From assembly GCA_021324635.1 (NCBI GenBank), contig JAJPIS010000060.1, positions 1 to 64,000 of the forward strand: 64,000 bases of DNA, in the 5' to 3' direction. Shown here piece after piece: positions 1 through 64,000 of this stretch; position 1 is the stretch's first letter, and each line of letters begins with the position of its first letter. The notes beneath the pieces were generated by a model, which was not told the DNA's origin, made no database searches, and saw only the letters and a list, made by a program, of their open reading frames with translations. The DNA comes from Gemmatimonadota bacterium. Its GTDB lineage: Bacteria > Gemmatimonadota > Gemmatimonadetes > Gemmatimonadales > Gemmatimonadaceae. Position numbers and translations under genes: made by a program.

Positions 1-1284
1 CCGGTGACGATCGGCTACAACCTGCTGGCCGGCGTGAACGCGCCGACGGTCGGCACGGTGCAGCAGAACTTCTTCTTCCGCACCGCCCAGCGCGATCAGT
101 CCTTCTACGCGCAGGAGCAGCTCATCACGCTCGCCAGCCGCCTGACCCTGACGGGCGGCGTCACGGCCGAGCGTTCCACGATCGACGGCGACATCGGCAA
201 GTTCTATCCGTACCCGCACTTCTCCGCGTCGTACCGGATCCCGCAGTTCGTCAGCTTCCTCGACGAAGTCAAGGTTCGCGGCGCGATCGGGACGTCGGGG
301 AACCTCGGTCTCTACGGCGCCAAGTACACGCCGTTCGTGCCGGATCTGATCGACGGGCGGAACGGTATCGCACGACCCAACCTCCTCGGCAGCAGCACGC
401 TGAAGCCGGAGGCCGAGCAAGAGGCGGAGCTGGGCTTCGACGCGCCGTTCTTCAAGTCGCGGGCGCAGTTCTCGGCGACCGTCTACCAGAAGCGGCTCAC
501 CAGTCTGCTGATCCAACAGGGTGTCGCGCCGTCGGAAGGATTCTCCAACCAGTGGATCAACGGCGGCGAGTTCACCAACCAGGGGATCGAGCTCGAGCTC
601 CAGGCGACGCCGCTCCAGCTTCGGAACGGCTTCACCTGGGTCACCACGACGACGTTCTTCCGCAACTACAGCGTCGTGAACGCCCTCCCCGGCAAGCCGT
701 TCAACGCCGGGCTGAACTTCGGGTACGGCGCCGACCTGCTCGCGCCGGGACGCTCGGTGTCCGAGATCGTGAACACGTTCCAGAAGGGCCCGTCCGGTCT
801 CAACGTGCAGGTGGGCGATTTCTCCCCCAGCTACCAGATGGGGCTGAGCAACGAATTCACGTTCAAGGGCTTCCGCGTGTACGGCCTGCTCGACTGGAAC
901 CGCGGCGGCAACGTGATCAACCTGACGGCCCAGTACTACGACACCGGTCCGCAGCTGGGCGCCGACTCCGTCGCCGCCTTCAACCGGAATGCGGGGTTCA
1001 GCGCGGGGCGTGAGACCTACGTGCAGCCCGCGAGCTTCCTGAAGGTTCGGGAAGTGACGGTGAGCTACAACCTGCCCGACCGCCTGGTGAACCGGCTTGG
1101 TGCCGGCCGGCTGACGAGCGCTCGTCTCTCCGTCAGCGGATACAATCTCTGGTCGATCTTCAACTACGGCGGGCTCGATCCGGAAGTCAGTGCGTTCGGC
1201 AACCAGGCCGTCGGCCGCGGTTACGACGTCACGCCGTACCCGCCCGCTCGTAGCTGGTTCGTCGGCCTCGACCTTGGACTCTAA
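1..1284 (+). CDS. SusC/RagA-type TonB-linked outer-membrane receptor, C-terminal part
   Basis: This is the C-terminal 427 residues of an outer-membrane beta-barrel; the frame is open at base 1, so the gene starts upstream of the window. The sequence shows alternating aromatic/polar barrel strands, a conserved stretch near LKPEAEQEAELGFD (about residue 134), and a C-terminal strand ending in WFVGLDLGL. SusC-family receptors import oligosaccharides, peptides or other large ligands through the outer membrane with TonB energy. The signal peptide, carboxypeptidase-like domain, TonB box and plug would lie upstream and cannot be seen. A SusD-like lipoprotein follows after 4 bases, the usual SusC-SusD pair, so they are almost certainly co-transcribed. 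The ligand cannot be inferred. Confidence 0.9.
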   Translation, partial: PVTIGYNLLAGVNAPTVGTVQQNFFFRTAQRDQSFYAQEQLITLASRLTLTGGVTAERSTIDGDIGKFYPYPHFSASYRIPQFVSFLDEVKVRGAIGTSGNLGLYGAKYTPFVPDLIDGRNGIARPNLLGSSTLKPEAEQEAELGFDAPFFKSRAQFSATVYQKRLTSLLIQQGVAPSEGFSNQWINGGEFTNQGIELELQATPLQLRNGFTWVTTTTFFRNYSVVNALPGKPFNAGLNFGYGADLLAPGRSVSEIVNTFQKGPSGLNVQVGDFSPSYQMGLSNEFTFKGFRVYGLLDWNRGGNVINLTAQYYDTGPQLGADSVAAFNRNAGFSAGRETYVQPASFLKVREVTVSYNLPDRLVNRLGAGRLTSARLSVSGYNLWSIFNYGGLDPEVSAFGNQAVGRGYDVTPYPPARSWFVGLDLGL

Positions 1285-1288
1285 AATC

Positions 1289-2839
1289 ATGACACCCATC
1301 GAGACGATTCACCGCGCCGCCCGCGCGCGCCCCTTGGCGCGTCGGGCCGCTGCCGCGGTCGCCGCGGCGGCGGTCATGGCGGCCGCCGGTTGCAAGGACA
1401 GCAACGTCCCGTTCTTCACCGCACCGACGTCCGTCGACAACACACCGGCCGGCATCCAGAACGCGGTGACCGGCCTGTTCGCCGCGACGCGCATCGACAT
1501 GGTCACGTTCGTGACGACGGTGGCCGCCGGTTACGCCCGCGACGGCGCCGTGTTCACCAACACCGAGGCACGCACGGTCGAGTACCCGCTGGGCGTCTTC
1601 CCGACCCCCAACACCAGCGGCTCGATCTGGGCGCAGGAGTACCAGAACATCACGCAGGCGCACCAGGTGCTGGCGGCGGTGCCGAAGGTGGCGCCGGCGT
1701 ACACCGCCGCGCAGGCGGCGGCGATGGTCGGGATGCTCCAGACGTACATCGCGTACGAGTACATGATGATCGCCGAGGCACATGACACGCTCGGCCTCGC
1801 GATCGAAGGCGCCACGATCCCGAACAGTCCGCCGCCGGCCGTGTGCAACAAGGACGCCTGGGCGTACATCGTGGCACTGCTGGACAGTGCCAACACCAGC
1901 CTGACGGCGGCCGGGCCGACGCCGATTCCGGTGGCGCTGCCGAGCGGGTTCAGCGGCATCGCGGCAGCGGCCGGGCCGAGCACGACCCTCGGCACGTTCG
2001 CATCGTTCAACCGGGCGCTGGCGGCCAAGGCGAACCTCGAGCTGGCGTACGCCAAGGCACGGGGTCCCGGCGGCGTTGCACCGACGGCGTCGACCCCGGG
2101 ATCGCCTGACGCCGCGGCACTCAACACGGCGCTCAAGGATCTGACCGCGTCGGCGATGTACAATCCGGCGGCTGCCCTGGCTCCGGATCCCGTGGGCGGC
2201 TTCAGCCCGGGGCCGTACGTGGTGACCCACGACTTCAGCGGGACCTCGGGCGACCTCGTGAACCCCGTTCACGGCGAGATCGGCACGCTCGCGCAGCTCA
2301 ATGACTTCGTGGCGGCCGTCGACACCGTGAACGACCTCCGGTGGAAGGCGAAGTTCGCCCTCAACCCCAACAAGGTTCAGCAGCAGCTCTACAACCCGGT
2401 CGCCTCGAAGTACATCCCGTCGATGTACCCGACGACCGGATCACCCATCCCGATCGTGCGTGAGGTGCAGCTTTTCCTCTGGCACGCGCAGATCGAGCTG
2501 GGGCTCGGGAACCTGGCGGCGGCGCTGGCAGAGGTAGACAGTATCCGAAGCGTCGTCGGCGGCCCGGCGTTGACGCCGTACCCGCTCACGGACGCAGCGT
2601 CGTACGTTCAGACCCGAAACGATCTCCTTCAGGAGCAGCGGATCTCGACGACGTGGGAGGCCAGCGCCGACCGCACGATCTCACTCCGGATGTACGGACT
2701 GGCGGCCGTGGCCGACACGACGTGGAACGGGAAGGAGGATCCGGCGGTGGGCGCGGTGGATGTGCACACCACGGTCAACCCCATCCCGCAGACGGAGCTA
2801 CTCGGTCGCGGCGGCTCGTTCACCACGACCTGTCAGTAA
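1289..2839 (+). CDS. SusD/RagB-like outer-membrane lipoprotein
   Basis: This 516-residue surface lipoprotein is the expected partner lid of the SusC receptor that ends 4 bases upstream. The ATG at 1289 was chosen over an earlier in-frame ATG at 1190 because it gives a lipoprotein signal peptide: Arg-rich n-region, Ala/Val-rich core and a lipobox ending VMAAAGC with Cys at residue 35. The remainder is rich in Ala-helical segments resembling the TPR scaffold of SusD proteins, with a C-terminal RxxE-type stretch (LLQEQRISTTWEASAD) common in the family. By family knowledge it binds the substrate at the cell surface and passes it to SusC. The substrate is unknown; the family call is firm, the substrate range is not. 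Confidence 0.85.
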   Translation: MTPIETIHRAARARPLARRAAAAVAAAAVMAAAGCKDSNVPFFTAPTSVDNTPAGIQNAVTGLFAATRIDMVTFVTTVAAGYARDGAVFTNTEARTVEYPLGVFPTPNTSGSIWAQEYQNITQAHQVLAAVPKVAPAYTAAQAAAMVGMLQTYIAYEYMMIAEAHDTLGLAIEGATIPNSPPPAVCNKDAWAYIVALLDSANTSLTAAGPTPIPVALPSGFSGIAAAAGPSTTLGTFASFNRALAAKANLELAYAKARGPGGVAPTASTPGSPDAAALNTALKDLTASAMYNPAAALAPDPVGGFSPGPYVVTHDFSGTSGDLVNPVHGEIGTLAQLNDFVAAVDTVNDLRWKAKFALNPNKVQQQLYNPVASKYIPSMYPTTGSPIPIVREVQLFLWHAQIELGLGNLAAALAEVDSIRSVVGGPALTPYPLTDAASYVQTRNDLLQEQRISTTWEASADRTISLRMYGLAAVADTTWNGKEDPAVGAVDVHTTVNPIPQTELLGRGGSFTTTCQ

Positions 2840-2982
2840 CCTCGACGCGCTTCGTCCCCGGTCGCGAGGCCGGGGACGGGGTGTCGCGGCACGGGCGTTC
2901 CACGCATCGGGACCCGGTCCCGGGCTGAACGGCAGGACGACGCACCACTCGGCACGTTCCGTCGGGCTTCGTCAGACGACGG

Positions 2983-3018
2983 CAGGGCTCGGCGGCTCTC
3001 GGGAGCTGCCGAGCCCTG
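2983..3018 (+). terminator. Strong hairpin after susCD
   Basis: The arms at 2983-2998 and 3003-3018 pair over 16 bp (one G.U) around a 4-base loop. The hairpin lies 143 bases after the SusD stop and just ahead of the promoter at 3022-3050, so it probably ends susCD transcription. There is no clear U-tract, so termination is inferred from stem strength and position. The rest of 2840-3076 holds nothing else recognisable. Confidence 0.55.
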
Positions 3019-3021
3019 TGC

Positions 3022-3050
3022 TTGACCACCCCGGTGTCGGGACCTAGCAT
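3022..3050 (+). promoter_or_regulatory. Promoter of the copper-oxidase operon
   Basis: The -35 box TTGACC (3022-3027) is separated by exactly 17 bp from the -10 box TAGCAT (3045-3050). The predicted transcript start is near 3057, about 20 bases before the ATG at 3077, and a GAGG ribosome-binding site sits at 3061-3064. The same box pattern recurs elsewhere in the window, which supports the call. Confidence 0.55.
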
Positions 3051-3076
3051 TGCCCGAGCGGAGGCAATGAATACTC

Positions 3077-3676
3077 ATGCAGCGTGACGGCAGAGGCATG
3101 GCGCGCCCGCGCCGCCTGCGACCCGTGTCCGCGGCGGCCGGCATCGCCCTGACGGGGCTCGTCGGGGCTCGCAATCCGGCACCGACTCCCAGATCCTGGA
3201 CCACGCCGGCGTGGCCGGCAGGGCCTGTCGCGTGCGTCACCACGGCAACGCGTCCGGCGCTGTACTCGATCCCGCTGATTGCCGATCAGGGCATGTCCGG
3301 CTCGGGGGTGGCGACGCTCATCCCGGCCCCCTCACCCTTCGGGATCACGCTGACGGCCGACGGGCACCCCGTGTTCGCGGTCACGGTCTCGGTGCAGAAT
3401 CTCCCCGCCGTGTCGGCCCTCGGCGGCACGGAGTACGTGGCCTGGGCCACGACCCAGGACCTCACCGACGCGAACAAGCTCGGGGTCATCGGTGCCGACC
3501 AGAAGACCACGGGCACGGTCGCCTGGAACAAGTACATCGTGCTCGTGACCGCCGAGCACGCGCCGGTCGGCACGCACTGGAAGGGACCGGTCGTGCTCCG
3601 CGGCTTTTCGCCGAGCACGTATCTGGCGAACTATGCGAGCCATCCGCTCTTCCTCGGCGGCATGCCGCCATGTTGA
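3077..3676 (+). CDS. Exported protein of unknown function, first gene of multicopper-oxidase operon
   Basis: This is a 199-residue protein. The N-terminus (MARPRRLRPVSAAAGIALTG from residue 8) looks like an Arg-rich signal sequence, so it is probably exported; an internal ATG at 3098 is an alternative start. The mature part is a compact, beta-rich sequence with a conserved-looking core (EYVAWATTQDL, VAWNKYIVLVTAEH). I do not recognise the family. Its last 7 bases overlap the start of the multicopper oxidase gene, implying translational coupling and a shared job in the periplasm, perhaps copper or redox chemistry; that link is inference from position only. Confidence 0.75.
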   Translation: MQRDGRGMARPRRLRPVSAAAGIALTGLVGARNPAPTPRSWTTPAWPAGPVACVTTATRPALYSIPLIADQGMSGSGVATLIPAPSPFGITLTADGHPVFAVTVSVQNLPAVSALGGTEYVAWATTQDLTDANKLGVIGADQKTTGTVAWNKYIVLVTAEHAPVGTHWKGPVVLRGFSPSTYLANYASHPLFLGGMPPC

Positions 3677-5562
3677 TCCGGCACCGATCGGCCTGGCGGG
3701 GGATCGCCGCGCTCGCAATTGTCACCGCCGGGACCCCGGTCGCGAGCCACGCCCAACAGTCGAAGCGGAGGCCCCCACCCCCCGCGCGCGCCGGGCGTGA
3801 CAGCGCGGGTGGGATGGCCGGGATGAACATGTCCGGTGCCCGATCGGACACGGGGGGCGGGTCGGCCGGCAGCCAGGGCGGCGCGAACGGGATGGGCGGC
3901 ATGTCCGGGATGTCCGGCATGTCGAACGGGTCGAGCGGCACGACCGACGGGCAGGGCGACATGGCCTCCATGCCCGGCATGTCCGGCATGAGTCGGATGG
4001 TGCCCATGCCCGCCGGCATGCCGATGATGGCGGGCATTCAGGGAGCCGCGCCGACGGTGAGCCTGTACCTGCCCGCGGCCGACGCCGACCCGGCCCGGTT
4101 CCCGGAGGCGAGCCCGCGCAAGGTCGCCACCCTGGCCGACGGCGACACCTTCAACCTCGAGGCGAGCCTCGTCCGACGTACGATCAACGGCCGGACGTTC
4201 GTCATGTACGGCTTCAACGGCCAGTACCCGGGCCCGCTCATCCGAGTGAAGCAGAACACGACGGTCACCGTGCGCTTCACCAACCACATCGACATGCCGT
4301 CCTCCGTGCACTGGCACGGCGTGCGGCTCGATAACCGGTTCGATGGCGTGCCGGGCCTCACGCAGGAGGCGGTCGCCCCGGGGCAGACGTTCGTCTACAC
4401 CGTGCACTTCCCCGATGCGGGCATTTTCTGGTACCACCCGCACGTGCGCGAGGACATCCAGCAGAACCTGGGGCTGTTCGGGAACATGATCGTCGACTCC
4501 CCGGACCCCGCGTACTACAGCCCGGTCAACGGCGAGCAGGTGCTGATGCTCGACGACCTGCTGATCGACAAGCAGGGCCTCTTCCCGTACGGAAAGGACG
4601 CAGCCGACTTCACGATCATGGGCCGGTTCGGGAACGTGCTCCTCATCAACGGCGAGCCGCACTACCATCTCGACGTGCACCGGGGCGACGTCATCCGCTT
4701 CTTCGTCACCGACGTCTCGAACACGCGGAGCTGGAACCTCGTCTTCGGCGGCAATCCGATCAAGGTCGTGGCCACCGACGTGAGCAAGTTCGAGCACGAA
4801 GTGATGGCCCCGAGCGTCACCATCACACCCGCCGAGCGCTACGTCGTCGAGGTGCACTTCGACAAGCCGGGCACGTTCCCGATCACCAACAGCGTGCAGG
4901 GGCTCAACAACTTCCAGGGGGAGTACTTCGCCGAGGTCGACACCCTGGGGACGGTCACGGTCGCGCCGGAGCCGTCGGCGGCGAGCTATGCGCAGGCGTT
5001 CTCGACGCTGCGCACCAACAAGGACGTCAGCGCGGACATCGCCCGCTATCGGCAGTACTTCGACAAGCCGCCGGACAAGCAGCTCGAGCTCACGGTGAAC
5101 ATTCAGGGGCTGCCGGTCCCGCTCGTCGCGTTCATGTCGGTCGACACCATGTATTTCTCGCCCGTCGAGTGGAACGACGGCATGCCGGACATGAACTGGA
5201 TCTCGACGGCCAAGCAGACGAAGTGGATCATGCGCGATCTCGCGACCGGCAAGGAGAACATGGACATCGACTGGCACTTCAAGCAGGGCGATGTCGTGAA
5301 GATCCGGATCTCCAATGACGGGCAGTCGATGCACCCCATGGGGCATCCCATCCACTTCCACGGACAGCGCTTCCTGGTCGTCGCCCGCGACGGGGTGCCG
5401 AATCCGTACCTCGCCTGGAAGGACACGGAGCTCGTCCCGGTCGGTCAGACGGTGGACCTTCTCCTCGACGCCTCGAATCCGGGCAAGTGGATGGCCCACT
5501 GCCACATCGCGGAGCACCTCGAGGCCGGGATGCACATGACGTTCACGGTCGACCCGAAATAG
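3670..5562 (+). CDS. Periplasmic multicopper oxidase with Met-rich N-terminal segment
   Basis: This 630-residue oxidase couples one-electron oxidation of a substrate (Cu(I), phenols or metals) to reduction of O2 to water. The ATG at 3670 overlaps the previous gene by 7 bases and gives a Sec signal peptide ending VASHAQ. All four copper motifs are present: HWHG at about 214-217, HPH at 256-258, HPMGHPIHFHG from 555, and HCHIAEHLEAGM near the C-terminus (610-621), which ligates T1/T3 copper with Met as likely axial ligand. Between the signal peptide and the first cupredoxin domain, residues 49-120 carry 16 Met in MxxM spacing, a likely Cu(I)-binding region as in copper-resistance oxidases. Substrate is unproven; cuprous oxidase or laccase activity is most likely. 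Confidence 0.88.
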   Translation: MLIRHRSAWRGIAALAIVTAGTPVASHAQQSKRRPPPPARAGRDSAGGMAGMNMSGARSDTGGGSAGSQGGANGMGGMSGMSGMSNGSSGTTDGQGDMASMPGMSGMSRMVPMPAGMPMMAGIQGAAPTVSLYLPAADADPARFPEASPRKVATLADGDTFNLEASLVRRTINGRTFVMYGFNGQYPGPLIRVKQNTTVTVRFTNHIDMPSSVHWHGVRLDNRFDGVPGLTQEAVAPGQTFVYTVHFPDAGIFWYHPHVREDIQQNLGLFGNMIVDSPDPAYYSPVNGEQVLMLDDLLIDKQGLFPYGKDAADFTIMGRFGNVLLINGEPHYHLDVHRGDVIRFFVTDVSNTRSWNLVFGGNPIKVVATDVSKFEHEVMAPSVTITPAERYVVEVHFDKPGTFPITNSVQGLNNFQGEYFAEVDTLGTVTVAPEPSAASYAQAFSTLRTNKDVSADIARYRQYFDKPPDKQLELTVNIQGLPVPLVAFMSVDTMYFSPVEWNDGMPDMNWISTAKQTKWIMRDLATGKENMDIDWHFKQGDVVKIRISNDGQSMHPMGHPIHFHGQRFLVVARDGVPNPYLAWKDTELVPVGQTVDLLLDASNPGKWMAHCHIAEHLEAGMHMTFTVDPK

Positions 5563-5589
5563 GCCGGCCGGCGGCGGCCGGCCGGCGGC
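5562..5589. terminator. GC hairpin between convergent genes
   Basis: Two direct copies of a 14 bp unit (5562-5575 and 5576-5589) each begin with the self-complementary GGCCGGCC, so the two copies can fold into an 8 bp stem. The element starts at the stop codon of the oxidase and ends 10 bases before the stop of the reverse gene at 5599, a position that suits a bidirectional terminator. No U-tract is present. Confidence 0.4.
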
Positions 5590-5598
5590 GGCCACCCG

Positions 5599-6357
5599 CT
5601 AGCGCATCACGGTGGCGCGATAGTTCACGACCAGCGGGCCATCCTGTCCGCGCCGCGTCTCGGGCCAGACGGCGAGCGCCCAGCCCATGCCGAGCGAGAA
5701 GCGCAGGCCGCGGATCGGGAGGTCCGTCAGGAGATCGCCGGCGCGAGCGATCTCGCCCTCGGGGAGCCGGGCCAGGATCGAGTCCGCCACCGGGCCGTAG
5801 ATCCGCGGCAGCGTCGCACGGACGATCTGCTCGAACTTTTCCGGCCGCCGCGTGCGGGCGAACCGGGTGTCGAAGTGCACGATCACGTTCCCACCGTCGC
5901 GCACGGCCACCATGCTGTCCCGCAGGCGGGTCGTGCCCTCGTGGACGATCGGGGCGAGGGGTGGCGTCGGGGGCAGTGGCGGTGGCGCAGGCGCCGCGAC
6001 CGGCGGGAGGATCCGCGGGCCGTCCGCGGCCGCATCGGCCTGGCTGGTGGTCACGATGCTGGCGCTCCCCATGCTGCCGTCGTGCGCCGCGGCCCGTGCC
6101 GCCCGAAGCGCGGAGGTGAGGACGGCCGCCGGCGAGACGGTGAGATGGGTGACCGCGAGCGCGATCGAGCCGGCGACGCCCGTGCCCACACCGACCGCAA
6201 AGACCATCACCCCGCTCCGGAACATCACGCGCCGCCGCCGGGCCCGAGCCGCCAGACGCGCGTCGCGCCGGCAGTGGAGACACACCGTGGTCCCGTGGCG
6301 GTGCTCGTGCGGGCAGACGGGCTGGGGAGGCGTCGGGGCAGAAGAAGCTGGCGGCAT
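5599..6357 (-). CDS. Single-pass membrane protein with N-terminal Cys/His (zinc-ribbon-like) motif
   Basis: This is a 252-residue protein of no recognised family. The start at 6357 is supported by a GAAGG ribosome-binding site 8 bases upstream; the frame continues further upstream only into the palindromic repeat array, which is not coding. The N-terminus has CPHEHRHGTTVCLHC (about residues 15-29), four potential metal ligands resembling a small zinc ribbon. One membrane helix follows (VMFRSGVMVFAVGVGTG region), then a Pro-rich linker (APAPPPLPPTPPLAP) and a folded C-terminal domain with basic patches (FARTRRPEKFEQIVRATL). The topology suggests an inner-membrane protein with a cytoplasmic metal site and a periplasmic domain. 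No function is assigned. Confidence 0.7.
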   Translation of the reverse strand: MPPASSAPTPPQPVCPHEHRHGTTVCLHCRRDARLAARARRRRVMFRSGVMVFAVGVGTGVAGSIALAVTHLTVSPAAVLTSALRAARAAAHDGSMGSASIVTTSQADAAADGPRILPPVAAPAPPPLPPTPPLAPIVHEGTTRLRDSMVAVRDGGNVIVHFDTRFARTRRPEKFEQIVRATLPRIYGPVADSILARLPEGEIARAGDLLTDLPIRGLRFSLGMGWALAVWPETRRGQDGPLVVNYRATVMR

Positions 6358-6470
6358 TCGGCGGGCCTTCGCGCTGGGGCAGGGGACGGAAGTCATCGGC
6401 GTGACGACCGATCGCGCGCGGTGGCAACGGTGCGGGCCGCCCCACGGGTCGGGGCGGGACGCGACCACGC

Positions 6471-6757
6471 GGGCGGCATACATGCCGCCCCTACCCGTCG
6501 GCGCGGGATGCGAATCGCGGGCGGCATGAATGCCGCCCCTACCGTCGCCGCGGGATGCGAATCGCGGGCGGCATGAATGCCGCCCCCACCCGTCGGCGCG
6601 GGATGCGAATCGCGGGCGGCATGAATGCCGCCCCCACCCGTCGGCGCGGGATGCGAATCGCGGGCGGCATACATGCCGCCCTACCCGTCGGCGCGGGATG
6701 CGAATCGCGGGCGGCATGAATGCCGCCCCTACGACGGGGCGGCCTGGCGGCCGCCCC
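6471..6757. repeat. REP-like palindrome array 1: six core copies plus one variant
   Basis: Six copies of a 20-base palindrome (GGGCGGCAT, two-base loop, ATGCCGCCC) start at 6471, 6519, 6566, 6614, 6662 and 6709, so the period is 47-48 bp. Each unit also carries the flanking text GGGATGCGAATCGC on one side and CCTAC or CCCAC on the other. Read on the reverse strand most copies have the tetranucleotide GTAG (or GTGG) just before the palindrome, as REP elements do. A seventh element at 6736-6757 keeps the GTAG head but has different arms (GGGGCGGCC/GGCCGCCCC). The array fills the gap between two reverse-strand genes (6358-6756); nothing else is seen there. Confidence 0.9.
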
Positions 6758-7161
6758 TACGACGACGGTCGGGGCGGGAGGGGCCGGTGGGGAGCGCGGG
6801 GACGCCAGGCGTGGACGAGCGTGGTGGCGGCCATGGCGATCGGAGCCAGGATGGCGGGAGGGAGCAGGATCCAGAGGGCGACCGAGGCGTTGCGCAGCCC
6901 CGCCGGCACCGGCGAGGCCGCCTCCCAGGAGCGGTCGCCCACCGCAAAGGCATGATGCGCCCAGCCATAGCCCGCCCACAGGGCGGCGACCAGTACCCAC
7001 CCCTCGGCGATGTGCAGCCAGGATCCGCGATGGACCCGCTCGCGATAGGCCGGCGACACGATGCTCGCTGTCACGACAAATGCCGTGTAGACGGCGCAGG
7101 CCGCGACATAGGCGATGTAAGCGATCGATGCAGCCGGAGGCATTCGCAGGTACTCGTGCAC
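6757..7161 (-). CDS. Small membrane protein, three predicted helices, unknown function
   Basis: This is a 134-residue integral membrane protein of unrecognised family. Three hydrophobic stretches are clear: IAYIAYVAACAVYTAFVV, EGWVLVAALWAGYGWAHHAF and SVALWILLPPAILAPIAMA. I chose a GTG start at 7161 because a GAGGGA ribosome-binding site lies just upstream; an ATG at 7185 is the alternative, but it would leave only 3 bases to the divergent gene. The TAG stop codon is supplied by the GTAG head of the variant repeat at 6736-6757, so the last residues (PRPSS) may be recent additions from the repeat. Loop His residues (WAHHAF) could bind a cofactor, but nothing supports a specific role. Confidence 0.55.
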   Translation of the reverse strand: MHEYLRMPPAASIAYIAYVAACAVYTAFVVTASIVSPAYRERVHRGSWLHIAEGWVLVAALWAGYGWAHHAFAVGDRSWEAASPVPAGLRNASVALWILLPPAILAPIAMAATTLVHAWRPRAPHRPLPPRPSS

Positions 7162-7188
7162 GGTTCCCTCGAGCGTGTGGCCCATCAG

Positions 7189-8391
7189 ATGGTACGGGCA
7201 GCCGCGTGGGCCCGCCAGATCGCGCCGGCGGTGACCCGGCGGGACAGGACGCTCCTGCGCCTCGCGCTCGGGCTCGTGGTCGCGGCAGTGACGGCGAGCG
7301 CCGGCGTCTCGCAGCAGCCGACGGAACGTCGGCCGACCGCGACTGACCAGCGCTCGGGCAACGCGGGCGAGCCGGTCCCTGGCGCCGGCGCGGTCCAGCA
7401 GGCAACGGGGACGGTGCAGGGCGTGGTGTCCGCGTGGGGCGGTCAGCCGCTTCCGTTCGCAACGGTCACCCTCGATTCGACCGGACGGACGGTGTTCGGC
7501 GATTCGAGCGGGACCTTTCGGCTCGACGGGGTCCCGGTCGGCCGGCATCGGCTCTGGGTCCGGGACCTGGGCTTCGTCCCGGCAGCGGTCACGGTCGACG
7601 TCCGGACGGACGAGGCGGCGCCGCTCCGCGTCGACCTCGTCCGGCTCCCGTACCGTCTCCCGCCGGTCTCGGTCCGGGGGCAGACGCGGTGCCGGACGCC
7701 GGGGATCCCGGACAGCACGGTGAATCCGGAGCTGGCGGTGCTCGCCAGGGAGTTGCGCGCCAATGGCGACCGGGTCGCCCTCCTGCTCGGCCAGCAACCG
7801 TTCGACTACACGATCGAGGCGCACATCGATGTGCGGCACGAGTGGGCGTCCGCGCTCGAGAGCGAGGAGGTGGACACGCTCGTCTACGCGAGCGGCGAGC
7901 GGCACCCGTACCGGCCCGGGCGGGTGCTCGATCAGCACTTCGTCGGGCGGCGCGTGCACGGCGGCTATCCAGGCCCCTATATCTATCTGCCCGATCTCGA
8001 GGACCTGACGGATTCGCTGTTCCAGACCCACCACTGCTTCAGCTACGCCGGTGAGGATACGGCGGACGGCCGGCACGAGCTGAGGATCGACTTCCGGCCG
8101 CTGGACAGCATGCACGGCGTCGACGTCGCCGGCGCCTTCTTCCTGGACCCGGACCGACTGGTGGTCCTCCGCTCCGTCACACGCCTGACGCACCCCGATC
8201 GCATGTACCCACCGATCCGCGCGCTCACCGCGGAGGTGCGGTATCGGGAGATCGTCCCCCTGGTCGCCGTCGAGGACTCCGCGCACATCGTCCAGGTCTC
8301 CGGGAGCGCGCTCGACGGCGGGCCGCGCGAGACGGTGGAAGACCATCGATTGATCGCGCTCCGCGCACGACCCACCCGGCCGAAGCGCTGA
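7189..8391 (+). CDS. Exported protein with carboxypeptidase-regulatory-like (Ig-fold) domain
   Basis: This protein has 400 residues from the ATG at 7189; a GTG at 7231 gives a cleaner signal peptide (RRDRTLLRLALGLVVAAVTA) and is a good alternative. After the signal sequence comes a short low-complexity stretch, then a carboxypeptidase-regulatory-like beta-sandwich (about residues 70-150: GVVSAWGGQPLPFATVTLD, FRLDGVPVGRHRLWV), the domain also found at the N-terminus of SusC-type receptors. The remaining 250 residues form a unique domain with conserved-looking DYTIEAHIDVRHEW and YIYLPDLEDLTDS. It is probably a periplasmic or surface protein that binds rather than cuts. Substrate and partners are unknown, and the reverse gene on its left diverges from it. 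Confidence 0.75.
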   Translation: MVRAAAWARQIAPAVTRRDRTLLRLALGLVVAAVTASAGVSQQPTERRPTATDQRSGNAGEPVPGAGAVQQATGTVQGVVSAWGGQPLPFATVTLDSTGRTVFGDSSGTFRLDGVPVGRHRLWVRDLGFVPAAVTVDVRTDEAAPLRVDLVRLPYRLPPVSVRGQTRCRTPGIPDSTVNPELAVLARELRANGDRVALLLGQQPFDYTIEAHIDVRHEWASALESEEVDTLVYASGERHPYRPGRVLDQHFVGRRVHGGYPGPYIYLPDLEDLTDSLFQTHHCFSYAGEDTADGRHELRIDFRPLDSMHGVDVAGAFFLDPDRLVVLRSVTRLTHPDRMYPPIRALTAEVRYREIVPLVAVEDSAHIVQVSGSALDGGPRETVEDHRLIALRARPTRPKR

Positions 8392-8423
8392 GTCGGCCCG
8401 TCCACCGGGCGTCGCACTCGGCG

Positions 8424-8479
8424 GTCGCACGACGGCCGCCGCATGACCGCGGCCGCACGACCGCGACCGCACGACCGCG
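8424..8479 (+). repeat. 14 bp direct repeat, four copies, ahead of pyrR
   Basis: Four tandem 14-base units (8424, 8438, 8452, 8466) follow the pattern GCCGCACGACCGCG with a few substitutions. They lie in the 132 bp between the preceding stop and pyrR. They could affect the pyrimidine operon leader, but no terminator/antiterminator or PyrR-binding loop was recognised, so they may be neutral slippage products. Confidence 0.6.
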
Positions 8480-8523
8480 GCGGTACCGGGCGGCCTGCCC
8501 GTGCGGCATATTTCCGCCCCAAT

Positions 8524-9132
8524 ATGTCACCGGCCCCAGATACCGACCCCGGCACGCTCCTCGACGCCCGGGCGATGGACCGGACCCTGCGTCGCATGGC
8601 CGACGAGATCGTGGAGCTGAATGACGGCAGCGATGCTCTCGTCCTCGTCGGGATCCAGCGGCGTGGCGTCCAGCTCGCCGACCGGATCGCGAACCTCATC
8701 TCCGAGCGCGAGGGGATCGTCCCGCGGCGCGGCGCCCTCGACATCACGCTCTATCGGGATGATCTCCAGACCGTCGGGCCGCGGCCCGTGGTCGGGCCGA
8801 CGAACATCCCGTGGGCGATGGACGGCGCACGGGTCGTCATCATCGATGACGTGCTCTATACCGGCCGGACGGTCCGAGCGGCCCTCGACGAGCTGGCGGA
8901 TTTTGGGCGGCCGGCGCGGATCGCGCTCGCCGTGCTGGTCGACCGGGGCGGGCGAGAGCTGCCGATCCACGCCGATGTGGTCGGGAAGCGGGTCGAGCTG
9001 GGACCAGATCAACGGGTCGATGTGTTGATCGCGGAGCTCGACGGGCGCGACGCGGTCGTCGTCATGCCGAAGGGCGCCCCGCCGGGCGATGGGACGCGCG
9101 ACGTCGGCCGCGGGCGTGGGATGTCGGCGTGA
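8524..9132 (+). CDS. pyrR: PyrR: pyrimidine operon regulator / uracil phosphoribosyltransferase
   Basis: This 202-residue protein binds uridine nucleotides to control pyr gene expression and usually also makes UMP from uracil and PRPP. The PRPP-binding loop of the type I phosphoribosyltransferase fold is clear at about 105-116 ([12 protein letters not shown]), with the flexible-loop region around 80-100. The ATG at 8524 was chosen because upstream sequence is repeat-like and the family starts shortly before [15 protein letters not shown]. It is the first gene of pyrR-pyrB-pyrC, joined to pyrB by a GTGA overlap, and position predicts that it regulates this operon. No classical PyrR attenuator is visible, so the mode of control is unknown. 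Confidence 0.93.
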
Positions 9133-10097
9133 CGAGTGCGCTCGGCAAGGATCTCCTCGGTATCGAGCCGCTCTCGGCCGATCAGATTCGCCTGATTCTC
9201 GACACGGCCGAGCCATTCAAGGAGATCAGCGAGCGCACGATCAAGAAGGTTCCGGCCCTCCGGGGCTCGACGATCGTCAATCTCTTCTTCGAGCCCTCGA
9301 CCCGGACGCGCGTCTCGTTCGAGTTCGCGGAGAAGCGCCTCTCGGCCGACACCGTGAACGTCGCGGCCTCGGGCTCGAGCGTGAGCAAGGGCGAGACGCT
9401 GGTCGACACGGCCCGGAACCTCGAGGCCATGCGTATCGACATGGTCGTGATCCGCCACGGGGCCTCGGGGGCGGCGCAGTTCCTGGCCGAGCGCATCGAA
9501 TCGAACGTCATCAACGCCGGCGATGGCACGCACGAGCATCCGACGCAGGGATTGCTCGACCTGCTCACCCTCCGCGACCGGTTCGGGCGCCTCGACGGAC
9601 TCCGCGTCTGCATCGTCGGCGACGTGCTTCATTCCCGCGTCGCGCGATCCAACATCTGGGGGCTCCAGAAGATGGGCGCCGACGTCGCGGTCTGCGGCCC
9701 CCGCTCGCTGCTGCCCAACGCCGTCGGTGAGTTCGGGGTGACCGTGTTCGACCGCGTCGAGGCCGCGATCGAGTGGGCCCAGGCGCTCAACGTCCTCCGC
9801 CTTCAGCTCGAGCGGATGACGGCCGGCTACATCCCCTCGCTGCGCGAGTACAATCGGGTATTCGGGATCACGCGGGAGCGGCTCGCCCAGGCCGATCACG
9901 AGCTGCTGATCCTGCACCCCGGCCCGATGAACCGCGGGGTCGAGATCGATTCGGATGTCGCCGACGGGCCGTGCAGCGTCATTCTGGACCAGGTGACCAA
10001 CGGGGTCGCGGTCCGGATGGCCGTCCTGTACCTGCTCGCGGGCGGGAAGCCCGAGCTGGCCGAAGCCGCCAAGCTCGCCCCCGGAGGCGACCGATGA
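9129..10097 (+). CDS. pyrB: Aspartate carbamoyltransferase catalytic chain
   Basis: This enzyme condenses carbamoyl phosphate and L-aspartate to N-carbamoyl-aspartate, the committed step of pyrimidine synthesis, in the cytoplasm. At 322 residues it has the usual length. The carbamoyl-phosphate motif [13 protein letters not shown] lies at about 53-65, the [12 protein letters not shown] substrate segment at about 140-151, and [12 protein letters not shown] near 262. The GTG start at 9129 overlaps the pyrR stop (GTGA), and the stop overlaps pyrC (ATGA), so the three are translated together. No pyrI regulatory chain is present nearby, consistent with regulation through PyrR. Confidence 0.96.
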
Positions 10098-11383
10098 TGC
10101 GTCCGGTCGTGCTCCGTGGCGGCCGCATCATCGATCCGTCGCAGGGGCTGGACTGTGTCGGCGACGTGGTCCTCATCGACGGCAAGATCGAGCACGCGGG
10201 CGCGGCCGTCGGATCCCCCGACGGCGCCGAAATCGTGGAGTGTGGCGGATCGATCGTGTCCCCCGGGTTCATCGATGTACACTGTCACCTGCGGGAGCCC
10301 GGCCGCGAGGACGTCGAGACGATCGCGACCGGTGCGCGCGCGGCCGCGGCCGGCGGGTTCACGGCCGTGTGCGCGATGCCGAACACCGACCCGGTGACCG
10401 ACAATCAGGCGGCGGTCGGATTCATCGTCCGCCAGGGGCTGGTCGCGCAGGCTGCCCGCGTGTACCCGATCGGCGCGATCTCCCTCCGCCAGCGCGGTGA
10501 GGCCCTGGCCGAGGTCGGCGAGATGGTGGCCGCCGGGGCCGTGGCGATCAGCGACGACGGGAAGCCCGTCGCGAGCGCGCACCTCATGCGCACGGCCCTG
10601 GAGTACGCGCGCACGTTCGGCATTCCGGTCGTCGACCACTGCGAGGAGCCCACGCTGGCCGCCGCCGGGGCGATGAACGAGGGCGTGGTGAGCGCCCGGC
10701 TGGGGTTGCGCGGGATTCCGAGCGAGGCGGAGGAGATCATGGTGATCCGCGACATCCTCCTGAGTCGGCGCACGGGCGGCCACGTGCACCTGGCGCACAT
10801 GAGCACGCGCGGGTCGGTGGAGCTGATTCGCTGGGGGAAGGAGCGTGGGATCGCGGTGACCGCCGAGGTCTGCCCGCACCACCTGTCGCTGACGGAGGAT
10901 GCGGTGGAGGGCTACGCGACGAACGCGAAGATGAATCCGCCGCTCCGCACCGGCGAGGATGTGCGGGCCCTCGGGGAGGCTCTCCGGGACGGCACGATCG
11001 ACGTCGTCGCGACGGACCACGCGCCGCACCACTACGACGAGAAGGAGCGCGAGTTTGCCGACGCTCCCAACGGCATCGTGGGACTCGAGACCGCGCTGGC
11101 CGTCGTGGTGACGACCATGGTGGTGCCGGGCCACCTCGACTACGCGACGCTCATCGACCGGATGTCCGTCGCGCCGGCGCGCATCTTTCACCTGCCCGGT
11201 GGGTCCCTGGCGCGCGGCCGCCCCGGCGACGTGACGGTGTTCGACCCCAGCCGGGAGTGGGTCGTCGACCCCTCTCAGTTCCGCTCCAAGGGACGGAATA
11301 CCCCCTATGCCGGGCGGCGCCTGCGCGGCCGGGCGGTGTGCACGGTTGTCGGGGGTCGGGTGGTGCATCATATTGGCGCCTAA
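10094..11383 (+). CDS. pyrC: Dihydroorotase, class I
   Basis: This 429-residue zinc amidohydrolase cyclises carbamoyl-aspartate to dihydroorotate. Metal and catalytic motifs are complete: [10 protein letters not shown] at 61-70 (HxH), [23 protein letters not shown], and VATDHAPHH carrying the catalytic Asp. Length and motif order fit class I (PyrC/AllB-like) enzymes that often sit in pyr operons. The tandem ATGATG at 10094 overlaps the pyrB stop. The gene downstream starts on the last base of the pyrC stop codon, so that zinc-ribbon protein is probably read from the same message. Confidence 0.95.
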
Positions 11384-12423
11384 TGCCGGGGCCGACGGTG
11401 GACAAACCAACAGACGCAATCGCGGCGCTCCTACAGGAGCGGCATCGGTTCGAGCAGTGGCTGGCGGTGCTCGAGTCACGGCGCCCGTCCACGCCCCCGC
11501 ACGTCTACGATCGCGTCCGGGCCGACTACGAGGGCCGGCTGGGGCGCGTCGTGGACGAGCTGGGTGGCCGGTCCGCCGACCTGCGGCAGGTCGTCGAGTC
11601 GCTGGCGCAGCACGTCAATACGCTCCAGACCGAGGAGAATGCCAAGCGCGATCTCCAGGCGGAGGCCGAGCTGCGGGCCGCCGTCGGCGAGTACTCTCCG
11701 GAACAGTGGCGAGAGCTGAGCCAGGCGAGCGAGAGCGAGATCGCCCGGATCTCGGGTCAGCGCGCCGAGGCGGCGGCGGAGCTGGCGCAGATCCAGCAGT
11801 TGCTGACGATGGCCACCGCTCAGCGCATGACCCCGCCGACCCCGAGCGGTCATCCCGCTCCGGCCGCGGGTCCGACGGCTCGCCCGGGAGACCGCACGGG
11901 AGACCGCGCCGCACCGGCGCCCGCCGGGCGCGCCGCCCCGCCCCCACCCCCGCCACCCCCCCCGGCGGCCCCGGCTCCCGCAGCCGCCCCACCGGTTCGC
12001 TCGGCCCCCGCGCCGTCGCACGGGTTCGACGAGCTGGCGTTTCTGCAATCGGTGGTCGACGCCAAGGGCGACCTCGCAAAGGCACCGCCCGCCGCGGCAC
12101 CCGGACCGCCGCCTGCACCGGCCCCGGCGGCCGCCCGGACGAGCGCGACCCCGCAGGACGCTGCGGCAGTCGGGGCGAGCGTACCGGCCCATGCGCCGAG
12201 TGCGCCCAACGTGCCCAGCGCGGCGGGCGGTGCGAATGGACCCGCTGCCGCCCCCGCGGGTCAGTCGGCCGGGCGGCGCCCGGTCACGGATTCGGTTCCC
12301 GTCTTTCTCCGCGACGTGCCCTCGGAGCAGATCAAGACGCTGAAGTGCGCCGAGTGCGGGACGATGAACTATCCGACCGAGTGGTACTGCGAGCGCTGCG
12401 GGGGCGAGCTCGCCGCGATGTGA
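11383..12423 (+). CDS. Coiled-coil / Pro-Ala-rich protein with C-terminal zinc ribbon
   Basis: This is a 346-residue protein of unknown function whose ATG shares one base with the pyrC stop. Residues 1-145 are charged and helical (likely coiled coil). Residues 146-300 are a low-complexity Pro/Ala linker with a run of nine Pro and a conserved island GFDELAFLQSVVDAKGDL. The C-terminus has a four-Cys ribbon, CAECGTMNYPTEWYCERC, typical of a structural zinc site. The layout suggests a scaffold that uses the ribbon to bind protein or nucleic acid. Being last in the pyr operon may be co-expression only. A 14-base palindrome at 12425-12438 right after the stop might help end the transcript. Confidence 0.75.
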   Translation: MPGPTVDKPTDAIAALLQERHRFEQWLAVLESRRPSTPPHVYDRVRADYEGRLGRVVDELGGRSADLRQVVESLAQHVNTLQTEENAKRDLQAEAELRAAVGEYSPEQWRELSQASESEIARISGQRAEAAAELAQIQQLLTMATAQRMTPPTPSGHPAPAAGPTARPGDRTGDRAAPAPAGRAAPPPPPPPPPAAPAPAAAPPVRSAPAPSHGFDELAFLQSVVDAKGDLAKAPPAAAPGPPPAPAPAAARTSATPQDAAAVGASVPAHAPSAPNVPSAAGGANGPAAAPAGQSAGRRPVTDSVPVFLRDVPSEQIKTLKCAECGTMNYPTEWYCERCGGELAAM

Positions 12424-12506
12424 GCCGTGAGCTCACGGGGCGGGGACAGCCGACGGGCGCACATCGAGGGATCGGCATCCGCGGAGCGGACGCCGCGATC
12501 GGCGCC

Positions 12507-12737
12507 CTAGCGGGTGGCGAGCCTGCTCTTGTGGCGGGCCGCGGAGTTGCGATGGATCAAGCCCTTCCGAGCCGCCCGGTCGAGCAGGCGGACAGCCGCG
12601 AGGCGGTCGGCGGCCGAGGCGCCCGCGGTCTTGGCCCGCTTGAGCGCGGTCCGCAGCGCCGATCGCTGGGCGCGATTGCGGGCCGTGGCCGCCCGGGTCT
12701 TACGCATATTCTTCTTCGCGGACGCAATGTTCGGCAC
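12507..12737 (-). CDS. rpsT: 30S ribosomal protein S20
   Basis: This 76-residue basic protein binds the 5' and 3' domains of 16S rRNA in the small subunit. The GTG start (12737) gives the family N-terminus PNIASAKKNMRKTRAATARN and is preceded by AGGAG at 8 bases spacing; the open frame extends further but reads through the leader and promoter. The three-helix Lys/Arg/Ala-rich composition and the conserved AARKGLIHRNSAARHKSRL end are clear. It is a single-gene unit on the reverse strand with its own promoter (12808-12836) and a strong leader hairpin. Confidence 0.95.
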   Translation of the reverse strand: MPNIASAKKNMRKTRAATARNRAQRSALRTALKRAKTAGASAADRLAAVRLLDRAARKGLIHRNSAARHKSRLATR

Positions 12738-12775
12738 GCGATCAACTCCTGACGTGGTAGGGTCACAACGCACAA

Positions 12776-12796
12776 CGGCCGGCTCGGGGCCGGCCG
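12776..12796 (-). promoter_or_regulatory. Hairpin in the rpsT leader
   Basis: The arms CGGCCGGC (12776-12783) and GCCGGCCG (12789-12796) form an 8 bp stem with a 5-base loop, lying between the predicted rpsT transcript start (about 12801) and its ribosome-binding site. S20 leaders in other bacteria can be autoregulated; whether this hairpin does so is inference. Confidence 0.35.
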
Positions 12797-12807
12797 GCTG
12801 CTGGCAG

Positions 12808-12836
12808 ATGCTAAGGCGGCAGTGAGCGGATGTCAA
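12808..12836 (-). promoter_or_regulatory. rpsT promoter
   Basis: On the reverse strand the -35 box TTGACA (12836-12831) and the -10 box TAGCAT (12813-12808) are 17 bp apart. The predicted start near 12801 gives a leader of about 63 bases. The -35 lies 14 bp from the -35 of the divergent promoter at 12851. Confidence 0.7.
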
Positions 12837-12850
12837 GGCGCCGCATTGCT

Positions 12851-12879
12851 TTGACACGCCTCGACGGCACCGCTACCTT
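12851..12879 (+). promoter_or_regulatory. Promoter of the protease-scpA-scpB operon
   Basis: TTGACA (12851-12856), a 17 bp spacer and TACCTT (12874-12879) point rightward, with a predicted start near 12886. This lies inside the first part of the open frame that begins at 12830, and so argues that translation of the protease gene begins later, at 12929. Confidence 0.65.
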
Positions 12880-12928
12880 GATCCGGTCGCGTCCCGCGCG
12901 GGCCCGATTCACCCTCCGCCCACCGTCG

Positions 12929-13615
12929 TTGGCCCAGCAGCTCCTTCTCCTCGCGCCGATCCTGCTGTTTTCGATCATCGCGCACGAGATTGCCCACGGC
13001 TACGCCGCGCTGAAACAGGGGGACCCGACCGCCTACCGGCTCGGCCGGCTGACGTGGAATCCCCTCAAGCACATCGACCTGTGGATGTCGGTGCTGCTGC
13101 CGCTGATGCTGGCGGCGGTGCATGGGCCGATCCTGGCCGGCGCCAAGCCGGTGCCGGTCGATCCTCGCAATTACCGACAGCCCCGTCGCGGTGACATCAT
13201 CGTGTCACTCGCCGGCGTGGCCGCCAACGTCGTGATCGCGCTCGGATGCACGGTCCTCATTGCGGCGGTGGGACTGCTCGGGCGGGCGGTCCCGACCCTC
13301 CTGCCCGTGTGTTCGGTCGTGCAGATCATGGCCGGCGCGGGCATCCAGCTGAACCTCTGGCTCGCCGTCTTCAATCTGTTCCCGATCCCGACGCTCGACG
13401 GCTCCCACGTCGTCAAGTACCTGCTGCCCCGGGCCTGGGCGGTCCGGTACCAGCGGATCGGCTTCTTCGGCATTCTCATCCTCATCCTGCTGCTCAACAC
13501 GCCGGTCCTGAGCTTCTGGCTGGCGCCCGCGAACGCCGCGACGGCACTCCTCGAGCGCAGCGTGTCGCCGTACATCCTTCCGGTGCCCGCTCCCGGTGGC
13601 GGTGTGACGCTATGA
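12929..13615 (+). CDS. Site-2 protease family (M50) membrane metalloprotease
   Basis: This is a 228-residue integral membrane zinc protease or protease-like protein. The motif HEIAHG, inside the first helix, carries the zinc His pair and catalytic Glu; the third ligand motif NLFPIPTLDGSH lies in a later helix. About five hydrophobic segments are visible. I set the start at TTG 12929 because a promoter lies at 12851-12879, after the ATG at 12830, and because MAQQLLLLAPILLFSIIAHE matches the way small M50 proteins begin; 12830 remains possible if another promoter exists. The substrate is unknown. The stop overlaps scpA (ATGA). Confidence 0.82.
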   Translation: MAQQLLLLAPILLFSIIAHEIAHGYAALKQGDPTAYRLGRLTWNPLKHIDLWMSVLLPLMLAAVHGPILAGAKPVPVDPRNYRQPRRGDIIVSLAGVAANVVIALGCTVLIAAVGLLGRAVPTLLPVCSVVQIMAGAGIQLNLWLAVFNLFPIPTLDGSHVVKYLLPRAWAVRYQRIGFFGILILILLLNTPVLSFWLAPANAATALLERSVSPYILPVPAPGGGVTL

Positions 13616-14520
13616 CGGTGGCGGCAGACCTGGCGTCCCGGGCGCACGCCTTCGAGGAGAGCCCGGTGCCGCAGCCGGCTGGTGTGCCGGCGGCCGAGCA
13701 TGGCGCCGGCGCCACCTTCGTCGTCGACCTCGGGCACTTCAACGGACCGCTCGATCTGCTCCTCACGCTGCTCCGTGAGGAGCAGATCGACATCTACGAC
13801 ATTCCGATCGCGCGCGTCGCCGAGCAGTTCCTGGCGCGGATCCAATCGCTCCGTCTCGACGAGGCCGCCGATTATCTGGAGATGGCCGCGCGCCTGCTCC
13901 GGATCAAGGCGCAGATGCTCCTGCCGCGGCGCGATGGGGACGAGGCGTGGGACGACCCGCGCGCCGAGCTGGTCCGCCGACTCCTGGAGTACCAGCAGAT
14001 CCGTGAGGTGGTGGACCTGCTCGAGGCGCGAGCCGAGCTGCGCCGGGCACGATTCGCCCGTCCGCCACTTCCGGCGACGGATCGCCTCCCGGCCGCCACC
14101 CCGGCGCCACTGGCCGCCGCGCTGGCCGATCTGCTCGGGGCCGTCGATCGCGTCCTCCGGATGACGCGCGGACCGATCGTGCACACCGTCATCCCGCGAG
14201 CGCTCGACGTGGCGGGGGCGTTGGACGCCGCGCGCCTGCTCCTGGCGCGGCGGCAGCGTGTCCACTGGGGCGACCTGGTGGGGACGCAGGCCGAGCCGTG
14301 GCAGATCCTGTCCGTGCTGCTGGCGCTCCTGGAGCTGGCACGGCTCGGGGAGTGCGTCCTCCGTCAGCCATCGCCGTTCGGCGGCCTGGAGATCGCGGGG
14401 ACGAGCCGTGGCGCCTCGGCCTCCCACGACTCCGCCGGCCGCGTCGGCGCGCCCGGGCCGCCATCGGTATTTCCGCCAACCTCGGACATCACGCATGACA
14501 CCCCTGGCGCAGCTGCTTGA
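13612..14520 (+). CDS. scpA: Segregation and condensation protein A (kleisin)
   Basis: ScpA bridges the SMC dimer and ScpB dimer in the bacterial condensin that compacts and segregates chromosomes. The protein has 302 residues, somewhat longer than usual because of a divergent tail after about residue 255. The kleisin N-terminal region FNGPLDLLLTLLREEQIDIYDI (residues about 44-65; the helix that binds the SMC neck) and ADYLEMAARLLRIKAQMLLP are well conserved. The C-terminal winged-helix region (QILSVLLALLELARLGE) should bind the SMC head. The start overlaps the protease stop and the 3' end overlaps scpB by 26 bases. Confidence 0.92.
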   Translation: MTVAADLASRAHAFEESPVPQPAGVPAAEHGAGATFVVDLGHFNGPLDLLLTLLREEQIDIYDIPIARVAEQFLARIQSLRLDEAADYLEMAARLLRIKAQMLLPRRDGDEAWDDPRAELVRRLLEYQQIREVVDLLEARAELRRARFARPPLPATDRLPAATPAPLAAALADLLGAVDRVLRMTRGPIVHTVIPRALDVAGALDAARLLLARRQRVHWGDLVGTQAEPWQILSVLLALLELARLGECVLRQPSPFGGLEIAGTSRGASASHDSAGRVGAPGPPSVFPPTSDITHDTPGAAA

Positions 14521-15034
14521 GGCCGCCCTCTTCGCGAGCGGCGCCCCTGCCACGGTGGAGGCCCTCGCCGCGCTCGATCCGGAGGCATCGGCGGAGCAGG
14601 TCCGCGCCGCCCTCGACGAGCTTCGGTGTCACTACGACGAGGCGGGACACGGGGTCGAGCTCGTCGAGGTGGCGGGTGGATGGCAGGTGCTCACTCGTCC
14701 GGAGTACACGGCGGCGATCGAGCGCGCGCAGCTCGCGTCCCGTCCGCACCGGCTGTCGGCCGCCGCGCTCGAGACGCTGGCGCTGATCGCGTACCGCCAG
14801 CCGATCACGCGAGCGGACATCGAGGAGATTCGGGGCGTCTCTGCCGGGTCGATCCTCAAGTCGCTACTCGAGCGCGGACTCGTCGACGTGGTCGGGAAGG
14901 CGGACGTACTTGGTCGACCGTTGCTCTACGCCACCACTCCGGCGTTCCTGGAGCATTTTTCCCTGCGGCACCTCGGAGAGCTCCCGCGGGCCGATGAGCT
15001 TGCCGTGGCTCTGCGGTCTCCGGTGACAGCCTGA
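14495..15034 (+). CDS. scpB: Segregation and condensation protein B
   Basis: This 179-residue protein is the dimeric winged-helix subunit of SMC-ScpAB condensin. Two winged-helix domains are visible: an N-terminal one (LAQLLEAALFASGAPATVEA) and a C-terminal one with the family signature ALETLALIAYRQPITRADIE and IRGVSAGSILKSLLERGLV. The start lies within the end of scpA, a common arrangement that couples the two. The 14-base gap to rluB suggests the operon continues. Confidence 0.93.
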   Translation: MTPLAQLLEAALFASGAPATVEALAALDPEASAEQVRAALDELRCHYDEAGHGVELVEVAGGWQVLTRPEYTAAIERAQLASRPHRLSAAALETLALIAYRQPITRADIEEIRGVSAGSILKSLLERGLVDVVGKADVLGRPLLYATTPAFLEHFSLRHLGELPRADELAVALRSPVTA

Positions 15035-15048
15035 CCCCGACCGGATCG

Positions 15049-15780
15049 ATGCGCGTCCAGCGCGCACTGGCGCGGGCGGGCGTCGCCTCCCGCCGACACG
15101 CCGAGGATCTCGTCGCGGCCGGGCGGGTACGGGTGAACGGCGCGGTCGCGACCGTGGGACAGACGGTCGATCCCGCTCGGGACCGGATCGCAGTCGACGG
15201 GGTGGAGATCCGGCCCGCGGGCCGCGCCGAGTGGCTGGTACTTCACAAGCCCCCGGGCGTCCTTACCACGACACGCGACGAGACGGCGGCCGGCCGCCGA
15301 ACCGTCTTCGATCTGCTCGCTCCCGCGCTTCGCTACCCCGGACTCACCTATGTCGGGCGGCTGGACTACATGACGGAAGGGCTGCTGCTGCTGACCACCG
15401 ACGGCGCCGCCGCGCACCGGCTGACCCATCCGAGCCGCGCCATCGAGCGAACCTACGCCGCGACCGTTCAGGGGAGCGTGATGGCGGCCGTCCGTGCCTT
15501 GCGGGGCGGTATCGAGCTCGAGGACGGGCCGGTCCGCCCGGCAGCGGTCGCCGCCCGGCCCCTGGGACAGCGTCGATGGGAGCTGGAGCTGACGCTCACC
15601 GAGGGACGGACGCGCGAGGTCCGGCGGATCTGTGAGACACTCGGGCTCCGGGTCGAACGTCTGGTGCGGACCCGCTTCGGCCCCATCGCCCTTGGCCGCC
15701 TCGCGGTCGGCGAGGTCCGGCGCCTCACGGACACCGAGCGGCGGCTGCTCGACGCCGAGACCGGCCCCGCGCCCGCATGA
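15049..15780 (+). CDS. rluB: 23S rRNA pseudouridine synthase, RluB/RsuA family
   Basis: This 243-residue enzyme isomerises a uridine in large (or small) subunit rRNA. It has an N-terminal S4 domain (about 1-50: QRALARAGVASRRHAEDLV) and a catalytic domain with the family motif VGRLDYMTEGLLLLTTDG, whose Asp (about residue 105) is catalytic, plus TLTEGRTREVRRICETLG. Association with scpAB is widespread and favours RluB over RsuA, though target specificity cannot be read from sequence. The stop overlaps the moxR start (ATGA), linking it to the Bat operon. Confidence 0.88.
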   Translation: MRVQRALARAGVASRRHAEDLVAAGRVRVNGAVATVGQTVDPARDRIAVDGVEIRPAGRAEWLVLHKPPGVLTTTRDETAAGRRTVFDLLAPALRYPGLTYVGRLDYMTEGLLLLTTDGAAAHRLTHPSRAIERTYAATVQGSVMAAVRALRGGIELEDGPVRPAAVAARPLGQRRWELELTLTEGRTREVRRICETLGLRVERLVRTRFGPIALGRLAVGEVRRLTDTERRLLDAETGPAPA

Positions 15781-16829
15781 ACGACCGCGTGCTGTCCGAC
15801 CGCACCGCCCTCGAGCGAGGGGGACTCGCCCAGTCGCTGAGCGCGAGCACTCCGCCGTCCACGCCCGTCGTCGGCCAGGCGGACATCGCCCTCGCGCAGG
15901 CAGTGATGCGGCAGGTGGGGCGGCGCGTGGTCGGCCAGGAGTACATGGTCGAGCGGCTGCTCATCAGTCTGCTCACCGGCGGGCACGTCCTGCTCGAGGG
16001 CGTTCCGGGACTCGCCAAGACCCTCACCGTCCGGACCCTCGCCGAGACGATCCGCACGAGCTTCCAGCGCATCCAGTTCACTCCCGACCTGCTCCCGGCC
16101 GACGTCATCGGGACGCAGGTCTACGACCAGTCGAACGGCCAATTCTCCGTCAAGCGCGGACCGATCTTCGCCAACATCGTGCTCGCCGACGAGATCAACC
16201 GGGCGCCGGCGAAGGTGCAGGCGGCGCTGCTCGAGGCGATGCAGGAGCATCAGGTGACGATCGGCGGGACGACCTACCCGCTCGATGAGCCGTTCCTCGT
16301 CCTGGCGACCCAGAACCCGATCGAGCAGGAAGGGACGTACCCGCTCCCCGAGGCACAGGTCGACCGGTTCATGATGAAGTTGCGGGTCGGCTATCCGACC
16401 CGCGACGAGGAGAAGGAGATCATGCGCCGGATGGCGGGTGGCGACGCCATCCCGGTGGATCGCGTCGCCTCGCCGGCCGCGATCCTCGACGCCCGGCGGC
16501 GCATCAGTGAGCTGTACGTGGACGACCGCGTGGTGGACTACATCGTCGAGATCGTCCACGTGACCCGTGCACCGGCGGACGCGGGGCTCAAGGAGCTGGT
16601 GCCGCTGATCGAGTTCGGCGCGAGCCCGCGGGCGACGATCGCGCTCGCGCAGGCCTCGCGTGCCCACGCCTTCCTGCGAGGGCGCAACTTCGTCACGCCC
16701 GACGACGTCAAGGCGATCGCTCCCGACGTGTTGCGGCACCGCATCCTCACGTCGTTCGAGGCCGAGGCGGAGACGGTGACCAGTGATCGCATCGTCCAGC
16801 GGATCCTCGGCGCGGTCGAGAGCCCGTGA
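15777..16829 (+). CDS. moxR: MoxR-family AAA+ ATPase
   Basis: This 350-residue chaperone-like ATPase works with von Willebrand factor A (VWA) proteins on maturation of protein complexes. Walker A is GVPGLAKT (75-82), Walker B is IVLADEINRAPAKVQ, and the sensor segment ATQNPIEQEGTYPLPEAQ follows; the lid domain is C-terminal. It opens the Bat gene block: moxR, DUF58, membrane protein, batA, batB, batD. Gene order matches aerotolerance (Bat) operons in other bacteria, so it most likely remodels or metallates a target together with the VWA proteins downstream; the target is unknown. Confidence 0.93.
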   Translation: MNDRVLSDRTALERGGLAQSLSASTPPSTPVVGQADIALAQAVMRQVGRRVVGQEYMVERLLISLLTGGHVLLEGVPGLAKTLTVRTLAETIRTSFQRIQFTPDLLPADVIGTQVYDQSNGQFSVKRGPIFANIVLADEINRAPAKVQAALLEAMQEHQVTIGGTTYPLDEPFLVLATQNPIEQEGTYPLPEAQVDRFMMKLRVGYPTRDEEKEIMRRMAGGDAIPVDRVASPAAILDARRRISELYVDDRVVDYIVEIVHVTRAPADAGLKELVPLIEFGASPRATIALAQASRAHAFLRGRNFVTPDDVKAIAPDVLRHRILTSFEAEAETVTSDRIVQRILGAVESP

Positions 16830-17767
16830 TCGCCACCCGGATCGGCGGCGGGGAGCCGACCTGGTCGGCGAGCGGCGTGTCGCCGGCCGTGCTCCGGCAG
16901 GTGAAGCTCATCGAGCTTCGGACTCGGCGCCTGGTCAACTCGCTCTTCACCGGCGAGTATCGATCCGTGTTCAAGGGGCAGGGCATGGAGTTCGCCGAAG
17001 TGCGGGAGTATCTGCCGGGCGACGAGGTGCGCGCCATCGACTGGAACGTCACGGCCCGCATGCGCCGACCGTTCGTCAAGCGCTACATCGAGGAGCGAGA
17101 GCTCACCGTCATGCTGGTGGTCGATCTCTCGGGGTCCGAGCGGTTCGGCACGCGACGGTTCAAGGTCGATGTCGCGACCGAGCTGGCCGCGGTCGTGGCG
17201 ATGTCCGCCGTTCGGAACAACGACCGGGTCGGCACGCTGCTCTTCACCGACCGCATCGAGCTGGTCGTCGCCCCGCGAAAGGGGCGGCGGCATGCCCTCC
17301 GAGTGCTTCGAGACCTCCTCGCGTTCGCCCCTGCCGGCCGGGGCACCGATCTGGCCCACGCGCTCGAGTACCTGGCCCGACTCCTCACCCATCGAACGAT
17401 CGTGTTCGTCATCTCCGACTTCGTCGCGCCGCCATTCGAGCGGGAGCTGCGGCTCCTCGCGCAGCGGCACGACGTGGTGGCGGTGAGTGTCGAGGACCCG
17501 AGCGAGCAGTCGCTGCCCGACGTAGGCCTCGTGCGCTTCGCCGACCCGGAGACCGGACGCTACCTGGATCTGGATACGAGCGCCCGCGCCGTACGGGCGG
17601 CGTACGGGCGGCGTGTGTTCGAGGAGCGGCACGCCAGGCGTCAGCTCTTTCGGCGCCTCGCGATCGACGAGGTCGTGCTGAGCACGGGGGCGGCAGGCAG
17701 CGTTGTCGAGCCGCTGCTGGCGTTCTTTCGGAGCCGGGAGCGGCGGGTCCGGCGCAACACGGCATAG
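16826..17767 (+). CDS. DUF58 domain protein of the Bat operon
   Basis: This 313-residue cytoplasmic protein starts with GTG overlapping the moxR stop (GTGA). The DUF58 signature GMEFAEVREYLPGDEVRAID is at about 52-71, followed by a degenerate VWA fold with VMLVVDLSGSERFG, whose DxSGS can serve as a metal-ion-dependent adhesion site. DUF58 proteins nearly always pair with MoxR ATPases and are thought to be their adaptor. No membrane helix is seen, unlike some DUF58 proteins. It is followed 37 bases later by the BatD-like membrane protein. Confidence 0.9.
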   Translation: MIATRIGGGEPTWSASGVSPAVLRQVKLIELRTRRLVNSLFTGEYRSVFKGQGMEFAEVREYLPGDEVRAIDWNVTARMRRPFVKRYIEERELTVMLVVDLSGSERFGTRRFKVDVATELAAVVAMSAVRNNDRVGTLLFTDRIELVVAPRKGRRHALRVLRDLLAFAPAGRGTDLAHALEYLARLLTHRTIVFVISDFVAPPFERELRLLAQRHDVVAVSVEDPSEQSLPDVGLVRFADPETGRYLDLDTSARAVRAAYGRRVFEERHARRQLFRRLAIDEVVLSTGAAGSVVEPLLAFFRSRERRVRRNTA

Positions 17768-17804
17768 GCCCGAGCGACGAGCCGTCGGCCGGAGGCGACC
17801 AGGC

Positions 17805-18857
17805 ATGAGCGGGCGGTACGGCTGGGTGCTGATCCTGACGCTGTCACAGGCGCCGGCACGGCCTGGGACGGCCACCGCCCGCGTCCAAGAGGGCGCCGGC
17901 GCGGCACGCGCGGCCGCGCCGATGGCGGTCCTGTTCGGCGCCCGGGTCACCCCGGACACCGTCACCGTTGGCGCGCCCTTCCGCGTCGTGCTCCGCGTGC
18001 GGGCGCCGCGCGGCGCGGCGGTCTCCTTCCCGGACGGCCCCGACTCCGGGGCGGCGGTGGAGGCGCTCGACCCGCGCGAGACAGCACGCACCCGCGACTC
18101 ATCCGTGGTCGACGTCCAGGCGACGTACCGGCTCGCGGCCTGGGAGGTGGGGCCGCAGGCGATCGCGCTCGCGCCGATCGTCGTGCGGATCCCTGGGGGC
18201 GAGGCGCGCTCGATCGTGCCCCACCTCCTGGTCGTCGTGGCCTCGACGGTGCCGGCGGGTGGGGCCGGGCGGATCCCGAGAGCCGCGCGGGCCTTCTACC
18301 CCGACGTGGGAGCGTGGTGGTGGTCGCTCGCGCTCGCCCTGGCCGTGCTCGTCGTCGTCGCGCTGGCGTGGTGGCTCGCCGCCCGCGCGCGCAACCGCCG
18401 GCGGCGCCCGCCGCCGGCGCCCAGCGCGCTGGACCGCGCGGCCCGTGAGTTCGCCGACCTGGATCGACTGGGCCTGCTCGAGGCGGGCGAGACGGGCCGC
18501 TACGTGGCGCTCACGGCCGAGATCGTCCGTGCCTATCTCGCCCGCCGCCTGCCGGTGGCCGTCCTCGCCAGCACCACGGCCGAGCTCCTGGAGTCGCTCC
18601 GCGGGGATCCGCGCGTGCCGACCGTTCGCCTCCGGTCGCTGCTCGCCGATATCGATCTCGTGAAGTTCGCTGCCCGCACGACGACCGCCGACCATGCGCG
18701 CACGCTCGCGCAGCTGGCCCGCGCGTTGGTGACGGAGATCGATGCCGCGGTGTATGCCGCCGAGGTCGAGGCGCGCGAGGCGGCGGCGCGGCAGGCGGCG
18801 CGGGAGTTCGACGAGCGCCGTGCGGCGCGCGCGGCCGGGCGGGGGCGGGCCGCGTGA
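17805..18857 (+). CDS. Bat operon membrane protein with BatD-like Ig domain and cytoplasmic helical tail
   Basis: This 350-residue protein starts at ATG 17805, which has GGAGG 10 bases upstream; the frame is open further up but without a site. A signal or anchor segment is followed by an Ig-like beta domain (FGARVTPDTVTVGAPFRVVL region, about 45-155) similar in style to BatD. One membrane helix (WWWSLALALAVLVVVALAWW, about 170) and a helical cytoplasmic region ending in a charged Arg/Glu/Ala coil complete it. It occupies the slot often filled by a DUF4381-like protein. Its GTGA-type overlap with batA implies coupled synthesis. Function is inferred from the operon only. Confidence 0.78.
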   Translation: MSGRYGWVLILTLSQAPARPGTATARVQEGAGAARAAAPMAVLFGARVTPDTVTVGAPFRVVLRVRAPRGAAVSFPDGPDSGAAVEALDPRETARTRDSSVVDVQATYRLAAWEVGPQAIALAPIVVRIPGGEARSIVPHLLVVVASTVPAGGAGRIPRAARAFYPDVGAWWWSLALALAVLVVVALAWWLAARARNRRRRPPPAPSALDRAAREFADLDRLGLLEAGETGRYVALTAEIVRAYLARRLPVAVLASTTAELLESLRGDPRVPTVRLRSLLADIDLVKFAARTTTADHARTLAQLARALVTEIDAAVYAAEVEAREAAARQAAREFDERRAARAAGRGRAA

Positions 18858-19855
18858 CGGGGCCGCTCGACCTGCGCGCGCTGGAGTTCCAGGCACCCTG
18901 GGTGCTGGCGACCCTCGTGCTCCTCCCCGGATGGTGGTGGTGGCGGCGCCGGCGGCAGCCGAGTGCCATCACGTTCTCGCGGGTGGCGACGCTCGCGGCC
19001 GGGCCGACCAGCGGACGGAGGCTCGCACGGGCGCTGTTCGTGCTCCGCAATCTCGCGCTCGCTGCGGTCGCGATCGCCCTCGCGCGGCCGCGGCTCGGTG
19101 CGCGCACCGAGAGCATCACCGGCGACGGCATCAACATCGTGCTCGTGATCGACCTGTCGAGCTCCATGCTCGCGCTCGACTTCCAGCCGGCGAACCGCCT
19201 GGAGGTCGCCAAGGAGACGATGAAGCGCTTCGTCATGGGGCGAGCCGCCGACCGGATCGGGGTCGTCGCGTTCGCGGGCGAGGCGCTCACACAGGTGCCC
19301 CTCACGCTCGACTACCCGGTCGTGCTCGCGGCGATCGACAATCTCCAGGCCGGCCAGTTGGAGGATGGCACGGCGATCGGGACCGCCATCGCGACGGCGG
19401 CCAACCGCCTTCGCATCGCGCCGGGCCAGTCGCGGGTGATGATCCTCGCGACCGACGGCGTCAACAATCGCGGCGCGATCGACCCGCGCACGGCGGCGCG
19501 CGCGGCGGCGGCGTTCGGGATCAAGATCTACACGATCGGCATCGGGAGCGAGGGGCTGGCACCGGTGCCGGTCGGGCGGGGTCTCTTTGGGCTTCGCTAC
19601 GAGAACCGCGAGGTCCGGATCGACGAGTCGCTCCTCTCGGACATCGCCCGCACGACGCACGCCCGCTTCTTCCGCGCACGCGACGCGGCCGCCCTCCGTC
19701 AGATCTACAAGGAGATCGACCAGCTCGAGCGGGTGCCGGTGCGGATGCAGTCGTACGTGCGCTACGCCGAGCAGTTCCGATGGCCGCTGGCGGTCGGACT
19801 GGTGGCTCTGACGCTGGAGCTCGCGCTCGTCGCGTGGCGGGGACCCCTGCTGTGA
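18854..19855 (+). CDS. batA: BatA: VWA-domain inner-membrane protein
   Basis: This 333-residue protein has two N-terminal membrane helices (VLATLVLLPGWWWW and ARALFVLRNLALAAVAIALA), a VWA domain with the metal site motif VLVIDLSSSM (DxSxS at 100-104), and a C-terminal helix (WPLAVGLVALTLELALVAW). BatA and BatB form membrane complexes implicated in oxygen or envelope stress resistance in some bacteria. The GTG start overlaps the previous stop. The last bases CTGCTGTGAC once probably provided an overlapping GTG start for batB, but the repeat array now intervenes. Confidence 0.9.
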   Translation: MTGPLDLRALEFQAPWVLATLVLLPGWWWWRRRRQPSAITFSRVATLAAGPTSGRRLARALFVLRNLALAAVAIALARPRLGARTESITGDGINIVLVIDLSSSMLALDFQPANRLEVAKETMKRFVMGRAADRIGVVAFAGEALTQVPLTLDYPVVLAAIDNLQAGQLEDGTAIGTAIATAANRLRIAPGQSRVMILATDGVNNRGAIDPRTAARAAAAFGIKIYTIGIGSEGLAPVPVGRGLFGLRYENREVRIDESLLSDIARTTHARFFRARDAAALRQIYKEIDQLERVPVRMQSYVRYAEQFRWPLAVGLVALTLELALVAWRGPLL

Positions 19856-19880
19856 CTCGCCCTGCGGTGGCTCGGCTCGC

Positions 19881-20254
19881 GCATCCGTGGCCGCGGGACG
19901 CGGCCGTCCCGGCATCGGGGCGGGTTGCGAGTCGCGGGCGGCATGAATGCCGCCCCTACGCGGGGGCGCGCCTGACCGCCGGCGTTCGCCCACCCGTCGG
20001 GGGGTCACGCATCGGTGGCCGCGGGACGCGGCCGTCCCGGCATCGGGGCGGGATGGGAGTCGTGGGCGGCATGAATGCCGCCCCTGCGCGGGGGTGCGCC
20101 TGACCGCCGGCGTTCTCCCACCCGTCGGGGGCTCGCGCATCGGTGGCCGCGGGACGCGGCCGTCCCGGCATCGGGGCGGGATGGGAGTCGCGGGCGGCAT
20201 GAATGCCGCCCCTACGCGGGGGCGCGCCTGACCGCCGGCGTTCTCCCACCCGTC
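19881..20254. repeat. REP-like palindrome array 2: 128 bp tandem units inside the Bat operon
   Basis: Three units with an exact 128 bp period begin at 19881, 20009 and 20137; the palindrome cores are at 19936-19955, 20064-20083 and 20192-20211. On the reverse strand the head is GTAG in the first and third copies. Each unit also carries text (TGACCGCCGGCGTTCTCCCA and similar) that matches the 5' end of the batB reading frame, so the tandem expansion included the beginning of batB. Because 128 is not a multiple of three, each copy reads in a different frame. It fills the gap of about 0.2-0.4 kb between batA and the conserved part of batB. Confidence 0.92.
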
Positions 20255-22018
20255 GAGCGACCGGCGTGGCTGATCGTCGCGCTGCTGCTTCCGCTCGCGG
20301 TCGCGCTCCTGTTCGTGCGGCGCGAACGCGACCGCCGCCGCCGGATCGCGCGGCTCGGCGATCCGGCGGCCGTGCGCCGGATGCTCACCGGCGAGCCGGT
20401 CTCCCACAGCCGCGTCCGCAGCGTGCTGCTCGGCGCGACACTGGCGTGCGCGGCGCTCGCGTTCGCCGGGCCGCGGTGGGGCTCCGAGCGTACCGCGGTT
20501 CGCACGTTTGGCGCCGACGTGGCGATCGCCGTCGACGCGTCGCTCTCGATGTTGGCGACCGACGAGCGGCCGAGCCGCCTCGAGCGCGCCAAGGATGATG
20601 TGCGGCGGCTCCGCGCCCTGTCGCCGGGCGATCGCACGGCGCTCATCGCCTTCGCCGGGCGGAGCTACATCCTCTCACCGCTCACCGCCGACGACGGCGC
20701 GCTGGCGCTCTTCCTCGATAACCTCGACCCGTCGGTCGTCGGCCAACCGGGCACGTCGCTGAGCCGCGCCATTCGGCAGGGGACGGAGCTGCTGCTCGCA
20801 ACCCGCACGGCCAGCGACCGCGCGCTGGTGGTGCTTAGCGACGGAGAAGGCTTCGAGCCCGAGGAGGAAGTGCGGGCCGCGGCCGCGCACGCGGCGGACC
20901 TGGGAATCAGTCTCGTGCTCGTCGGCTACGGCACCGAGGAGGGGTCGACGATCCCGATCACCGGCGGCCGGACCCCGGTGCTCAAGCGCGATGAGAGCGG
21001 CACTATCGTGGTCACACACTACACGCCGACCCTCCTCCAGGCTGCCGCCCAGTCCGGCCGCGGGACGTTCATTCCCGCGGCGACCACCGACAAGGCGGCG
21101 AACATTCGCCGCGCGCTCGCCAAGCTCCGAGTCGCGCAACGGGAGATCGAGGAGGGTGACCGTCGCTCGGCCCGCTTCCAGCTCTTCCTCGCGCCTGCAC
21201 TCCTGCTGCTGATGGTGGACACCTGGCTCGCCGACCCGCGCCGGGCCCGCACGGTCGCGGTGGCGCCCGCGCCCACGGGCGCCGCCCCGCTCACGTCGCA
21301 TCTGCCCCCGCTCCCGGCTCGGGCCGGCACGGCGCTGATCGCGCTGCTGATCGCCCCACTCGGCGGGCCGTTCGGCGGGCCGCTCGGCGGGCCGTTCGGC
21401 ATCACGGGTCCTTTCCGGTGGCCGCCGGCATCGGGAGTGCACGGCTCGCCCGCGGTGCGGGTCGCCGCGTACCGACGCGCGATCGATGCGGGCGACCGCA
21501 GTCCCCGAACCCTCTACAACTACGGCACGGCCTTGCTCGCCGCCGACTCGCTCGAGAGCGCGATCTCGGTCCTGACCCAGGCGGCCGACGCGCGCGATCC
21601 CGACGTCCGCTATCGCGCCGGGTTCAATGTCGGGCTCGCGCACCTGCGGCGCGGTCTGGCGGCGCCGAGCGACAGCGGCGCGTCGGAGCTGGACGCCGCG
21701 CTCGACGCGTACAAGCGCGTGCTGCTCGGGCATCCCGGCGATGCCGACGCGCGTTGGAATTACGAGCTGGCGCTCAGGGTTCGACGGGGTGGGGGTGGGG
21801 GCGGGGGCGGAGGTGGAGGGGGGGGAGGGGGAGGGGGAGGGAGAGGCAGCGGCGGCGCGACCAACCCCCCGCCGGGACAGGCGGGCGCCGGGGGCGCGCT
21901 CGGCCGTCGACAGGCCGAGGAGTTGCTGAACAACGCGGCCCGTGAGGAGCGCGACATCCAGGGCAAGATGCAGCGTGCCGCGGCGACCGACATGCCGCCC
22001 GGGGGGAAGGATTGGTAG
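20075..22018 (+). CDS. batB: BatB VWA membrane protein fused to a BatC-like TPR region; start displaced by repeats
   Basis: The conserved protein begins near 20255 (ERPAWLIVALLLPLAVALLF). The only in-frame ATG ahead of it is at 20075, inside the repeat array, which adds about 60 repeat-encoded residues; a CTG at 20228 (TAGVLPPVERPAW) looks like the ancestral site. Counting from 20228, a membrane helix is followed by a VWA domain (VAIAVDASLSMLATDE carrying DxSxS, and VLSDGEGFEPEEE), a second helix (FLAPALLLLMVDTWL), Gly-Pro repeats, and TPR-type helices (YNYGTALLAADSLESAISVL; WNYELALRV). Eighteen consecutive Gly (21788-21841) precede a tail matching BatC ends. The protein thus fuses BatB and BatC. 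The stop overlaps the next start. Confidence 0.82.
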   Translation: MPPLRGGAPDRRRSPTRRGLAHRWPRDAAVPASGRDGSRGRHECRPYAGARLTAGVLPPVERPAWLIVALLLPLAVALLFVRRERDRRRRIARLGDPAAVRRMLTGEPVSHSRVRSVLLGATLACAALAFAGPRWGSERTAVRTFGADVAIAVDASLSMLATDERPSRLERAKDDVRRLRALSPGDRTALIAFAGRSYILSPLTADDGALALFLDNLDPSVVGQPGTSLSRAIRQGTELLLATRTASDRALVVLSDGEGFEPEEEVRAAAAHAADLGISLVLVGYGTEEGSTIPITGGRTPVLKRDESGTIVVTHYTPTLLQAAAQSGRGTFIPAATTDKAANIRRALAKLRVAQREIEEGDRRSARFQLFLAPALLLLMVDTWLADPRRARTVAVAPAPTGAAPLTSHLPPLPARAGTALIALLIAPLGGPFGGPLGGPFGITGPFRWPPASGVHGSPAVRVAAYRRAIDAGDRSPRTLYNYGTALLAADSLESAISVLTQAADARDPDVRYRAGFNVGLAHLRRGLAAPSDSGASELDAALDAYKRVLLGHPGDADARWNYELALRVRRGGGGGGGGGGGGGGGGGGRGSGGATNPPPGQAGAGGALGRRQAEELLNNAAREERDIQGKMQRAAATDMPPGGKDW

Positions 22019-24105
22019 CTGCCACGCTCGGCATCCTCGCCCAACTCGCGATCGTCGCGCGGGCCCCCGTCGACACGGCTCGGCCCGTGAACTTTCACGC
22101 CGTGCTCATGCCTGACACCGTCTACGTGGGCCAGCAGGCGACCTATCAAGTCGGTGTGTTCATCGAGGACGCGCTCCGCCTGCGGCTGCGCCACAACCCC
22201 GAATTCGTCCCGCCGGATGCGCAGGGCATGCTGGCGTACGAGCTCGGCGGAGGCCGCGGCCCCGCGGTGCGCCGCGTCGGCCGCCGATCGTACGAGGTGC
22301 ACGTGTTCGAGCGGGCGTTCTTCCCGCTCGCGCCAGGCCGCTATGCCGTTCCGAGCGCGCAGCTCATCTACTCGCTGCCGCTCTCGATCAGCTTCTTCAG
22401 CCGCGAGGAGACCCACACGCTGGTGGCGGAAAGTCTGGGCGTGGTCGCCGTCCCGCCGCCCGCGGCCGGCCGGCCCGACGACTTCACCGGCGCGGTCGGC
22501 GACCTGTCGCTGGCCGCGCGGCTGGACAGTACCGTCGCACGCGTCGGCGACCCGATGCTCCTGACGGTCAGCGTCATGGGACGGGGCAACGTGAAGCTCC
22601 TCCCCCGACCCGCCGTGGCGGTCCCCTGGGGCTCGACCGTCGCCGGCCCCGAGCGCGTGACGATCGACACGGCGACCGACGAGGTACGCGGCGTCAAGGA
22701 GTTCGACTGGCTCGTCACACCGCGGGACAGCGGCGACCTGGCATTCCCCGCCGTCCGCTACCCGTACTTCAATCCGTACAGCGAGCGTTACGAGGTCGCG
22801 GTCACCTCGCCTGCGCTGGTCCACGTGCATCCGGGCGCGCTGGCGCTGGGCGACACCGCGCGCAGCGATGCCGCGCCGGCGCTGTCGATTCGGACCGCTT
22901 ACACCGGCCCGCTGGGGACGCCGTTCTACGAGGAGCCGCTGTTCTTCGCCCTGGCGGCGCTGGCGCCGCTGCCGGCGGTGCTGCTCGCCGTCCGACGGCG
23001 GCCCCGCCGCACGCCGCGGCGCTTGGACGCCGCGGCCGCGCTTCACGCGCTCGCCCGCGGCCGGTCGGCCGCGGACGCCGCGACCGTGAGGCGCCACTTC
23101 GTGCGGGCGCTCGTCGGACGCTTCGGGCTCGCGCCGACCGCCTTCACCGACGGCGGTGCGCTCGCGCACGCGCTGCGGCGGGAAGGTGTCACCGGACGAA
23201 CGGCCGACGGCGCGGAAGCCATCCTCGCGCAGCTCGACCGGCTCGCATTCGGACCGGCCGCGACCGCCGTGCCCGACCTGTGCGACCGCGCCGACGCGAT
23301 CTACCGGCAGGTGCTGGAGGAGGCCCGATCGCGACCGACACGGGGTCGGCCGATGGAGCCCGCGCCGCGCACGCGGGCGCTCGCGTTGTTGGTCGCCGCC
23401 GCCGCGACCACGACCATCGTGGCCGCCCGCGCCCTGCGTGCCCTCGACGCGGCCGCGGCCGCGCACGAGTTCATGGCCGGCGTCCGAGCCTACGAGAGCT
23501 CGGAGTACCGGGCAGCGGCGGTGCACTTTTCGGCAGCGGCCGCGCTCTCGCCGCGCGCGGCGGACGCGTGGGCGGACGCGGGAACGGCCGCGTGGGTCGT
23601 CGGCGACTCGGCGGCGGCGGTCATCGGCTGGCAGCACGCCGGCCGTCTCGAGCCGCTGGCGTCGGACATCCGCGAACGCCTGGCGCTCGTTCGCGCCCCG
23701 CAGGACGGACCGATCGCCCGGCTGCCGCGTGTCCCGGCATCGCTCGCGGCGGACGTCGCCCTCGCCTGCTGGCTTCTCGCCTGTACGATCGCCGCCTGGC
23801 GCGCTGGCCGGCGTCGCTCGATCGGATCGGCCGCCGCCGGCATGCTGGTCGCGCTCTCTGTCTGTGCTTCGTGGCTGGCCGTGGGAATGGACGAGTCCGC
23901 GCAGGCCCGCAACCTGTTCGTGGCCGAGCGTGGCGCGTCGCTCTTCACGGCACCGGCGCTGGACGCCGAGCGCACGCAGCGTCTCGATGCCGGCGAGGTC
24001 GGAGCGGCGGTCGCTCGGCAAGGGGTATGGACGCGACTGCGGCTCGATGGCGATCGCGAGGGCTGGGTCGAGAGCGCGAGGCTGGTGTCGATCGCCCGCC
24101 GGTGA
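22012..24105 (+). CDS. batD: BatD-like protein fused to BatE-like TPR and SH3 domains
   Basis: This 697-residue protein has a TTG start within the end of batB. A short signal sequence is followed by BatD-type Ig domains (about 25-290: VGQQATYQVGVFIEDALRL; VGDPMLLTVSVMGRGNVKLL), a membrane helix (FFALAALAPLPAVLLAV), a cytoplasmic helical segment, another helix (ALALLVAAAATTTIVAA), TPR-like repeats (AYESSEYRAAAVHFSAAAAL), two more helices and a C-terminal bacterial SH3 domain (LFTAPALDAERTQRLDAGEV to WVESARLV). BatD and BatE are normally separate genes; here they are one chain. Role inferred: envelope stress complex with BatA/B and MoxR. Confidence 0.82.
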   Translation: MVAATLGILAQLAIVARAPVDTARPVNFHAVLMPDTVYVGQQATYQVGVFIEDALRLRLRHNPEFVPPDAQGMLAYELGGGRGPAVRRVGRRSYEVHVFERAFFPLAPGRYAVPSAQLIYSLPLSISFFSREETHTLVAESLGVVAVPPPAAGRPDDFTGAVGDLSLAARLDSTVARVGDPMLLTVSVMGRGNVKLLPRPAVAVPWGSTVAGPERVTIDTATDEVRGVKEFDWLVTPRDSGDLAFPAVRYPYFNPYSERYEVAVTSPALVHVHPGALALGDTARSDAAPALSIRTAYTGPLGTPFYEEPLFFALAALAPLPAVLLAVRRRPRRTPRRLDAAAALHALARGRSAADAATVRRHFVRALVGRFGLAPTAFTDGGALAHALRREGVTGRTADGAEAILAQLDRLAFGPAATAVPDLCDRADAIYRQVLEEARSRPTRGRPMEPAPRTRALALLVAAAATTTIVAARALRALDAAAAAHEFMAGVRAYESSEYRAAAVHFSAAAALSPRAADAWADAGTAAWVVGDSAAAVIGWQHAGRLEPLASDIRERLALVRAPQDGPIARLPRVPASLAADVALACWLLACTIAAWRAGRRRSIGSAAAGMLVALSVCASWLAVGMDESAQARNLFVAERGASLFTAPALDAERTQRLDAGEVGAAVARQGVWTRLRLDGDREGWVESARLVSIARR

Positions 24106-24130
24106 CGCCCCCGCCCACGGCGAGTACGTT
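24102..24130 (+). promoter_or_regulatory. Possible mutL promoter
   Basis: GTGACG (24102-24107), a 17 bp spacer and TACGTT (24125-24130) resemble the window's promoter pattern with one mismatch in the -35. The predicted start coincides with the mutL GTG at 24137, implying a leaderless message. This is a weak call. Confidence 0.3.
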
Positions 24131-24136
24131 TCGCCT

Positions 24137-25960
24137 GTGCCGGGAATCGCCGTCCTGCCCAGTGACGTCGCGGACCAGATCGCGGCCGGTGAAGTGGTCG
24201 AGCGCCCGGCGTCGGCTGTCAAGGAGCTGATCGAAAACGCGCTGGACGCAGGTGCGACGGTGGTGGCCATCGAGGTCGCCGACGGCGGGCGCACGTCGAT
24301 TCGCGTCAGCGACGACGGCTGCGGCATGGATCGCGCCGACGCGATGCTCGCGATCCAACGGCATGCAACGTCGAAGATCCGGCGGACCGAGGATCTCGTC
24401 GGCATCCAGAGTTACGGGTTCCGGGGGGAGGCGCTGCCGGCGATCGCATCCGTGTCCGAGCTCACGCTCGAGACGGCGACCGACGATGGCGACGGGACCC
24501 GAATCGAGGTCGCTGGGGGAACGGTCGCCGGCGTTGCGCCGGTCGCGCGTCGGCGCGGGACGACGGTGCGCGTGGCCCGATTGTTCTACAATGTCCCGGC
24601 GCGGCTGAAGTTCATGCGCGGGGCCCGGACCGAGTGGCGCGCGATCGCTGACGCCGTCACCGCCATCGCGCTGGCCCGGCGCGAGGCACACGTGACGCTG
24701 TCGCACGACGGCAAGCCGATGCTCACGCTCCCGGCGGCCGCCTCGCTGCGCGAGCGCGTCGGGGCGGTGTGGGGCGCGCCGTACGCCGACAGCTTGCTCG
24801 ACGTGGACGACGTGGTCGCCGGCACGCGGGTCCGCGGCCTGGTGGAGCGGCCGAGCGACGTCGGCACCCGGACTCGGCGCGTCTACCTGGCCGTGAACGG
24901 ACGGGCGATCCGCGACGGCGGGCTGGTGCGAGCGGCCGAGGCCGCGTATCGCTCCACCATCCCGGCCGGAGTGCGCCCCTCCGTGTTCCTCGACCTCGTG
25001 CTGCCGGCCGACGCGGTGGATGTGAACGTGCACCCGGCCAAGGCCGAGGTGCGGTTCCGAGACCGCTGGCCCGTCGAGCGCACCGTCGAGAGCGCCGTTC
25101 GGCGCGCACTCGGAGGACTCGCGAGCGCGGCCTCGCTCGATGCGCGAGTCTGGGTCCCGCGCGCCGCGCACAACGGTGGGGGCGCCTGGCCACGGGGGAC
25201 CGATCGCGCCGCGCCGGCGGGGTACGCCGGGGCGGGCGAGGAGTCGGATCCCACGACCGAGGGCCAGGGGGGAACCGACTGGTGGGCCCCCGGGCGGACG
25301 GACGGCGGCGACCAGCCGGTGGAGTCGCCCGTTTCGGCCGCGGCCTTGACCGGTGCTGGTTCCCCACCCCCCGAGCTCGTCCAGCTCCGGCGGACGTACG
25401 TGACGTTCGAGACGGAGGACGGCATCGTGCTCGTCGACCAGCACTCGGCGCATGAGCGCGTCCTCTACGAGCAGTTCATGCGCGCCTTCGACGCCGGGGA
25501 CAGCACGCCTGGCCCTCGCTCCACGGGCTTCGCCTCGCAGCGGCTGCTCTTCCCGCTCACGCTGCATCTCGCGCCGGCGGCCGCCGAGGCCTTCGAGGCG
25601 AACGTCGATGTGCTCCGCCGCCTCGGGTTCGACGCCGAGCTGTTCGGCGGCCACTCGATCGTCGTGCACGGCGTTCCGGCGCCGCATCCGCGGTTCGACG
25701 CCGAGCGGTGTCTGCGGGAGACGCTCGACGCCCTGACGGGCGACCGCGTGCCGGGCACCGCGGCACGGCACGAGCGCCTCGCCGCGACCGTCGCGTGCAA
25801 GGCGGCGATCAAGGCGGGCGATGCGCTCGCCCCTGCCGAGATGCGAGCCCTCCTCGCATCGCTTGGACGGACGACCCTCCCGGCGCACGACGTGCACGGC
25901 CGGTCGACCATCGTGCGCCTGTCGTGGACGGAGCTCGAGCGTCGCTTCGGCCGCCAGTAG
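24137..25960 (+). CDS. mutL: DNA mismatch repair protein MutL, endonuclease type
   Basis: This 607-residue protein couples MutS mismatch recognition to strand incision. The GHKL ATPase motifs are clear: KELIENALDAGA, SDDGCGMDRADA, RHATSKI and GFRGEALPAIAS. The C-terminal domain has DQHSAHERVLYEQ, which fits the endonuclease metal motif DQHA(x)2E(x)4E with Ser for Ala, plus ACKAAIKAGD and HDVHGRS; so this MutL likely nicks DNA itself, as expected where MutH is absent. The GTG start gives the standard PGIAVLPSDVADQIAAGEVV. A linker (about residues 345-405) is Gly/Pro-rich. No mutS is in the window. miaA follows after 8 bases, a common pairing. Confidence 0.94.
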   Translation: MPGIAVLPSDVADQIAAGEVVERPASAVKELIENALDAGATVVAIEVADGGRTSIRVSDDGCGMDRADAMLAIQRHATSKIRRTEDLVGIQSYGFRGEALPAIASVSELTLETATDDGDGTRIEVAGGTVAGVAPVARRRGTTVRVARLFYNVPARLKFMRGARTEWRAIADAVTAIALARREAHVTLSHDGKPMLTLPAAASLRERVGAVWGAPYADSLLDVDDVVAGTRVRGLVERPSDVGTRTRRVYLAVNGRAIRDGGLVRAAEAAYRSTIPAGVRPSVFLDLVLPADAVDVNVHPAKAEVRFRDRWPVERTVESAVRRALGGLASAASLDARVWVPRAAHNGGGAWPRGTDRAAPAGYAGAGEESDPTTEGQGGTDWWAPGRTDGGDQPVESPVSAAALTGAGSPPPELVQLRRTYVTFETEDGIVLVDQHSAHERVLYEQFMRAFDAGDSTPGPRSTGFASQRLLFPLTLHLAPAAAEAFEANVDVLRRLGFDAELFGGHSIVVHGVPAPHPRFDAERCLRETLDALTGDRVPGTAARHERLAATVACKAAIKAGDALAPAEMRALLASLGRTTLPAHDVHGRSTIVRLSWTELERRFGRQ

Positions 25961-25968
25961 GCGCGGCG

Positions 25969-26769
25969 ATGCGTCCGGTGACTGTCCCGGGCCGGCCGGT
26001 CGCCGGCGCCGCGGGGCCGGGCAGCGTGTGCCTCGTCATCTGCGGCCCGACGGCGGCCGGGAAAACGCGGCTCGCCCTCGCCCTCGCCAACGAGATGGAT
26101 CTGGTGGCGGTGAGCGCCGACTCGCGCCAGATCTACCGCCGGTTCGACGTTGGCACGGCAAAGCCGTCGGCCGCCGAGCGTGCGATCCTGCCGCACGCTT
26201 GCCTCGACCTCGTCGAGCCGACGGCGCGGTACACGGCGTATGCCTGGGCCGCCGAGGCCGAGCGTGCGGAGGAGCAGGCGGCGCGGGACGGTCGGATCGC
26301 CCTGGTCGTCGGCGGGGCGGGATTCTACGTGCGCGCGCTGGTTCACCCGGTGACGCCCGACGCGCCGCGTGGCGCCGAGCGCCGTGCCGCGCACTACCTC
26401 GTCGTGGACCCCGGGGCGCCGCTCCGGGGGTGGATCGCCGCGCGGACCGAGGCGATGGTGCGTGGCGGCTGGTTGGAGGAGGTCGAGGGGCTCGCGCGCG
26501 AGATTCCGCCCGACGCTCCGGCGTGGCAGGCTGCCGGCTATGACGCGATCCGGGATCATGTGGAGGGTCGCTCGACCCTGTCGGCGGCGATGGAACGGGT
26601 GACCATCGCTACCCGGCAGTACGCCAAGCGCCAGCGGACGTGGTTCCGGCATCAGCTCCCGACCGGTCGAGTGACGCACCTCGATCCGCGGGACTCCGAC
26701 GCGCTCTCGCGTGCCGCGGCGTGGATCCGGCGGCATGGTGGCCCGGCACCGGGCGAGGAGTCGCGGTGA
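25969..26769 (+). CDS. miaA: tRNA dimethylallyltransferase, internally shortened
   Basis: MiaA adds a dimethylallyl group to A37 of tRNAs that read U-starting codons. The P-loop GPTAAGKTRLAL (about 26-37), SADSRQIYRRFDVGTAKP, LVVGGAGFYVRAL and the C-terminal ATRQYAKRQRTWFR are all present. The length, 266 residues, is short for the family (usually about 300-316). The missing part lies between VHPVTPDAP and LVVDPGAPLRGWI, where the helical insertion domain that grips the anticodon stem would be. The frame is continuous, so this is an in-frame loss rather than a frameshift. Catalytic residues remain, so it is probably active; specificity may differ. Confidence 0.88.
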   Translation: MRPVTVPGRPVAGAAGPGSVCLVICGPTAAGKTRLALALANEMDLVAVSADSRQIYRRFDVGTAKPSAAERAILPHACLDLVEPTARYTAYAWAAEAERAEEQAARDGRIALVVGGAGFYVRALVHPVTPDAPRGAERRAAHYLVVDPGAPLRGWIAARTEAMVRGGWLEEVEGLAREIPPDAPAWQAAGYDAIRDHVEGRSTLSAAMERVTIATRQYAKRQRTWFRHQLPTGRVTHLDPRDSDALSRAAAWIRRHGGPAPGEESR

Positions 26770-27890
26770 GGATCGGCATCACCTGCTATCCGACGTACGG
26801 CGGGTCGGGGGCAGTCGCGACGGAGCTCGGGATCGCGCTCGCCGAGCGGGGGCACGAGGTGCACTTCATCACCTACCAGCAGCCGTTCCGACTTCGCACC
26901 TTCCGCCCCGGCATCTACTTCCACGAAGTGAACGTCGGGCGGTACCCGCTGTTCGAGTATCCGCCGTACGATCTCGCGCTGGCCGTTCGCATGCACGAGG
27001 TCGTCCGCAGTCACGGGCTCGAGTTGCTACACCTGCACTACGCCATCCCCCATGCGACCAGTGCCTGGATCGCCCGCGAGATGCTCCGGCGCACGGGCGA
27101 GGACGTGCGGCTGATCACGACGTTGCACGGCACGGACATCACGATCGTCGGGCAGGACCCGTCCTTTCACGCCATCACCAAGTTCTCGATCGAGCAGTCC
27201 GACCGGCTGACGGCGGTCTCCGAGTACCTGCGGCGGGAGACGTATTCGGCCTTCGGGTGCACGGCATGCGCCGTCGACGTCATCCCGAACTTCGTCGATC
27301 CGTCGGTCTACGACCGCGGACGGTATCCGCGCACGATCCCGGGGATCACCGACGGCGGCCGCCCCGTGCTGGCGCACGTGTCCAACTTTCGCCCGGTCAA
27401 GCGGGTCACCGATGTCGTGCGCATCTTCGCCCGCGTGCACGCCTCGCAGCCGTGCACGCTGCTGATGGTGGGAGACGGTCCCGAGCGGGACGCCGCGGAG
27501 GCGGAGGCTCGGCGCCTCGGCGTGGAGCGCGACGTGCAATTTCTCGGGAAGCTCGACGCTGTCGCCCCCCTGCTCGCGACGGCGCGGGTCTTCCTGCTGC
27601 CGAGCGAGACCGAATCCTTCGGGCTGAGCGCGCTCGAGGCCCTTGCCTGCGGGGTGCCGGTCGTCGCGAGTCGGACGGGGGGGCTTGCCGAGGTGGTGCG
27701 AGACGGGGAGACAGGTGTGCTGGCGCCGGTTGCCGACGTGGATGCGATGGCCGAGGCGGCGCTCACCCTCGTACGCGACGAATCGCGGTGGACAGCGATG
27801 AGCCGGGCGGCCGCCGCCGACGCGCGCGCGCGTTTCTCGCGGGAGACGATCGTCGGCCGCTATGAGGCGCTCTATCGCGGCATGGTGTAG
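26766..27890 (+). CDS. bshA: N-acetyl-alpha-D-glucosaminyl L-malate synthase (bacillithiol synthesis)
   Basis: This 374-residue GT4 glycosyltransferase joins UDP-GlcNAc to L-malate, the first step of bacillithiol formation. The N-terminus GITCYPTYGGSGAVATELG and LHLHYAIPHATSAWIAREM are characteristic of BshA rather than generic GT4 enzymes; the donor-site motif ESFGLSALEALACGVPVV lies in the C-terminal half. The GTG start overlaps the miaA stop (GTGA). Later pathway genes (bshB, bshC) are not in the window, so a complete pathway is inferred only. MSH-type GT4 enzymes are a less likely alternative. Confidence 0.87.
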   Translation: MRIGITCYPTYGGSGAVATELGIALAERGHEVHFITYQQPFRLRTFRPGIYFHEVNVGRYPLFEYPPYDLALAVRMHEVVRSHGLELLHLHYAIPHATSAWIAREMLRRTGEDVRLITTLHGTDITIVGQDPSFHAITKFSIEQSDRLTAVSEYLRRETYSAFGCTACAVDVIPNFVDPSVYDRGRYPRTIPGITDGGRPVLAHVSNFRPVKRVTDVVRIFARVHASQPCTLLMVGDGPERDAAEAEARRLGVERDVQFLGKLDAVAPLLATARVFLLPSETESFGLSALEALACGVPVVASRTGGLAEVVRDGETGVLAPVADVDAMAEAALTLVRDESRWTAMSRAAAADARARFSRETIVGRYEALYRGMV

Positions 27891-27901
27891 CTTCATGCCC
27901 C

Positions 27902-28711
27902 ATGACTCCGCTTCAGGCGCTCGTGCTCGGCGTTCTCCAGGGACTGGCCGAGTTCTTTCCGATCAGTAGCTCGGCCCACCTGGCGCTCGCGCCGTGGGCG
28001 TTCGGGTGGGAGGATCCCGGGTTGGCGTTCGACGTCGCGCTGCACGTCGGGACCCTGGTCGCGGTGCTCTGGTACTTCCGGGCCGAGTGGATGCGGCTGC
28101 TGGCGGCGCCCGGCGCGATCGTCCGGCGCCGCTCGATCGCGGGCACCGAGGAGCGTCGGCTGGCCTACCTCGTCGTCGGCACGATCCCGGGCGGCATCGC
28201 CGGACTGCTCCTCGAGCGGAAGGCCGACGTGGCGTTCCGGGCGCCCGTCCTGATCGCGACGGCGCTCATCGTCATGGGCGTGCTTCTCTGGGTCGTGGAC
28301 CGCGTGCTCCCGTCCCGCCGCGCGCTACCCGACTTCACGTGGCGGGACGCGGCCGTGATCGGCGTCGCGCAGGCATTCGCCATCATCCCGGGCGTCTCCC
28401 GCTCCGGATCCACGATCACCGCGGGCCGCGCGCTCGCCGTGGAGCGCGAGAGCGCGGCCGTGTTCAGCTTTCTGCTCAGCATGCCGATCATTGCGGCCGC
28501 CGCCCTTCTCAAGGTTCCGCACCTGCTGGCGCATGGTCTCACGGCGCCGCTCGTCATCGGCATCGTCAGTGCGGCCGCGAGCAGTTGGCTGGCCATCGCC
28601 GTCGTGCTGCGCTACGTCAAGACGCACAGCTACGGGGTGTTCGCGGCGTACCGCGTGCTGCTCGGCGTGGCGGTGCTCGTGCTCGCCGCCTACCGGGCGC
28701 GCCACGGCTGA
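27902..28711 (+). CDS. uppP: Undecaprenyl-diphosphate phosphatase
   Basis: This 269-residue inner-membrane enzyme recycles the C55 lipid carrier for peptidoglycan and surface polymers. The two signature sites are visible: GVLQGLAEFFPISSSAHL near the N-terminus (Glu and Ser-rich catalytic loop) and FAIIPGVSRSGSTIT near residue 160. About seven to eight hydrophobic helices are present. It begins 11 bases after bshA and is likely in the same operon. It may give bacitracin tolerance, as BacA homologues do. Confidence 0.95.
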   Translation: MTPLQALVLGVLQGLAEFFPISSSAHLALAPWAFGWEDPGLAFDVALHVGTLVAVLWYFRAEWMRLLAAPGAIVRRRSIAGTEERRLAYLVVGTIPGGIAGLLLERKADVAFRAPVLIATALIVMGVLLWVVDRVLPSRRALPDFTWRDAAVIGVAQAFAIIPGVSRSGSTITAGRALAVERESAAVFSFLLSMPIIAAAALLKVPHLLAHGLTAPLVIGIVSAAASSWLAIAVVLRYVKTHSYGVFAAYRVLLGVAVLVLAAYRARHG

Positions 28712-28763
28712 GCGCCGGCCGGGACAGACGTGCGCCACGGGTGAGGTACAGGGTGAGGTACGC

Positions 28764-29573
28764 GTGAGACACGGCGGCCAGGGCGACACGGTGCGCGGAC
28801 GCGAGGCGTCGAGGGCGGCACAGGCGGCCGGATACGAGGGACTGACAGCCGCCGAGTGGGCCGAGCGGCTGCGAGTGCCGCAGGTCGCCCTGTACGATGC
28901 CGTGCCCTCGACGATGGACGTCGCGCACGCGGTGGCGGCCGACGGCGGACCGGCCGGCACCCTGGTGATCGCCGACCGACAGACCGCCGGGCGCGGCCGG
29001 GGAGGGAACGTGTGGCGCTCGCCGGCCGGGTCGGGGCTCTGGCTGACGCTGATCGAGCGGCCAACCGACGGCGCGGCGATCGCCGTGCTGGCGCTCCGGG
29101 TCGCGCTCGGCGTCGCGCGTGCGCTGCGGCCCTTCGCCGCCACGCCGGTCGGCGTGAAGTGGCCAAACGACGTCTATGCCGGCACGGGCAAGGTCGCCGG
29201 GATCCTCGCCGAGGCCCGCTGGCAGGACCAGCAGCCCCTCTGGGTAGCGATCGGGCTGGGCATCAACCTCGAGCCGCCGGCGGAGATCGCGACAGCGGCG
29301 GGGCTCCGGGCCGGGACGGAGCGCGGCGATGTGCTCGCCGCCGTCGTCCCGTACATGCGTGCCGCCGCGGCAGGGCGGGGGCCGCTTTCCGACAGCGAGA
29401 TGGCCGCCCTCGCGGCGTCCGACATCGGGCGCGGGCGGCGCTGCCGCGCGCCGGTCCCCGGCCGCGTCCTCGGCATCACCGCGGCCGGGGAGCTGCTCGT
29501 TGCCACGTCCGGCGGGCTGGAGACGTGCCGGTCCGGCTCCTTGGTCTTCGACGACATTCCGGAGGGGGGATGA
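28764..29573 (+). CDS. birA: Biotin-[acetyl-CoA-carboxylase] ligase, class I
   Basis: This 269-residue enzyme activates biotin with ATP and attaches it to biotin carrier proteins. Core motifs are ADRQTAGRGRGGNVWRSPAG (biotinyl-AMP loop), VGVKWPNDVYAG and AIGLGINLEPP. There is no N-terminal winged helix, so it is a ligase without the DNA-binding repressor function of class II BirA. The GTG at 28764 was chosen for a GAGG site 5 bases upstream; the region just before contains a short direct repeat of GTGAGGTAC. The stop overlaps coaX (ATGA), the familiar birA-coaX pair. Confidence 0.9.
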   Translation: MRHGGQGDTVRGREASRAAQAAGYEGLTAAEWAERLRVPQVALYDAVPSTMDVAHAVAADGGPAGTLVIADRQTAGRGRGGNVWRSPAGSGLWLTLIERPTDGAAIAVLALRVALGVARALRPFAATPVGVKWPNDVYAGTGKVAGILAEARWQDQQPLWVAIGLGINLEPPAEIATAAGLRAGTERGDVLAAVVPYMRAAAAGRGPLSDSEMAALAASDIGRGRRCRAPVPGRVLGITAAGELLVATSGGLETCRSGSLVFDDIPEGG

Positions 29574-30427
29574 TCCTGGTCTTCGATGTCGGGAACACGG
29601 AGACGACGATCGGGCTCTATGCGGAGTCGGTGCTCCGCGCGCACTGGCGCATCACGACGCAGGTCGACCGCACGCCCGACGAGCTCTCGCTGTTGATCGG
29701 TCAGTTGCTCGCCGCCCGCGACGTGCGCGCCGAGGCGGTGCACGGCACGGCACTCGGCTCCGTGGTGCCGGCCCTGACCGGACCACTGGCCGACGCCTGT
29801 CGGCAGTGCTTCGGTCGCGCACCGGTGGTCGTCGACGCATCGGCGGGCCTTCCGATCGAGCTCGCGGTGGACGAGCCGTTGACGGTCGGCGCCGACCGAC
29901 TGATCAACACCCTCGCGGCGAGTCGGCTCTATCATCGCGACACGATCGTGGTGGACCTCGGTACGGCCACCACGTACGACTGCGTCACCGCCGACGGCGT
30001 GTTCCTGGGTGGGGTGATCGCACCGGGCGTACGCACCTCGGCCGACACGCTGGTGCGTCGGACCGCCAAGCTCCCCGCGACCGAGCTCCGCGCCCCGGAC
30101 AAGGTGATCGGCACGCGAACCGAGGACTGCATTCGCGCCGGTATCATTTTCGGCGCGGCCGCCGCCGTGGATGGCATCGTCCGCCGCATCACCCGGGCGT
30201 GGCCGCGCCCGGTGCGCCCGTTCGTGGTGGCCACCGGCGGGCTGGCCGAAGGGTTACAGCCGTTCTGTGAGACCCTCGAGCTCGTGGCGCCTCACCTGAC
30301 CCTGGAAGGGCTGCGCCTGGCGTATGAACTGCTCACGGCGCCCCCGCCGCCGAACGCCCCGTCGCCGGGTGCCGGACGACCGGCGCAACGAGATCTCGAC
30401 GCCGGCGGCGGAGGGCCGGAACCGTAA
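29570..30427 (+). CDS. coaX: Type III pantothenate kinase
   Basis: This 285-residue kinase phosphorylates pantothenate, the first step of coenzyme A synthesis. The acetate-kinase-like fold motifs are present: ILVFDVGNTETTIGLY at the start, VGADRLINTLAASRLY, VDLGTATTYDCV and GGVIAPGVRTSADTLV. Type III enzymes need a monovalent cation and are not feedback-inhibited by CoA. The last 35 residues are a Pro/Gly/Ala tail of low complexity. The start overlaps birA; groESL follows with its own promoter. Confidence 0.93.
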   Translation: MILVFDVGNTETTIGLYAESVLRAHWRITTQVDRTPDELSLLIGQLLAARDVRAEAVHGTALGSVVPALTGPLADACRQCFGRAPVVVDASAGLPIELAVDEPLTVGADRLINTLAASRLYHRDTIVVDLGTATTYDCVTADGVFLGGVIAPGVRTSADTLVRRTAKLPATELRAPDKVIGTRTEDCIRAGIIFGAAAAVDGIVRRITRAWPRPVRPFVVATGGLAEGLQPFCETLELVAPHLTLEGLRLAYELLTAPPPPNAPSPGAGRPAQRDLDAGGGGPEP

Positions 30428-30478
30428 GTGCTGTTACATCAGTAGGTTAGCAAAAGCGATCGGATTCAGCCTTCGCCC

Positions 30479-30507
30479 TTGACGCTGCCCGGACCCCTGC
30501 TTAGCTT
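30479..30507 (+). promoter_or_regulatory. groESL promoter
   Basis: TTGACG (30479-30484), a 17 bp spacer and TAGCTT (30502-30507) form a housekeeping-type promoter whose predicted start falls inside the CIRCE operator that follows. Repressor binding there would block initiation or clearance. Confidence 0.7.
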
Positions 30508-30510
30508 CGA

Positions 30511-30537
30511 CTAGCACTCACCCACCGAGAGTGCTAA
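30511..30537 (+). promoter_or_regulatory. CIRCE operator (HrcA site)
   Basis: The inverted repeat CTAGCACTC (30511-30519), 9 bases, GAGTGCTAA (30529-30537) matches the CIRCE consensus with a single mismatch at the first base. HrcA repressor binds CIRCE and is released on heat or folding stress. hrcA itself is not in the window. Confidence 0.93.
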
Positions 30538-30585
30538 CACTCGATCATCGTTTTTGTTGACCCACTGCACGGAGAGGGTGTCGGT

Positions 30586-30894
30586 ATGGCCACCAAGAGT
30601 GCCACGGCTGCCAAGATCAGCCCGCTCGCTGATCGCGTCGTGGTGAAGCCGTTGGAAGAGGCGGAGCAGATGCGGGGCGGGCTCTATATCCCGGACACGG
30701 CCAAGGAGAAGCCGCAGCAGGGTGAGATCCTGGCGGTCGGGCCGGGTCGGTATGAGGAAGGGAAGCGCATTCCGCCCGACGTGAAGGTCGGCGACCGGGT
30801 GCTCTACGGGAAGTACAGCGGGACCGAGGTGACCATCGAGGGCGAGCAGACGCTGATTCTCCGCGAGTCGGATGTACTCGCCGTGATCAGCTGA
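30586..30894 (+). CDS. groES: Co-chaperonin GroES
   Basis: This 102-residue protein forms the heptameric lid of the GroEL chamber. It has the family features [20 protein letters not shown], the mobile loop region around residues 25-40 ([17 protein letters not shown]), [11 protein letters not shown] and a C-terminal VLAVIS. A GAGAGG site precedes the ATG. It is followed after 34 bases by groEL, the standard operon, under a CIRCE-controlled promoter. Confidence 0.98.
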
Positions 30895-30925
30895 GCGTAC
30901 GGACGCAACTTCAAGAGGATTGTGA

Positions 30926-32563
<1,638 letters not shown>

Positions 32564-32606
32564 GCCGCAGAGCACCCGTTGGTGAAGGACAAAGAGTTCG
32601 GGAAGG

Positions 32607-32640
32607 ACAAGAGCCACTCGCTTTCGCGAGTGGCTCTTGT
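32607..32640 (+). terminator. groESL terminator hairpin
   Basis: A perfect 15 bp stem (32607-32621 with 32626-32640) closes a TTTC loop 44 bases after the groEL stop. There is no long U-tract downstream, but stem strength and place make it the likely end of the operon. Confidence 0.75.
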
Positions 32641-32683
32641 CATCGCGCCGCGGTGACATGCCCCCCCGCGACCCACGCCCCCC

Positions 32684-32910
32684 GTAGGGGCGGCATTCAT
32701 GCCGCCCGCTGATCGCATCCCACACGGATGCCCGGCCCGGCATGTCGCCCGCGTCGCCCGGCCATCGTCGGGGGCGGCATTCATGCCGCCCGCTGATCGC
32801 ATCCCGGACGGATGCCTGGCCCGGCATGTCGCCCGCGTCCCCCGGCCGTCGTCGGGGGCGGCATTCATGCCGCCCGCTGATCGCATCCCCCACGGATGCC
32901 TGGCCCGGCT
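32684..32910. repeat. REP-like palindrome array 3: 84 bp tandem units
   Basis: Palindrome cores start at 32688, 32772 and 32856 (period exactly 84 bp), in the opposite orientation to arrays 1 and 2. The first copy has the GTAG head at 32684-32687. Units share the extended text GCTGATCGCATCCC after the palindrome, and a spacer containing GGATGCC(C/T)GGCCCGGCATG. The third unit degenerates after about 55 bases. The array occupies most of the 384 bp between convergent groEL and the metallo-hydrolase gene; the remainder holds the two terminator hairpins. Confidence 0.92.
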
Positions 32911-32912
32911 CC

Positions 32913-32946
32913 CATTCCGCGCCGATGCCGGCATCGGCGCGGAATG
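32913..32946 (-). terminator. 34 bp perfect palindrome after the reverse operon
   Basis: Bases 32913-32946 read identically on both strands (arm CATTCCGCGCCGATGCC), ending 1 base from the stop codon of the metallo-hydrolase gene. It should fold into a long hairpin and end the reverse operon. A U-tract is absent. Confidence 0.6.
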
Positions 32947-32947
32947 C

Positions 32948-33757
32948 CTAAATGCCGAGCAACAGCTGCTGGGCGGGGCGGGTGCGGGGGACGAAGGGGC
33001 CGGTCACGACGTCCTGCCCGGCGATGTGCACGGGGACGCCGCCCGGGCGGGTGCGCTTGAGCGAGGCGACCATCGCGCGGCCGGCGAGTGATGGATCGTT
33101 GTTGACGGCGCTCAGGTGGGCCAGCACGACGCGGGCGAGGCCGGGATGGACGACGGCCGCCGCCAGCGCGCAGGCCGCCGCGTTGCTCAGGTGACCGTCG
33201 CGCCCCGCGATCCGACGGACCACCGAGCGGGGGTACGGGCCGGTGGCCAGCATCCCCTCATCATGGTTCGACTCGAGGATGAGCACGTCGAGCCCGGAGA
33301 GGCCGCGCCGGAGGGCATCGGTCGCGCAGCCGAGATCGTAGGCCACGCCGATACGGGCGCCGGAGCGGTGTGACGCGGCCACCACGGCGATCGGCGCCGC
33401 CGCATCGTGGGGGACCGGCAGGGAGGACACCGACATGGTCGACAACGCGAGCGTCTCACCGACGCGGAGGGCGACCGCCCCGGCCCCGTGGAGCGCCGGC
33501 GAGGCCCGCACGGTGCCCTCGGTCGCGTACACTCGCCAGCCGTACTTCCGTGCTCCGGCGGCCGCCGATCGCGCATGGTCCGTGTGCTCGTGCGTGACGA
33601 TCACGGCCTCGATCTCCTGCGGGGCGACGCCGAGCGTCCGCAGGCGACGCACCAGCACCCGGATGGGGAAGCCCGCGTCGACGAGGATGCTGGCGCCATC
33701 CGTCTCGAGCAGGATGGCGTTGCCGCGGCTGCCGCTCCCGAGCACCCAGCTTCGCAT
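32948..33757 (-). CDS. MBL-fold metallo-hydrolase (YycJ/WalJ-like)
   Basis: This 269-residue cytoplasmic metallo-beta-lactamase-fold hydrolase, possibly a nuclease, resembles the YycJ/WalJ group: N-terminal LGSGSRGNAILLETDGASIL, metal motif VTHEHTDHARS (HxHxDH), LILESNHDE and a late VLAHLSAVNND. The ATG at 33757 shares a TGATG junction with the upstream gene; a GTG one codon earlier is possible. It is last in the reverse operon from the roadblock gene. A role in DNA or envelope homeostasis is known for WalJ in Firmicutes but cannot be assumed here. Confidence 0.87.
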   Translation of the reverse strand: MRSWVLGSGSRGNAILLETDGASILVDAGFPIRVLVRRLRTLGVAPQEIEAVIVTHEHTDHARSAAAGARKYGWRVYATEGTVRASPALHGAGAVALRVGETLALSTMSVSSLPVPHDAAAPIAVVAASHRSGARIGVAYDLGCATDALRRGLSGLDVLILESNHDEGMLATGPYPRSVVRRIAGRDGHLSNAAACALAAAVVHPGLARVVLAHLSAVNNDPSLAGRAMVASLKRTRPGGVPVHIAGQDVVTGPFVPRTRPAQQLLLGI

Positions 33758-34986
33758 CACCGGGCGGGTGACCCGCGGGCCGTCAGGGCGTGCGCGTGGG
33801 TCGAGGTGAGGTGTCGCCGCCCGCCTTCGTCCAGGGCAACCTCGCGCCGCGCCATCTGCCGCGCAGCGACCTCGATGAACTTGTCGAGCGCAAACGTATC
33901 GTACCCGTCGCCCGTCCCGTCGCCGCCCGCGTCGCCCCAGGCGAACGGGGGGACGTACTTCGGCGCCGATGCACCGATGACGTTCGCGCCGGCGCCGATC
34001 ACGGTACCCGTGGTGAGTCGCATCCCGATCCCGGTGCGGGCGTAGTCCCCGATCAGGGACCCCAGAAACGTGAGCCCCGTGTCACGCACGCCGCCGGGCG
34101 TCCAGAGCTGCACCGCGCCATAGGTGTTCTTGAGATTGCTCGTGATCGTCCCGGCGCCGATGTTCACCCAGCGGCCGAGATACGAATGACCGACAAACCC
34201 GTCGTGGGACTTGTTCGTGTATCCGAGGACGATCGAGACGCTCAGCTCGCCGTGCACCTTGCAGCGCTCGCCGATCGACGAGGCCGCGATCCGGTCGGCG
34301 ACGACCGTCGACCCCTCGCCGACGGCGCACGGCCCGACCACGCGCGTGAACGCCTGCACGGTCGCCCCGCGCCGCACCAGCACCGGGCCCGCCCGGAGGT
34401 CGAAGACCACGTGCGGCTCGACCGTCGCGCCGCGCTCGAGGTACAGCGGGTGTCCCCCGATGCGGGTCACGGCGCCCTGGGCCGCGTCGTCGAGCGTCAG
34501 CGCGGCGGCCACGACCGGGATGTCCGCCGCGAGCTGCTCGGGAAGCCCGCCGACGTAGTCCCACACCGCCTCGATCCATCGTCCCCCGATCTCCGCGCGC
34601 GTCCCGCCCGGCGGAGCCAGCGCGTCCAACGCCAGCCGTCCCGCCTCGCACTCGCGCGCCTCGGCCGGCCGCGCGGCGCGAACGGCGGCGACCCGTCCCA
34701 GGCAGAGCAGAATATCCGCGGCCGGCCACGCGGCGGCGGCGGGCACGCAGCGGCTGTTCGCGATCCAGGACCCGGCGGGCACGCGATCGACGACCGGCGG
34801 GGCACCCGGCTCCGCGAAGTCCCGGAGATGCGGAGCGGCGAGTGAACCCGCCGCCGGCATCCCCGCGAGATGGACCCAGCGCTGGCGCGTGAGCATCGCC
34901 CCCGCGCACAGCTCCGACACCGGGCGCGTGGCCGCGAACGGCTCGAACGTCCGGGCCTGCGCGTCATCGTACAGGTAGAGAGGCAT
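33757..34986 (-). CDS. GlmU-like sugar-1-phosphate nucleotidyltransferase with left-handed beta-helix
   Basis: This 409-residue protein has an N-terminal region related to nucleotidyltransferases of the putative-GlmU type but without a clear GxGxRM loop, and a C-terminal hexapeptide-repeat beta-helix (about 190-350: LVRRGATVQAFTRVVG, GHSYLGRWVNIGAGTITSNL, TGTVIGAGANVIG). The segment VNIGAGTITSNLKNTYGAV is typical of this family. It may activate or acetylate a sugar phosphate for surface polymers. The neighbour manC upstream makes GDP-mannose, so both supply nucleotide sugars. Catalytic competence of the N-terminal half is uncertain. Confidence 0.8.
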   Translation of the reverse strand: MPLYLYDDAQARTFEPFAATRPVSELCAGAMLTRQRWVHLAGMPAAGSLAAPHLRDFAEPGAPPVVDRVPAGSWIANSRCVPAAAAWPAADILLCLGRVAAVRAARPAEARECEAGRLALDALAPPGGTRAEIGGRWIEAVWDYVGGLPEQLAADIPVVAAALTLDDAAQGAVTRIGGHPLYLERGATVEPHVVFDLRAGPVLVRRGATVQAFTRVVGPCAVGEGSTVVADRIAASSIGERCKVHGELSVSIVLGYTNKSHDGFVGHSYLGRWVNIGAGTITSNLKNTYGAVQLWTPGGVRDTGLTFLGSLIGDYARTGIGMRLTTGTVIGAGANVIGASAPKYVPPFAWGDAGGDGTGDGYDTFALDKFIEVAARQMARREVALDEGGRRHLTSTHAHALTARGSPAR

Positions 34987-35008
34987 CGATCCGGGCGAAG
35001 CGGCGGCG

Positions 35009-36094
35009 CTACGACGTCCGCTCGGCCAGCCACGGCGGGAGCGACTCGACCAGGCGCTTGAGATCGGCGGCCCGATCGATCGTCGTGACGACCGTCAGTC
35101 CGTCGCGGGTCACGACGACGAGGTCGGAGACGCCGTACAGCGCCACCGCGTTCCCTTCGGCGTGCACGACGTTGCCACGCGCGTCGAGCGCGTACACGGT
35201 GCCGTGCAGCGCGTTGCCGTCGGCGTCCGTGCGCCGGACACGACGCAGGGCCGCCCAGGTACCGACGTCGTCCCAGCCGAAGTCACCGGGGATCACCAGC
35301 ACCCGGTGGCTCCGTTCCAGGACCCCGACGTCGACGGACACCGCTCGTGCCCGATCGAAGAAGACGCCCGCATCGTGGCCGGCCGCGATCGCCGCGTCGA
35401 GCGCCGGCGCGACCTCGGGTGTGTAGCGCCGGACTTCGGCCAGGAAGTCGCCGACCCGCCAGACGAAGATCCCCGAATTCCAGAGATACCCCTCGCGCAC
35501 CATCTGCTCGGCGCGCGCACGGTCCGGCTTCTCGACGAATCGATCGACTACGCGGAGCCCCGCGGCCGCCTCGCGGCCGGCGCAGATGTAGCCGAACCCC
35601 GGATCGGGTCGGGTGGGAACGACCCCGATCGTGACCAGACTCGCGTGCGCCGCCGCCGCCGTGGCCGCACGGAGCAGGGCCGCGCGGAACCCGGCCGCGT
35701 CGCCGATCGCCCAGTCGGCGTGCACGCACATCATGACCGCGTCGGGACCGGCGCGCCGCTCGATCGTCGCTGCCGCCCAGACCAGTGCCGCCGCCGTACC
35801 CGCCGGACGCGGCTCGGTCAGGACATTCGCGCGTGGAACCGCGCCCGCTTCATCGGCGGCGGCCGCCACCGCGTCGGCCACGGCCGCGTTGGTCAGGACC
35901 AGGGTCTGCGCGGGCGGTGCGAGCGGGGCGAGGCGCGCCAACGTGTCCTCGAGCAGCGACCGCTCGCCCACGAGGGGAAGGAGCTGCTTCGGGCGTCGGG
36001 GCGTGCTGAGCGGCCAGAAGCGCGACCCGACACCGCCCGCCAACACGACGGCCCAGCGGCTGACCGACGCGGCCTCAGACGGCGTCGACACCAC
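35009..36094 (-). CDS. manC: Mannose-1-phosphate guanylyltransferase
   Basis: This 361-residue enzyme makes GDP-mannose from GTP and mannose-1-phosphate for surface polysaccharide. The signature VVLAGGVGSRFWPLSTPRRP and PKQLLPLVGE is N-terminal; VDRFVEKPD and GYLWNSGIFVW mark the sugar site; DFGWDDVGTWAALRR follows. There is no isomerase cupin domain, so it is the single-function form. The start (tandem GTG) lies within the end of the receiver gene, with GAGGAGG immediately upstream. Confidence 0.9.
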   Translation of the reverse strand: MVSTPSEAASVSRWAVVLAGGVGSRFWPLSTPRRPKQLLPLVGERSLLEDTLARLAPLAPPAQTLVLTNAAVADAVAAAADEAGAVPRANVLTEPRPAGTAAALVWAAATIERRAGPDAVMMCVHADWAIGDAAGFRAALLRAATAAAAHASLVTIGVVPTRPDPGFGYICAGREAAAGLRVVDRFVEKPDRARAEQMVREGYLWNSGIFVWRVGDFLAEVRRYTPEVAPALDAAIAAGHDAGVFFDRARAVSVDVGVLERSHRVLVIPGDFGWDDVGTWAALRRVRRTDADGNALHGTVYALDARGNVVHAEGNAVALYGVSDLVVVTRDGLTVVTTIDRAADLKRLVESLPPWLAERTS

Positions 36095-36479
36095 CCTCCT
36101 CGTGCGCGACGCCGACCAGCTCCGCGGTGCGGGCGTACAGCTTCTTGGGGCTGAAGGGCTTGGTCACGAAATCCGTCGCCCCCAGGCGAAGGGCGAGTCG
36201 ATGCTGCTGCTCCTGCCCGGCTGCCGTGAGGATGATGCAGGGCAGGGCCGCCCGCCGTGGGTCGGCGCGGATCTCGGCGAGCACATCGAGGCCGCTCAGG
36301 TACGGCATCATGAGGTCGAGGAGCACGATCTGGATGTCCGGCTCGCGCCGGAGGATCTCGAGTGCCTCGCGCCCGTCATATGCGAGGGTCACGCGGAACG
36401 GTCCCTGCTCGAGCTTCATCTTGATGATGCGCCCGATGTGGGGCTCGTCGTCCGCCACCAGCGCGTGGATCGCCGCCAT
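36075..36479 (-). CDS. Single-domain response regulator (CheY-like)
   Basis: This 134-residue receiver domain has no output domain. Acidic pair DDE at 10-12, phospho-acceptor Asp55 in VLLDLMMP, the Thr switch in IILTAAGQ and the Lys in VTKPFSPKKL are all present. It starts 13 bases after the roadblock gene and overlaps manC by 20 bases. With no output domain it must act by protein contact; the neighbouring roadblock protein is an obvious candidate. No histidine kinase is adjacent; the nearest is at 38873 on the other strand. Confidence 0.92.
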   Translation of the reverse strand: MAAIHALVADDEPHIGRIIKMKLEQGPFRVTLAYDGREALEILRREPDIQIVLLDLMMPYLSGLDVLAEIRADPRRAALPCIILTAAGQEQQHRLALRLGATDFVTKPFSPKKLYARTAELVGVAHEEGGVDAV

Positions 36480-36492
36480 CGCTGGGTGCGGG

Positions 36493-36849
36493 CTACACCA
36501 GGGACGCGATGTGGTCGCGGTTGCGCCGCAGTTCGAACAGGAGCTGCCCGACGTTGGCCGTCGGTTGCAGGAGCACGAGCAGCACGGCGTCGGCCGTGAG
36601 GACGGCCACGATGGCCAGCCCCTTGGGGTGCTCCAGGACCGCCGTCGTGAGCGGACCGCGCCCGGCCGCCTCGCCGAACTCGTCGGCCGCGCCGATGATG
36701 GCCGGGACATGGGCCGCCACGTCGTCCGACGACAGATACGGGACCGCCTGGCTGTCGATCAGCAACCCGTCGCGCCCGAGTACGACGGCGGCGTCGACAC
36801 CGTCGCGCTGGCGGATCGCGGCCACGAGGTCGCGGATGGTGGGCATCAT
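36493..36849 (-). CDS. Roadblock/LC7-domain protein (MglB-like)
   Basis: This 118-residue protein is a single roadblock domain (AAVVLGRDGLLIDSQAV, GLAIVAVLTADAVLLVLLQP). In bacteria such proteins often act as dimeric regulators of small Ras-like GTPases such as MglA. No GTPase gene is beside it, so a GTPase partner elsewhere or direct work with the adjoining receiver are both possible. It is the first gene of a five-gene reverse operon under the promoter at 36871-36899. Confidence 0.88.
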   Translation of the reverse strand: MMPTIRDLVAAIRQRDGVDAAVVLGRDGLLIDSQAVPYLSSDDVAAHVPAIIGAADEFGEAAGRGPLTTAVLEHPKGLAIVAVLTADAVLLVLLQPTANVGQLLFELRRNRDHIASLV

Positions 36850-36870
36850 GCTCCGGGGAAAGTGGGTGCG

Positions 36871-36899
36871 AAGCTAGGGCGCGTAGATGTCGAAGTCAA
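36871..36899 (-). promoter_or_regulatory. Promoter of the roadblock operon
   Basis: On the reverse strand the -35 box TTGACT (36899-36894) and the -10 box TAGCTT (36876-36871) are 17 bp apart, with a start near 36864, 15 bases before the roadblock ATG. Its -35 overlaps a palindrome shared with the divergent promoter. Confidence 0.65.
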
Positions 36900-36916
36900 G
36901 CCGTGAGAACGGCTTG
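36897..36916. promoter_or_regulatory. Palindrome between divergent promoters, possible operator
   Basis: CAAGCCGT (36897-36904), GAGA, ACGGCTTG (36909-36916) forms an 8 bp inverted repeat whose outer ends overlap the -35 boxes of both divergent promoters. A dimeric regulator bound here would contact both promoters at once. The same sequence could also fold as RNA, but no transcript is expected to start upstream of it. Confidence 0.45.
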
Positions 36917-36942
36917 CAGAGCCGCGCGCAGCCGCGTAACGT
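36914..36942 (+). promoter_or_regulatory. Promoter of the lipoprotein gene
   Basis: TTGCAG (36914-36919), a 17 bp spacer and TAACGT (36937-36942) predict a start near 36949, only 9 bases before the ATG at 36958. The message would be nearly leaderless. Confidence 0.5.
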
Positions 36943-36957
36943 ACCCGGGACACACAC

Positions 36958-37563
36958 ATGCACGACACACCCGCATCTCCGTCGACCACCCGCTGCTCGC
37001 GGGGGGCCGGTCCGCTGGCCGTGCTCCTCGTGGGAGCGCTCGCCGCCGCCTGCTCGGGGCTCACCAACCCCAAGCCGACGACCGACATCGTGACCGACAC
37101 GCTGGTCGCGTGGGCGATCAACGGCACACAAGGATCCCTCCCGTCGGGCTACGAGCTGGCGACGCAGAAGGTCGTCCCCGCGGATGCGGCCCTCAACTTC
37201 GACATCGCGTTCGACATCGATTCCGCCTCGGGCAGCGCCCTCGTCTATCCGGTTCGCCTGCTCACGGACGGCTCGGTCACGGTCCGCCGCGCCGGCCTCC
37301 AGCGCATCACGCGGCCGTATGAGTCGGCGACCTTCGCGCCGCACACCGGCTACGTCTTCGACTCCGTGTTGGTGATGGGTCCGGGCCAGGCCGCGTTCCT
37401 GGTGACGAATCCGCTCGGCTGCGTCGCCGATGCGAACCCGTCGCTCTACGGCAAGTTCATCATCGACAGCGTCAATACCGTGACCCGCACCGTCCACTTC
37501 CGCGCCACGACGGATCCGAACTGCGGGTATCGGGACTTCCAGCCCGGCCTCCCGCCCTTTTAG
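36958..37563 (+). CDS. Lipoprotein of unknown function
   Basis: This is a 201-residue predicted lipoprotein; the N-terminus has a basic stretch, a hydrophobic core (LAVLLVGALAAAC) and the lipid-modified Cys at about residue 32. The mature part is a beta-rich domain with two more Cys (NPLGCVADANP and DPNCGYRDF) that could form a disulfide. I do not recognise the family. It diverges from the roadblock operon and precedes serS by 22 bases, so serS may depend on its promoter. Confidence 0.78.
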   Translation: MHDTPASPSTTRCSRGAGPLAVLLVGALAAACSGLTNPKPTTDIVTDTLVAWAINGTQGSLPSGYELATQKVVPADAALNFDIAFDIDSASGSALVYPVRLLTDGSVTVRRAGLQRITRPYESATFAPHTGYVFDSVLVMGPGQAAFLVTNPLGCVADANPSLYGKFIIDSVNTVTRTVHFRATTDPNCGYRDFQPGLPPF

Positions 37564-37585
37564 CGCCGGACGCGGCGGCGGCTCC

Positions 37586-38860
37586 GTGCACGACCTTCGC
37601 CTGCTCCGCGAGCGGCCCGACCTGCTGCGCGATGCCCTACGCCGCCGCGGAGCCCTGGACGCGCTCGCGCCGACACTCGAGCGCGCCGAAGCGCTGGAGC
37701 GCAGCCGCCGGGAGGCGATCCGCGCGGCGGAGGCGAAGCGCGCCGACAGCAACGCCATCAGCCAGGAAGTCCGGCGGCGGAAGCAGGCCGGCGATGACGC
37801 GGGCGCGCTGATCGAGCAGGGCCGTCGGCTCGGCGCGGAGCTCGAGCAGCTCGACCGCGAGCGCGCCGACGCCGAGGCCGCCTACACCAGCCTGGTCGCG
37901 GAGCTGCCGAACCTGCTCCTGGCGGATGTCCCGGCCGGGGGGGAGGAGGCCAACCGCGTGATCCGAAGCTGGGGCACCCCGCGCCCGGCGACGGCGGTGC
38001 GCCCGCACTGGGAGATCGCCGAGGCCCTGGGGATCCTCGATCTGCCGCGGGCGGCCAAGGTCGCCGGGTCCGGGTTCCTGGTCTTCCGGGGACTGGGCGC
38101 GCGGCTCGTCCGGTCGCTCATGAGCTTCATGCTCGACCTGCATACGATCACGCACGGCTACGAGGAGCTGTGGGTCCCGGCAGTCGTCAACCGCGCGTCC
38201 ATGTTCGGCACGGCGCAGTTTCCCAAGTTCGAGGATGAGCAGTACGGGCTCGTCGCCGAGGACCTGTTTCTCGTGCCGACCGCCGAAGTTCCCGTGACGA
38301 ACCTCTACCGGGACGAGATTCTCGAGGGAGCGACCCTGCCGCGAGCCTTCGCCGCCTACTCGCCGTGCTTCCGGCGCGAGGCCGGAGCCCACGGTAAGGA
38401 CACGCGCGGCCTCCTCAGGGTCCATCAGTTCGACAAGGTCGAGCTCGTGCGCTACAGCACCCCCGAACACGCGCCCGCCCAACTGGAGCTGCTCACGAGC
38501 CACGCCGAGGCCGTGCTCCAGCAGCTCGGGCTCGCATATCGCGTCGTGCTCCTGGCGGGCGGCGACACGGGATTCGCGAGCGCGAAGACCTACGACCTCG
38601 AGGTGTGGGCACCCGGCGTGGGCAAGTGGTTGGAAGTCTCGTCGTGCAGCACCTTCACGGACTTTCAGGCGCGGCGCGCCAATATCCGCTACCGCCCGGC
38701 GGCCGGCGGGAAACCCGCCTTCGTGCACACGCTCAACGGGTCGGGCACGGCGTTCCCGCGGCTGATCGCGGCGCTGCTCGAGCAGTATCAGGAGGCCGAC
38801 GGCAGCGTCCGCGTCCCCGACGTTCTGCGCGCGGGCCTGGGCACCGACCGCCTGGGCTGA
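37586..38860 (+). CDS. serS: Serine-tRNA ligase
   Basis: This 424-residue class II aminoacyl-tRNA synthetase charges tRNA-Ser (and tRNA-Sec). The N-terminal antiparallel coiled-coil arm (about 30-105) binds the long variable arm of the tRNA. Class II motifs are present: VPTAEVPVTNLYRDEIL, FRREAGAHGKDTRGLLRVHQ (motif 2) and LNGSGTAFPRLIAALLEQYQ (motif 3), with LEVSSCSTFTDFQARR in the serine pocket. The GTG start gives HDLRLLRERPDLLRDALRRR. It has the usual length. Confidence 0.97.
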   Translation: MHDLRLLRERPDLLRDALRRRGALDALAPTLERAEALERSRREAIRAAEAKRADSNAISQEVRRRKQAGDDAGALIEQGRRLGAELEQLDRERADAEAAYTSLVAELPNLLLADVPAGGEEANRVIRSWGTPRPATAVRPHWEIAEALGILDLPRAAKVAGSGFLVFRGLGARLVRSLMSFMLDLHTITHGYEELWVPAVVNRASMFGTAQFPKFEDEQYGLVAEDLFLVPTAEVPVTNLYRDEILEGATLPRAFAAYSPCFRREAGAHGKDTRGLLRVHQFDKVELVRYSTPEHAPAQLELLTSHAEAVLQQLGLAYRVVLLAGGDTGFASAKTYDLEVWAPGVGKWLEVSSCSTFTDFQARRANIRYRPAAGGKPAFVHTLNGSGTAFPRLIAALLEQYQEADGSVRVPDVLRAGLGTDRLG

Positions 38861-38872
38861 CCGGGTCGCGCG

Positions 38873-40024
38873 ATGCCACGCCGGGCCCCGACCGTGCTGC
38901 TCGTGGTCGGCTTCGCCGTCCTCCTCGGCTGGTACGCGATCTATACCCAACGGGTGATCGCCGAGCTGCGGCGCGAGGCCGCCCGATCGGGCCTCATGTC
39001 GGCGCGCGTCTTTCGTGCGCTCAGCGACCCCTCGGAGGGGGCCAGTACGGCCGCGCTCCTCGACCTCGCCCAGCACATCCGGGAGATCGGCGTTCCGGTG
39101 GTCGTCACCGACCCGCATGGCGTGCCGCGCGACACGGCCAACATTCCGTTCGTGGCACCGCTCGACGGGCCGCAGATGCGCGAGTACGTGCACACACTCG
39201 ACGCGCAAAACCCGCCGGTCGCCGAGTCGGGCATCGGGACGGTGCACTTCGGGAACACGCCGCTCGTGCGGGGGCTGCGGGTCATCCCCGTGCTCCAGGG
39301 CATCCTGCTCGCGTTTCTGCTCGCCTTCGGCGTGTTCACCCTGCTCACCCGCGCGCACGTCGAGCGGGAGAAGGTGTGGGCCGGCATGGCGCGCGAGTCG
39401 GCTCACCAGCTGGGCACGCCGCTCTCGAGCTTGAGCGGCTGGCTCGAGCTGCTGCGGTCCCGGACGCCGGAAGGGGCGGCGTCGCCCGTGCTCGACCACA
39501 TGCAGAGCGATCTGGACCGGCTCGAGCGCGTCGCGCACCGGTTCGAGCGGATCGGCCGCCCGTCGCGCGCACAGACGGTGAATGCGGGCGATCTGGTCGA
39601 GCGGGTGGCCGCGTACTTCCGGGCCCGCGTCCCGTCCCTCGCGCACACGGTGACCGTCTCGACGCAACTCGGGGACGGCGACCTGACGGTCGAGGGTGAC
39701 GCCGTCCTGCTCGAGTGGGCGGTCGAAGCGCTCGCGAAGAATGCGATCGACGCGCTCGCCGGGCGTGGCGGACAGGTCACGCTGTCGGCGCACGCGCTTC
39801 CGGAGGGCGGTGTCCGTCTCCGGGTCGCCGACGACGGGCCCGGGGTGGCGCGTGAGCTTCGGAAGGAGATCTTCCGCCCGGGGTTCTCGACGAAGGCGCG
39901 CGGCTGGGGGATCGGGCTCTCGCTCGCGCGCCGCATCGTCGAGGAGAGTCACGGCGGGCGGCTCGTGCTCGTCAGCGCGGACCGCGGCGCCACCTTCGAC
40001 ATTATCTTACCTCGATGGTCCTGA
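38873..40024 (+). CDS. Membrane sensor histidine kinase
   Basis: This 383-residue kinase has an N-terminal membrane helix (TVLLVVGFAVLLGWYAIYTQ), a periplasmic domain of about 110 residues, a second helix (LQGILLAFLLAFGVFTLLTR, 141-160) and a cytoplasmic kinase core. The H-box is MARESAHQLGTPLSSL with His at about 178; N-box ALAKNAIDAL, G1 RVADDGPGV and G2 GWGIGLSLARRI follow. No response regulator is adjacent on this strand. Twelve bases follow serS, and its end overlaps pcrA by 10 bases, so it sits in a mixed operon. The signal is unknown. Confidence 0.9.
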   Translation: MPRRAPTVLLVVGFAVLLGWYAIYTQRVIAELRREAARSGLMSARVFRALSDPSEGASTAALLDLAQHIREIGVPVVVTDPHGVPRDTANIPFVAPLDGPQMREYVHTLDAQNPPVAESGIGTVHFGNTPLVRGLRVIPVLQGILLAFLLAFGVFTLLTRAHVEREKVWAGMARESAHQLGTPLSSLSGWLELLRSRTPEGAASPVLDHMQSDLDRLERVAHRFERIGRPSRAQTVNAGDLVERVAAYFRARVPSLAHTVTVSTQLGDGDLTVEGDAVLLEWAVEALAKNAIDALAGRGGQVTLSAHALPEGGVRLRVADDGPGVARELRKEIFRPGFSTKARGWGIGLSLARRIVEESHGGRLVLVSADRGATFDIILPRWS

Positions 40025-42321
40025 CGACTGCCCCCGCTCGCGCCACCGCGCTGGTGGAGTCCCTCAATCCGGCGCAGCGGGAGGCGGTGCAGCACGGCGA
40101 CGGCCCGTTGCTGGTGCTGGCCGGCGCCGGCTCGGGGAAGACGCGCGTCCTGACGCTGCGCATCGCGCAACTGGTGCGGGAGCGCGCTGTCGCACCGGAC
40201 CGGATCCTCGCCGTCACGTTCACCAACAAGGCGGCCGGCGAGATGCGCGACCGCTTGGCGCGTCTGCTGCCGGAAGCGACCTGGGGCCGGGGCATGTGGG
40301 TCGGCACGTTCCATTCCGTCGGCGCGCGGCTCCTGCGCGCCAATGCCGCTCTCGTCGGGCGGACGCCGAGCTTCACGATCTACGACGAGGAGGACACCCT
40401 CGGCGTCGTGAAGCGGATCATGGAGTCCCGCGGGATCGCGCCGCGGGAGTGGACGCCAAAGGCGATCCAGGGCGCGATCTCCGACGCGATGAATGCGCTG
40501 GTCGGTCCCGACGAGTACGCGCGGCTCGCCCACGACCCGCTGAGCCGGGCCGCCGCTGCCGTCTACGGCGACCTCGAGCGGGTGCTGCGGGCGCAGAACG
40601 CGGTCACCTTCGATGCCCTCCTGACGCTGCCGGTGCAACTGCTCACCGAGCACCCGGACCGGCGGGCGGCGTACCAGTCCCGCTTCCAGTCCCTGCTCGT
40701 CGACGAGTACCAGGACACGAATCGCGCCCAGTACGCGTTGGTCAAGCTGCTCGGCGGTCACGGCAACATCACGGTGGTCGGTGACGACGACCAGGTCGTG
40801 TACCAGTGGCGGGGCGCCGACATCCGCAACATCCTCGATTTCACCCGCGATTTCCCGCAGGCCGCGGTGGTGCGGCTCGAGGAGAACTACCGCTCCACGG
40901 GCAGGATCCTGGATCTCGCGAACGCGGTCATCGTCCACAACACGCAGCGGATGGGGAAGACCCTGCGCCCCACCAAACAGGCCGGCGAGACGCCGACGGC
41001 CGTGCGGGCGCTGGATGAGCGTGACGAGGCGGGCTGGGTCACCGACGAGCTGCTGGCCCGCCGGCGCGCGCGGCCCGATCTCGCGCTGCGCGATATCGCG
41101 ATTCTCTACCGCACGAACGCGCAGAGCCGGGCGTTCGAGGAGGCGATGCGGCGCCAGGCGATCCCCTACCGGCTCATCGGCGCGACGCGCTTCTACGACC
41201 GCCGCGAGATCCGCGACCTGATGAGCTACCTCAAGCTCATCGCCAACCCCGCCGACGACGAAGCGTTCCGCCGCGCCATCACCGTCCCGCGTCGCGGATT
41301 GGGCGAGGCCGCACTCGGCCAACTCGCCGCCGCGGCCGCGGCCGCCCAGCTTCCGTTGCTCGCGGCGGCCGGACGCGCCGATCTCCTCGAGCCGTTGCGT
41401 CCGGCCGTGCGCGCCGCGCTCGCCGAGTTCGCGGGCCTCGTGGCCCGTCTCCGGGCCCAGGCTGCCGAGGCCGGGGTCGATGAGCTCCTCCGATCACTCG
41501 TCGAGAGCATTCGCTACGGGGACTACCTCCGGGCCGAGGGGCCGGATGCGGCCGATCGACTGGACAACGTGCGCGAGTTGATCACGAGCGCCGCGGAAGT
41601 GGTCGCCGATGAAGGGGGCGAGGTGGGGCTCACGCCGCTCGACCACTTTCTCCAGCGCACCACGCTCGTCACGGCCGCCGACCAACTCGAGGCGTCGGCC
41701 GACGCCGTCGTGATGATGACGCTGCACAATGCCAAGGGGCTCGAGTTCCCCGTCGTCTTCATCGCCGGGCTCGAGGACGGGCTCTTCCCGCTCGCCCGCG
41801 CGTACGACGACCCGGCGATGCTGGAGGAGGAACGCCGGCTGTTCTATGTCGGGATCACGCGGGCCGAAGAGAAGTTGTATCTCTCGTACGCCGAGCAACG
41901 CCGGCGCAACGGGGAGCTGCTGCCGGGCAAGGAGTCGAGCTTCCTGGCGGCGATTCCCGCGGGACTGCTCGAGCGGCGGGAGACCGTGCGCGTGCGGACC
42001 TCGGGGCGGCTCGCCTTCAACGACGCGGGGCGGTGGGCGCCTCCGGGCGGCGACCGGCGGCCTGCCGCACGCCGCCCCGGCACTCCCGTGTTCCTCGGGG
42101 CACACTGGGGGGCCGATCCCGAGCCGGCCGACCTGTCGCAGGACGTGCCGGCGTACGTGACGGGCGAGCGGGTGCGGCATCGCACGTTCGGGACCGGGAC
42201 GATCGCCGATGTGACCGGCGCGGGGCGTGACGCCAAGGTGAAGATCGATTTCGAGGACGCGGCGGTGGGACGAAAGACCCTGGTCATCGCGCAGGCCGGA
42301 TTGCAGCGGGCGATCGAATGA
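40015..42321 (+). CDS. pcrA: UvrD/PcrA-family 3'-5' DNA helicase
   Basis: This 768-residue superfamily 1 helicase acts in nucleotide excision repair, mismatch repair and clearing of replication conflicts. Motifs in order: LVLAGAGSGKTRVL (I), AVTFTNKAAGEM (Ia), LLVDEYQDTNRAQY (II), VVGDDDQVVYQWRGA (III), RLEENYRST (IV), MTLHNAKGLEFPVVF (V) and RRLFYVGITRAEEKL (VI). The C-terminal Tudor-like region (GERVRHRTFGTGTIADV) binds RNA polymerase in PcrA proteins. PcrA and UvrD cannot be told apart by sequence alone. Confidence 0.95.
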   Translation: MVLTTAPARATALVESLNPAQREAVQHGDGPLLVLAGAGSGKTRVLTLRIAQLVRERAVAPDRILAVTFTNKAAGEMRDRLARLLPEATWGRGMWVGTFHSVGARLLRANAALVGRTPSFTIYDEEDTLGVVKRIMESRGIAPREWTPKAIQGAISDAMNALVGPDEYARLAHDPLSRAAAAVYGDLERVLRAQNAVTFDALLTLPVQLLTEHPDRRAAYQSRFQSLLVDEYQDTNRAQYALVKLLGGHGNITVVGDDDQVVYQWRGADIRNILDFTRDFPQAAVVRLEENYRSTGRILDLANAVIVHNTQRMGKTLRPTKQAGETPTAVRALDERDEAGWVTDELLARRRARPDLALRDIAILYRTNAQSRAFEEAMRRQAIPYRLIGATRFYDRREIRDLMSYLKLIANPADDEAFRRAITVPRRGLGEAALGQLAAAAAAAQLPLLAAAGRADLLEPLRPAVRAALAEFAGLVARLRAQAAEAGVDELLRSLVESIRYGDYLRAEGPDAADRLDNVRELITSAAEVVADEGGEVGLTPLDHFLQRTTLVTAADQLEASADAVVMMTLHNAKGLEFPVVFIAGLEDGLFPLARAYDDPAMLEEERRLFYVGITRAEEKLYLSYAEQRRRNGELLPGKESSFLAAIPAGLLERRETVRVRTSGRLAFNDAGRWAPPGGDRRPAARRPGTPVFLGAHWGADPEPADLSQDVPAYVTGERVRHRTFGTGTIADVTGAGRDAKVKIDFEDAAVGRKTLVIAQAGLQRAIE

Positions 42322-42385
42322 GCGGCGTGACCGTGGGGAGCGAACGGCGGGCGCAGAGTGCCTCGATTGGACCGAAGGCGCCCAC

Positions 42386-42718
42386 ATGAGTGTCACCTTC
42401 GACGAGGTGCGCCGGATCGCGGCCCTGGCGCGGGTCGGCGTCGCGGAGGACCGACTCCCCGTCCTCGCGCGCGAGCTCTCGGCCATCCTCGGCCACATGG
42501 CCGTGCTCCAGCGCGTCGACGCGACGGCCGCGGGGAGCGACGTGGAGCCGACGACCACGCCGCTTCGCCCCGATCAGGGCCCGCCGATCCCGCTCCTGCG
42601 GCCGCTGTCCGAGATCGCGCCCGAGCTGCGGGACGGCTTCTTCATCGTGCCGCGCCTGGCGACACATCGGAGCGGACCGGACGGAGCGGGCGACGACGAC
42701 GGGCGGGGCGCCCCATGA
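42386..42718 (+). CDS. gatC: Asp-tRNA(Asn)/Glu-tRNA(Gln) amidotransferase subunit C
   Basis: This 110-residue protein is the small subunit that belts GatA and GatB together in the tRNA-dependent amidotransferase. The N-terminal helix [20 protein letters not shown] and the central LRPDQ segment match GatC. The C-terminal 20 residues are acidic/Gly-rich and atypical. The stop overlaps gatA (ATGA), and gatC-gatA-gatB form one coupled operon. Confidence 0.93.
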
Positions 42719-44169
42719 GTGCCCAATCGGTCCGGGCCGCCCGCGCGCGCGCGGCCGCGGTCGGCGCCGGGCGCGAGGGACTCAACATCATCCTCGCCGA
42801 GAACCCCGAGGCCGAGCGCGAGGCCGAGGCCCTCGGCGCCGACAGCCGTGATGCGTCGCGCCCGCGCCCGTTGCTCGGCGTGCCGGTGGCGCTCAAGGAC
42901 AACATCGCGACGCTCCAGATGCCGACGACCTGTGGGTCGCGCATCCTCGCCGGCTACCGGAGCCCGTACGAGGCGACCGTCGCACGACGGCTCCGCGATG
43001 CGGGCGCGGTGCTGTTCTGCACGACGAACATGGACGAGTTCGCGATGGGCTCGTCCACGGAGCACAGCGCCTATGGCCCGACCCGCAACCCGGTCGATCC
43101 CACACGCGTGCCCGGCGGCTCGTCGGGCGGCTCGGCGGCCGCGGTGGCGGCGGGGATCGTCCCGATCGCGCTCGGATCGGAGACCGGCGGGTCGGTCCGG
43201 CAGCCGGCGAGCTTCTGTGGCGTGGTCGGCGTCAAGCCGACGTATGGCCGGGTCAGCCGCTTCGGCCTGGTGGCGTTCGCGTCATCGCTCGACCAGGTCG
43301 GTGTGCTGGCCCGCACGGTCGGCGATGCCGCATTGGGACTGCGAGTCATCGCCGGTCGGGATCCGCTGGACGCGACGTCGGCGGAGGTCCCGGTCCCCGA
43401 CTACGCCGACGTCGCGCGTCGCGCGGCGCGCGCCGGCGGCCGGCCGCTCGCGGGCACGGTCGTGGGCCGGCCACGCGAGTACTTCCCGGAGCAACTGCAC
43501 ACCGGCGTGCGGGAGCGGTGTGCGGCGGCGCTCGACGCGCTCCGACGCCTCGGGGCCGAGATCCGCGACGTCTCGCTCCCCCATACCGACTACGCCATCC
43601 CGGTCTACTACATCGTCGCGCCGGCCGAGGCGTCGTCCAACCTGGCGCGGTTCGATGGCGTGCGCTACGGCCCACGCGTGCCGCGTGAGTCGCTCGTCGA
43701 GATGTACGATGCCACGCGCTCGGTGGGGTTCGGGCCCGAGGTGACCCGCCGCATTCTGCTCGGGACGTATGTGCTGTCGGCGGGATACTACGATGCCTAC
43801 TACAGGCGCGCACAGGCGGTGCGGGCGTTGATCGCGGCCGACTTTCGCCGCGTCTTCGCCGATGGCGTCGACGTGCTCTTCACGCCGACGACGCCCGGGC
43901 CCGCCTTTCCGATCGGCGCGGTGTCCGATCCCTACGAGATGTATCTGAACGACATCTTCACCGCGACCGCGAACCTCGCCGGAGTGCCGGCGATCTCGGT
44001 GCCGGTCGGGGCGACCGGCGGTCTGCCGATCGGGGGGCAGATCATCGCACCGCACTTCGGCGAGGCCCGCATGTTCGCGGTCGCGGCGGCGCTCGAGGCG
44101 GCGCTCGGAGCTGACACGGGTACCGCAGCGGGCGGGGGGATCGGAGTGGGCGCGGGAACGGTGTCATGA
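42715..44169 (+). CDS. gatA: Asp-tRNA(Asn)/Glu-tRNA(Gln) amidotransferase subunit A
   Basis: This 484-residue amidase subunit releases ammonia from glutamine for GatB. The amidase-signature triad is intact: Lys in [10 protein letters not shown] (about 60), cis-Ser in [12 protein letters not shown] and nucleophile region [15 protein letters not shown]. The C-terminal 20 residues are Gly/Ala/Thr-rich and divergent. It overlaps gatC and gatB by 4 bases each. Presence of gatCAB suggests that Gln-tRNA (and perhaps Asn-tRNA) is made by the indirect route. Confidence 0.97.
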
Positions 44170-45650
44170 GCGGCGTCGTGCGCGGGGGACCGGTCGTGCG
44201 CGAACCGGCCGCGGACGCGTCGTCCCACTTCGAGATGGTGGTGGGCCTCGAGGTGCACGTGCAGCTCAAGACGGCGACCAAGGCCTTCTGCGGCTGCTCC
44301 GCCGCCTACGGAGCACCGCCGAACACCAATGTGTGCCCGGTCTGCCTGGCCCTGCCGGGAGCGCTCCCGGTCCTCAATGCGCACGCCGTCGAGCTCGCGA
44401 CGCGGGCGGCGCTCGCCCTGGACTGCACCGTCCACCCGGTCTCGATCTTCGCCCGGAAGCACTACTTCTATCCCGACCTCCCCAAAGGGTACCAGATCTC
44501 GCAGTACGATCGGCCGCTGGCGACGGGCGGCGCGGTGACGGTCGGCGGTCGTACGGTACGGATCACGCGCGTCCACCTCGAGGAGGATGCCGGCAAGTCG
44601 ATCCACGATCGCGTCCCATGGGGGAGCGCGATCGACCTCAATCGGGCGGGGGTGCCGCTGATCGAGATCGTCAGCGAGCCCGACATCCGCTCGGCGGCCG
44701 AGGCGGGGCAGTATCTCCGGGCGCTGAAGCAGACGATGGCGTACGCCGGTGTGAGCGACGTCAACATGGAAGAGGGGAGCCTGCGCGTCGATGCCAACGT
44801 GAGCGCTCGCCCGCGCGGCGCCACGAAGCTCGGCACCAAGACCGAGGTCAAGAACCTGAACTCCTTCTCCAACGTCGAGCGAGCCCTCGCGGCCGAGTTC
44901 GCGCGGCAGTGCGAGCTGCTCGATCGGGGTGGCGACGCGCGGGTCGAGCAGCAGACGATGCTCTGGGACGCGGCGCGCGGCGCTGTCCGGCCGGCACGGT
45001 CCAAGGAGGAGAGTCACGACTACCGGTACTTTCCGGAGCCCGACCTCGCGCCGCTCGTGGTCGCGGACGAGTGGGTCGCGTCGATCCGCGCCGGGCTACC
45101 CGAGCTCCCGGCGGCGCGGAGGGCGCGCTACGCCGCGACGTACGGACTCTCGGCCCAGGAGATCGAGCCGCTCGTCGACGATCCGGACCTCGGGAGGTAC
45201 TTCGAGGCTCTCGCGGCGGCGCATGGCGACGCCAAGGCGAGCGCGAACTGGGTTCTGGCCGACGTGCTGGCGACACTCAACGCGAGCGGCGGGGACGTCG
45301 CGCGGTTCCCGCTCGCCCCGACGCGTCTCGCGGGCGTGCTCGACCTGGTGCGTCAGGGCACCGTGAGCCGGACGGCGGCCAAGGCAGTCTTCGCGGCGAT
45401 GCTGGCGGGTGGGGAGGAAGCGGCCGCCGACGTGGCCGCGCGCCTGGGGCTCGTGCAGGTCGGCGATGACGCGATGCTGGAGCGGTGGGTGGATGAAGTG
45501 CTGGCGGAGAACCCGAGTGAGGCCGGCCGCTATCTGGCCGGGGAGCGGAAGCTTCAGGGTCCGCTGGTCGGGCTCGTCATGAAGAAATCCAAGGGGCGCG
45601 CCGACCCGAAGCGGGTGAATCAGTTGTTGGCGAAGCGCTCGGGCGGGTAG
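44166..45650 (+). CDS. gatB: Asp-tRNA(Asn)/Glu-tRNA(Gln) amidotransferase subunit B
   Basis: This 494-residue subunit binds and activates mischarged tRNA and performs the amidation. The N-terminal [37 protein letters not shown] (four Cys zinc site), [19 protein letters not shown] and the C-terminal YqeY-like tail domain (LLAKRSGG end) are all present. Its 3' end overlaps the convergent reverse gene by 31 bases, so there is no room for a terminator between them. Confidence 0.97.
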
Positions 45651-46573
45651 AGCGGCATCGGCAGCGAGGCCGCAAAGGGGAGCGTCGCGCGGGGGAGGCC
45701 GAAGTGCCGACCCGCTTCAGCGGCAACGTGGGCCGGTCCCCGCCGGAGAGCGGCACGGCGAACGCGCTTCGCGCGCCGGAGCGGTTCCTCGCCTGCCGGA
45801 TCGAGCGCGAACGGCTCCGAGCGATCGAGTCGGTCGAGCAGGTCCATGATGAAGTCGTAGGAGCGCGCCACATACAGCGCGACATCGGTGTCGGGCAGGT
45901 CCCAGCGACTGTTCTCGGCGACCAGCTGGAAGATCCGCTGCCAGGACTCCGTGTCGGCCACGTACACCATGCCCCGGAAGATCCGGCGATTGGTCTGCGT
46001 GCTGAAGATCGTCGGGCTCAGGATGCGGTCGAGGTGCGCGTCGGCGGTGAGGTGCTCGCCCACCAGCAGCTCGCGCGCACGACGGCTGTACCCGTCGCCC
46101 AGGTGCGTCTCGAAGCGACTCTCCCAGTAGCTGTGTCCGAGGGCCGTCGTGCTCGAGGTGACGGCCAGTTGCCTCGGCACGAAGTAGTTGTGCGCGACGA
46201 CGTCGGCCGCCAGATGCGCGAGGTACCCGAGCCCGAAGGCGCGGAGAGGCAGGTCGACCGCGCGCTCGAAGATCTCCATGCCGACGGGCCACGAGTGGCA
46301 GTGCCTGCCGACCGGCGCGTACTTCTTCGCGATGCTGGTGTCCGCCGCGATCGACCCATAGAGAAACTCGTACGGGAAGGTGCGCAGGAGCTCGGCGACG
46401 TGCCGCGGCAGGACGTCGAGCGACCGCATGACCGCCTCGCCCAGAAAGACGTGCGTCCCCGGAGTCCAGGCATGAGCGGTGGCCGGAGTCGCGGCCAGCG
46501 CGACGACGACGACGAGGAGGACGCCGGCCGCGCGGGCCGCGACCGTCCATCCACGGGCGCTCCCTTGGATCAG
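45620..46573 (-). CDS. Zinc-dependent phospholipase C-like exported protein
   Basis: This is a protein of about 317 residues with the Zn-dependent phospholipase C (S1/P1-nuclease-like) pattern: AHAWTPGTHVFLGEAV after a signal peptide, YGSIAADTSIAKKYAP, HCHSWPVGMEIFERA, GYLAHLAADVVAHNYFVPRQ and ALGHSYWESRFE, which supply His/Asp metal ligands. No ATG/GTG/TTG lies where the signal peptide should start; a CTG at 46573, overlapping the previous stop as CTGA, fits best, and the next standard start (46747) is deep inside the neighbour. It may act on phospholipids or be a non-catalytic relative. It is last in a three-gene reverse operon. Confidence 0.72.
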   Translation of the reverse strand: MIQGSARGWTVAARAAGVLLVVVVALAATPATAHAWTPGTHVFLGEAVMRSLDVLPRHVAELLRTFPYEFLYGSIAADTSIAKKYAPVGRHCHSWPVGMEIFERAVDLPLRAFGLGYLAHLAADVVAHNYFVPRQLAVTSSTTALGHSYWESRFETHLGDGYSRRARELLVGEHLTADAHLDRILSPTIFSTQTNRRIFRGMVYVADTESWQRIFQLVAENSRWDLPDTDVALYVARSYDFIMDLLDRLDRSEPFALDPAGEEPLRRAKRVRRAALRRGPAHVAAEAGRHFGLPRATLPFAASLPMPLYPPERFANN

Positions 46574-47088
46574 CGGGCCGCCCGGCGGGCCTGCGTGCGG
46601 AGGGTGTCGCGGACGGAGCGCAGTTCCTGACGGAGCGCCCGATCGATCGCCGCCCGCGCCGAGCGCGCGTACTCCTCGAGCTGGTCCTCGACGTCGCCGC
46701 GGCTCGGCACGCGGTCCCACGCGTCTTCGCCGCGCCGGCGGACCCATCGTGCCCCGCGAGCGCCGGCCCGGGCCGCCGCCCGCATCACGGGGGTGATCGG
46801 ACGCACGCCGCGCGGGCCGCGCCGGACGAGCAGCGTCGCGCTGACCCCGATCGCCACGCCGATCAGCGCCGCCGTGATGAGCTCCACCTGGAAGTCGCCG
46901 AGCGTCGGAGCTGAGCCGGTCCGCAGTGGCTGGTCGCCCGCCTCCGGGCGACCGGTATCGTCGTCCCCCTCCTCGCCCGTCTCACCCCTCCGCGCGTCCC
47001 GGTCCCCCCGCGCGCTTCCGCTCCCGGCTCGAGCGCGTCCGCGGGCGCCCTCGACCGTTTCCGGGCTCCCTTCCATATGGCTCGGCAT
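46570..47088 (-). CDS. Membrane-anchored YtxH-like protein
   Basis: This is a 172-residue protein with a charged, low-complexity N-terminal half, one membrane helix (LITAALIGVAIGVSATLLV) and a basic amphipathic helical tail (about 60 residues) as in YtxH-type proteins. The ATG at 47088 was chosen for a GGGAG site 9 bases upstream; two other in-frame ATGs are near. Its first 107 bases overlap the end of the DUF948 gene in another frame. Function is unknown; pairing with DUF948 suggests an envelope or stress-related role. Confidence 0.65.
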   Translation of the reverse strand: MPSHMEGSPETVEGARGRARAGSGSARGDRDARRGETGEEGDDDTGRPEAGDQPLRTGSAPTLGDFQVELITAALIGVAIGVSATLLVRRGPRGVRPITPVMRAAARAGARGARWVRRRGEDAWDRVPSRGDVEDQLEEYARSARAAIDRALRQELRSVRDTLRTQARRAAR

Positions 47089-47641
47089 CGATGAACTCTC
47101 CCGAATCATGAGTGGCTGCGGTCTCGGCGTGCCGGGCAACGGGGCCCGTCGGGCGGCCGGCCATGGCCGAGCGGCGCGGCCTCCCCGGGGTGTCGTCGGC
47201 CGTCAGGCCCCCAAGGATGTCGCGCAATACCACGGCTCCGGCACGCACCCCCCGTGCCGCGGCGACCGCCCCGACGAGCGCCCCCTCGATCTCGACCTGC
47301 GCTTCACCCGCCAGCGCATCCAGGCGGCGCGCGCGCTCCTCGATCCTCGAGATCGCCGAGCGCGCGCCGGCGTTGGCGGCCGTCACCGTCTGGTGTACCG
47401 CGTCGACGTCGCGCCGCACGGTGGCCGTGACCGCATCGACGTTCGCGACCGCCCCGCGCAGTTGGTGGACGAGCGGCATCATCTCGCGCTCCGCGGCGGT
47501 CAGGCGGGCACCGACCCGCCGGACCATGCGCCAGAGGGCGAACAGGAGCACCCCCGCCCCGAGGGCGAGGAGGCACCCAAGGATCGTCAGCACGCCGCCG
47601 GCGATGCTGACGATCGTCTGGAACCACGGCGGGCCGGCCAT
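46982..47641 (-). CDS. DUF948-type membrane protein
   Basis: This 219-residue protein has one N-terminal membrane helix (GGVLTILGCLLALGAGVLLFAL) followed by a long helical region (REMMPLVHQLRGAVANVDAV, HQTVTAANAGARSAISRIEE) typical of DUF948, which resembles chemoreceptor-like coiled coils. The last 60 residues are basic/acidic low complexity and overlap the YtxH frame. The ATG at 47641 starts very close to a TATAAG box, so its message may be leaderless. It is the first gene of the reverse operon DUF948-YtxH-phospholipase. Confidence 0.75.
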   Translation of the reverse strand: MAGPPWFQTIVSIAGGVLTILGCLLALGAGVLLFALWRMVRRVGARLTAAEREMMPLVHQLRGAVANVDAVTATVRRDVDAVHQTVTAANAGARSAISRIEERARRLDALAGEAQVEIEGALVGAVAAARGVRAGAVVLRDILGGLTADDTPGRPRRSAMAGRPTGPVARHAETAATHDSGEFIDAEPYGREPGNGRGRPRTRSSRERKRAGGPGRAEG

Positions 47642-47647
47642 GCGTAT

Positions 47648-47653
47648 CTTATA
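47648..47653 (-). promoter_or_regulatory. Possible -10 box for the DUF948 operon
   Basis: TATAAG on the reverse strand ends 6 bases before the ATG at 47641; the -35 region is poor. If real, the transcript would begin at or just before the start codon. The rest of 47642-47832 shows no clear murA promoter. Confidence 0.3.
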
Positions 47654-47832
47654 GCCTTGCACGGCCAGGGCCACCAGACCGGCGGCCGCCGCGCGGGAAT
47701 CGCGCCGGACGCCGGCGGGAGGGCGCCGGGAGGGCGGCGGGACGGCGGCGTCCCTCGCGTGATTCGGCGTGCCGCGACTCGTCCTCACCGTACGCCCGCT
47801 CACAGCTCCCATCTTTTCACCGTTGTCGCCTC

Positions 47833-49137
47833 ATGCCTCCCGTGCGCTTCCAGGTCGAGGGTGGTCACCGCCTCGCCGGCACGATCCGCCCGTCGGGCAA
47901 CAAGAACGCCGCGCTCCCCATCATCGCCGCCGCGCTGCTGACCGATCAGCCGGTCGTCCTCGAGAACGTCCCCCGCATCGCCGACACCGAGACCCTGGTC
48001 GACCTGGTCCGCTCGGTCGGGACCGAGATCGAGTGGACCGACCGCAACGTCCTGCGCATCCATGCGCGGGAGGTGCGCGCCGCGTCCCTCGACCCGGCCC
48101 TCTGCGCCAAGATCCGGGCGTCGATTCTTCTGGCCGGTCCGCTCCTCGCCCGATCGGGGGAGGTCTACCTCCCGCCCCCCGGGGGTGATGTGATCGGGCG
48201 GCGGCGGGTCGACACGCACTTCCTCGCCTTCGAGCAGTTGGGTGCCACCTTCGCCGTGGACGCGGGGTTCGAGATCCGCGCCAGCGGGCTGCGCGGCGCC
48301 GACGTCTTCCTCGACGAGCCGAGCGTCACGGCGACCGAGAATGCCCTCATGGCGGCGACCGCCGCCCGGGGCACGACCGTCCTCCGCAACGCGGCGAGCG
48401 AGCCCCACGTGCAGGACCTCGCGCGCTTCCTGGTCGCCCTCGGGGCGCAGGTCGACGGGGTGGGGACGAACACCATGACCGTGCACGGCGGCCGCAGCCT
48501 GCATGGCGCGACCTACCGGATCGGCCCGGATCACATCGAGGTCGGGTCCTTCGTGGGGCTCGCGGCGGTGACCTGCTCGTCCTTGCGGATCGCGGACGCC
48601 GGCGTGGAGCACCTCCGATCGGTTCGCATGGGCTTCGAGCGGTTGGGTGTCATCTGCGAGGTCGATGGGGCCGACCTGGTCGTGCCGGCCAACCAGCCCC
48701 GCGAGATCCAGCCGGACCTCGGGGGGCACGTACCCAAGCTCGAGGACCAGCCCTGGCCGGCGTTCCCGGCGGACCTGATGTCGATCGCGATCGTGACGGC
48801 GACGCAGTGTCGGGGGCTCATCCTCATGCACGAGAAGATGTTCGAGTCCCGGATGTTCTTCGTCGACAAGCTCGTGAGCATGGGGGCTCGCATCGTCCTC
48901 TGCGACCCCCACCGCGCCCTGGTGGCCGGCCCATCGGAGCTTCGGGCCGGAACCGTCGAGTCCCCCGACATCCGGGCCGGGATGGCAATGCTGCTGGCCG
49001 CCCTCTGCGCGCGCGGCACGAGCACGATCAACAATGTCGGCCAGATCGACCGCGGCTACGAGCGGATCGACGAGCGCTTGAACGCGTTGGGCGCGCGCAT
49101 CCGCCGAATCGATGGGGGCGGGGGAACCCGGGCGTGA
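47833..49137 (+). CDS. murA: UDP-N-acetylglucosamine 1-carboxyvinyltransferase with Asp in place of catalytic Cys
   Basis: MurA transfers enolpyruvate from PEP to UDP-GlcNAc, the first committed step of peptidoglycan synthesis. The 434-residue protein has IRPSGNKNAALPIIAA (Lys24), KIRASILLAGPL (Arg95) and GVEHLRSVRMGFERLG. In the active-site loop, PPPGGDVIGRRRVD has Asp at residue 119 (codon 48187-48189) where most bacteria have the Cys of PGGC(A/T)IG. The same Cys-to-Asp change in mycobacterial and chlamydial enzymes retains activity and prevents alkylation by fosfomycin, so intrinsic fosfomycin resistance is expected. The stop overlaps pgeF (GTGA). Confidence 0.95.
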   Translation: MPPVRFQVEGGHRLAGTIRPSGNKNAALPIIAAALLTDQPVVLENVPRIADTETLVDLVRSVGTEIEWTDRNVLRIHAREVRAASLDPALCAKIRASILLAGPLLARSGEVYLPPPGGDVIGRRRVDTHFLAFEQLGATFAVDAGFEIRASGLRGADVFLDEPSVTATENALMAATAARGTTVLRNAASEPHVQDLARFLVALGAQVDGVGTNTMTVHGGRSLHGATYRIGPDHIEVGSFVGLAAVTCSSLRIADAGVEHLRSVRMGFERLGVICEVDGADLVVPANQPREIQPDLGGHVPKLEDQPWPAFPADLMSIAIVTATQCRGLILMHEKMFESRMFFVDKLVSMGARIVLCDPHRALVAGPSELRAGTVESPDIRAGMAMLLAALCARGTSTINNVGQIDRGYERIDERLNALGARIRRIDGGGGTRA

Positions 49138-49955
49138 CGACGGCACAGCCGTCGGGCCGTGCCGGCGCGGCGACCGCGGACGCAGCCCCAGGGGCGCCGA
49201 GGGGCGGAGCGGCCGGAGGTCGTGAGAGGGTTGGGCCCGATCTCGTGGTCGAGGAGCTTCGCGCCCTGGGGGTGACGGCGCTCATTACGACCCGCGCGGC
49301 CGGCGACCTCAACCTGTCGAGCACCGAGCCAGTTGGAGCCGTCCACGAGCGCTGGACCCGCCTCCGGGACCGGCTCGGGGTGCTGGGGCCCGGTGGACGC
49401 TGCGCGAGCAGCGTCCAGGTCCATGGTACGCGCCTCCTCATGCACGAGCCCGGTTGGGAGGGGTGGCTCCGGGCCGACGCCGCCGACGGCCACCTCGCCA
49501 TCGCCCGTGGGACCGCGCTGACGGTTACCGTCGCCGACTGTATCCCGGTCTTTCTGGCGCACCCCGCGGGGGCGGTGGGGATGGTCCACGCCGGCTGGCG
49601 GGGGACCGCCGATGGCATCCTGCCGGCCGCGATCGATGTCCTGGCGGCACATGGCGTTCGCGCGGGTGACCTTCACGTCCACCTCGGGCCGGGGATCTGC
49701 GGTCGCTGCTATGAAGTCGGGCCCGACGTGTACGCCAGACTGACCGGCGTCCGGACGGACGCTCCGCGGACGGTCGACCTGCGCGGTCTGCTCGCAGACC
49801 AGGCCCGAGCGGCGGGCGTCCGGTGCATCGAGCGGAGCGCCTGGTGCACGCGCTGCGACAGCGATCTCTTCTTCTCGCACCGCGGCGGCGACTCCGGTCG
49901 CCAGGTCGCCGCCATCGTCGCCCCTGCGTCGCCCGGGAGGCCGCCGTCGGCTTGA
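49134..49955 (+). CDS. pgeF: Multicopper-oxidase-like laccase-domain protein, purine nucleoside/peptidoglycan editing factor
   Basis: This 273-residue member of the YfiH/PgeF (DUF152) family has the zinc-site motifs SSVQVHGTRL, VTVADCIPVFLAHP, GMVHAGWRGTADGI, GPGICGRCYEVG and TRCDSDLFFSHR. Family members act as purine nucleoside phosphorylase/adenosine deaminase-type enzymes or remove wrong amino acids from UDP-MurNAc precursors. Overlap with murA (GTG in GTGA) favours a link to peptidoglycan precursors here. The first 35 residues are a Gly/Ala-rich extension. Its stop overlaps the -35 of the nusA operon promoter. Confidence 0.87.
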   Translation: MTTAQPSGRAGAATADAAPGAPRGGAAGGRERVGPDLVVEELRALGVTALITTRAAGDLNLSSTEPVGAVHERWTRLRDRLGVLGPGGRCASSVQVHGTRLLMHEPGWEGWLRADAADGHLAIARGTALTVTVADCIPVFLAHPAGAVGMVHAGWRGTADGILPAAIDVLAAHGVRAGDLHVHLGPGICGRCYEVGPDVYARLTGVRTDAPRTVDLRGLLADQARAAGVRCIERSAWCTRCDSDLFFSHRGGDSGRQVAAIVAPASPGRPPSA

Positions 49956-49979
49956 CCCTGCGCAGGAGGCGGTTAGCTT
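49952..49979 (+). promoter_or_regulatory. Promoter of the rimP-nusA-infB operon
   Basis: TTGACC (49952-49957), a 16 bp spacer and TAGCTT (49974-49979) predict a start near 49984-49986, immediately upstream of the attenuator-like hairpins. Confidence 0.6.
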
Positions 49980-49988
49980 GTGGACACT

Positions 49989-50040
49989 GGAGGCGGCGGA
50001 CGCCTCCGGCGAATGTGGGGGAGGTTCCCCACATTTTTTT
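49989..50040 (+). promoter_or_regulatory. Leader attenuator: competing hairpins and intrinsic terminator
   Basis: Segment 1 GGAGGCG (49989-49995) pairs with segment 2 CGCCTCC (50001-50007). Segment 3 (ATGTGGGG, 50013-50020) pairs with segment 4 (CCCCACAT, 50027-50034), followed by T7 (50034-50040): a textbook intrinsic terminator. Segment 2 can instead pair with GGAGG at 50020-50024 (5 bp), which would break the terminator. It lies between the operon promoter and rimP, so it likely controls read-through into nusA; it could also serve as the end of murA-pgeF. Confidence 0.68.
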
Positions 50041-50087
50041 ATTCTCTTTCGGTCCTCTACCGCGGGGTGCCTCCGCCTCGGTATCAC

Positions 50088-50372
50088 GTGCGAGACGATC
50101 TGGAAGCTGTTGTCGAAGCGACAGTTGACGCGCTCGGGTACGATCTGGTCCGACTTCGGCGGGGCGGGACGCGTTCGCGCCCGGTCCTCGAGGTCCGGAT
50201 CGATCGACGGGATGGGGAGCGGGTCGGCATCGCGGATTGCGTTCGGGCGTCGCGAGCGATCGAGGCGCGCCTGGACGCGGGAGAGCAGGAGGGAGAGGGC
50301 GGGAAGCCGCTCTTCGCGGCGGGTCGGTATGAGCTTCAGGTGTCGTCGCCCGGCGGCGCCTCGCGGTCGTAG
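50088..50372 (+). CDS. rimP: Ribosome maturation factor RimP, N-terminal domain only
   Basis: RimP assists 30S subunit maturation. The N-terminal alpha/beta domain is clear: LEAVVEATVDALGYDLVRL, RPVLEVRIDRRDGERVGIAD and YELQVSSPGG. The chain then stops (GASRS), where other RimP proteins continue SSPGLDRPL and about 65 residues of an SH3-like domain. With a GTG start at 50088 the product has 94 residues against about 150 normally. No continuation was found in the other frames before nusA, so this is a true truncation. Position ahead of nusA confirms identity. Whether it still works is uncertain. Confidence 0.8.
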   Translation: MRDDLEAVVEATVDALGYDLVRLRRGGTRSRPVLEVRIDRRDGERVGIADCVRASRAIEARLDAGEQEGEGGKPLFAAGRYELQVSSPGGASRS

Positions 50373-50399
50373 GTGAACACATGGACGACGGGAGTCCTG

Positions 50400-51878
50400 A
50401 TGGTCGGATCGGCTGAGATACTTACCGCAATCCGCGAGCTGTCGAACTCGAAGCAGCTCGGGCGAGGCGAGCTCCACGGCCTGCTCGAGGACGGCATCAA
50501 GGCGGCGTTGGCGAAGAAGCACGGCGCCAACGTGCAGGCCGAGGTCGCGATCGACGACGACCGCGGGGCGATCGACATCCGCGTGCTCAAGACGGTCGTG
50601 GAGCACGTCGAGGACGGGAGCCGTGAGGTCTCGCTCGAGGAGGCTCGCTACGAGGATCCCGAGTTCCAGGTCGGCGATACGATGGAGATCCCGGTCGACT
50701 TTGCGGAGTTCGGCCGGACGGCCGTCCAGGCAGCCAAGCAGCGGATCATCCAGCGGGTGCGCGAGGGAGAGCGGACCAAGATCCGCGATGAGTTCAGCGG
50801 GCGCGTGGGCGAGCTGCTCTCAGGCGAGATCCAGCAGATCGAGCGCGGGAAGCTGGTCGTCATGCTGAACAAGTTCCGCGAGGCCGAGGCGATCATCCCG
50901 TACCGGGATCAGAACCATCGCGAGCACTTCCACCAGGGCGAGCCGATCCGCGCGGTGCTCAAGCGCGTCGAGGAGACCCCCAAGGGGCCGCGGCTCATCC
51001 TGAGTCGCGGGGACCCGCTGTTCGTGCAGGCGCTGTTCCGCCTCGAGGTGCCGGAGATCCAGCAGGGGATCGTCGAGATCCGCGCGGCCGCGCGCGAGGT
51101 GGGCAGTCGAACGAAGATCGCCGTCGTGTCGCGGGACGACTCGATCGATCCGGTCGGCGCCTGCGTGGGGCTCAAGGGCTCGCGCGTCCAGGCGGTGGTC
51201 AACGAGCTGGGCGGCGAGCGGATCGACATCGTCCCCTGGTCGCCGGACCCGGAGCGCTTCGCGAAGCTGGCGCTCGCGCCGGCGCGGGTCGCGCGGGTGT
51301 TCAGCGACCCGGCGACGAAGACGATTCAGGCGGTGGTGGACGAGGATCAGCTCTCGCTGGCGATCGGGCGCAACGGTCAGAACGTCCGGCTCGCGTCGGA
51401 GCTGACCGGGTGGAAGATCGACCTGTACTCGAGTCGCGAGTGGCTGGAGCGCGCGGGTGAGGCTCCGTTGTTTGCCCCGCTGCCCGAGGAGGGCAGTGAC
51501 GAGGCGGCGGACGTCAAGCTCTCCGAGATCCAGGGCCTGGAGACGGCGACGGTGGCGGTGCTCGAGGATGCGGGCTACCGCACGCTCAATGATGTGATCG
51601 ATCTCGAGCGCGAGGACCTGCTCCGGCTTCCGGGCATCGCGCCCGAGGAGGCCGACCGCATCATGGCGATCATCGACGAGCTGACGGAGGATGGGGCGAC
51701 CGAGGATGCCGGTGCGGCGGGCGACCAGGAGACGGGCGACGGCTCGGGCGACGGCTCGAGCGACGTGTCGAGCGAGACGGCGAGCGACAGCGCGCGCGGC
51801 GGCGCGGCGTCCGACGCGTCCGGACTCCCGGTCGGCGAGACGGCGACGGGCCGGGGCTTCGGGGGGGCTGGAGCATAG
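50400..51878 (+). CDS. nusA: Transcription termination/antitermination protein NusA
   Basis: This protein binds RNA polymerase and nascent RNA to control pausing, termination and rRNA antitermination. At 492 residues it has an N-terminal polymerase-binding domain, an S1 domain (about 130-195: SGRVGELLSGEIQQIERGKL), two KH domains (DPVGACVGLKGSRVQAVVNE; LSLAIGRNGQNVRLASELTG) and a C-terminal helix-hairpin-helix region (DLLRLPGIAPEEADRIMAII). It ends in a Ser/Asp/Gly tail of about 55 residues. The ATG at 50400 was preferred over GTG 50373 because GGGAG lies 5 bases upstream. Confidence 0.96.
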   Translation: MVGSAEILTAIRELSNSKQLGRGELHGLLEDGIKAALAKKHGANVQAEVAIDDDRGAIDIRVLKTVVEHVEDGSREVSLEEARYEDPEFQVGDTMEIPVDFAEFGRTAVQAAKQRIIQRVREGERTKIRDEFSGRVGELLSGEIQQIERGKLVVMLNKFREAEAIIPYRDQNHREHFHQGEPIRAVLKRVEETPKGPRLILSRGDPLFVQALFRLEVPEIQQGIVEIRAAAREVGSRTKIAVVSRDDSIDPVGACVGLKGSRVQAVVNELGGERIDIVPWSPDPERFAKLALAPARVARVFSDPATKTIQAVVDEDQLSLAIGRNGQNVRLASELTGWKIDLYSSREWLERAGEAPLFAPLPEEGSDEAADVKLSEIQGLETATVAVLEDAGYRTLNDVIDLEREDLLRLPGIAPEEADRIMAIIDELTEDGATEDAGAAGDQETGDGSGDGSSDVSSETASDSARGGAASDASGLPVGETATGRGFGGAGA

Positions 51879-51910
51879 CGGCGCCCGGTGGAGCGATCGG
51901 ACGGGATCGC

Positions 51911-52234
51911 GTGAACTCGGACGTGGAGCGCAAGATCCTGCGACTGGTCGGGTTGGGCGTTCGCGGCCGGGGCGCGGTGGTTGGCGTCCAGCAGGTGCGG
52001 GACGCCGCGCTGCGGAATCGGTTAGCCTTCGCCGTCGTGGCGCCGGACGCGTCGCGGCACAGCTTGGAGAAGGTCCTGCCGTTACTGGCGGCGCGGCGGA
52101 TCGGGTGGGTCGAGGGGCCGAGCGCGAGCGCTCTGGGGTCGGCAGTGGGACGGGAATCGACGGCGGCGGTCGGCATTGTCGACCGCCAACTCGCGGACGG
52201 TATCCGCGCGTTGGTCGACGCGGGTACGGCGTGA
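51911..52234 (+). CDS. ylxQ: L7Ae/L30e-family RNA-binding protein (YlxQ-like)
   Basis: This 107-residue protein of the L7Ae/L30e/S12e fold is expected to bind kink-turn RNA. The N-terminal ERKILRLVGLGVRGRGAVVG and the central AFAVVAPDASRHSLEKVLPL match the YlxQ proteins found between nusA and infB. The usual YlxR gene is not found between nusA and this gene. The GTG start at 51911 gives the expected N-terminus; infB follows 18 bases later. Confidence 0.82.
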   Translation: MNSDVERKILRLVGLGVRGRGAVVGVQQVRDAALRNRLAFAVVAPDASRHSLEKVLPLLAARRIGWVEGPSASALGSAVGRESTAAVGIVDRQLADGIRALVDAGTA

Positions 52235-52252
52235 GCTCTCGAGGAGGTCGGT

Positions 52253-55171
52253 GTGAGTAAGCTTCGTGTTCACGACATGGCGGGGGAATTCGGCATCTCG
52301 AGCGACGAGGTCATGGGCCTCTTGCGCGCGATGGACGTTCCCGTCCGCAGTCACTTGAGCCCGCTGACGGACGAGCAGGTCGCGCGCGTGCGCGCGCGGT
52401 GGGAGCGGGAGAAGCGCGCTCGCGTCGAGAAGCCTGCTCCTCCGCCGCGCCGCCGCCGCGGAACGGCGGTGTCGGAGCCGGCCGCGGCGGCTGCCGCGAC
52501 GGACGGTGGGACGATCGTGCGCCGCCGGCCCAGACCCGCGGATGCCCCCGAGGCACCGTCACTCCCCGAGAGCGAGTCGATCCCCGACATCTCCGGGCCC
52601 GGAGAGCCACTGTCGGGGGCCGCGGCCACGGGCGGGTCGGCTCCGGCCGTGCCGACGCCCGCGCCGGCGGCATCGATGCCCGCATCGATGCCGGCACCCG
52701 CCGCACCGGGCGGCATTCGGCGCCGTCCGGCGGAGCCGCGCGAGAGCCAGCCGCCGGGCGAGCAAACGCCCCTGTCGCCCACGCCGACGCCGATGCCCGC
52801 CGCGGCTCGTGCCGCGGGGCTGACCGGACCGGCGGCGCCGGTCGCGCCGGCACCCGCCCCATCGACGGGGCACGGTAGCGCCGCCAGCGCTACCGTGTCC
52901 GCTGGTGGGACGGCGCTTCCCACGCCGTCGAGCATCCCGACCGTTCCCTCGGCGCCCGCCGAGCCGCTCCGGCCGGCCGCCAGCGCCACGCCGTCGCGCC
53001 CATCGATGCTGTCGGATGATCGGCCGCGCCCGCGCCCGATCACACCGGGCGCGCCACGCCCGCGGCCCGTCGCGAGCGGCAGCCCGTTCACCGCGCCGCG
53101 ACCCGTCGCGTCGGCTGCGCCGGGGACGGGGAACGCTCCGCCGCGGCGGGACGACAAGCGCCCCTCCGGGCCGGGCGGCCCCGCCGGTCCCCTCGGTATG
53201 CCGATGGGCGGCAGCCGGCGCAAGAAGGGCAAGCGGGGGACGGTCGATCAGGAAGCGGTGTCCGCCAACATCACGCGGACGATGAGTGCGCTCCGGACGG
53301 GGCAGGGGCGTCGGCCCGGGCGGCGGTCTTTCGACGATGCGATCTCGCGCGAGGAGCTCGAGGCGCAGCGCGCGGCCGAGATCGAGCGCGAGCGGAAGAC
53401 GGTTCGCGTCAACGAGTTCATCACCGTCAGCGAGCTCGCCGACATCCTCAAGATCCCGGCGACGCAGATCGTGGCCTTTGCCCTCAAGAATCTCGGGCTC
53501 ATGGTCACGATCAACCAGCGGTTGGACTTCGATCAGATCGAGCTCATCGCCGGGGAGTACGGCTTCCAGGCCGTGCGCGAGGAGGAGTACGCCGCCGAGA
53601 CCGAGCTCGAGACGGAAGCGGACGAGCCGGGGACGCTGCTCTCCCGACCGCCGGTCGTCACGATCATGGGACACGTCGACCACGGCAAGACGTCTCTGCT
53701 CGACTACGTGCGCAAGGCGAATGTCGTCGCGGGCGAGGCCGGTGGGATCACGCAGCACATCGGCGCCTACCATGTGACCCTCGCCAACGGACGGCAGATC
53801 ACCTTCCTCGACACGCCAGGTCACGAGGCGTTCACCGCCATGCGTGCACGGGGCGCACAGGTCACCGACATCGTGGTGCTCGTGGTCGCCGCCGATGACC
53901 AGGTGATGCCGCAGACGATCGAGGCGATCTCGCACGCCAAGAACGCGGGCGTGCCGATCGTTGTCGCCATCAACAAGATCGACCTGCCGACGGCGAACGT
54001 GCAGAAGGTGAAGCAGGATCTGCTCACGCACGGCGTCGTGCTCGAGGACTTCGGTGGCCAGACGCTGGCGACACCCATCTCGGCGAAGAAGGGCACCAAC
54101 GTCGAAGCACTCCTCGACCAGATCCTGCTCCAGGCCGAGATCCTCGATCTCAAGGCAAACCCGAACCGCCGTGCCAGCGGGACGGTGATCGAGGCGCAGC
54201 TCGACCCGGGCAAGGGCCCGGTCGCGACCGTGCTGGTGCAGAACGGCACGCTGCACGTCGGCGACGACTTCATCTGCGGCATGTACGCGGGCCGCGTGCG
54301 CGCGCTGCTCGATGAGCGCGGGAAGCCGGTGAAGGACGCGGGGCCGGCGATCCCCGTTCAGGTGCTCGGGGTGGAGAAGGTGCCGACGGCGGGCGACATG
54401 CTGGTCGTCGTCGAGGATGCGACCAACGCCCGTGAGACGGCCCAGAAGCGCGAGCGGCTCGACCGCGAAGCGCGGAATCGGCGGACCTCCAGGGCCGGCG
54501 TCACGCTCGAGGACTTCATGGCGCAGGCGGCGGCCGGCGAGCGCCGGACGCTTCGCATCGTCATCAAGGCGGACCAGGGCGGTCCGGCCGAGGCGCTCGC
54601 CGATGCGCTCGCGCAGCTGTCCAACAGCGAGGTCGAGGTGCAGGTCATCCAGCGCGGGGTCGGCGCGGTGACCGAGAGCGACATCCTGCTCGCCAAGGCG
54701 TCGGGCGCGATCATCGTCGGATTCCACGTGCGCCCGGACAACAACGCGCGCGCCGCCGCGGAGCGCGAAGGGGTCGAGATCAAGCTGTACCGGATCATCT
54801 ACGAGGCGGTCGCCGATGTGCGGGCGGCGCTCGAGGGACTCCTGCGGCCCGAGCAGCGCGAGATCGTCGATGGCGACGCCGTGGTCCGCGAGCTGTTCAA
54901 GGTCGCCAAGGTGGGCACGATCGCCGGATGCCTCGTGCGGAGCGGCACCATTACCCGGGAAGGACGCGTGCGCGTGATCCGCGACGGGGTGCAGGTGTAC
55001 GAGGGCCGCATCGGATCGCTGCGGCGGTTCAAGGACGATGTCCGCGAGGTCCGGCAGGGCTTCGAGTGCGGCATCGGCATCGAGAACTACAACGACGTCA
55101 AGGTCAACGACGTCATCGAGTGCTACCGCACGGAGCAGGTGGCTCGCACGCTCGCCCCGGCGTCGGCCTGA
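52253..55171 (+). CDS. infB: Translation initiation factor IF-2
   Basis: This 972-residue GTPase brings initiator tRNA to the 30S subunit. A strong GAGGAGG site precedes the GTG start. Residues 1-55 form the IF2N domain (KLRVHDMAGEFGISSDEVM), 60-330 are a Pro/Ala/Arg-rich linker, a second IF2N-like domain (ELADILKIPATQIVAFALKN) follows, then the G domain: GHVDHGKTS at 473, DTPGHE, and NKID. Domains II-IV complete the C-terminal half, ending VARTLAPASA. The linker's composition is biased but continuous in frame. Confidence 0.98.
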   Translation: MSKLRVHDMAGEFGISSDEVMGLLRAMDVPVRSHLSPLTDEQVARVRARWEREKRARVEKPAPPPRRRRGTAVSEPAAAAAATDGGTIVRRRPRPADAPEAPSLPESESIPDISGPGEPLSGAAATGGSAPAVPTPAPAASMPASMPAPAAPGGIRRRPAEPRESQPPGEQTPLSPTPTPMPAAARAAGLTGPAAPVAPAPAPSTGHGSAASATVSAGGTALPTPSSIPTVPSAPAEPLRPAASATPSRPSMLSDDRPRPRPITPGAPRPRPVASGSPFTAPRPVASAAPGTGNAPPRRDDKRPSGPGGPAGPLGMPMGGSRRKKGKRGTVDQEAVSANITRTMSALRTGQGRRPGRRSFDDAISREELEAQRAAEIERERKTVRVNEFITVSELADILKIPATQIVAFALKNLGLMVTINQRLDFDQIELIAGEYGFQAVREEEYAAETELETEADEPGTLLSRPPVVTIMGHVDHGKTSLLDYVRKANVVAGEAGGITQHIGAYHVTLANGRQITFLDTPGHEAFTAMRARGAQVTDIVVLVVAADDQVMPQTIEAISHAKNAGVPIVVAINKIDLPTANVQKVKQDLLTHGVVLEDFGGQTLATPISAKKGTNVEALLDQILLQAEILDLKANPNRRASGTVIEAQLDPGKGPVATVLVQNGTLHVGDDFICGMYAGRVRALLDERGKPVKDAGPAIPVQVLGVEKVPTAGDMLVVVEDATNARETAQKRERLDREARNRRTSRAGVTLEDFMAQAAAGERRTLRIVIKADQGGPAEALADALAQLSNSEVEVQVIQRGVGAVTESDILLAKASGAIIVGFHVRPDNNARAAAEREGVEIKLYRIIYEAVADVRAALEGLLRPEQREIVDGDAVVRELFKVAKVGTIAGCLVRSGTITREGRVRVIRDGVQVYEGRIGSLRRFKDDVREVRQGFECGIGIENYNDVKVNDVIECYRTEQVARTLAPASA

Positions 55172-55186
55172 GGGGAGCCGGCCTCC

Positions 55187-55624
55187 ATGCCGCACGACAC
55201 GCGTCGGCCAGACCGCGTGGCGGAGGCCATCCGCGAGGCGGTCGCCACGTTCCTGGCCGAGGGGGTCAAGGACCCCCGGATCACGGGACTGGTGACGGTC
55301 ACCGGCGCGCAGGTCACGCGCGACCTGCGGCACGCCAAGGTCTTCGTCAGCGTGCTGGGCAGCGACACCGAGCGCGCGGCCACGTTCGACGGCCTGGCGA
55401 GCCTGGCGGGCCATCTGCGCGCGCGGCTCGGACGGCAGCTCCGGCTCCGCCTGGCCCCCGAGATCACCTTCAGACCGGACGAGAGCATCGCCTACGCGGC
55501 GCGGATCGAGACGCTGCTCGAGCAGGTGAAGCAGGACGCGGTCGAGACACCGGACGCGGCGAGCCCCGAGCCGGCACGCGATCGTTCCCCGGACCCTGGT
55601 GCGCCCGGGGACGGCCGCGGGTAA
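55187..55624 (+). CDS. rbfA: Ribosome-binding factor A
   Basis: RbfA is a KH-fold factor that binds immature 30S subunits. The 145-residue protein shows RPDRVAEAIREAVATFLAEG, DPRITGLVTVTGAQVTRDLR, HAKVFVSVLG and APEITFRPDESIAYAARIETL, all in family order. The last 30 residues are a charged Pro-rich tail. It sits between infB and truB as in many bacteria. Confidence 0.94.
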   Translation: MPHDTRRPDRVAEAIREAVATFLAEGVKDPRITGLVTVTGAQVTRDLRHAKVFVSVLGSDTERAATFDGLASLAGHLRARLGRQLRLRLAPEITFRPDESIAYAARIETLLEQVKQDAVETPDAASPEPARDRSPDPGAPGDGRG

Positions 55625-55647
55625 GGTCGGCCCGCACGCCCGGCGCG

Positions 55648-56337
55648 ATGGCGAACGAGACGCAAGGGTTACTTCTGGTCGACAAGCCGGCGGGCATGAC
55701 GTCGCACGACGTGGTCGACGCCTGCCGCCGGGCCTACCATGAGCGCTCGATCGGGCACCTCGGCACACTCGACCCGTTTGCCACCGGCCTCCTCGTGCTC
55801 CTGTTCGGCCGCGCCACGCGCCTCGCGTCGTTCATCGTCGCCGAACCCAAGGTCTACGACGCCACCGTTCGGTTCGGCGCCGAGACCGACAGCGACGACG
55901 CGACGGGGTCGCCGGGCCGCACGGCCCCGCTCCCGACGGCGGCCGCGGTGATGGAAGCGCTCGCGAGGCTGACGGGCGAGATCGAGCAGGTTCCGCCGAG
56001 CTTCTCCGCGAAGCACCTGCCGGGAGGGGGCCGCGCCTATAGCGCGGCCCGGCGGGGCGCCGCCCTGACCCTGGCACCGGTTCGCGTCCACGTCGATCGA
56101 TGGGACGTCCGCTCGCTGCGCGACGACACGGCCGAGCTGACGGTGACCTGCGGCACCGGAACGTACGTGCGCGCGCTCGCACGGGACCTCGGACGGCTCG
56201 CCGGTAGCGCGGCCCACCTGACGGCGCTCCGTCGCCTCCGCGTCGGCCCGTTCGAGATCGGTGAGGCATCGCCGTTGTCGGCCGTCACCACCTGCCCGCC
56301 TCGACTCCGGGCGCTCCGCGTCGTGGCCGATGACTGA
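55648..56337 (+). CDS. truB: tRNA pseudouridine(55) synthase, short form
   Basis: TruB makes pseudouridine 55 in the T-loop of tRNAs. Key segments are GLLLVDKPAGMTSHDVVDAC, GHLGTLDPFATGLLVLLFGRAT (catalytic Asp), FSAKHLPGGGRAYSAARRG and CGTGTYVRALARDLGRLAG. At 229 residues it lacks the C-terminal PUA-like domain that most TruB proteins (about 300 residues) carry. The last 8 bases overlap ribF. ATG 55648 is the only start consistent with the family N-terminus. Confidence 0.94.
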   Translation: MANETQGLLLVDKPAGMTSHDVVDACRRAYHERSIGHLGTLDPFATGLLVLLFGRATRLASFIVAEPKVYDATVRFGAETDSDDATGSPGRTAPLPTAAAVMEALARLTGEIEQVPPSFSAKHLPGGGRAYSAARRGAALTLAPVRVHVDRWDVRSLRDDTAELTVTCGTGTYVRALARDLGRLAGSAAHLTALRRLRVGPFEIGEASPLSAVTTCPPRLRALRVVADD

Positions 56338-57307
56338 GCGCACGAGGGGCGACTCGGACCCGGCGATGAGCGGACTCCCGCCGGACGTCGCCGGGACCGT
56401 GGTCACGGTCGGGACCTTCGACGGGGTGCACCGCGGCCATCAACAGGTGCTCGCCCGGGTGGCGGCGCGGGCCGCCGAGACGGGGTTGCGCAGCCTGCTG
56501 GTGACGTTCGAGCCGCACCCGCTCGAGGTCGTCAACCCCGCGGCCGCTCGTCCGCTGCTCTCGGTCGGCATGGAGAAGTTCGAGGTCCTCGCCGAGAGCG
56601 GCATCGACTTCTGCGCCGTGCTGCCCTTCACGCCGACACTCGCGCGATACGAGCCGGACCAGTTCATCGACCATGTCCTCCGGTCACGGTTCCGCATGCG
56701 CGAGATGATCAGCGGCTACGACAACGGCTTCGGGCGCGGCCGCTCCGGTGACATCGAGACCATCCGTGCCCTCGGCGCTCGGCGGGGATTCCGGGTCGAG
56801 GTCGTCCCACCGACCACGCTCGGGGACGGTCGTCCGGTGTCGTCGACATCGATCCGTCGGGCGGTCGCGGGGGGCGATCTGCGGACCGCCGAGCACGAGC
56901 TGGGGCGTCTCTACTCGGTCAGCGGCCATGTCGTCGCCGGGGCAGGGCGCGGGCGGGCGCTCGGCGTGCCGACGCTCAACATCCCGATCCCACCAGCCCG
57001 CAAGCTGCTCCCGCCCGAGGGCGTCTACGCGGTGTGCGTCCAGACCCCGCGCGGGCCTCGGGGCGGGATGCTCAATCTCGGCCCGCGCCCGACCTTCAAC
57101 GATGCGCAGGCGCTGCTCGAGGCCCATCTCTTCGACACGACCGGTGACTTCTACGGGAGCTACGTCCGGGTGGAATTCGTGGCCCGGCTTCGCGACATTC
57201 GGCGCTTCCGGGATGCCGCCGCGCTGCGCGCGCAGTTGACGCGCGACGAGGAGCAGGCCCGCCGCCTGCTCGCCGGTCGCGTTGACTGGCTCCCGAGCGC
57301 CGGGTAA
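56330..57307 (+). CDS. ribF: Bifunctional riboflavin kinase / FMN adenylyltransferase
   Basis: This 325-residue enzyme makes FMN from riboflavin, then FAD. The adenylyltransferase half has VTVGTFDGVHRGHQQVLARV (HxGH), TFEPHPLEVV and ISGYDNGFGRGRSGD and PVSSTSIRRAVAGGD. The kinase half has GRALGVPTLNIPIPPARKL (PTxN), EGVYAVCV and LEAHLFDTTGDFYGSYV. The start overlaps the truB stop by 8 bases. The secD promoter lies over its 3' end. Confidence 0.95.
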   Translation: MTERTRGDSDPAMSGLPPDVAGTVVTVGTFDGVHRGHQQVLARVAARAAETGLRSLLVTFEPHPLEVVNPAAARPLLSVGMEKFEVLAESGIDFCAVLPFTPTLARYEPDQFIDHVLRSRFRMREMISGYDNGFGRGRSGDIETIRALGARRGFRVEVVPPTTLGDGRPVSSTSIRRAVAGGDLRTAEHELGRLYSVSGHVVAGAGRGRALGVPTLNIPIPPARKLLPPEGVYAVCVQTPRGPRGGMLNLGPRPTFNDAQALLEAHLFDTTGDFYGSYVRVEFVARLRDIRRFRDAAALRAQLTRDEEQARRLLAGRVDWLPSAG

Positions 57308-57310
57308 CCT
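57282..57310 (+). promoter_or_regulatory. secDF promoter
   Basis: TTGACT (57282-57287), a 17 bp spacer and TAACCT (57305-57310), overlapping the ribF stop codon, predict a start near 57317 and a 48-base leader with a small hairpin (57324-57339). Confidence 0.6.
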
Positions 57311-57364
57311 TTCAGGCTGGGCCGGAGCCGCCCGGCTCCTGGACGCCCGCCGACCCCCTCTCCG

Positions 57365-59131
57365 ATGCTGAACCTTCGGTACCGCCTCGCCATCATCGCC
57401 GTCCTGGTCGCCGTCTCGATCTGGGCGCTGCTTCCGCGCTCGACGGTCCAGCGCGTCGACACCGGCTCGGGCGTGGCGCGGTACGACACCGTGCGACAGG
57501 TGCCCATCCGGCGCGGGCTCGACCTCGAGGGCGGCATGCACCTCACGCTCGAGGTCGACCAGTCCAAGGGGGCGGTCGCCAACATGAGCGACGCGATCGA
57601 CCGTGCGCTCAAGGTCATCCGCACCCGGATCGACCAGTTCGGCGTCTCGGAGCCGGTGGTGCAAAAGGAGGGCACCGACCGGATCGTGGTCGAGCTGCCC
57701 GGCGTGCAGGACCAGCAGCGCGCCTACGACATCGTCAAGGAAGCGGCGTTCCTCCAGATGGAGATCGTCGACAAGACGCAAGCGTTGGACAAGGCCATCC
57801 CGCACATCGATGCCCTGCTCAAAGCGAAGGGTGTGACCGGCGCGGCCCCGGCCGCCGCTCCCGGCGCGACGCCGCCGGCCAATGCCGGGGTGCAGTCGCT
57901 CTTCTCGAACGCACCCGCCGACACGACGAAGAAGGGCGCCGACACCGCCAAGGCCAAGCGCGGGCCAGCCGCGGCGGCTCGGTCCGGGCATGGGGCGAGC
58001 GCCGCGGCGGACCACCCCGGGCGCGCCGATTCGGCCAAGGACTCCACGCGCCAGGACACGACCGCGCTCGCGTCGCTGACCGGTGGGCCCTTCTCGCGGC
58101 TCGTGCAGCAGGGGCAGATGCCGGGCGAGTTCTACGTCGCCGAGTCGGACGTGCCGACCGTGACGCGCTACCTCTCGATGCCCGAGGTGCGCGCGCAGCT
58201 CCCGCCGGGCAAGGTGATCCGATGGTCGAACGACACCGCGTCGATCGGTCAGCGGCCCTATCGGGCGTTCTACGTGCTCGACCAGCGGCCGATCATCACC
58301 GGTGAGTACATCGTGGACGCGCAGCCGGCGAGCGACCCGATCGAGGGCACCAAGGTCGACTTCCGGCTCAGCCGCGAGGGCGGCCGCCGATTCCTCGCGG
58401 AGACGAGTCGGCACGTGCAGGACTACATGGCGATCGTGCTCGATAGCGTGGTCATGGGTCGGCCGCCCGTGATCCAGAGCGCGATCAGCACCAATGGGCA
58501 GATCACGATGGGCGGGCGCGATCTCCAGGCGGCGCAGGACCTGGCCCTCGTGCTCCGGGCCGGCGCGTTGCCGGTGCCGCTCAAGGTCGCCGAGGTCCGG
58601 CAGATCGGGGCGAGCCTCGGGCAGGACTCGGTGCATGCCGGCGTCCGGGCGGGCGTCATCGCCATCCTGCTGGTCGTCACGATCATGCTCGTGTACTACC
58701 GGTTCTCGGGGCTGCTGGCGGTGGGCGGACTCGCGCTCTACCTGCTGTACACGCTCGCCGCGCTGGCCGGCTTCGACGCCGTGCTCACGCTTCCCGGGCT
58801 GGCGGGTTTCGTCCTCTCGATCGGCATCGCGGTCGACGCCAACGTCCTCATCTTCGAGCGCATCCGGGAGGAGCTGGACCACCGCAAGACACCGCGCACG
58901 GCGATCGACGAGGGGTTCCATCACGCGATGAGCGCCATCGTCGACTCGAACGTGACGACCGTGCTGACAGCCGCCATTCTCTACCAGTTCGGGACGGGCT
59001 CGGTCAAAGGGTTTGCGGTGACCCTCATCGCCGGCATCCTGGCGTCGATGGTGACGTCGATCTTCGTCGTCCGCACGTTCTACATGATCTGGCTGGCGCG
59101 CGTCCGCGCGCCGCAGACGATCAGCATCTGA
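57365..59131 (+). CDS. secD: Protein translocase subunit SecD
   Basis: SecD with SecF uses the proton gradient to pull proteins through SecYEG on the periplasmic side. The 588-residue protein has an N-terminal helix ([16 protein letters not shown]), the D1 motif region [17 protein letters not shown], a large periplasmic domain with an unusual Ala/Pro/Lys-rich insert (about 160-235), and five C-terminal helices with [20 protein letters not shown] (RND motif) and [20 protein letters not shown]. secF follows after 13 bases. Confidence 0.97.
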
Positions 59132-59144
59132 CGGACCCGCCGCC

Positions 59145-60185
59145 ATGCTTCGGATCTTTCACAACACGACGTACGACTTCATCAGGCCGTGGCGCATCAT
59201 GGTGGCGATCACCGTGGCGTTCATCGCCATCGGGCTCGTCCTCCTCGGCGTGAGCTGGGCGCGGACCGGCCACGCGGTGCACTACAGCATCGACTTCACC
59301 GGCGGCACGAGCGTCGAGCTCCACTTCGACCGGGCGCCGGACGTCGGAACGTTACGGTCGGCGCTCGATGGCGGTGGGGTGCGCGATGCCAACATCACAT
59401 CCTTCGGCTCCGATCGGGACTTCACGATCCGTGCGCAGGGGACGGGAACGAATGCGGCCGCCGAGGCCCAGGCACCGAGCGCCGAGCGGGTCGCCGCCCG
59501 GATCGACACCATCCTCGCCCAGCGGTTCGGCAAGGGCGCCTATCACATCGTGCGCACCGACGCCGTCGGCCCGCGTGTCGGCAGCGAGCTCCAACGCAAC
59601 GCCGTTTTCGCGATCCTCATCTCGTTCCTGATGACGTTGGGCTACCTCTGGGTCCGCTTCGATTGGCGCTTCGGCGTGGCGGCCGTCATTGCGACCGGCC
59701 ACGACATCCTGACGACGCTGGCGTTCATCAAGCTGCTCGACCTCGAGGTGTCCCTGACGGTCGTCGCCGCCATCCTGACGGTGATCGGCTATTCGCTCAA
59801 CGATACGATCATCATCTTCGATCGCGTGCGTGAGGATCTCCGCCGGAAGCGGAAGGAGAGCCTCTACGCGACGCTGAACCGCGCCATCAACGAGACGCTC
59901 CCCCGGTCCGTCATGACACACGCGACGGCGTTCGCCGCGACGCTGGCCCTGCTGTTCTTCGCCGGCGAGGTGATCCGGCCGTTCGCGTGGGTGATGGCGT
60001 TCGGGATCGTGACCGGGACCTTCAGCTCGGTCTACGTGGCCGGCCCGGTCCTCCTCTGGATCGAGCGCCGCTGGCCGCGAGAGGGCCGCCAGCCGGAGCG
60101 GAGCGGCGGAGCCAAGGCCAAGGCGCCGCCCGCTGCGACGGGCGCCGCGACGCGGTCGCCGCGCGCGGCGGCGGTCCGGCACTAA
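59145..60185 (+). CDS. secF: Protein translocase subunit SecF
   Basis: This 346-residue partner of SecD has six helices: IMVAITVAFIAIGLVLLGVS at the start, then a periplasmic loop with YSIDFTGGTSVELHFD, and a C-terminal core with GPRVGSELQRNAVFAILISF, VAAILTVIGYSLNDTIIIFD and GIVTGTFSSVYVAGPVLLWI. The Ala/Pro/Arg tail after about residue 310 is not conserved. It lies immediately upstream of tatD. Confidence 0.97.
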   Translation: MLRIFHNTTYDFIRPWRIMVAITVAFIAIGLVLLGVSWARTGHAVHYSIDFTGGTSVELHFDRAPDVGTLRSALDGGGVRDANITSFGSDRDFTIRAQGTGTNAAAEAQAPSAERVAARIDTILAQRFGKGAYHIVRTDAVGPRVGSELQRNAVFAILISFLMTLGYLWVRFDWRFGVAAVIATGHDILTTLAFIKLLDLEVSLTVVAAILTVIGYSLNDTIIIFDRVREDLRRKRKESLYATLNRAINETLPRSVMTHATAFAATLALLFFAGEVIRPFAWVMAFGIVTGTFSSVYVAGPVLLWIERRWPREGRQPERSGGAKAKAPPAATGAATRSPRAAAVRH

Positions 60186-60201
60186 CCCCGGCGGCGACCG
60201 C

Positions 60202-61059
60202 CTGTCCGGGCCACGAGGCGCGGGGGTCGCCGCTCCGGCAGCCGGCGCCGCCAAGGCGGCGGACGCCGCCGCACCGCCCCTCATCGACTCACACGCCCAT
60301 CTGGCGGACGCCGCGTTCGACGACGACCGTGACGCGGTCGTGGGTCGGGCGGTCGCGGCCGGCGTCGTTGCCATCGTCTGCATCGGCGAGTCGGCGGCCG
60401 CGGCCCGGCGTGCGCGAGCACTCACCGGACGGTATCCCGAGCTCGTCTCCTTCACCGCCGGGGTCCACCCCCACGATGCCGCCAGCTACGACCGCGCGCG
60501 CGACCGAGACTGGATCGCCGAGGCGGTCGCCGCCGGCGCGGTGGCCATCGGGGAGTGCGGGCTCGACTACCACTACGATCACGCGCCGCGCGACCGGCAG
60601 CGGGCGGCGTTCGCGGACCAGATCGAGCTGGCGGCCGTCCTCCACAAGCCCCTCGTTGTCCATACCCGCGAGGCGGAGGCCGACACCCGAGACCTCATTC
60701 GCGAGGCGGCGCGCCTGGCGGTGCGGGGCGTGTTGCACTGCTTCACGGGCTCGCGGGAACTCGCGGAGGTCGGGCTGGAGGCCGGCTGGCTCGTCTCCTT
60801 CAGCGGCATTGCCACGTTCGCTCGGTGGGCCGGTGACGACGTCATTCGGGCGATCCCGGACGACCGGCTGCTCGTCGAGACGGACGCGCCGTACCTCGCG
60901 CCGGTTCCCCTGCGCGGGCGCCGCAACGAGCCGGCGTTGGTGCGCCACGTCGCGGAGCGGCTCGCGGTGGTGCGCGGCGGACGCGCTGATGTCGTGTGCG
61001 CACGCACGACCGAGAACGCGCGCCGGCTCTTCGGGCTGGCGACGGCGGAGACCCACTAG
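60202..61059 (+). CDS. tatD: TatD-family metal-dependent deoxyribonuclease; start codon uncertain
   Basis: This TIM-barrel metal-dependent hydrolase is probably a 3'-5' exonuclease in DNA repair. Metal motifs: PLIDSHAHLADAAFDDD (HxH) near 60280, GVHPHDAA, GECGLDYHYDHAPRDRQ, VVHTREAEADT, LHCFTGSRELAE and LLVETDAPYLAP. The first standard start in frame is GTG 60340, which lies after the essential HxH and would destroy it. No ATG/GTG/TTG lies upstream back to a stop at 60010-60012. I give the CTG at 60202 as a provisional start; ATC or CTC at 60280-60285 are alternatives. The gene is otherwise intact. Confidence 0.82.
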   Translation: MSGPRGAGVAAPAAGAAKAADAAAPPLIDSHAHLADAAFDDDRDAVVGRAVAAGVVAIVCIGESAAAARRARALTGRYPELVSFTAGVHPHDAASYDRARDRDWIAEAVAAGAVAIGECGLDYHYDHAPRDRQRAAFADQIELAAVLHKPLVVHTREAEADTRDLIREAARLAVRGVLHCFTGSRELAEVGLEAGWLVSFSGIATFARWAGDDVIRAIPDDRLLVETDAPYLAPVPLRGRRNEPALVRHVAERLAVVRGGRADVVCARTTENARRLFGLATAETH

Positions 61060-61105
61060 GTAACATCCGGCACCGCTGGACGACCCCCAGCCCTGGAGCA
61101 CATCG

Positions 61106-62782
61106 TTGGCGACGGTACCATCCGACATCGAGATTGCGCAGCGCGCCCGGCTGCGCCCGATCAGCGACGTGGCCGGCGAGATGGGCGTCGGCGCCGACGA
61201 TCTGGACCTGTACGGCAAGTACAAGGCGAAGCTCGCCCTCGACCTCTCCCGCCAGCCCCCGCGCGGCCGGCTGATCCTGGTCACCGGCATCAACCCGACC
61301 GCCGCTGGAGAGGGGAAAACCACGACGACGGTGGGTCTGACGCAGGCGCTCCGCTCCCTCGGCCACCAGGCCACCCTCTGCATTCGGGAGCCCAGCCTCG
61401 GCCCGGTCTTCGGTGTCAAGGGCGGTGCCGCCGGCGGTGGCTACGCCCAGGTCGTCCCGATGGAGGACATCAACCTCCACTTCACGGGCGACTTCCACGC
61501 CATCGCGAGCGCCCACGCACTGCTCGCGGCACTGCTCGACAACCACCTCCAGCAGGGCAACGCGCTCGGGATCGATCCCCGCCGAATCACCTGGCCGCGC
61601 ACGATCGACATGAACGATCGCGCGCTTCGGGACTGCGTGATCGGGCTGGGCGGGGCTGCGAGCGGCGTCCCGCGCGAGGAACGATGGGTGATCGTGCCCG
61701 CGAGCGAGATCATGGCGATCCTCGCTCTGGCCGCCGACCGCCCCGATCTCGAGGCCCGACTCGGTCGCATCATCGTCGGCGCGACGGCCGGCGCGGCGAG
61801 GCGGCCGGTCCGCGCCGCGGATCTCAAGGCCGCCGGCGCGATGGCGCTGCTCCTCAAGGACGCGCTCCGCCCCAACCTGGTCCAGACGCTGGAGGGCGGG
61901 CCGGCGCTCGTTCACGCCGGACCGTTCGGGAACATCGCGCATGGCTGCAACAGCATCATTGCCACGCGCACCGCGCTCGCGCTGTCCGACCTCGTCGTGA
62001 CCGAGGCCGGATTCGGGTCCGATCTGGGAGCGGAGAAGTTCTTCGACATCAAGTGCCGGATCGCCGGTCTCGACCCCAAGGTCGCAGCACTCGTGGCGAC
62101 GGTGCGGGCGCTCAAGCTCAACGGCGGCGCACGAAAGCAGGATCTCGCGTGCGAGGACCTCGGCGCCCTCGAGCGTGGCCTCGCCAACCTCGACAAGCAC
62201 ATCGAGAACGTGCAGCAGTTCGGGGTGCCGGTGGTCGTCGCCCTCAATCGCTTCTCGACCGACACCGACCGCGAGCTGGACCTGGTGGCGGAGCGGGCGA
62301 CGCGGAGCGGCGTCCCGGTGGCGCTGACCGAGGTCTGGGAGCGCGGCGGCGCGGGCGGCATCGAGCTCGCCCGCGCCGTGCTCCAGGTGCTCGACGGCGG
62401 GACGGCACGGTACCGGCCGCTGTACGCGACCACGCTCCCGATTCGCGAGAAGATCGACGCCATCGTGCGCTGCGTGTACGGCGGCGAGGGCGCCGACTTC
62501 TCCAGCAAGGCCGACCGGTCGATCGACTACCTGGAATCGATCGGGCTCGGCGACACGCCGGTGTGCATGGCCAAGACGCAGTATTCCCTGACCGACGACC
62601 CGACCCGGCTCGGACGGCCGTCCGGGTTCCGGATCACGGTCAACGAGGTGTATCCCGCGGCTGGCGCGGGTTTCGTGGTCGCGCAGGCCGGCGACATCAT
62701 GACGATGCCGGGACTCCCCAAGGAGCCGGCGGCCGAGCGGATGGCAGTCCGTCCGAACGGCGAGATCGTGGGACTCTTCTAA
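61106..62782 (+). CDS. fhs: Formate-tetrahydrofolate ligase
   Basis: This enzyme makes 10-formyl-THF from formate, THF and ATP, feeding purine and initiator-tRNA formylation. At 558 residues it has the full family length: RLILVTGINPTAAGEGKTTT (P-loop, TAAGEGKTTT), KGGAAGGGYAQVVPMEDINL, ALRPNLVQTLEGGPALVHAG, FGNIAHGCNSIIATR and TEAGFGSDLGAEKFFDIKCR. TTG at 61106 has GGAG 7 bases upstream. It lies 46 bases after tatD; no convincing promoter is between them. A monofunctional ligase, it would normally work with FolD. Confidence 0.97.
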   Translation: MATVPSDIEIAQRARLRPISDVAGEMGVGADDLDLYGKYKAKLALDLSRQPPRGRLILVTGINPTAAGEGKTTTTVGLTQALRSLGHQATLCIREPSLGPVFGVKGGAAGGGYAQVVPMEDINLHFTGDFHAIASAHALLAALLDNHLQQGNALGIDPRRITWPRTIDMNDRALRDCVIGLGGAASGVPREERWVIVPASEIMAILALAADRPDLEARLGRIIVGATAGAARRPVRAADLKAAGAMALLLKDALRPNLVQTLEGGPALVHAGPFGNIAHGCNSIIATRTALALSDLVVTEAGFGSDLGAEKFFDIKCRIAGLDPKVAALVATVRALKLNGGARKQDLACEDLGALERGLANLDKHIENVQQFGVPVVVALNRFSTDTDRELDLVAERATRSGVPVALTEVWERGGAGGIELARAVLQVLDGGTARYRPLYATTLPIREKIDAIVRCVYGGEGADFSSKADRSIDYLESIGLGDTPVCMAKTQYSLTDDPTRLGRPSGFRITVNEVYPAAGAGFVVAQAGDIMTMPGLPKEPAAERMAVRPNGEIVGLF

Positions 62783-62786
62783 GACC

Positions 62787-63185
62787 ATGACCACTTCCAT
62801 GCAGTCGATCCAGACCCCGCACGCACCGGCCGCGATCGGCCCGTACTCCCAGGCGGTCGTCGCCCACGGGGCGGGACTCCTGTTCACGGCCGGCCAGATC
62901 GCGCTCGACCCGGCCACCGGCACGGTCATCGACGGGGACGTCGCGGCCCAGACCGAGCGCGTGCTCCAGAACCTGGGCGCGATCCTGACGGCGGCCGGGA
63001 CGTCCTGGGCGCACGTCGTGAAGACCACGGTGTACATCCGTCACATGAGCGACTTCGCGGTGGTGAACGAGATCTACGGCCGGGTCCTCGGCGCGGCCCG
63101 CCCGGCGCGGTCGACGGTCGAGGTGTCGGGTCTCCCCAGGGACGTGCTGGTCGAGATCGAGGCCGTCGCCATCGTCGGGCGCTGA
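62787..63185 (+). CDS. ridA: RidA family enamine/imine deaminase
   Basis: This 132-residue protein of the YjgF/RidA family hydrolyses reactive enamines formed by PLP enzymes such as threonine dehydratase. The family motifs are TPHAPAAIGPYSQAVVAHGA at the start, LLFTAGQIALDPATG, and the C-terminal PARSTVEVSGLPRDVLVEIE with the conserved Arg and Glu of the active site. It follows fhs after 4 bases. selD begins 27 bases downstream in the same frame. Confidence 0.95.
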   Translation: MTTSMQSIQTPHAPAAIGPYSQAVVAHGAGLLFTAGQIALDPATGTVIDGDVAAQTERVLQNLGAILTAAGTSWAHVVKTTVYIRHMSDFAVVNEIYGRVLGAARPARSTVEVSGLPRDVLVEIEAVAIVGR

Positions 63186-63212
63186 GCGCGCCGACAAACG
63201 GGACGGCGGCGG

Positions 63213-64000
63213 GTGGGGACGGCGGGAGGAGCCGGAGAACGGGCGGCTCGCGGCGATGTCGCGAGGGCGGGTAGCCACGACCGGGCGGAGCTGTTTCGCC
63301 TCACCCAGTTCGCACGCTGCGCTGGTTGAGCGTCGAAGATGGGTCCGGGTGACCTATCGCGGGTCCTGGGGTCCGTGCCGTCGAGCCACGATCCACGGTT
63401 GCTCGTCGGGCGGGAGACGTTCGACGACGCGGGCGTCTTCCGCCTCGCCGAGGATCTGGCGCTCGTCCAGACGGTGGACTTCTTCGCGCCGATCGTCGAC
63501 GACCCGTACACGTTTGGCCGCGTCGCCGCAGTGAATGCGCTGTCGGACGTCTACGCGATGGGCGGTACGCCACTCACGGCGCTCGTCATCGCGGCCTTCC
63601 CGCGCGACCGCCTGCCGCTCGAGGTGCTCTCGGCGGTGCTGCGCGGCGGGCACGATGCGGTGCACGAGGCGGGAGCGGTCATCGCCGGCGGCCATACGAT
63701 CCTCGACGAGGAGCTGAAGTTCGGGCTGGCCGTGACCGGGCGCGTCGACCCGCGGCGCCTGCTCGTGAACGCGAACGCGCGGCCCGGCGACCAGCTCATC
63801 CTCACCAAGCCGATCGGCACCGGCATCATCGCCACCGCGGTCAAGCTCGGGGTCCTCGACACGGAGCTGGCGACGGCGGCCGAAGCCGAGATGGTGCGGC
63901 AGATGCTCCGACTCAATCGCGACGCAGCCGAGGCGGCGCTGGCCGTGGGTGGACGCTGCGCGACCGACGTGACCGGCTTCGGGCTCGCCGGGCACGCCTC
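63213..64000 (+). CDS. selD: Selenide, water dikinase (SelD) with selenocysteine; 3' end cut by window
   Basis: SelD makes selenophosphate from selenide and ATP. The frame runs from GTG 63213 through an in-frame TGA at 63327-63329 and continues past base 64000. The context FRLTQFARCAG-(TGA)-ASKMGPGDLSRVL is exactly the SelD active-site loop, where Cys or Sec precedes the catalytic Lys (here ASK), so the TGA encodes selenocysteine at about residue 39. Downstream, DFFAPIVDDPYTFGRVAAVN, NALSDVYAMGG and GGHTILDEELKFG are family motifs. A hairpin at 63338-63358 can serve as the SECIS. A start after the TGA would remove the active site. Confidence 0.9.
63327..63358 (+). promoter_or_regulatory. Selenocysteine TGA with bacterial SECIS-like hairpin
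   Basis: TGA (63327-63329) is followed after 8 bases by a stem in which 63338-63345 (GATGGGTC) pairs with 63351-63358 (GACCTATC), including one G.U, closing a five-base loop CGGGT. Bacterial SECIS elements have a short stem with G residues at the loop about 16-37 bases after the UGA; here the loop GGG is about 18 bases away. Confidence 0.7.

Follow-up and report, generated by a model that had tools for sequence, protein, structure and literature searches.

We asked where translation of batB begins at a locus in which a tandem array separates the conserved part of this gene from its upstream neighbor, batA. The window, that is, the whole stretch of 64,000 nucleotides analyzed here, contains the genes in the order moxR, a DUF58 gene, an unassigned open reading frame (ORF), batA, batB, and an ORF in the place of batD. 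The gene following batA qualifies as batB in that it encodes a VWA domain, lies 3′ of batA, and belongs to a moxR-DUF58-bat cluster; among NCBIfam models, BatB of Leptospira matches it best, at a score under the cut-off of that model. The batA protein has 79 to 82% amino acid identity to its counterparts in two congeners, G001 and G002, and in genome G009. The 3′ end of batA reads CTGCTGTGA, and a GTG (19852 to 19854) overlaps its stop codon. Coordinates of all features are collected in Table 1.

Table 1. Features of the moxR-DUF58-bat locus and of the array at the batA-batB junction (window positions)
Feature	Position	Strand	Remarks
moxR	15777		Same window as batA/batB
DUF58 gene	16826		Same window as batA/batB
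batA	18854..19855	+	Stop TGA 19853-19855; Pfam PF07584 and PF00092 (BatA N-terminal domain, VWA)
Proposed native batB start GTG	19852..19854	+	-4 nt overlap with batA stop; usual junction in relatives
Proposed first 11 batB codons (VTRPAVARLAH)	19852..19884	+	Left flank of insertion; ~33 nt
83-codon ORF opened by proposed native GTG	19852..20103	+	Stop TGA 20101-20103, within unit 2
Tandem unit 1	19874..20001	+	
REP element copy 1	19886..19971	-	GTAG-GGGCGGCATTCATGCCGCCC on minus strand
Tandem unit 2	20002..20129	+	Differs from unit 1 at 9 of 126 positions
REP element copy 2	20014..20099	-	Tag reads GCAG
Tandem unit 3	20130..20255	+	4 differences from unit 1, 5 from unit 2
REP element copy 3	20142..20227	-	
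batB ORF	20075..22018	+	Only canonical in-frame start; VWA_2, PF13519
Native batB codons LTAGVLPPV	20228..20254	+	First 27 nt of the 28-mer

Between the batA stop and conserved batB lie three units of 128 bp (3.0 copies, positions 19874 to 20255, by both TRF and a repeat search), a separation that the initial annotation had already described. The units are 93 to 97% identical to one another, and since no other array in the window reaches their TRF score of 694, the array is not due to chance. Its anatomy is well supported. In each unit, left flank accounts for ~11 bp, a dispersed REP element for ~86 bp, and batB for 28 bp. The 28-mer, CTGACCGCCGGCGTTCTCCCACCCGTCG, occurs in each unit (with one mismatch in unit 1), and a search of the 4.09-Mb genome allowing up to 3 mismatches returned these three array matches only, while a 20-mer from the left flank (19852 to 19884) returned just two other matches, both with 3 mismatches. 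Confinement of the 28-mer to the array therefore indicates that the element first inserted here and was then amplified on the spot together with its batB flank. The 28-mer also aligns in frame with the congener BatB N terminus, LTASLPFLERPLW. These results bear out the earlier proposals of an insertion and amplification at the start of batB and of true batB 5′ text in the units. They also make hardly credible a reading of the array as an ordinary intergenic cluster of REPs, with the 28-mer belonging to the element rather than to batB. Although the window has further REP clusters that seem to be intergenic, that explanation is contradicted by the lack of the 28-mer elsewhere in the genome, and the in-frame similarity to the congener N terminus further argues against it. 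Some dispersed copies seemingly extend as far as position 108 of the unit; they do so with consistent mismatches, however, and since the full 28-mer occurs nowhere else in the genome, we rejected its assignment to the dispersed element. Neither the whole region (z of -1.73) nor a single element (z of -0.72) was exceptional in RNA structure, and Rfam, promoter, and terminator scans returned no match.

On the minus strand, the REP element opens with GTAG followed by the palindrome GGGCGGCATTCATGCCGCCC, which is the pattern of GTAG-type REPs. In units 1 and 3, the tag stands at the foot of the palindrome (GTAGGGGCGGCATTCATGCCGCCC, minus strand); in unit 2, it is GCAG. The family has a high copy number, with 120 to 123 matches in the genome (>100 copies), and its tandem runs are common there, with periods mostly of 45 to 47 or 76 to 80 bp. 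A search of the two congeners did not detect the element, and elsewhere in the order there were only weak partial matches, in two genomes. Two more arrays of this palindrome family occur in the window, at 6436 to 6732 and 32687 to 32909 (periods of 48 and 84 bp), both apparently intergenic, the second lying between groEL and a convergent gene. Outside the window, same-family arrays with 126-bp and 120-bp periods were found at L070 (G000:C35:5150-5800) and L078 (G000:C75:21350-22550), possibly with comparable compound units. Every palindrome of the batB array contains TGAATG (window 19943 to 19949, 20071 to 20077, and 20199 to 20205), a stop/start pair supplied by each unit.

A search for Y1_Tnp in the genome gave one match, at 2518 to 2739 on the minus strand of L098 (G000:C75:1-6000), where the Y1 transposase domain (PF01797) scores 28.4 bits against a cut-off of 23. 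Inverted REP palindromes lie on either side, at L098 positions 2307 (GTAG first) and 3155 (CTAC last). We call this gene RAYT-like because its C-terminal motif, NPRRW, deviates from NP(L/V)(R/K)xG and because its score with the NCBIfam model REP_Tyr_transpos (REP-associated tyrosine transposase) is just under the cut-off (77.4 versus 80). A PDB sequence search with the transposase returned no match. The gene resembles RAYT/REP systems (Nunvar et al. 2010, PMC2817692) in its histidine-hydrophobic-histidine motif (HVH here) and in its inverted REPs on both sides, and it differs from them in the same NPRRW motif and NCBIfam score. A small literature search found no description of RAYT/REP systems in Gemmatimonadota.

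We compared batA-batB junctions from 60 related genomes and a genome collection. In relatives with an adjacent batA, the usual arrangement is a batB start that overlaps the batA stop or lies close to it (CCGTGA or CCATGA). In some relatives, a different gene lies 5′ of batB. Among 39 relatives, the N-terminal BatB tail ahead of the conserved core comprises 7 to 25 residues (median, 11) when the [D/E]xPW-type motif is included in the count. The array is absent from the junctions of both congeners examined, G001 and G002, and the DNA match to G001 extends through GTG 19852. Because relatives start batB at or near the batA stop, the native start is most likely GTG 19852, a codon that is still present. 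The 33 nt left of the insertion agree in length with G002 (33 nt from its ATG to the aligned position) and align weakly with the congeners, with 50 of 1,000 (G001) and 279 of 1,000 shuffles equally good; because of this weak alignment, the exact insertion point is unproven. On the right side, only 5 of 1,000 shuffles align as well as the 27 nt do with LTASLPFL of G001, whose junction, MPTLTASLPFLERPLW, corresponds to LTAGVLPPVERPAW in the window. A frameshift in G001 batB (L100, G001:C105) was considered as a parallel disruption and rejected, as it coincides with an NN assembly gap.

The same comparison bears on CTG 20228, which the initial annotation had taken to stand where the GTG start would be. 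The G001 tail has an identical CTG-ACC (Leu-Thr), and because relatives start batB at or near the batA stop, 7 to 25 residues ahead of the core, CTG 20228 would be an internal Leu codon; junctions in relatives led us to reject it as a mutated native GTG start. Comparison with array-free relatives, the check suggested at the outset, thus sustained the N-terminal text, which is similar to that of G001, and not the CTG as a former start position. We also find it quite improbable that BatB now begins at this noncanonical CTG. A tail of native length (MTAGVLPPVERPAW) would result, agreeing with relatives in length and charge, and CTGA overlaps the TGA (20229 to 20231) of an ORF at 19947 to 20231 in a -4 arrangement. 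However, the equivalent congener codon is an internal Leu, the ORF ending at 20231 differs from that which the batA-coupled GTG opens, and CTG start codons are rare in bacteria.

In a one-unit arrangement, GTG 19852 reads 49 codons, in frame, into ERPAWLIV. In all tested arrangements of 2 to 5 units, its frame ends in the second unit, and the resulting 83-codon ORF of the present array had no Pfam match. The number of units was taken from one draft assembly of 127 contigs. That the three-unit state is an assembly artifact, with a different true number of units, is conceivable given this draft status and an array that exceeds short-read length, with exact shared runs of up to 59 bp (the longest common to the units). 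Nevertheless, we regard it as rather improbable, since differences at 4 to 9 of 126 positions imply at least three distinct versions of the unit, both array flanks come from one operon, and the fate of the GTG is identical in all of the 2- to 5-unit states.

The batB frame itself contains a stop, TGA 20072 to 20074, and then ATG 20075, its first canonical start. This ATG had been named earlier as the only one in frame, and it is indeed the sole canonical in-frame start, 60 codons before ERPAW. Those 60 array-encoded codons are rich in arginine: extension and tail together have 14 K/R and a net charge of +9, compared to at most 1 K/R and net charges of -3 to +1 in the 39 relatives. We infer that the extension disfavors normal BatB topology, because the loop after the first BatB helix is also strongly positive (+8). 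The spacing of ATG 20075 to the leader stop is -29 nt; a review notes weaker translational coupling at longer overlaps and cites one study in which none was seen at -25 nt (PMC12548453). Both this spacing and the length and strong positive charge of the extension argue against ATG 20075 being used efficiently. Translation of BatB is most likely reduced and uncoupled from batA.

Alternatively, BatB might be well translated from ATG 20075 and tolerate a 60-residue repeat-encoded N terminus, becoming a REP-decorated protein comparable to those in Rickettsia. The ATG is the sole canonical start and immediately follows an in-frame TGA (TGAATG), batB is an intact ORF with pN well below pS, and there is precedent in REP-encoded stretches of 43 to 82 residues and in expressed, N-terminally decorated proteins (PMC3733652). 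Weighing against this are the net charge of +9 ahead of a helix that is followed by a +8 loop, the position of the ATG within a palindrome, and the -29-nt spacing, and we consider efficient translation from this ATG unlikely. Absence of batB decay may mean that the gene is still well translated. However, its integrity is not decisive, because neutral batB often stays free of nonsense codons in simulation: ~30 to 60% of runs of neutral decay at the divergence of the array were without one, and we therefore rejected the intact ORF as proof of translation. Accelerated batB evolution was likewise rejected, as dN to G009 showed no excess (0.379 for the window, versus 0.377 and 0.343 for the congeners). 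A separate feature of the gene is a run of Gly codons at window positions 21786 to 21846, encoding about 18 consecutive glycines.

We consider it probable, at roughly two chances in three, that a REP insertion near batB codon 11, amplified in place to three units, led to loss of frame and reduced BatB. An element of the genome's own REP family, presumably moved by a RAYT, would have entered batB near codon 11, just 3′ of the GTG, at a point that can be placed only approximately. At a single-unit stage, the GTG would still have been in frame with BatB. Tandem amplification would then have copied the element together with its flanks (~11 bp on the left and 28 bp of batB on the right) to give three 128-bp units, and the frame would have shifted, as 128 cannot be divided evenly by 3. 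Translation initiated at the GTG would now yield an 83-codon leader that ends in unit 2. The only canonical BatB start left would be ATG 20075, which lies within the next-to-last unit's palindrome and would lack tight batA-batB coupling. The predicted outcome is most likely a much reduced translation of BatB, any product carrying a 60-residue arginine-rich extension. An extension of this model, in which the array is a switch, with loss of two units by recombination restoring GTG-started, batA-coupled BatB and cells alternating between full and reduced BatB, is very improbable in our estimate.

The kind of event is already known, namely, an intragenic REP cluster. GTAG-type REPs form clusters that reiterate REPs together with flanking DNA, and they occur inside ORFs, also at N termini (Di Nocera et al. 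2013, PMC3733652). The batB array resembles these clusters in its GTAG-tagged palindrome, high copy number, tandem reiteration that includes flanking DNA, and intragenic, N-terminal copies. It differs from them in that its unit holds the host gene's own 5′ codons and in that amplification would have put the native start out of frame. Gemmatimonadota are not mentioned in the main text of that study. Rickettsia palindromic elements (RPE) in ORFs (PMC3733652) similarly place a palindromic repeat within a protein gene, but RPE insertions preserve the host frame, whereas in batB the frame from the native start is preserved only by a one-unit array. As in tandem-repeat phase-variable (contingency) loci, the number of units sets the frame of the start codon; unlike in those loci, the units are long (128 bp), and of 1 to 5 units the one-unit state alone restores the GTG reading, on the basis of one assembly.

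The locus can be read as a record of a REP element entering a coding region and then being amplified together with host codons, and relatives display the array-free state of the same batA-batB junction. It also lends itself to a clean test for translation of a REP-encoded N terminus and provides a lead on RAYT/REP systems in Gemmatimonadota.
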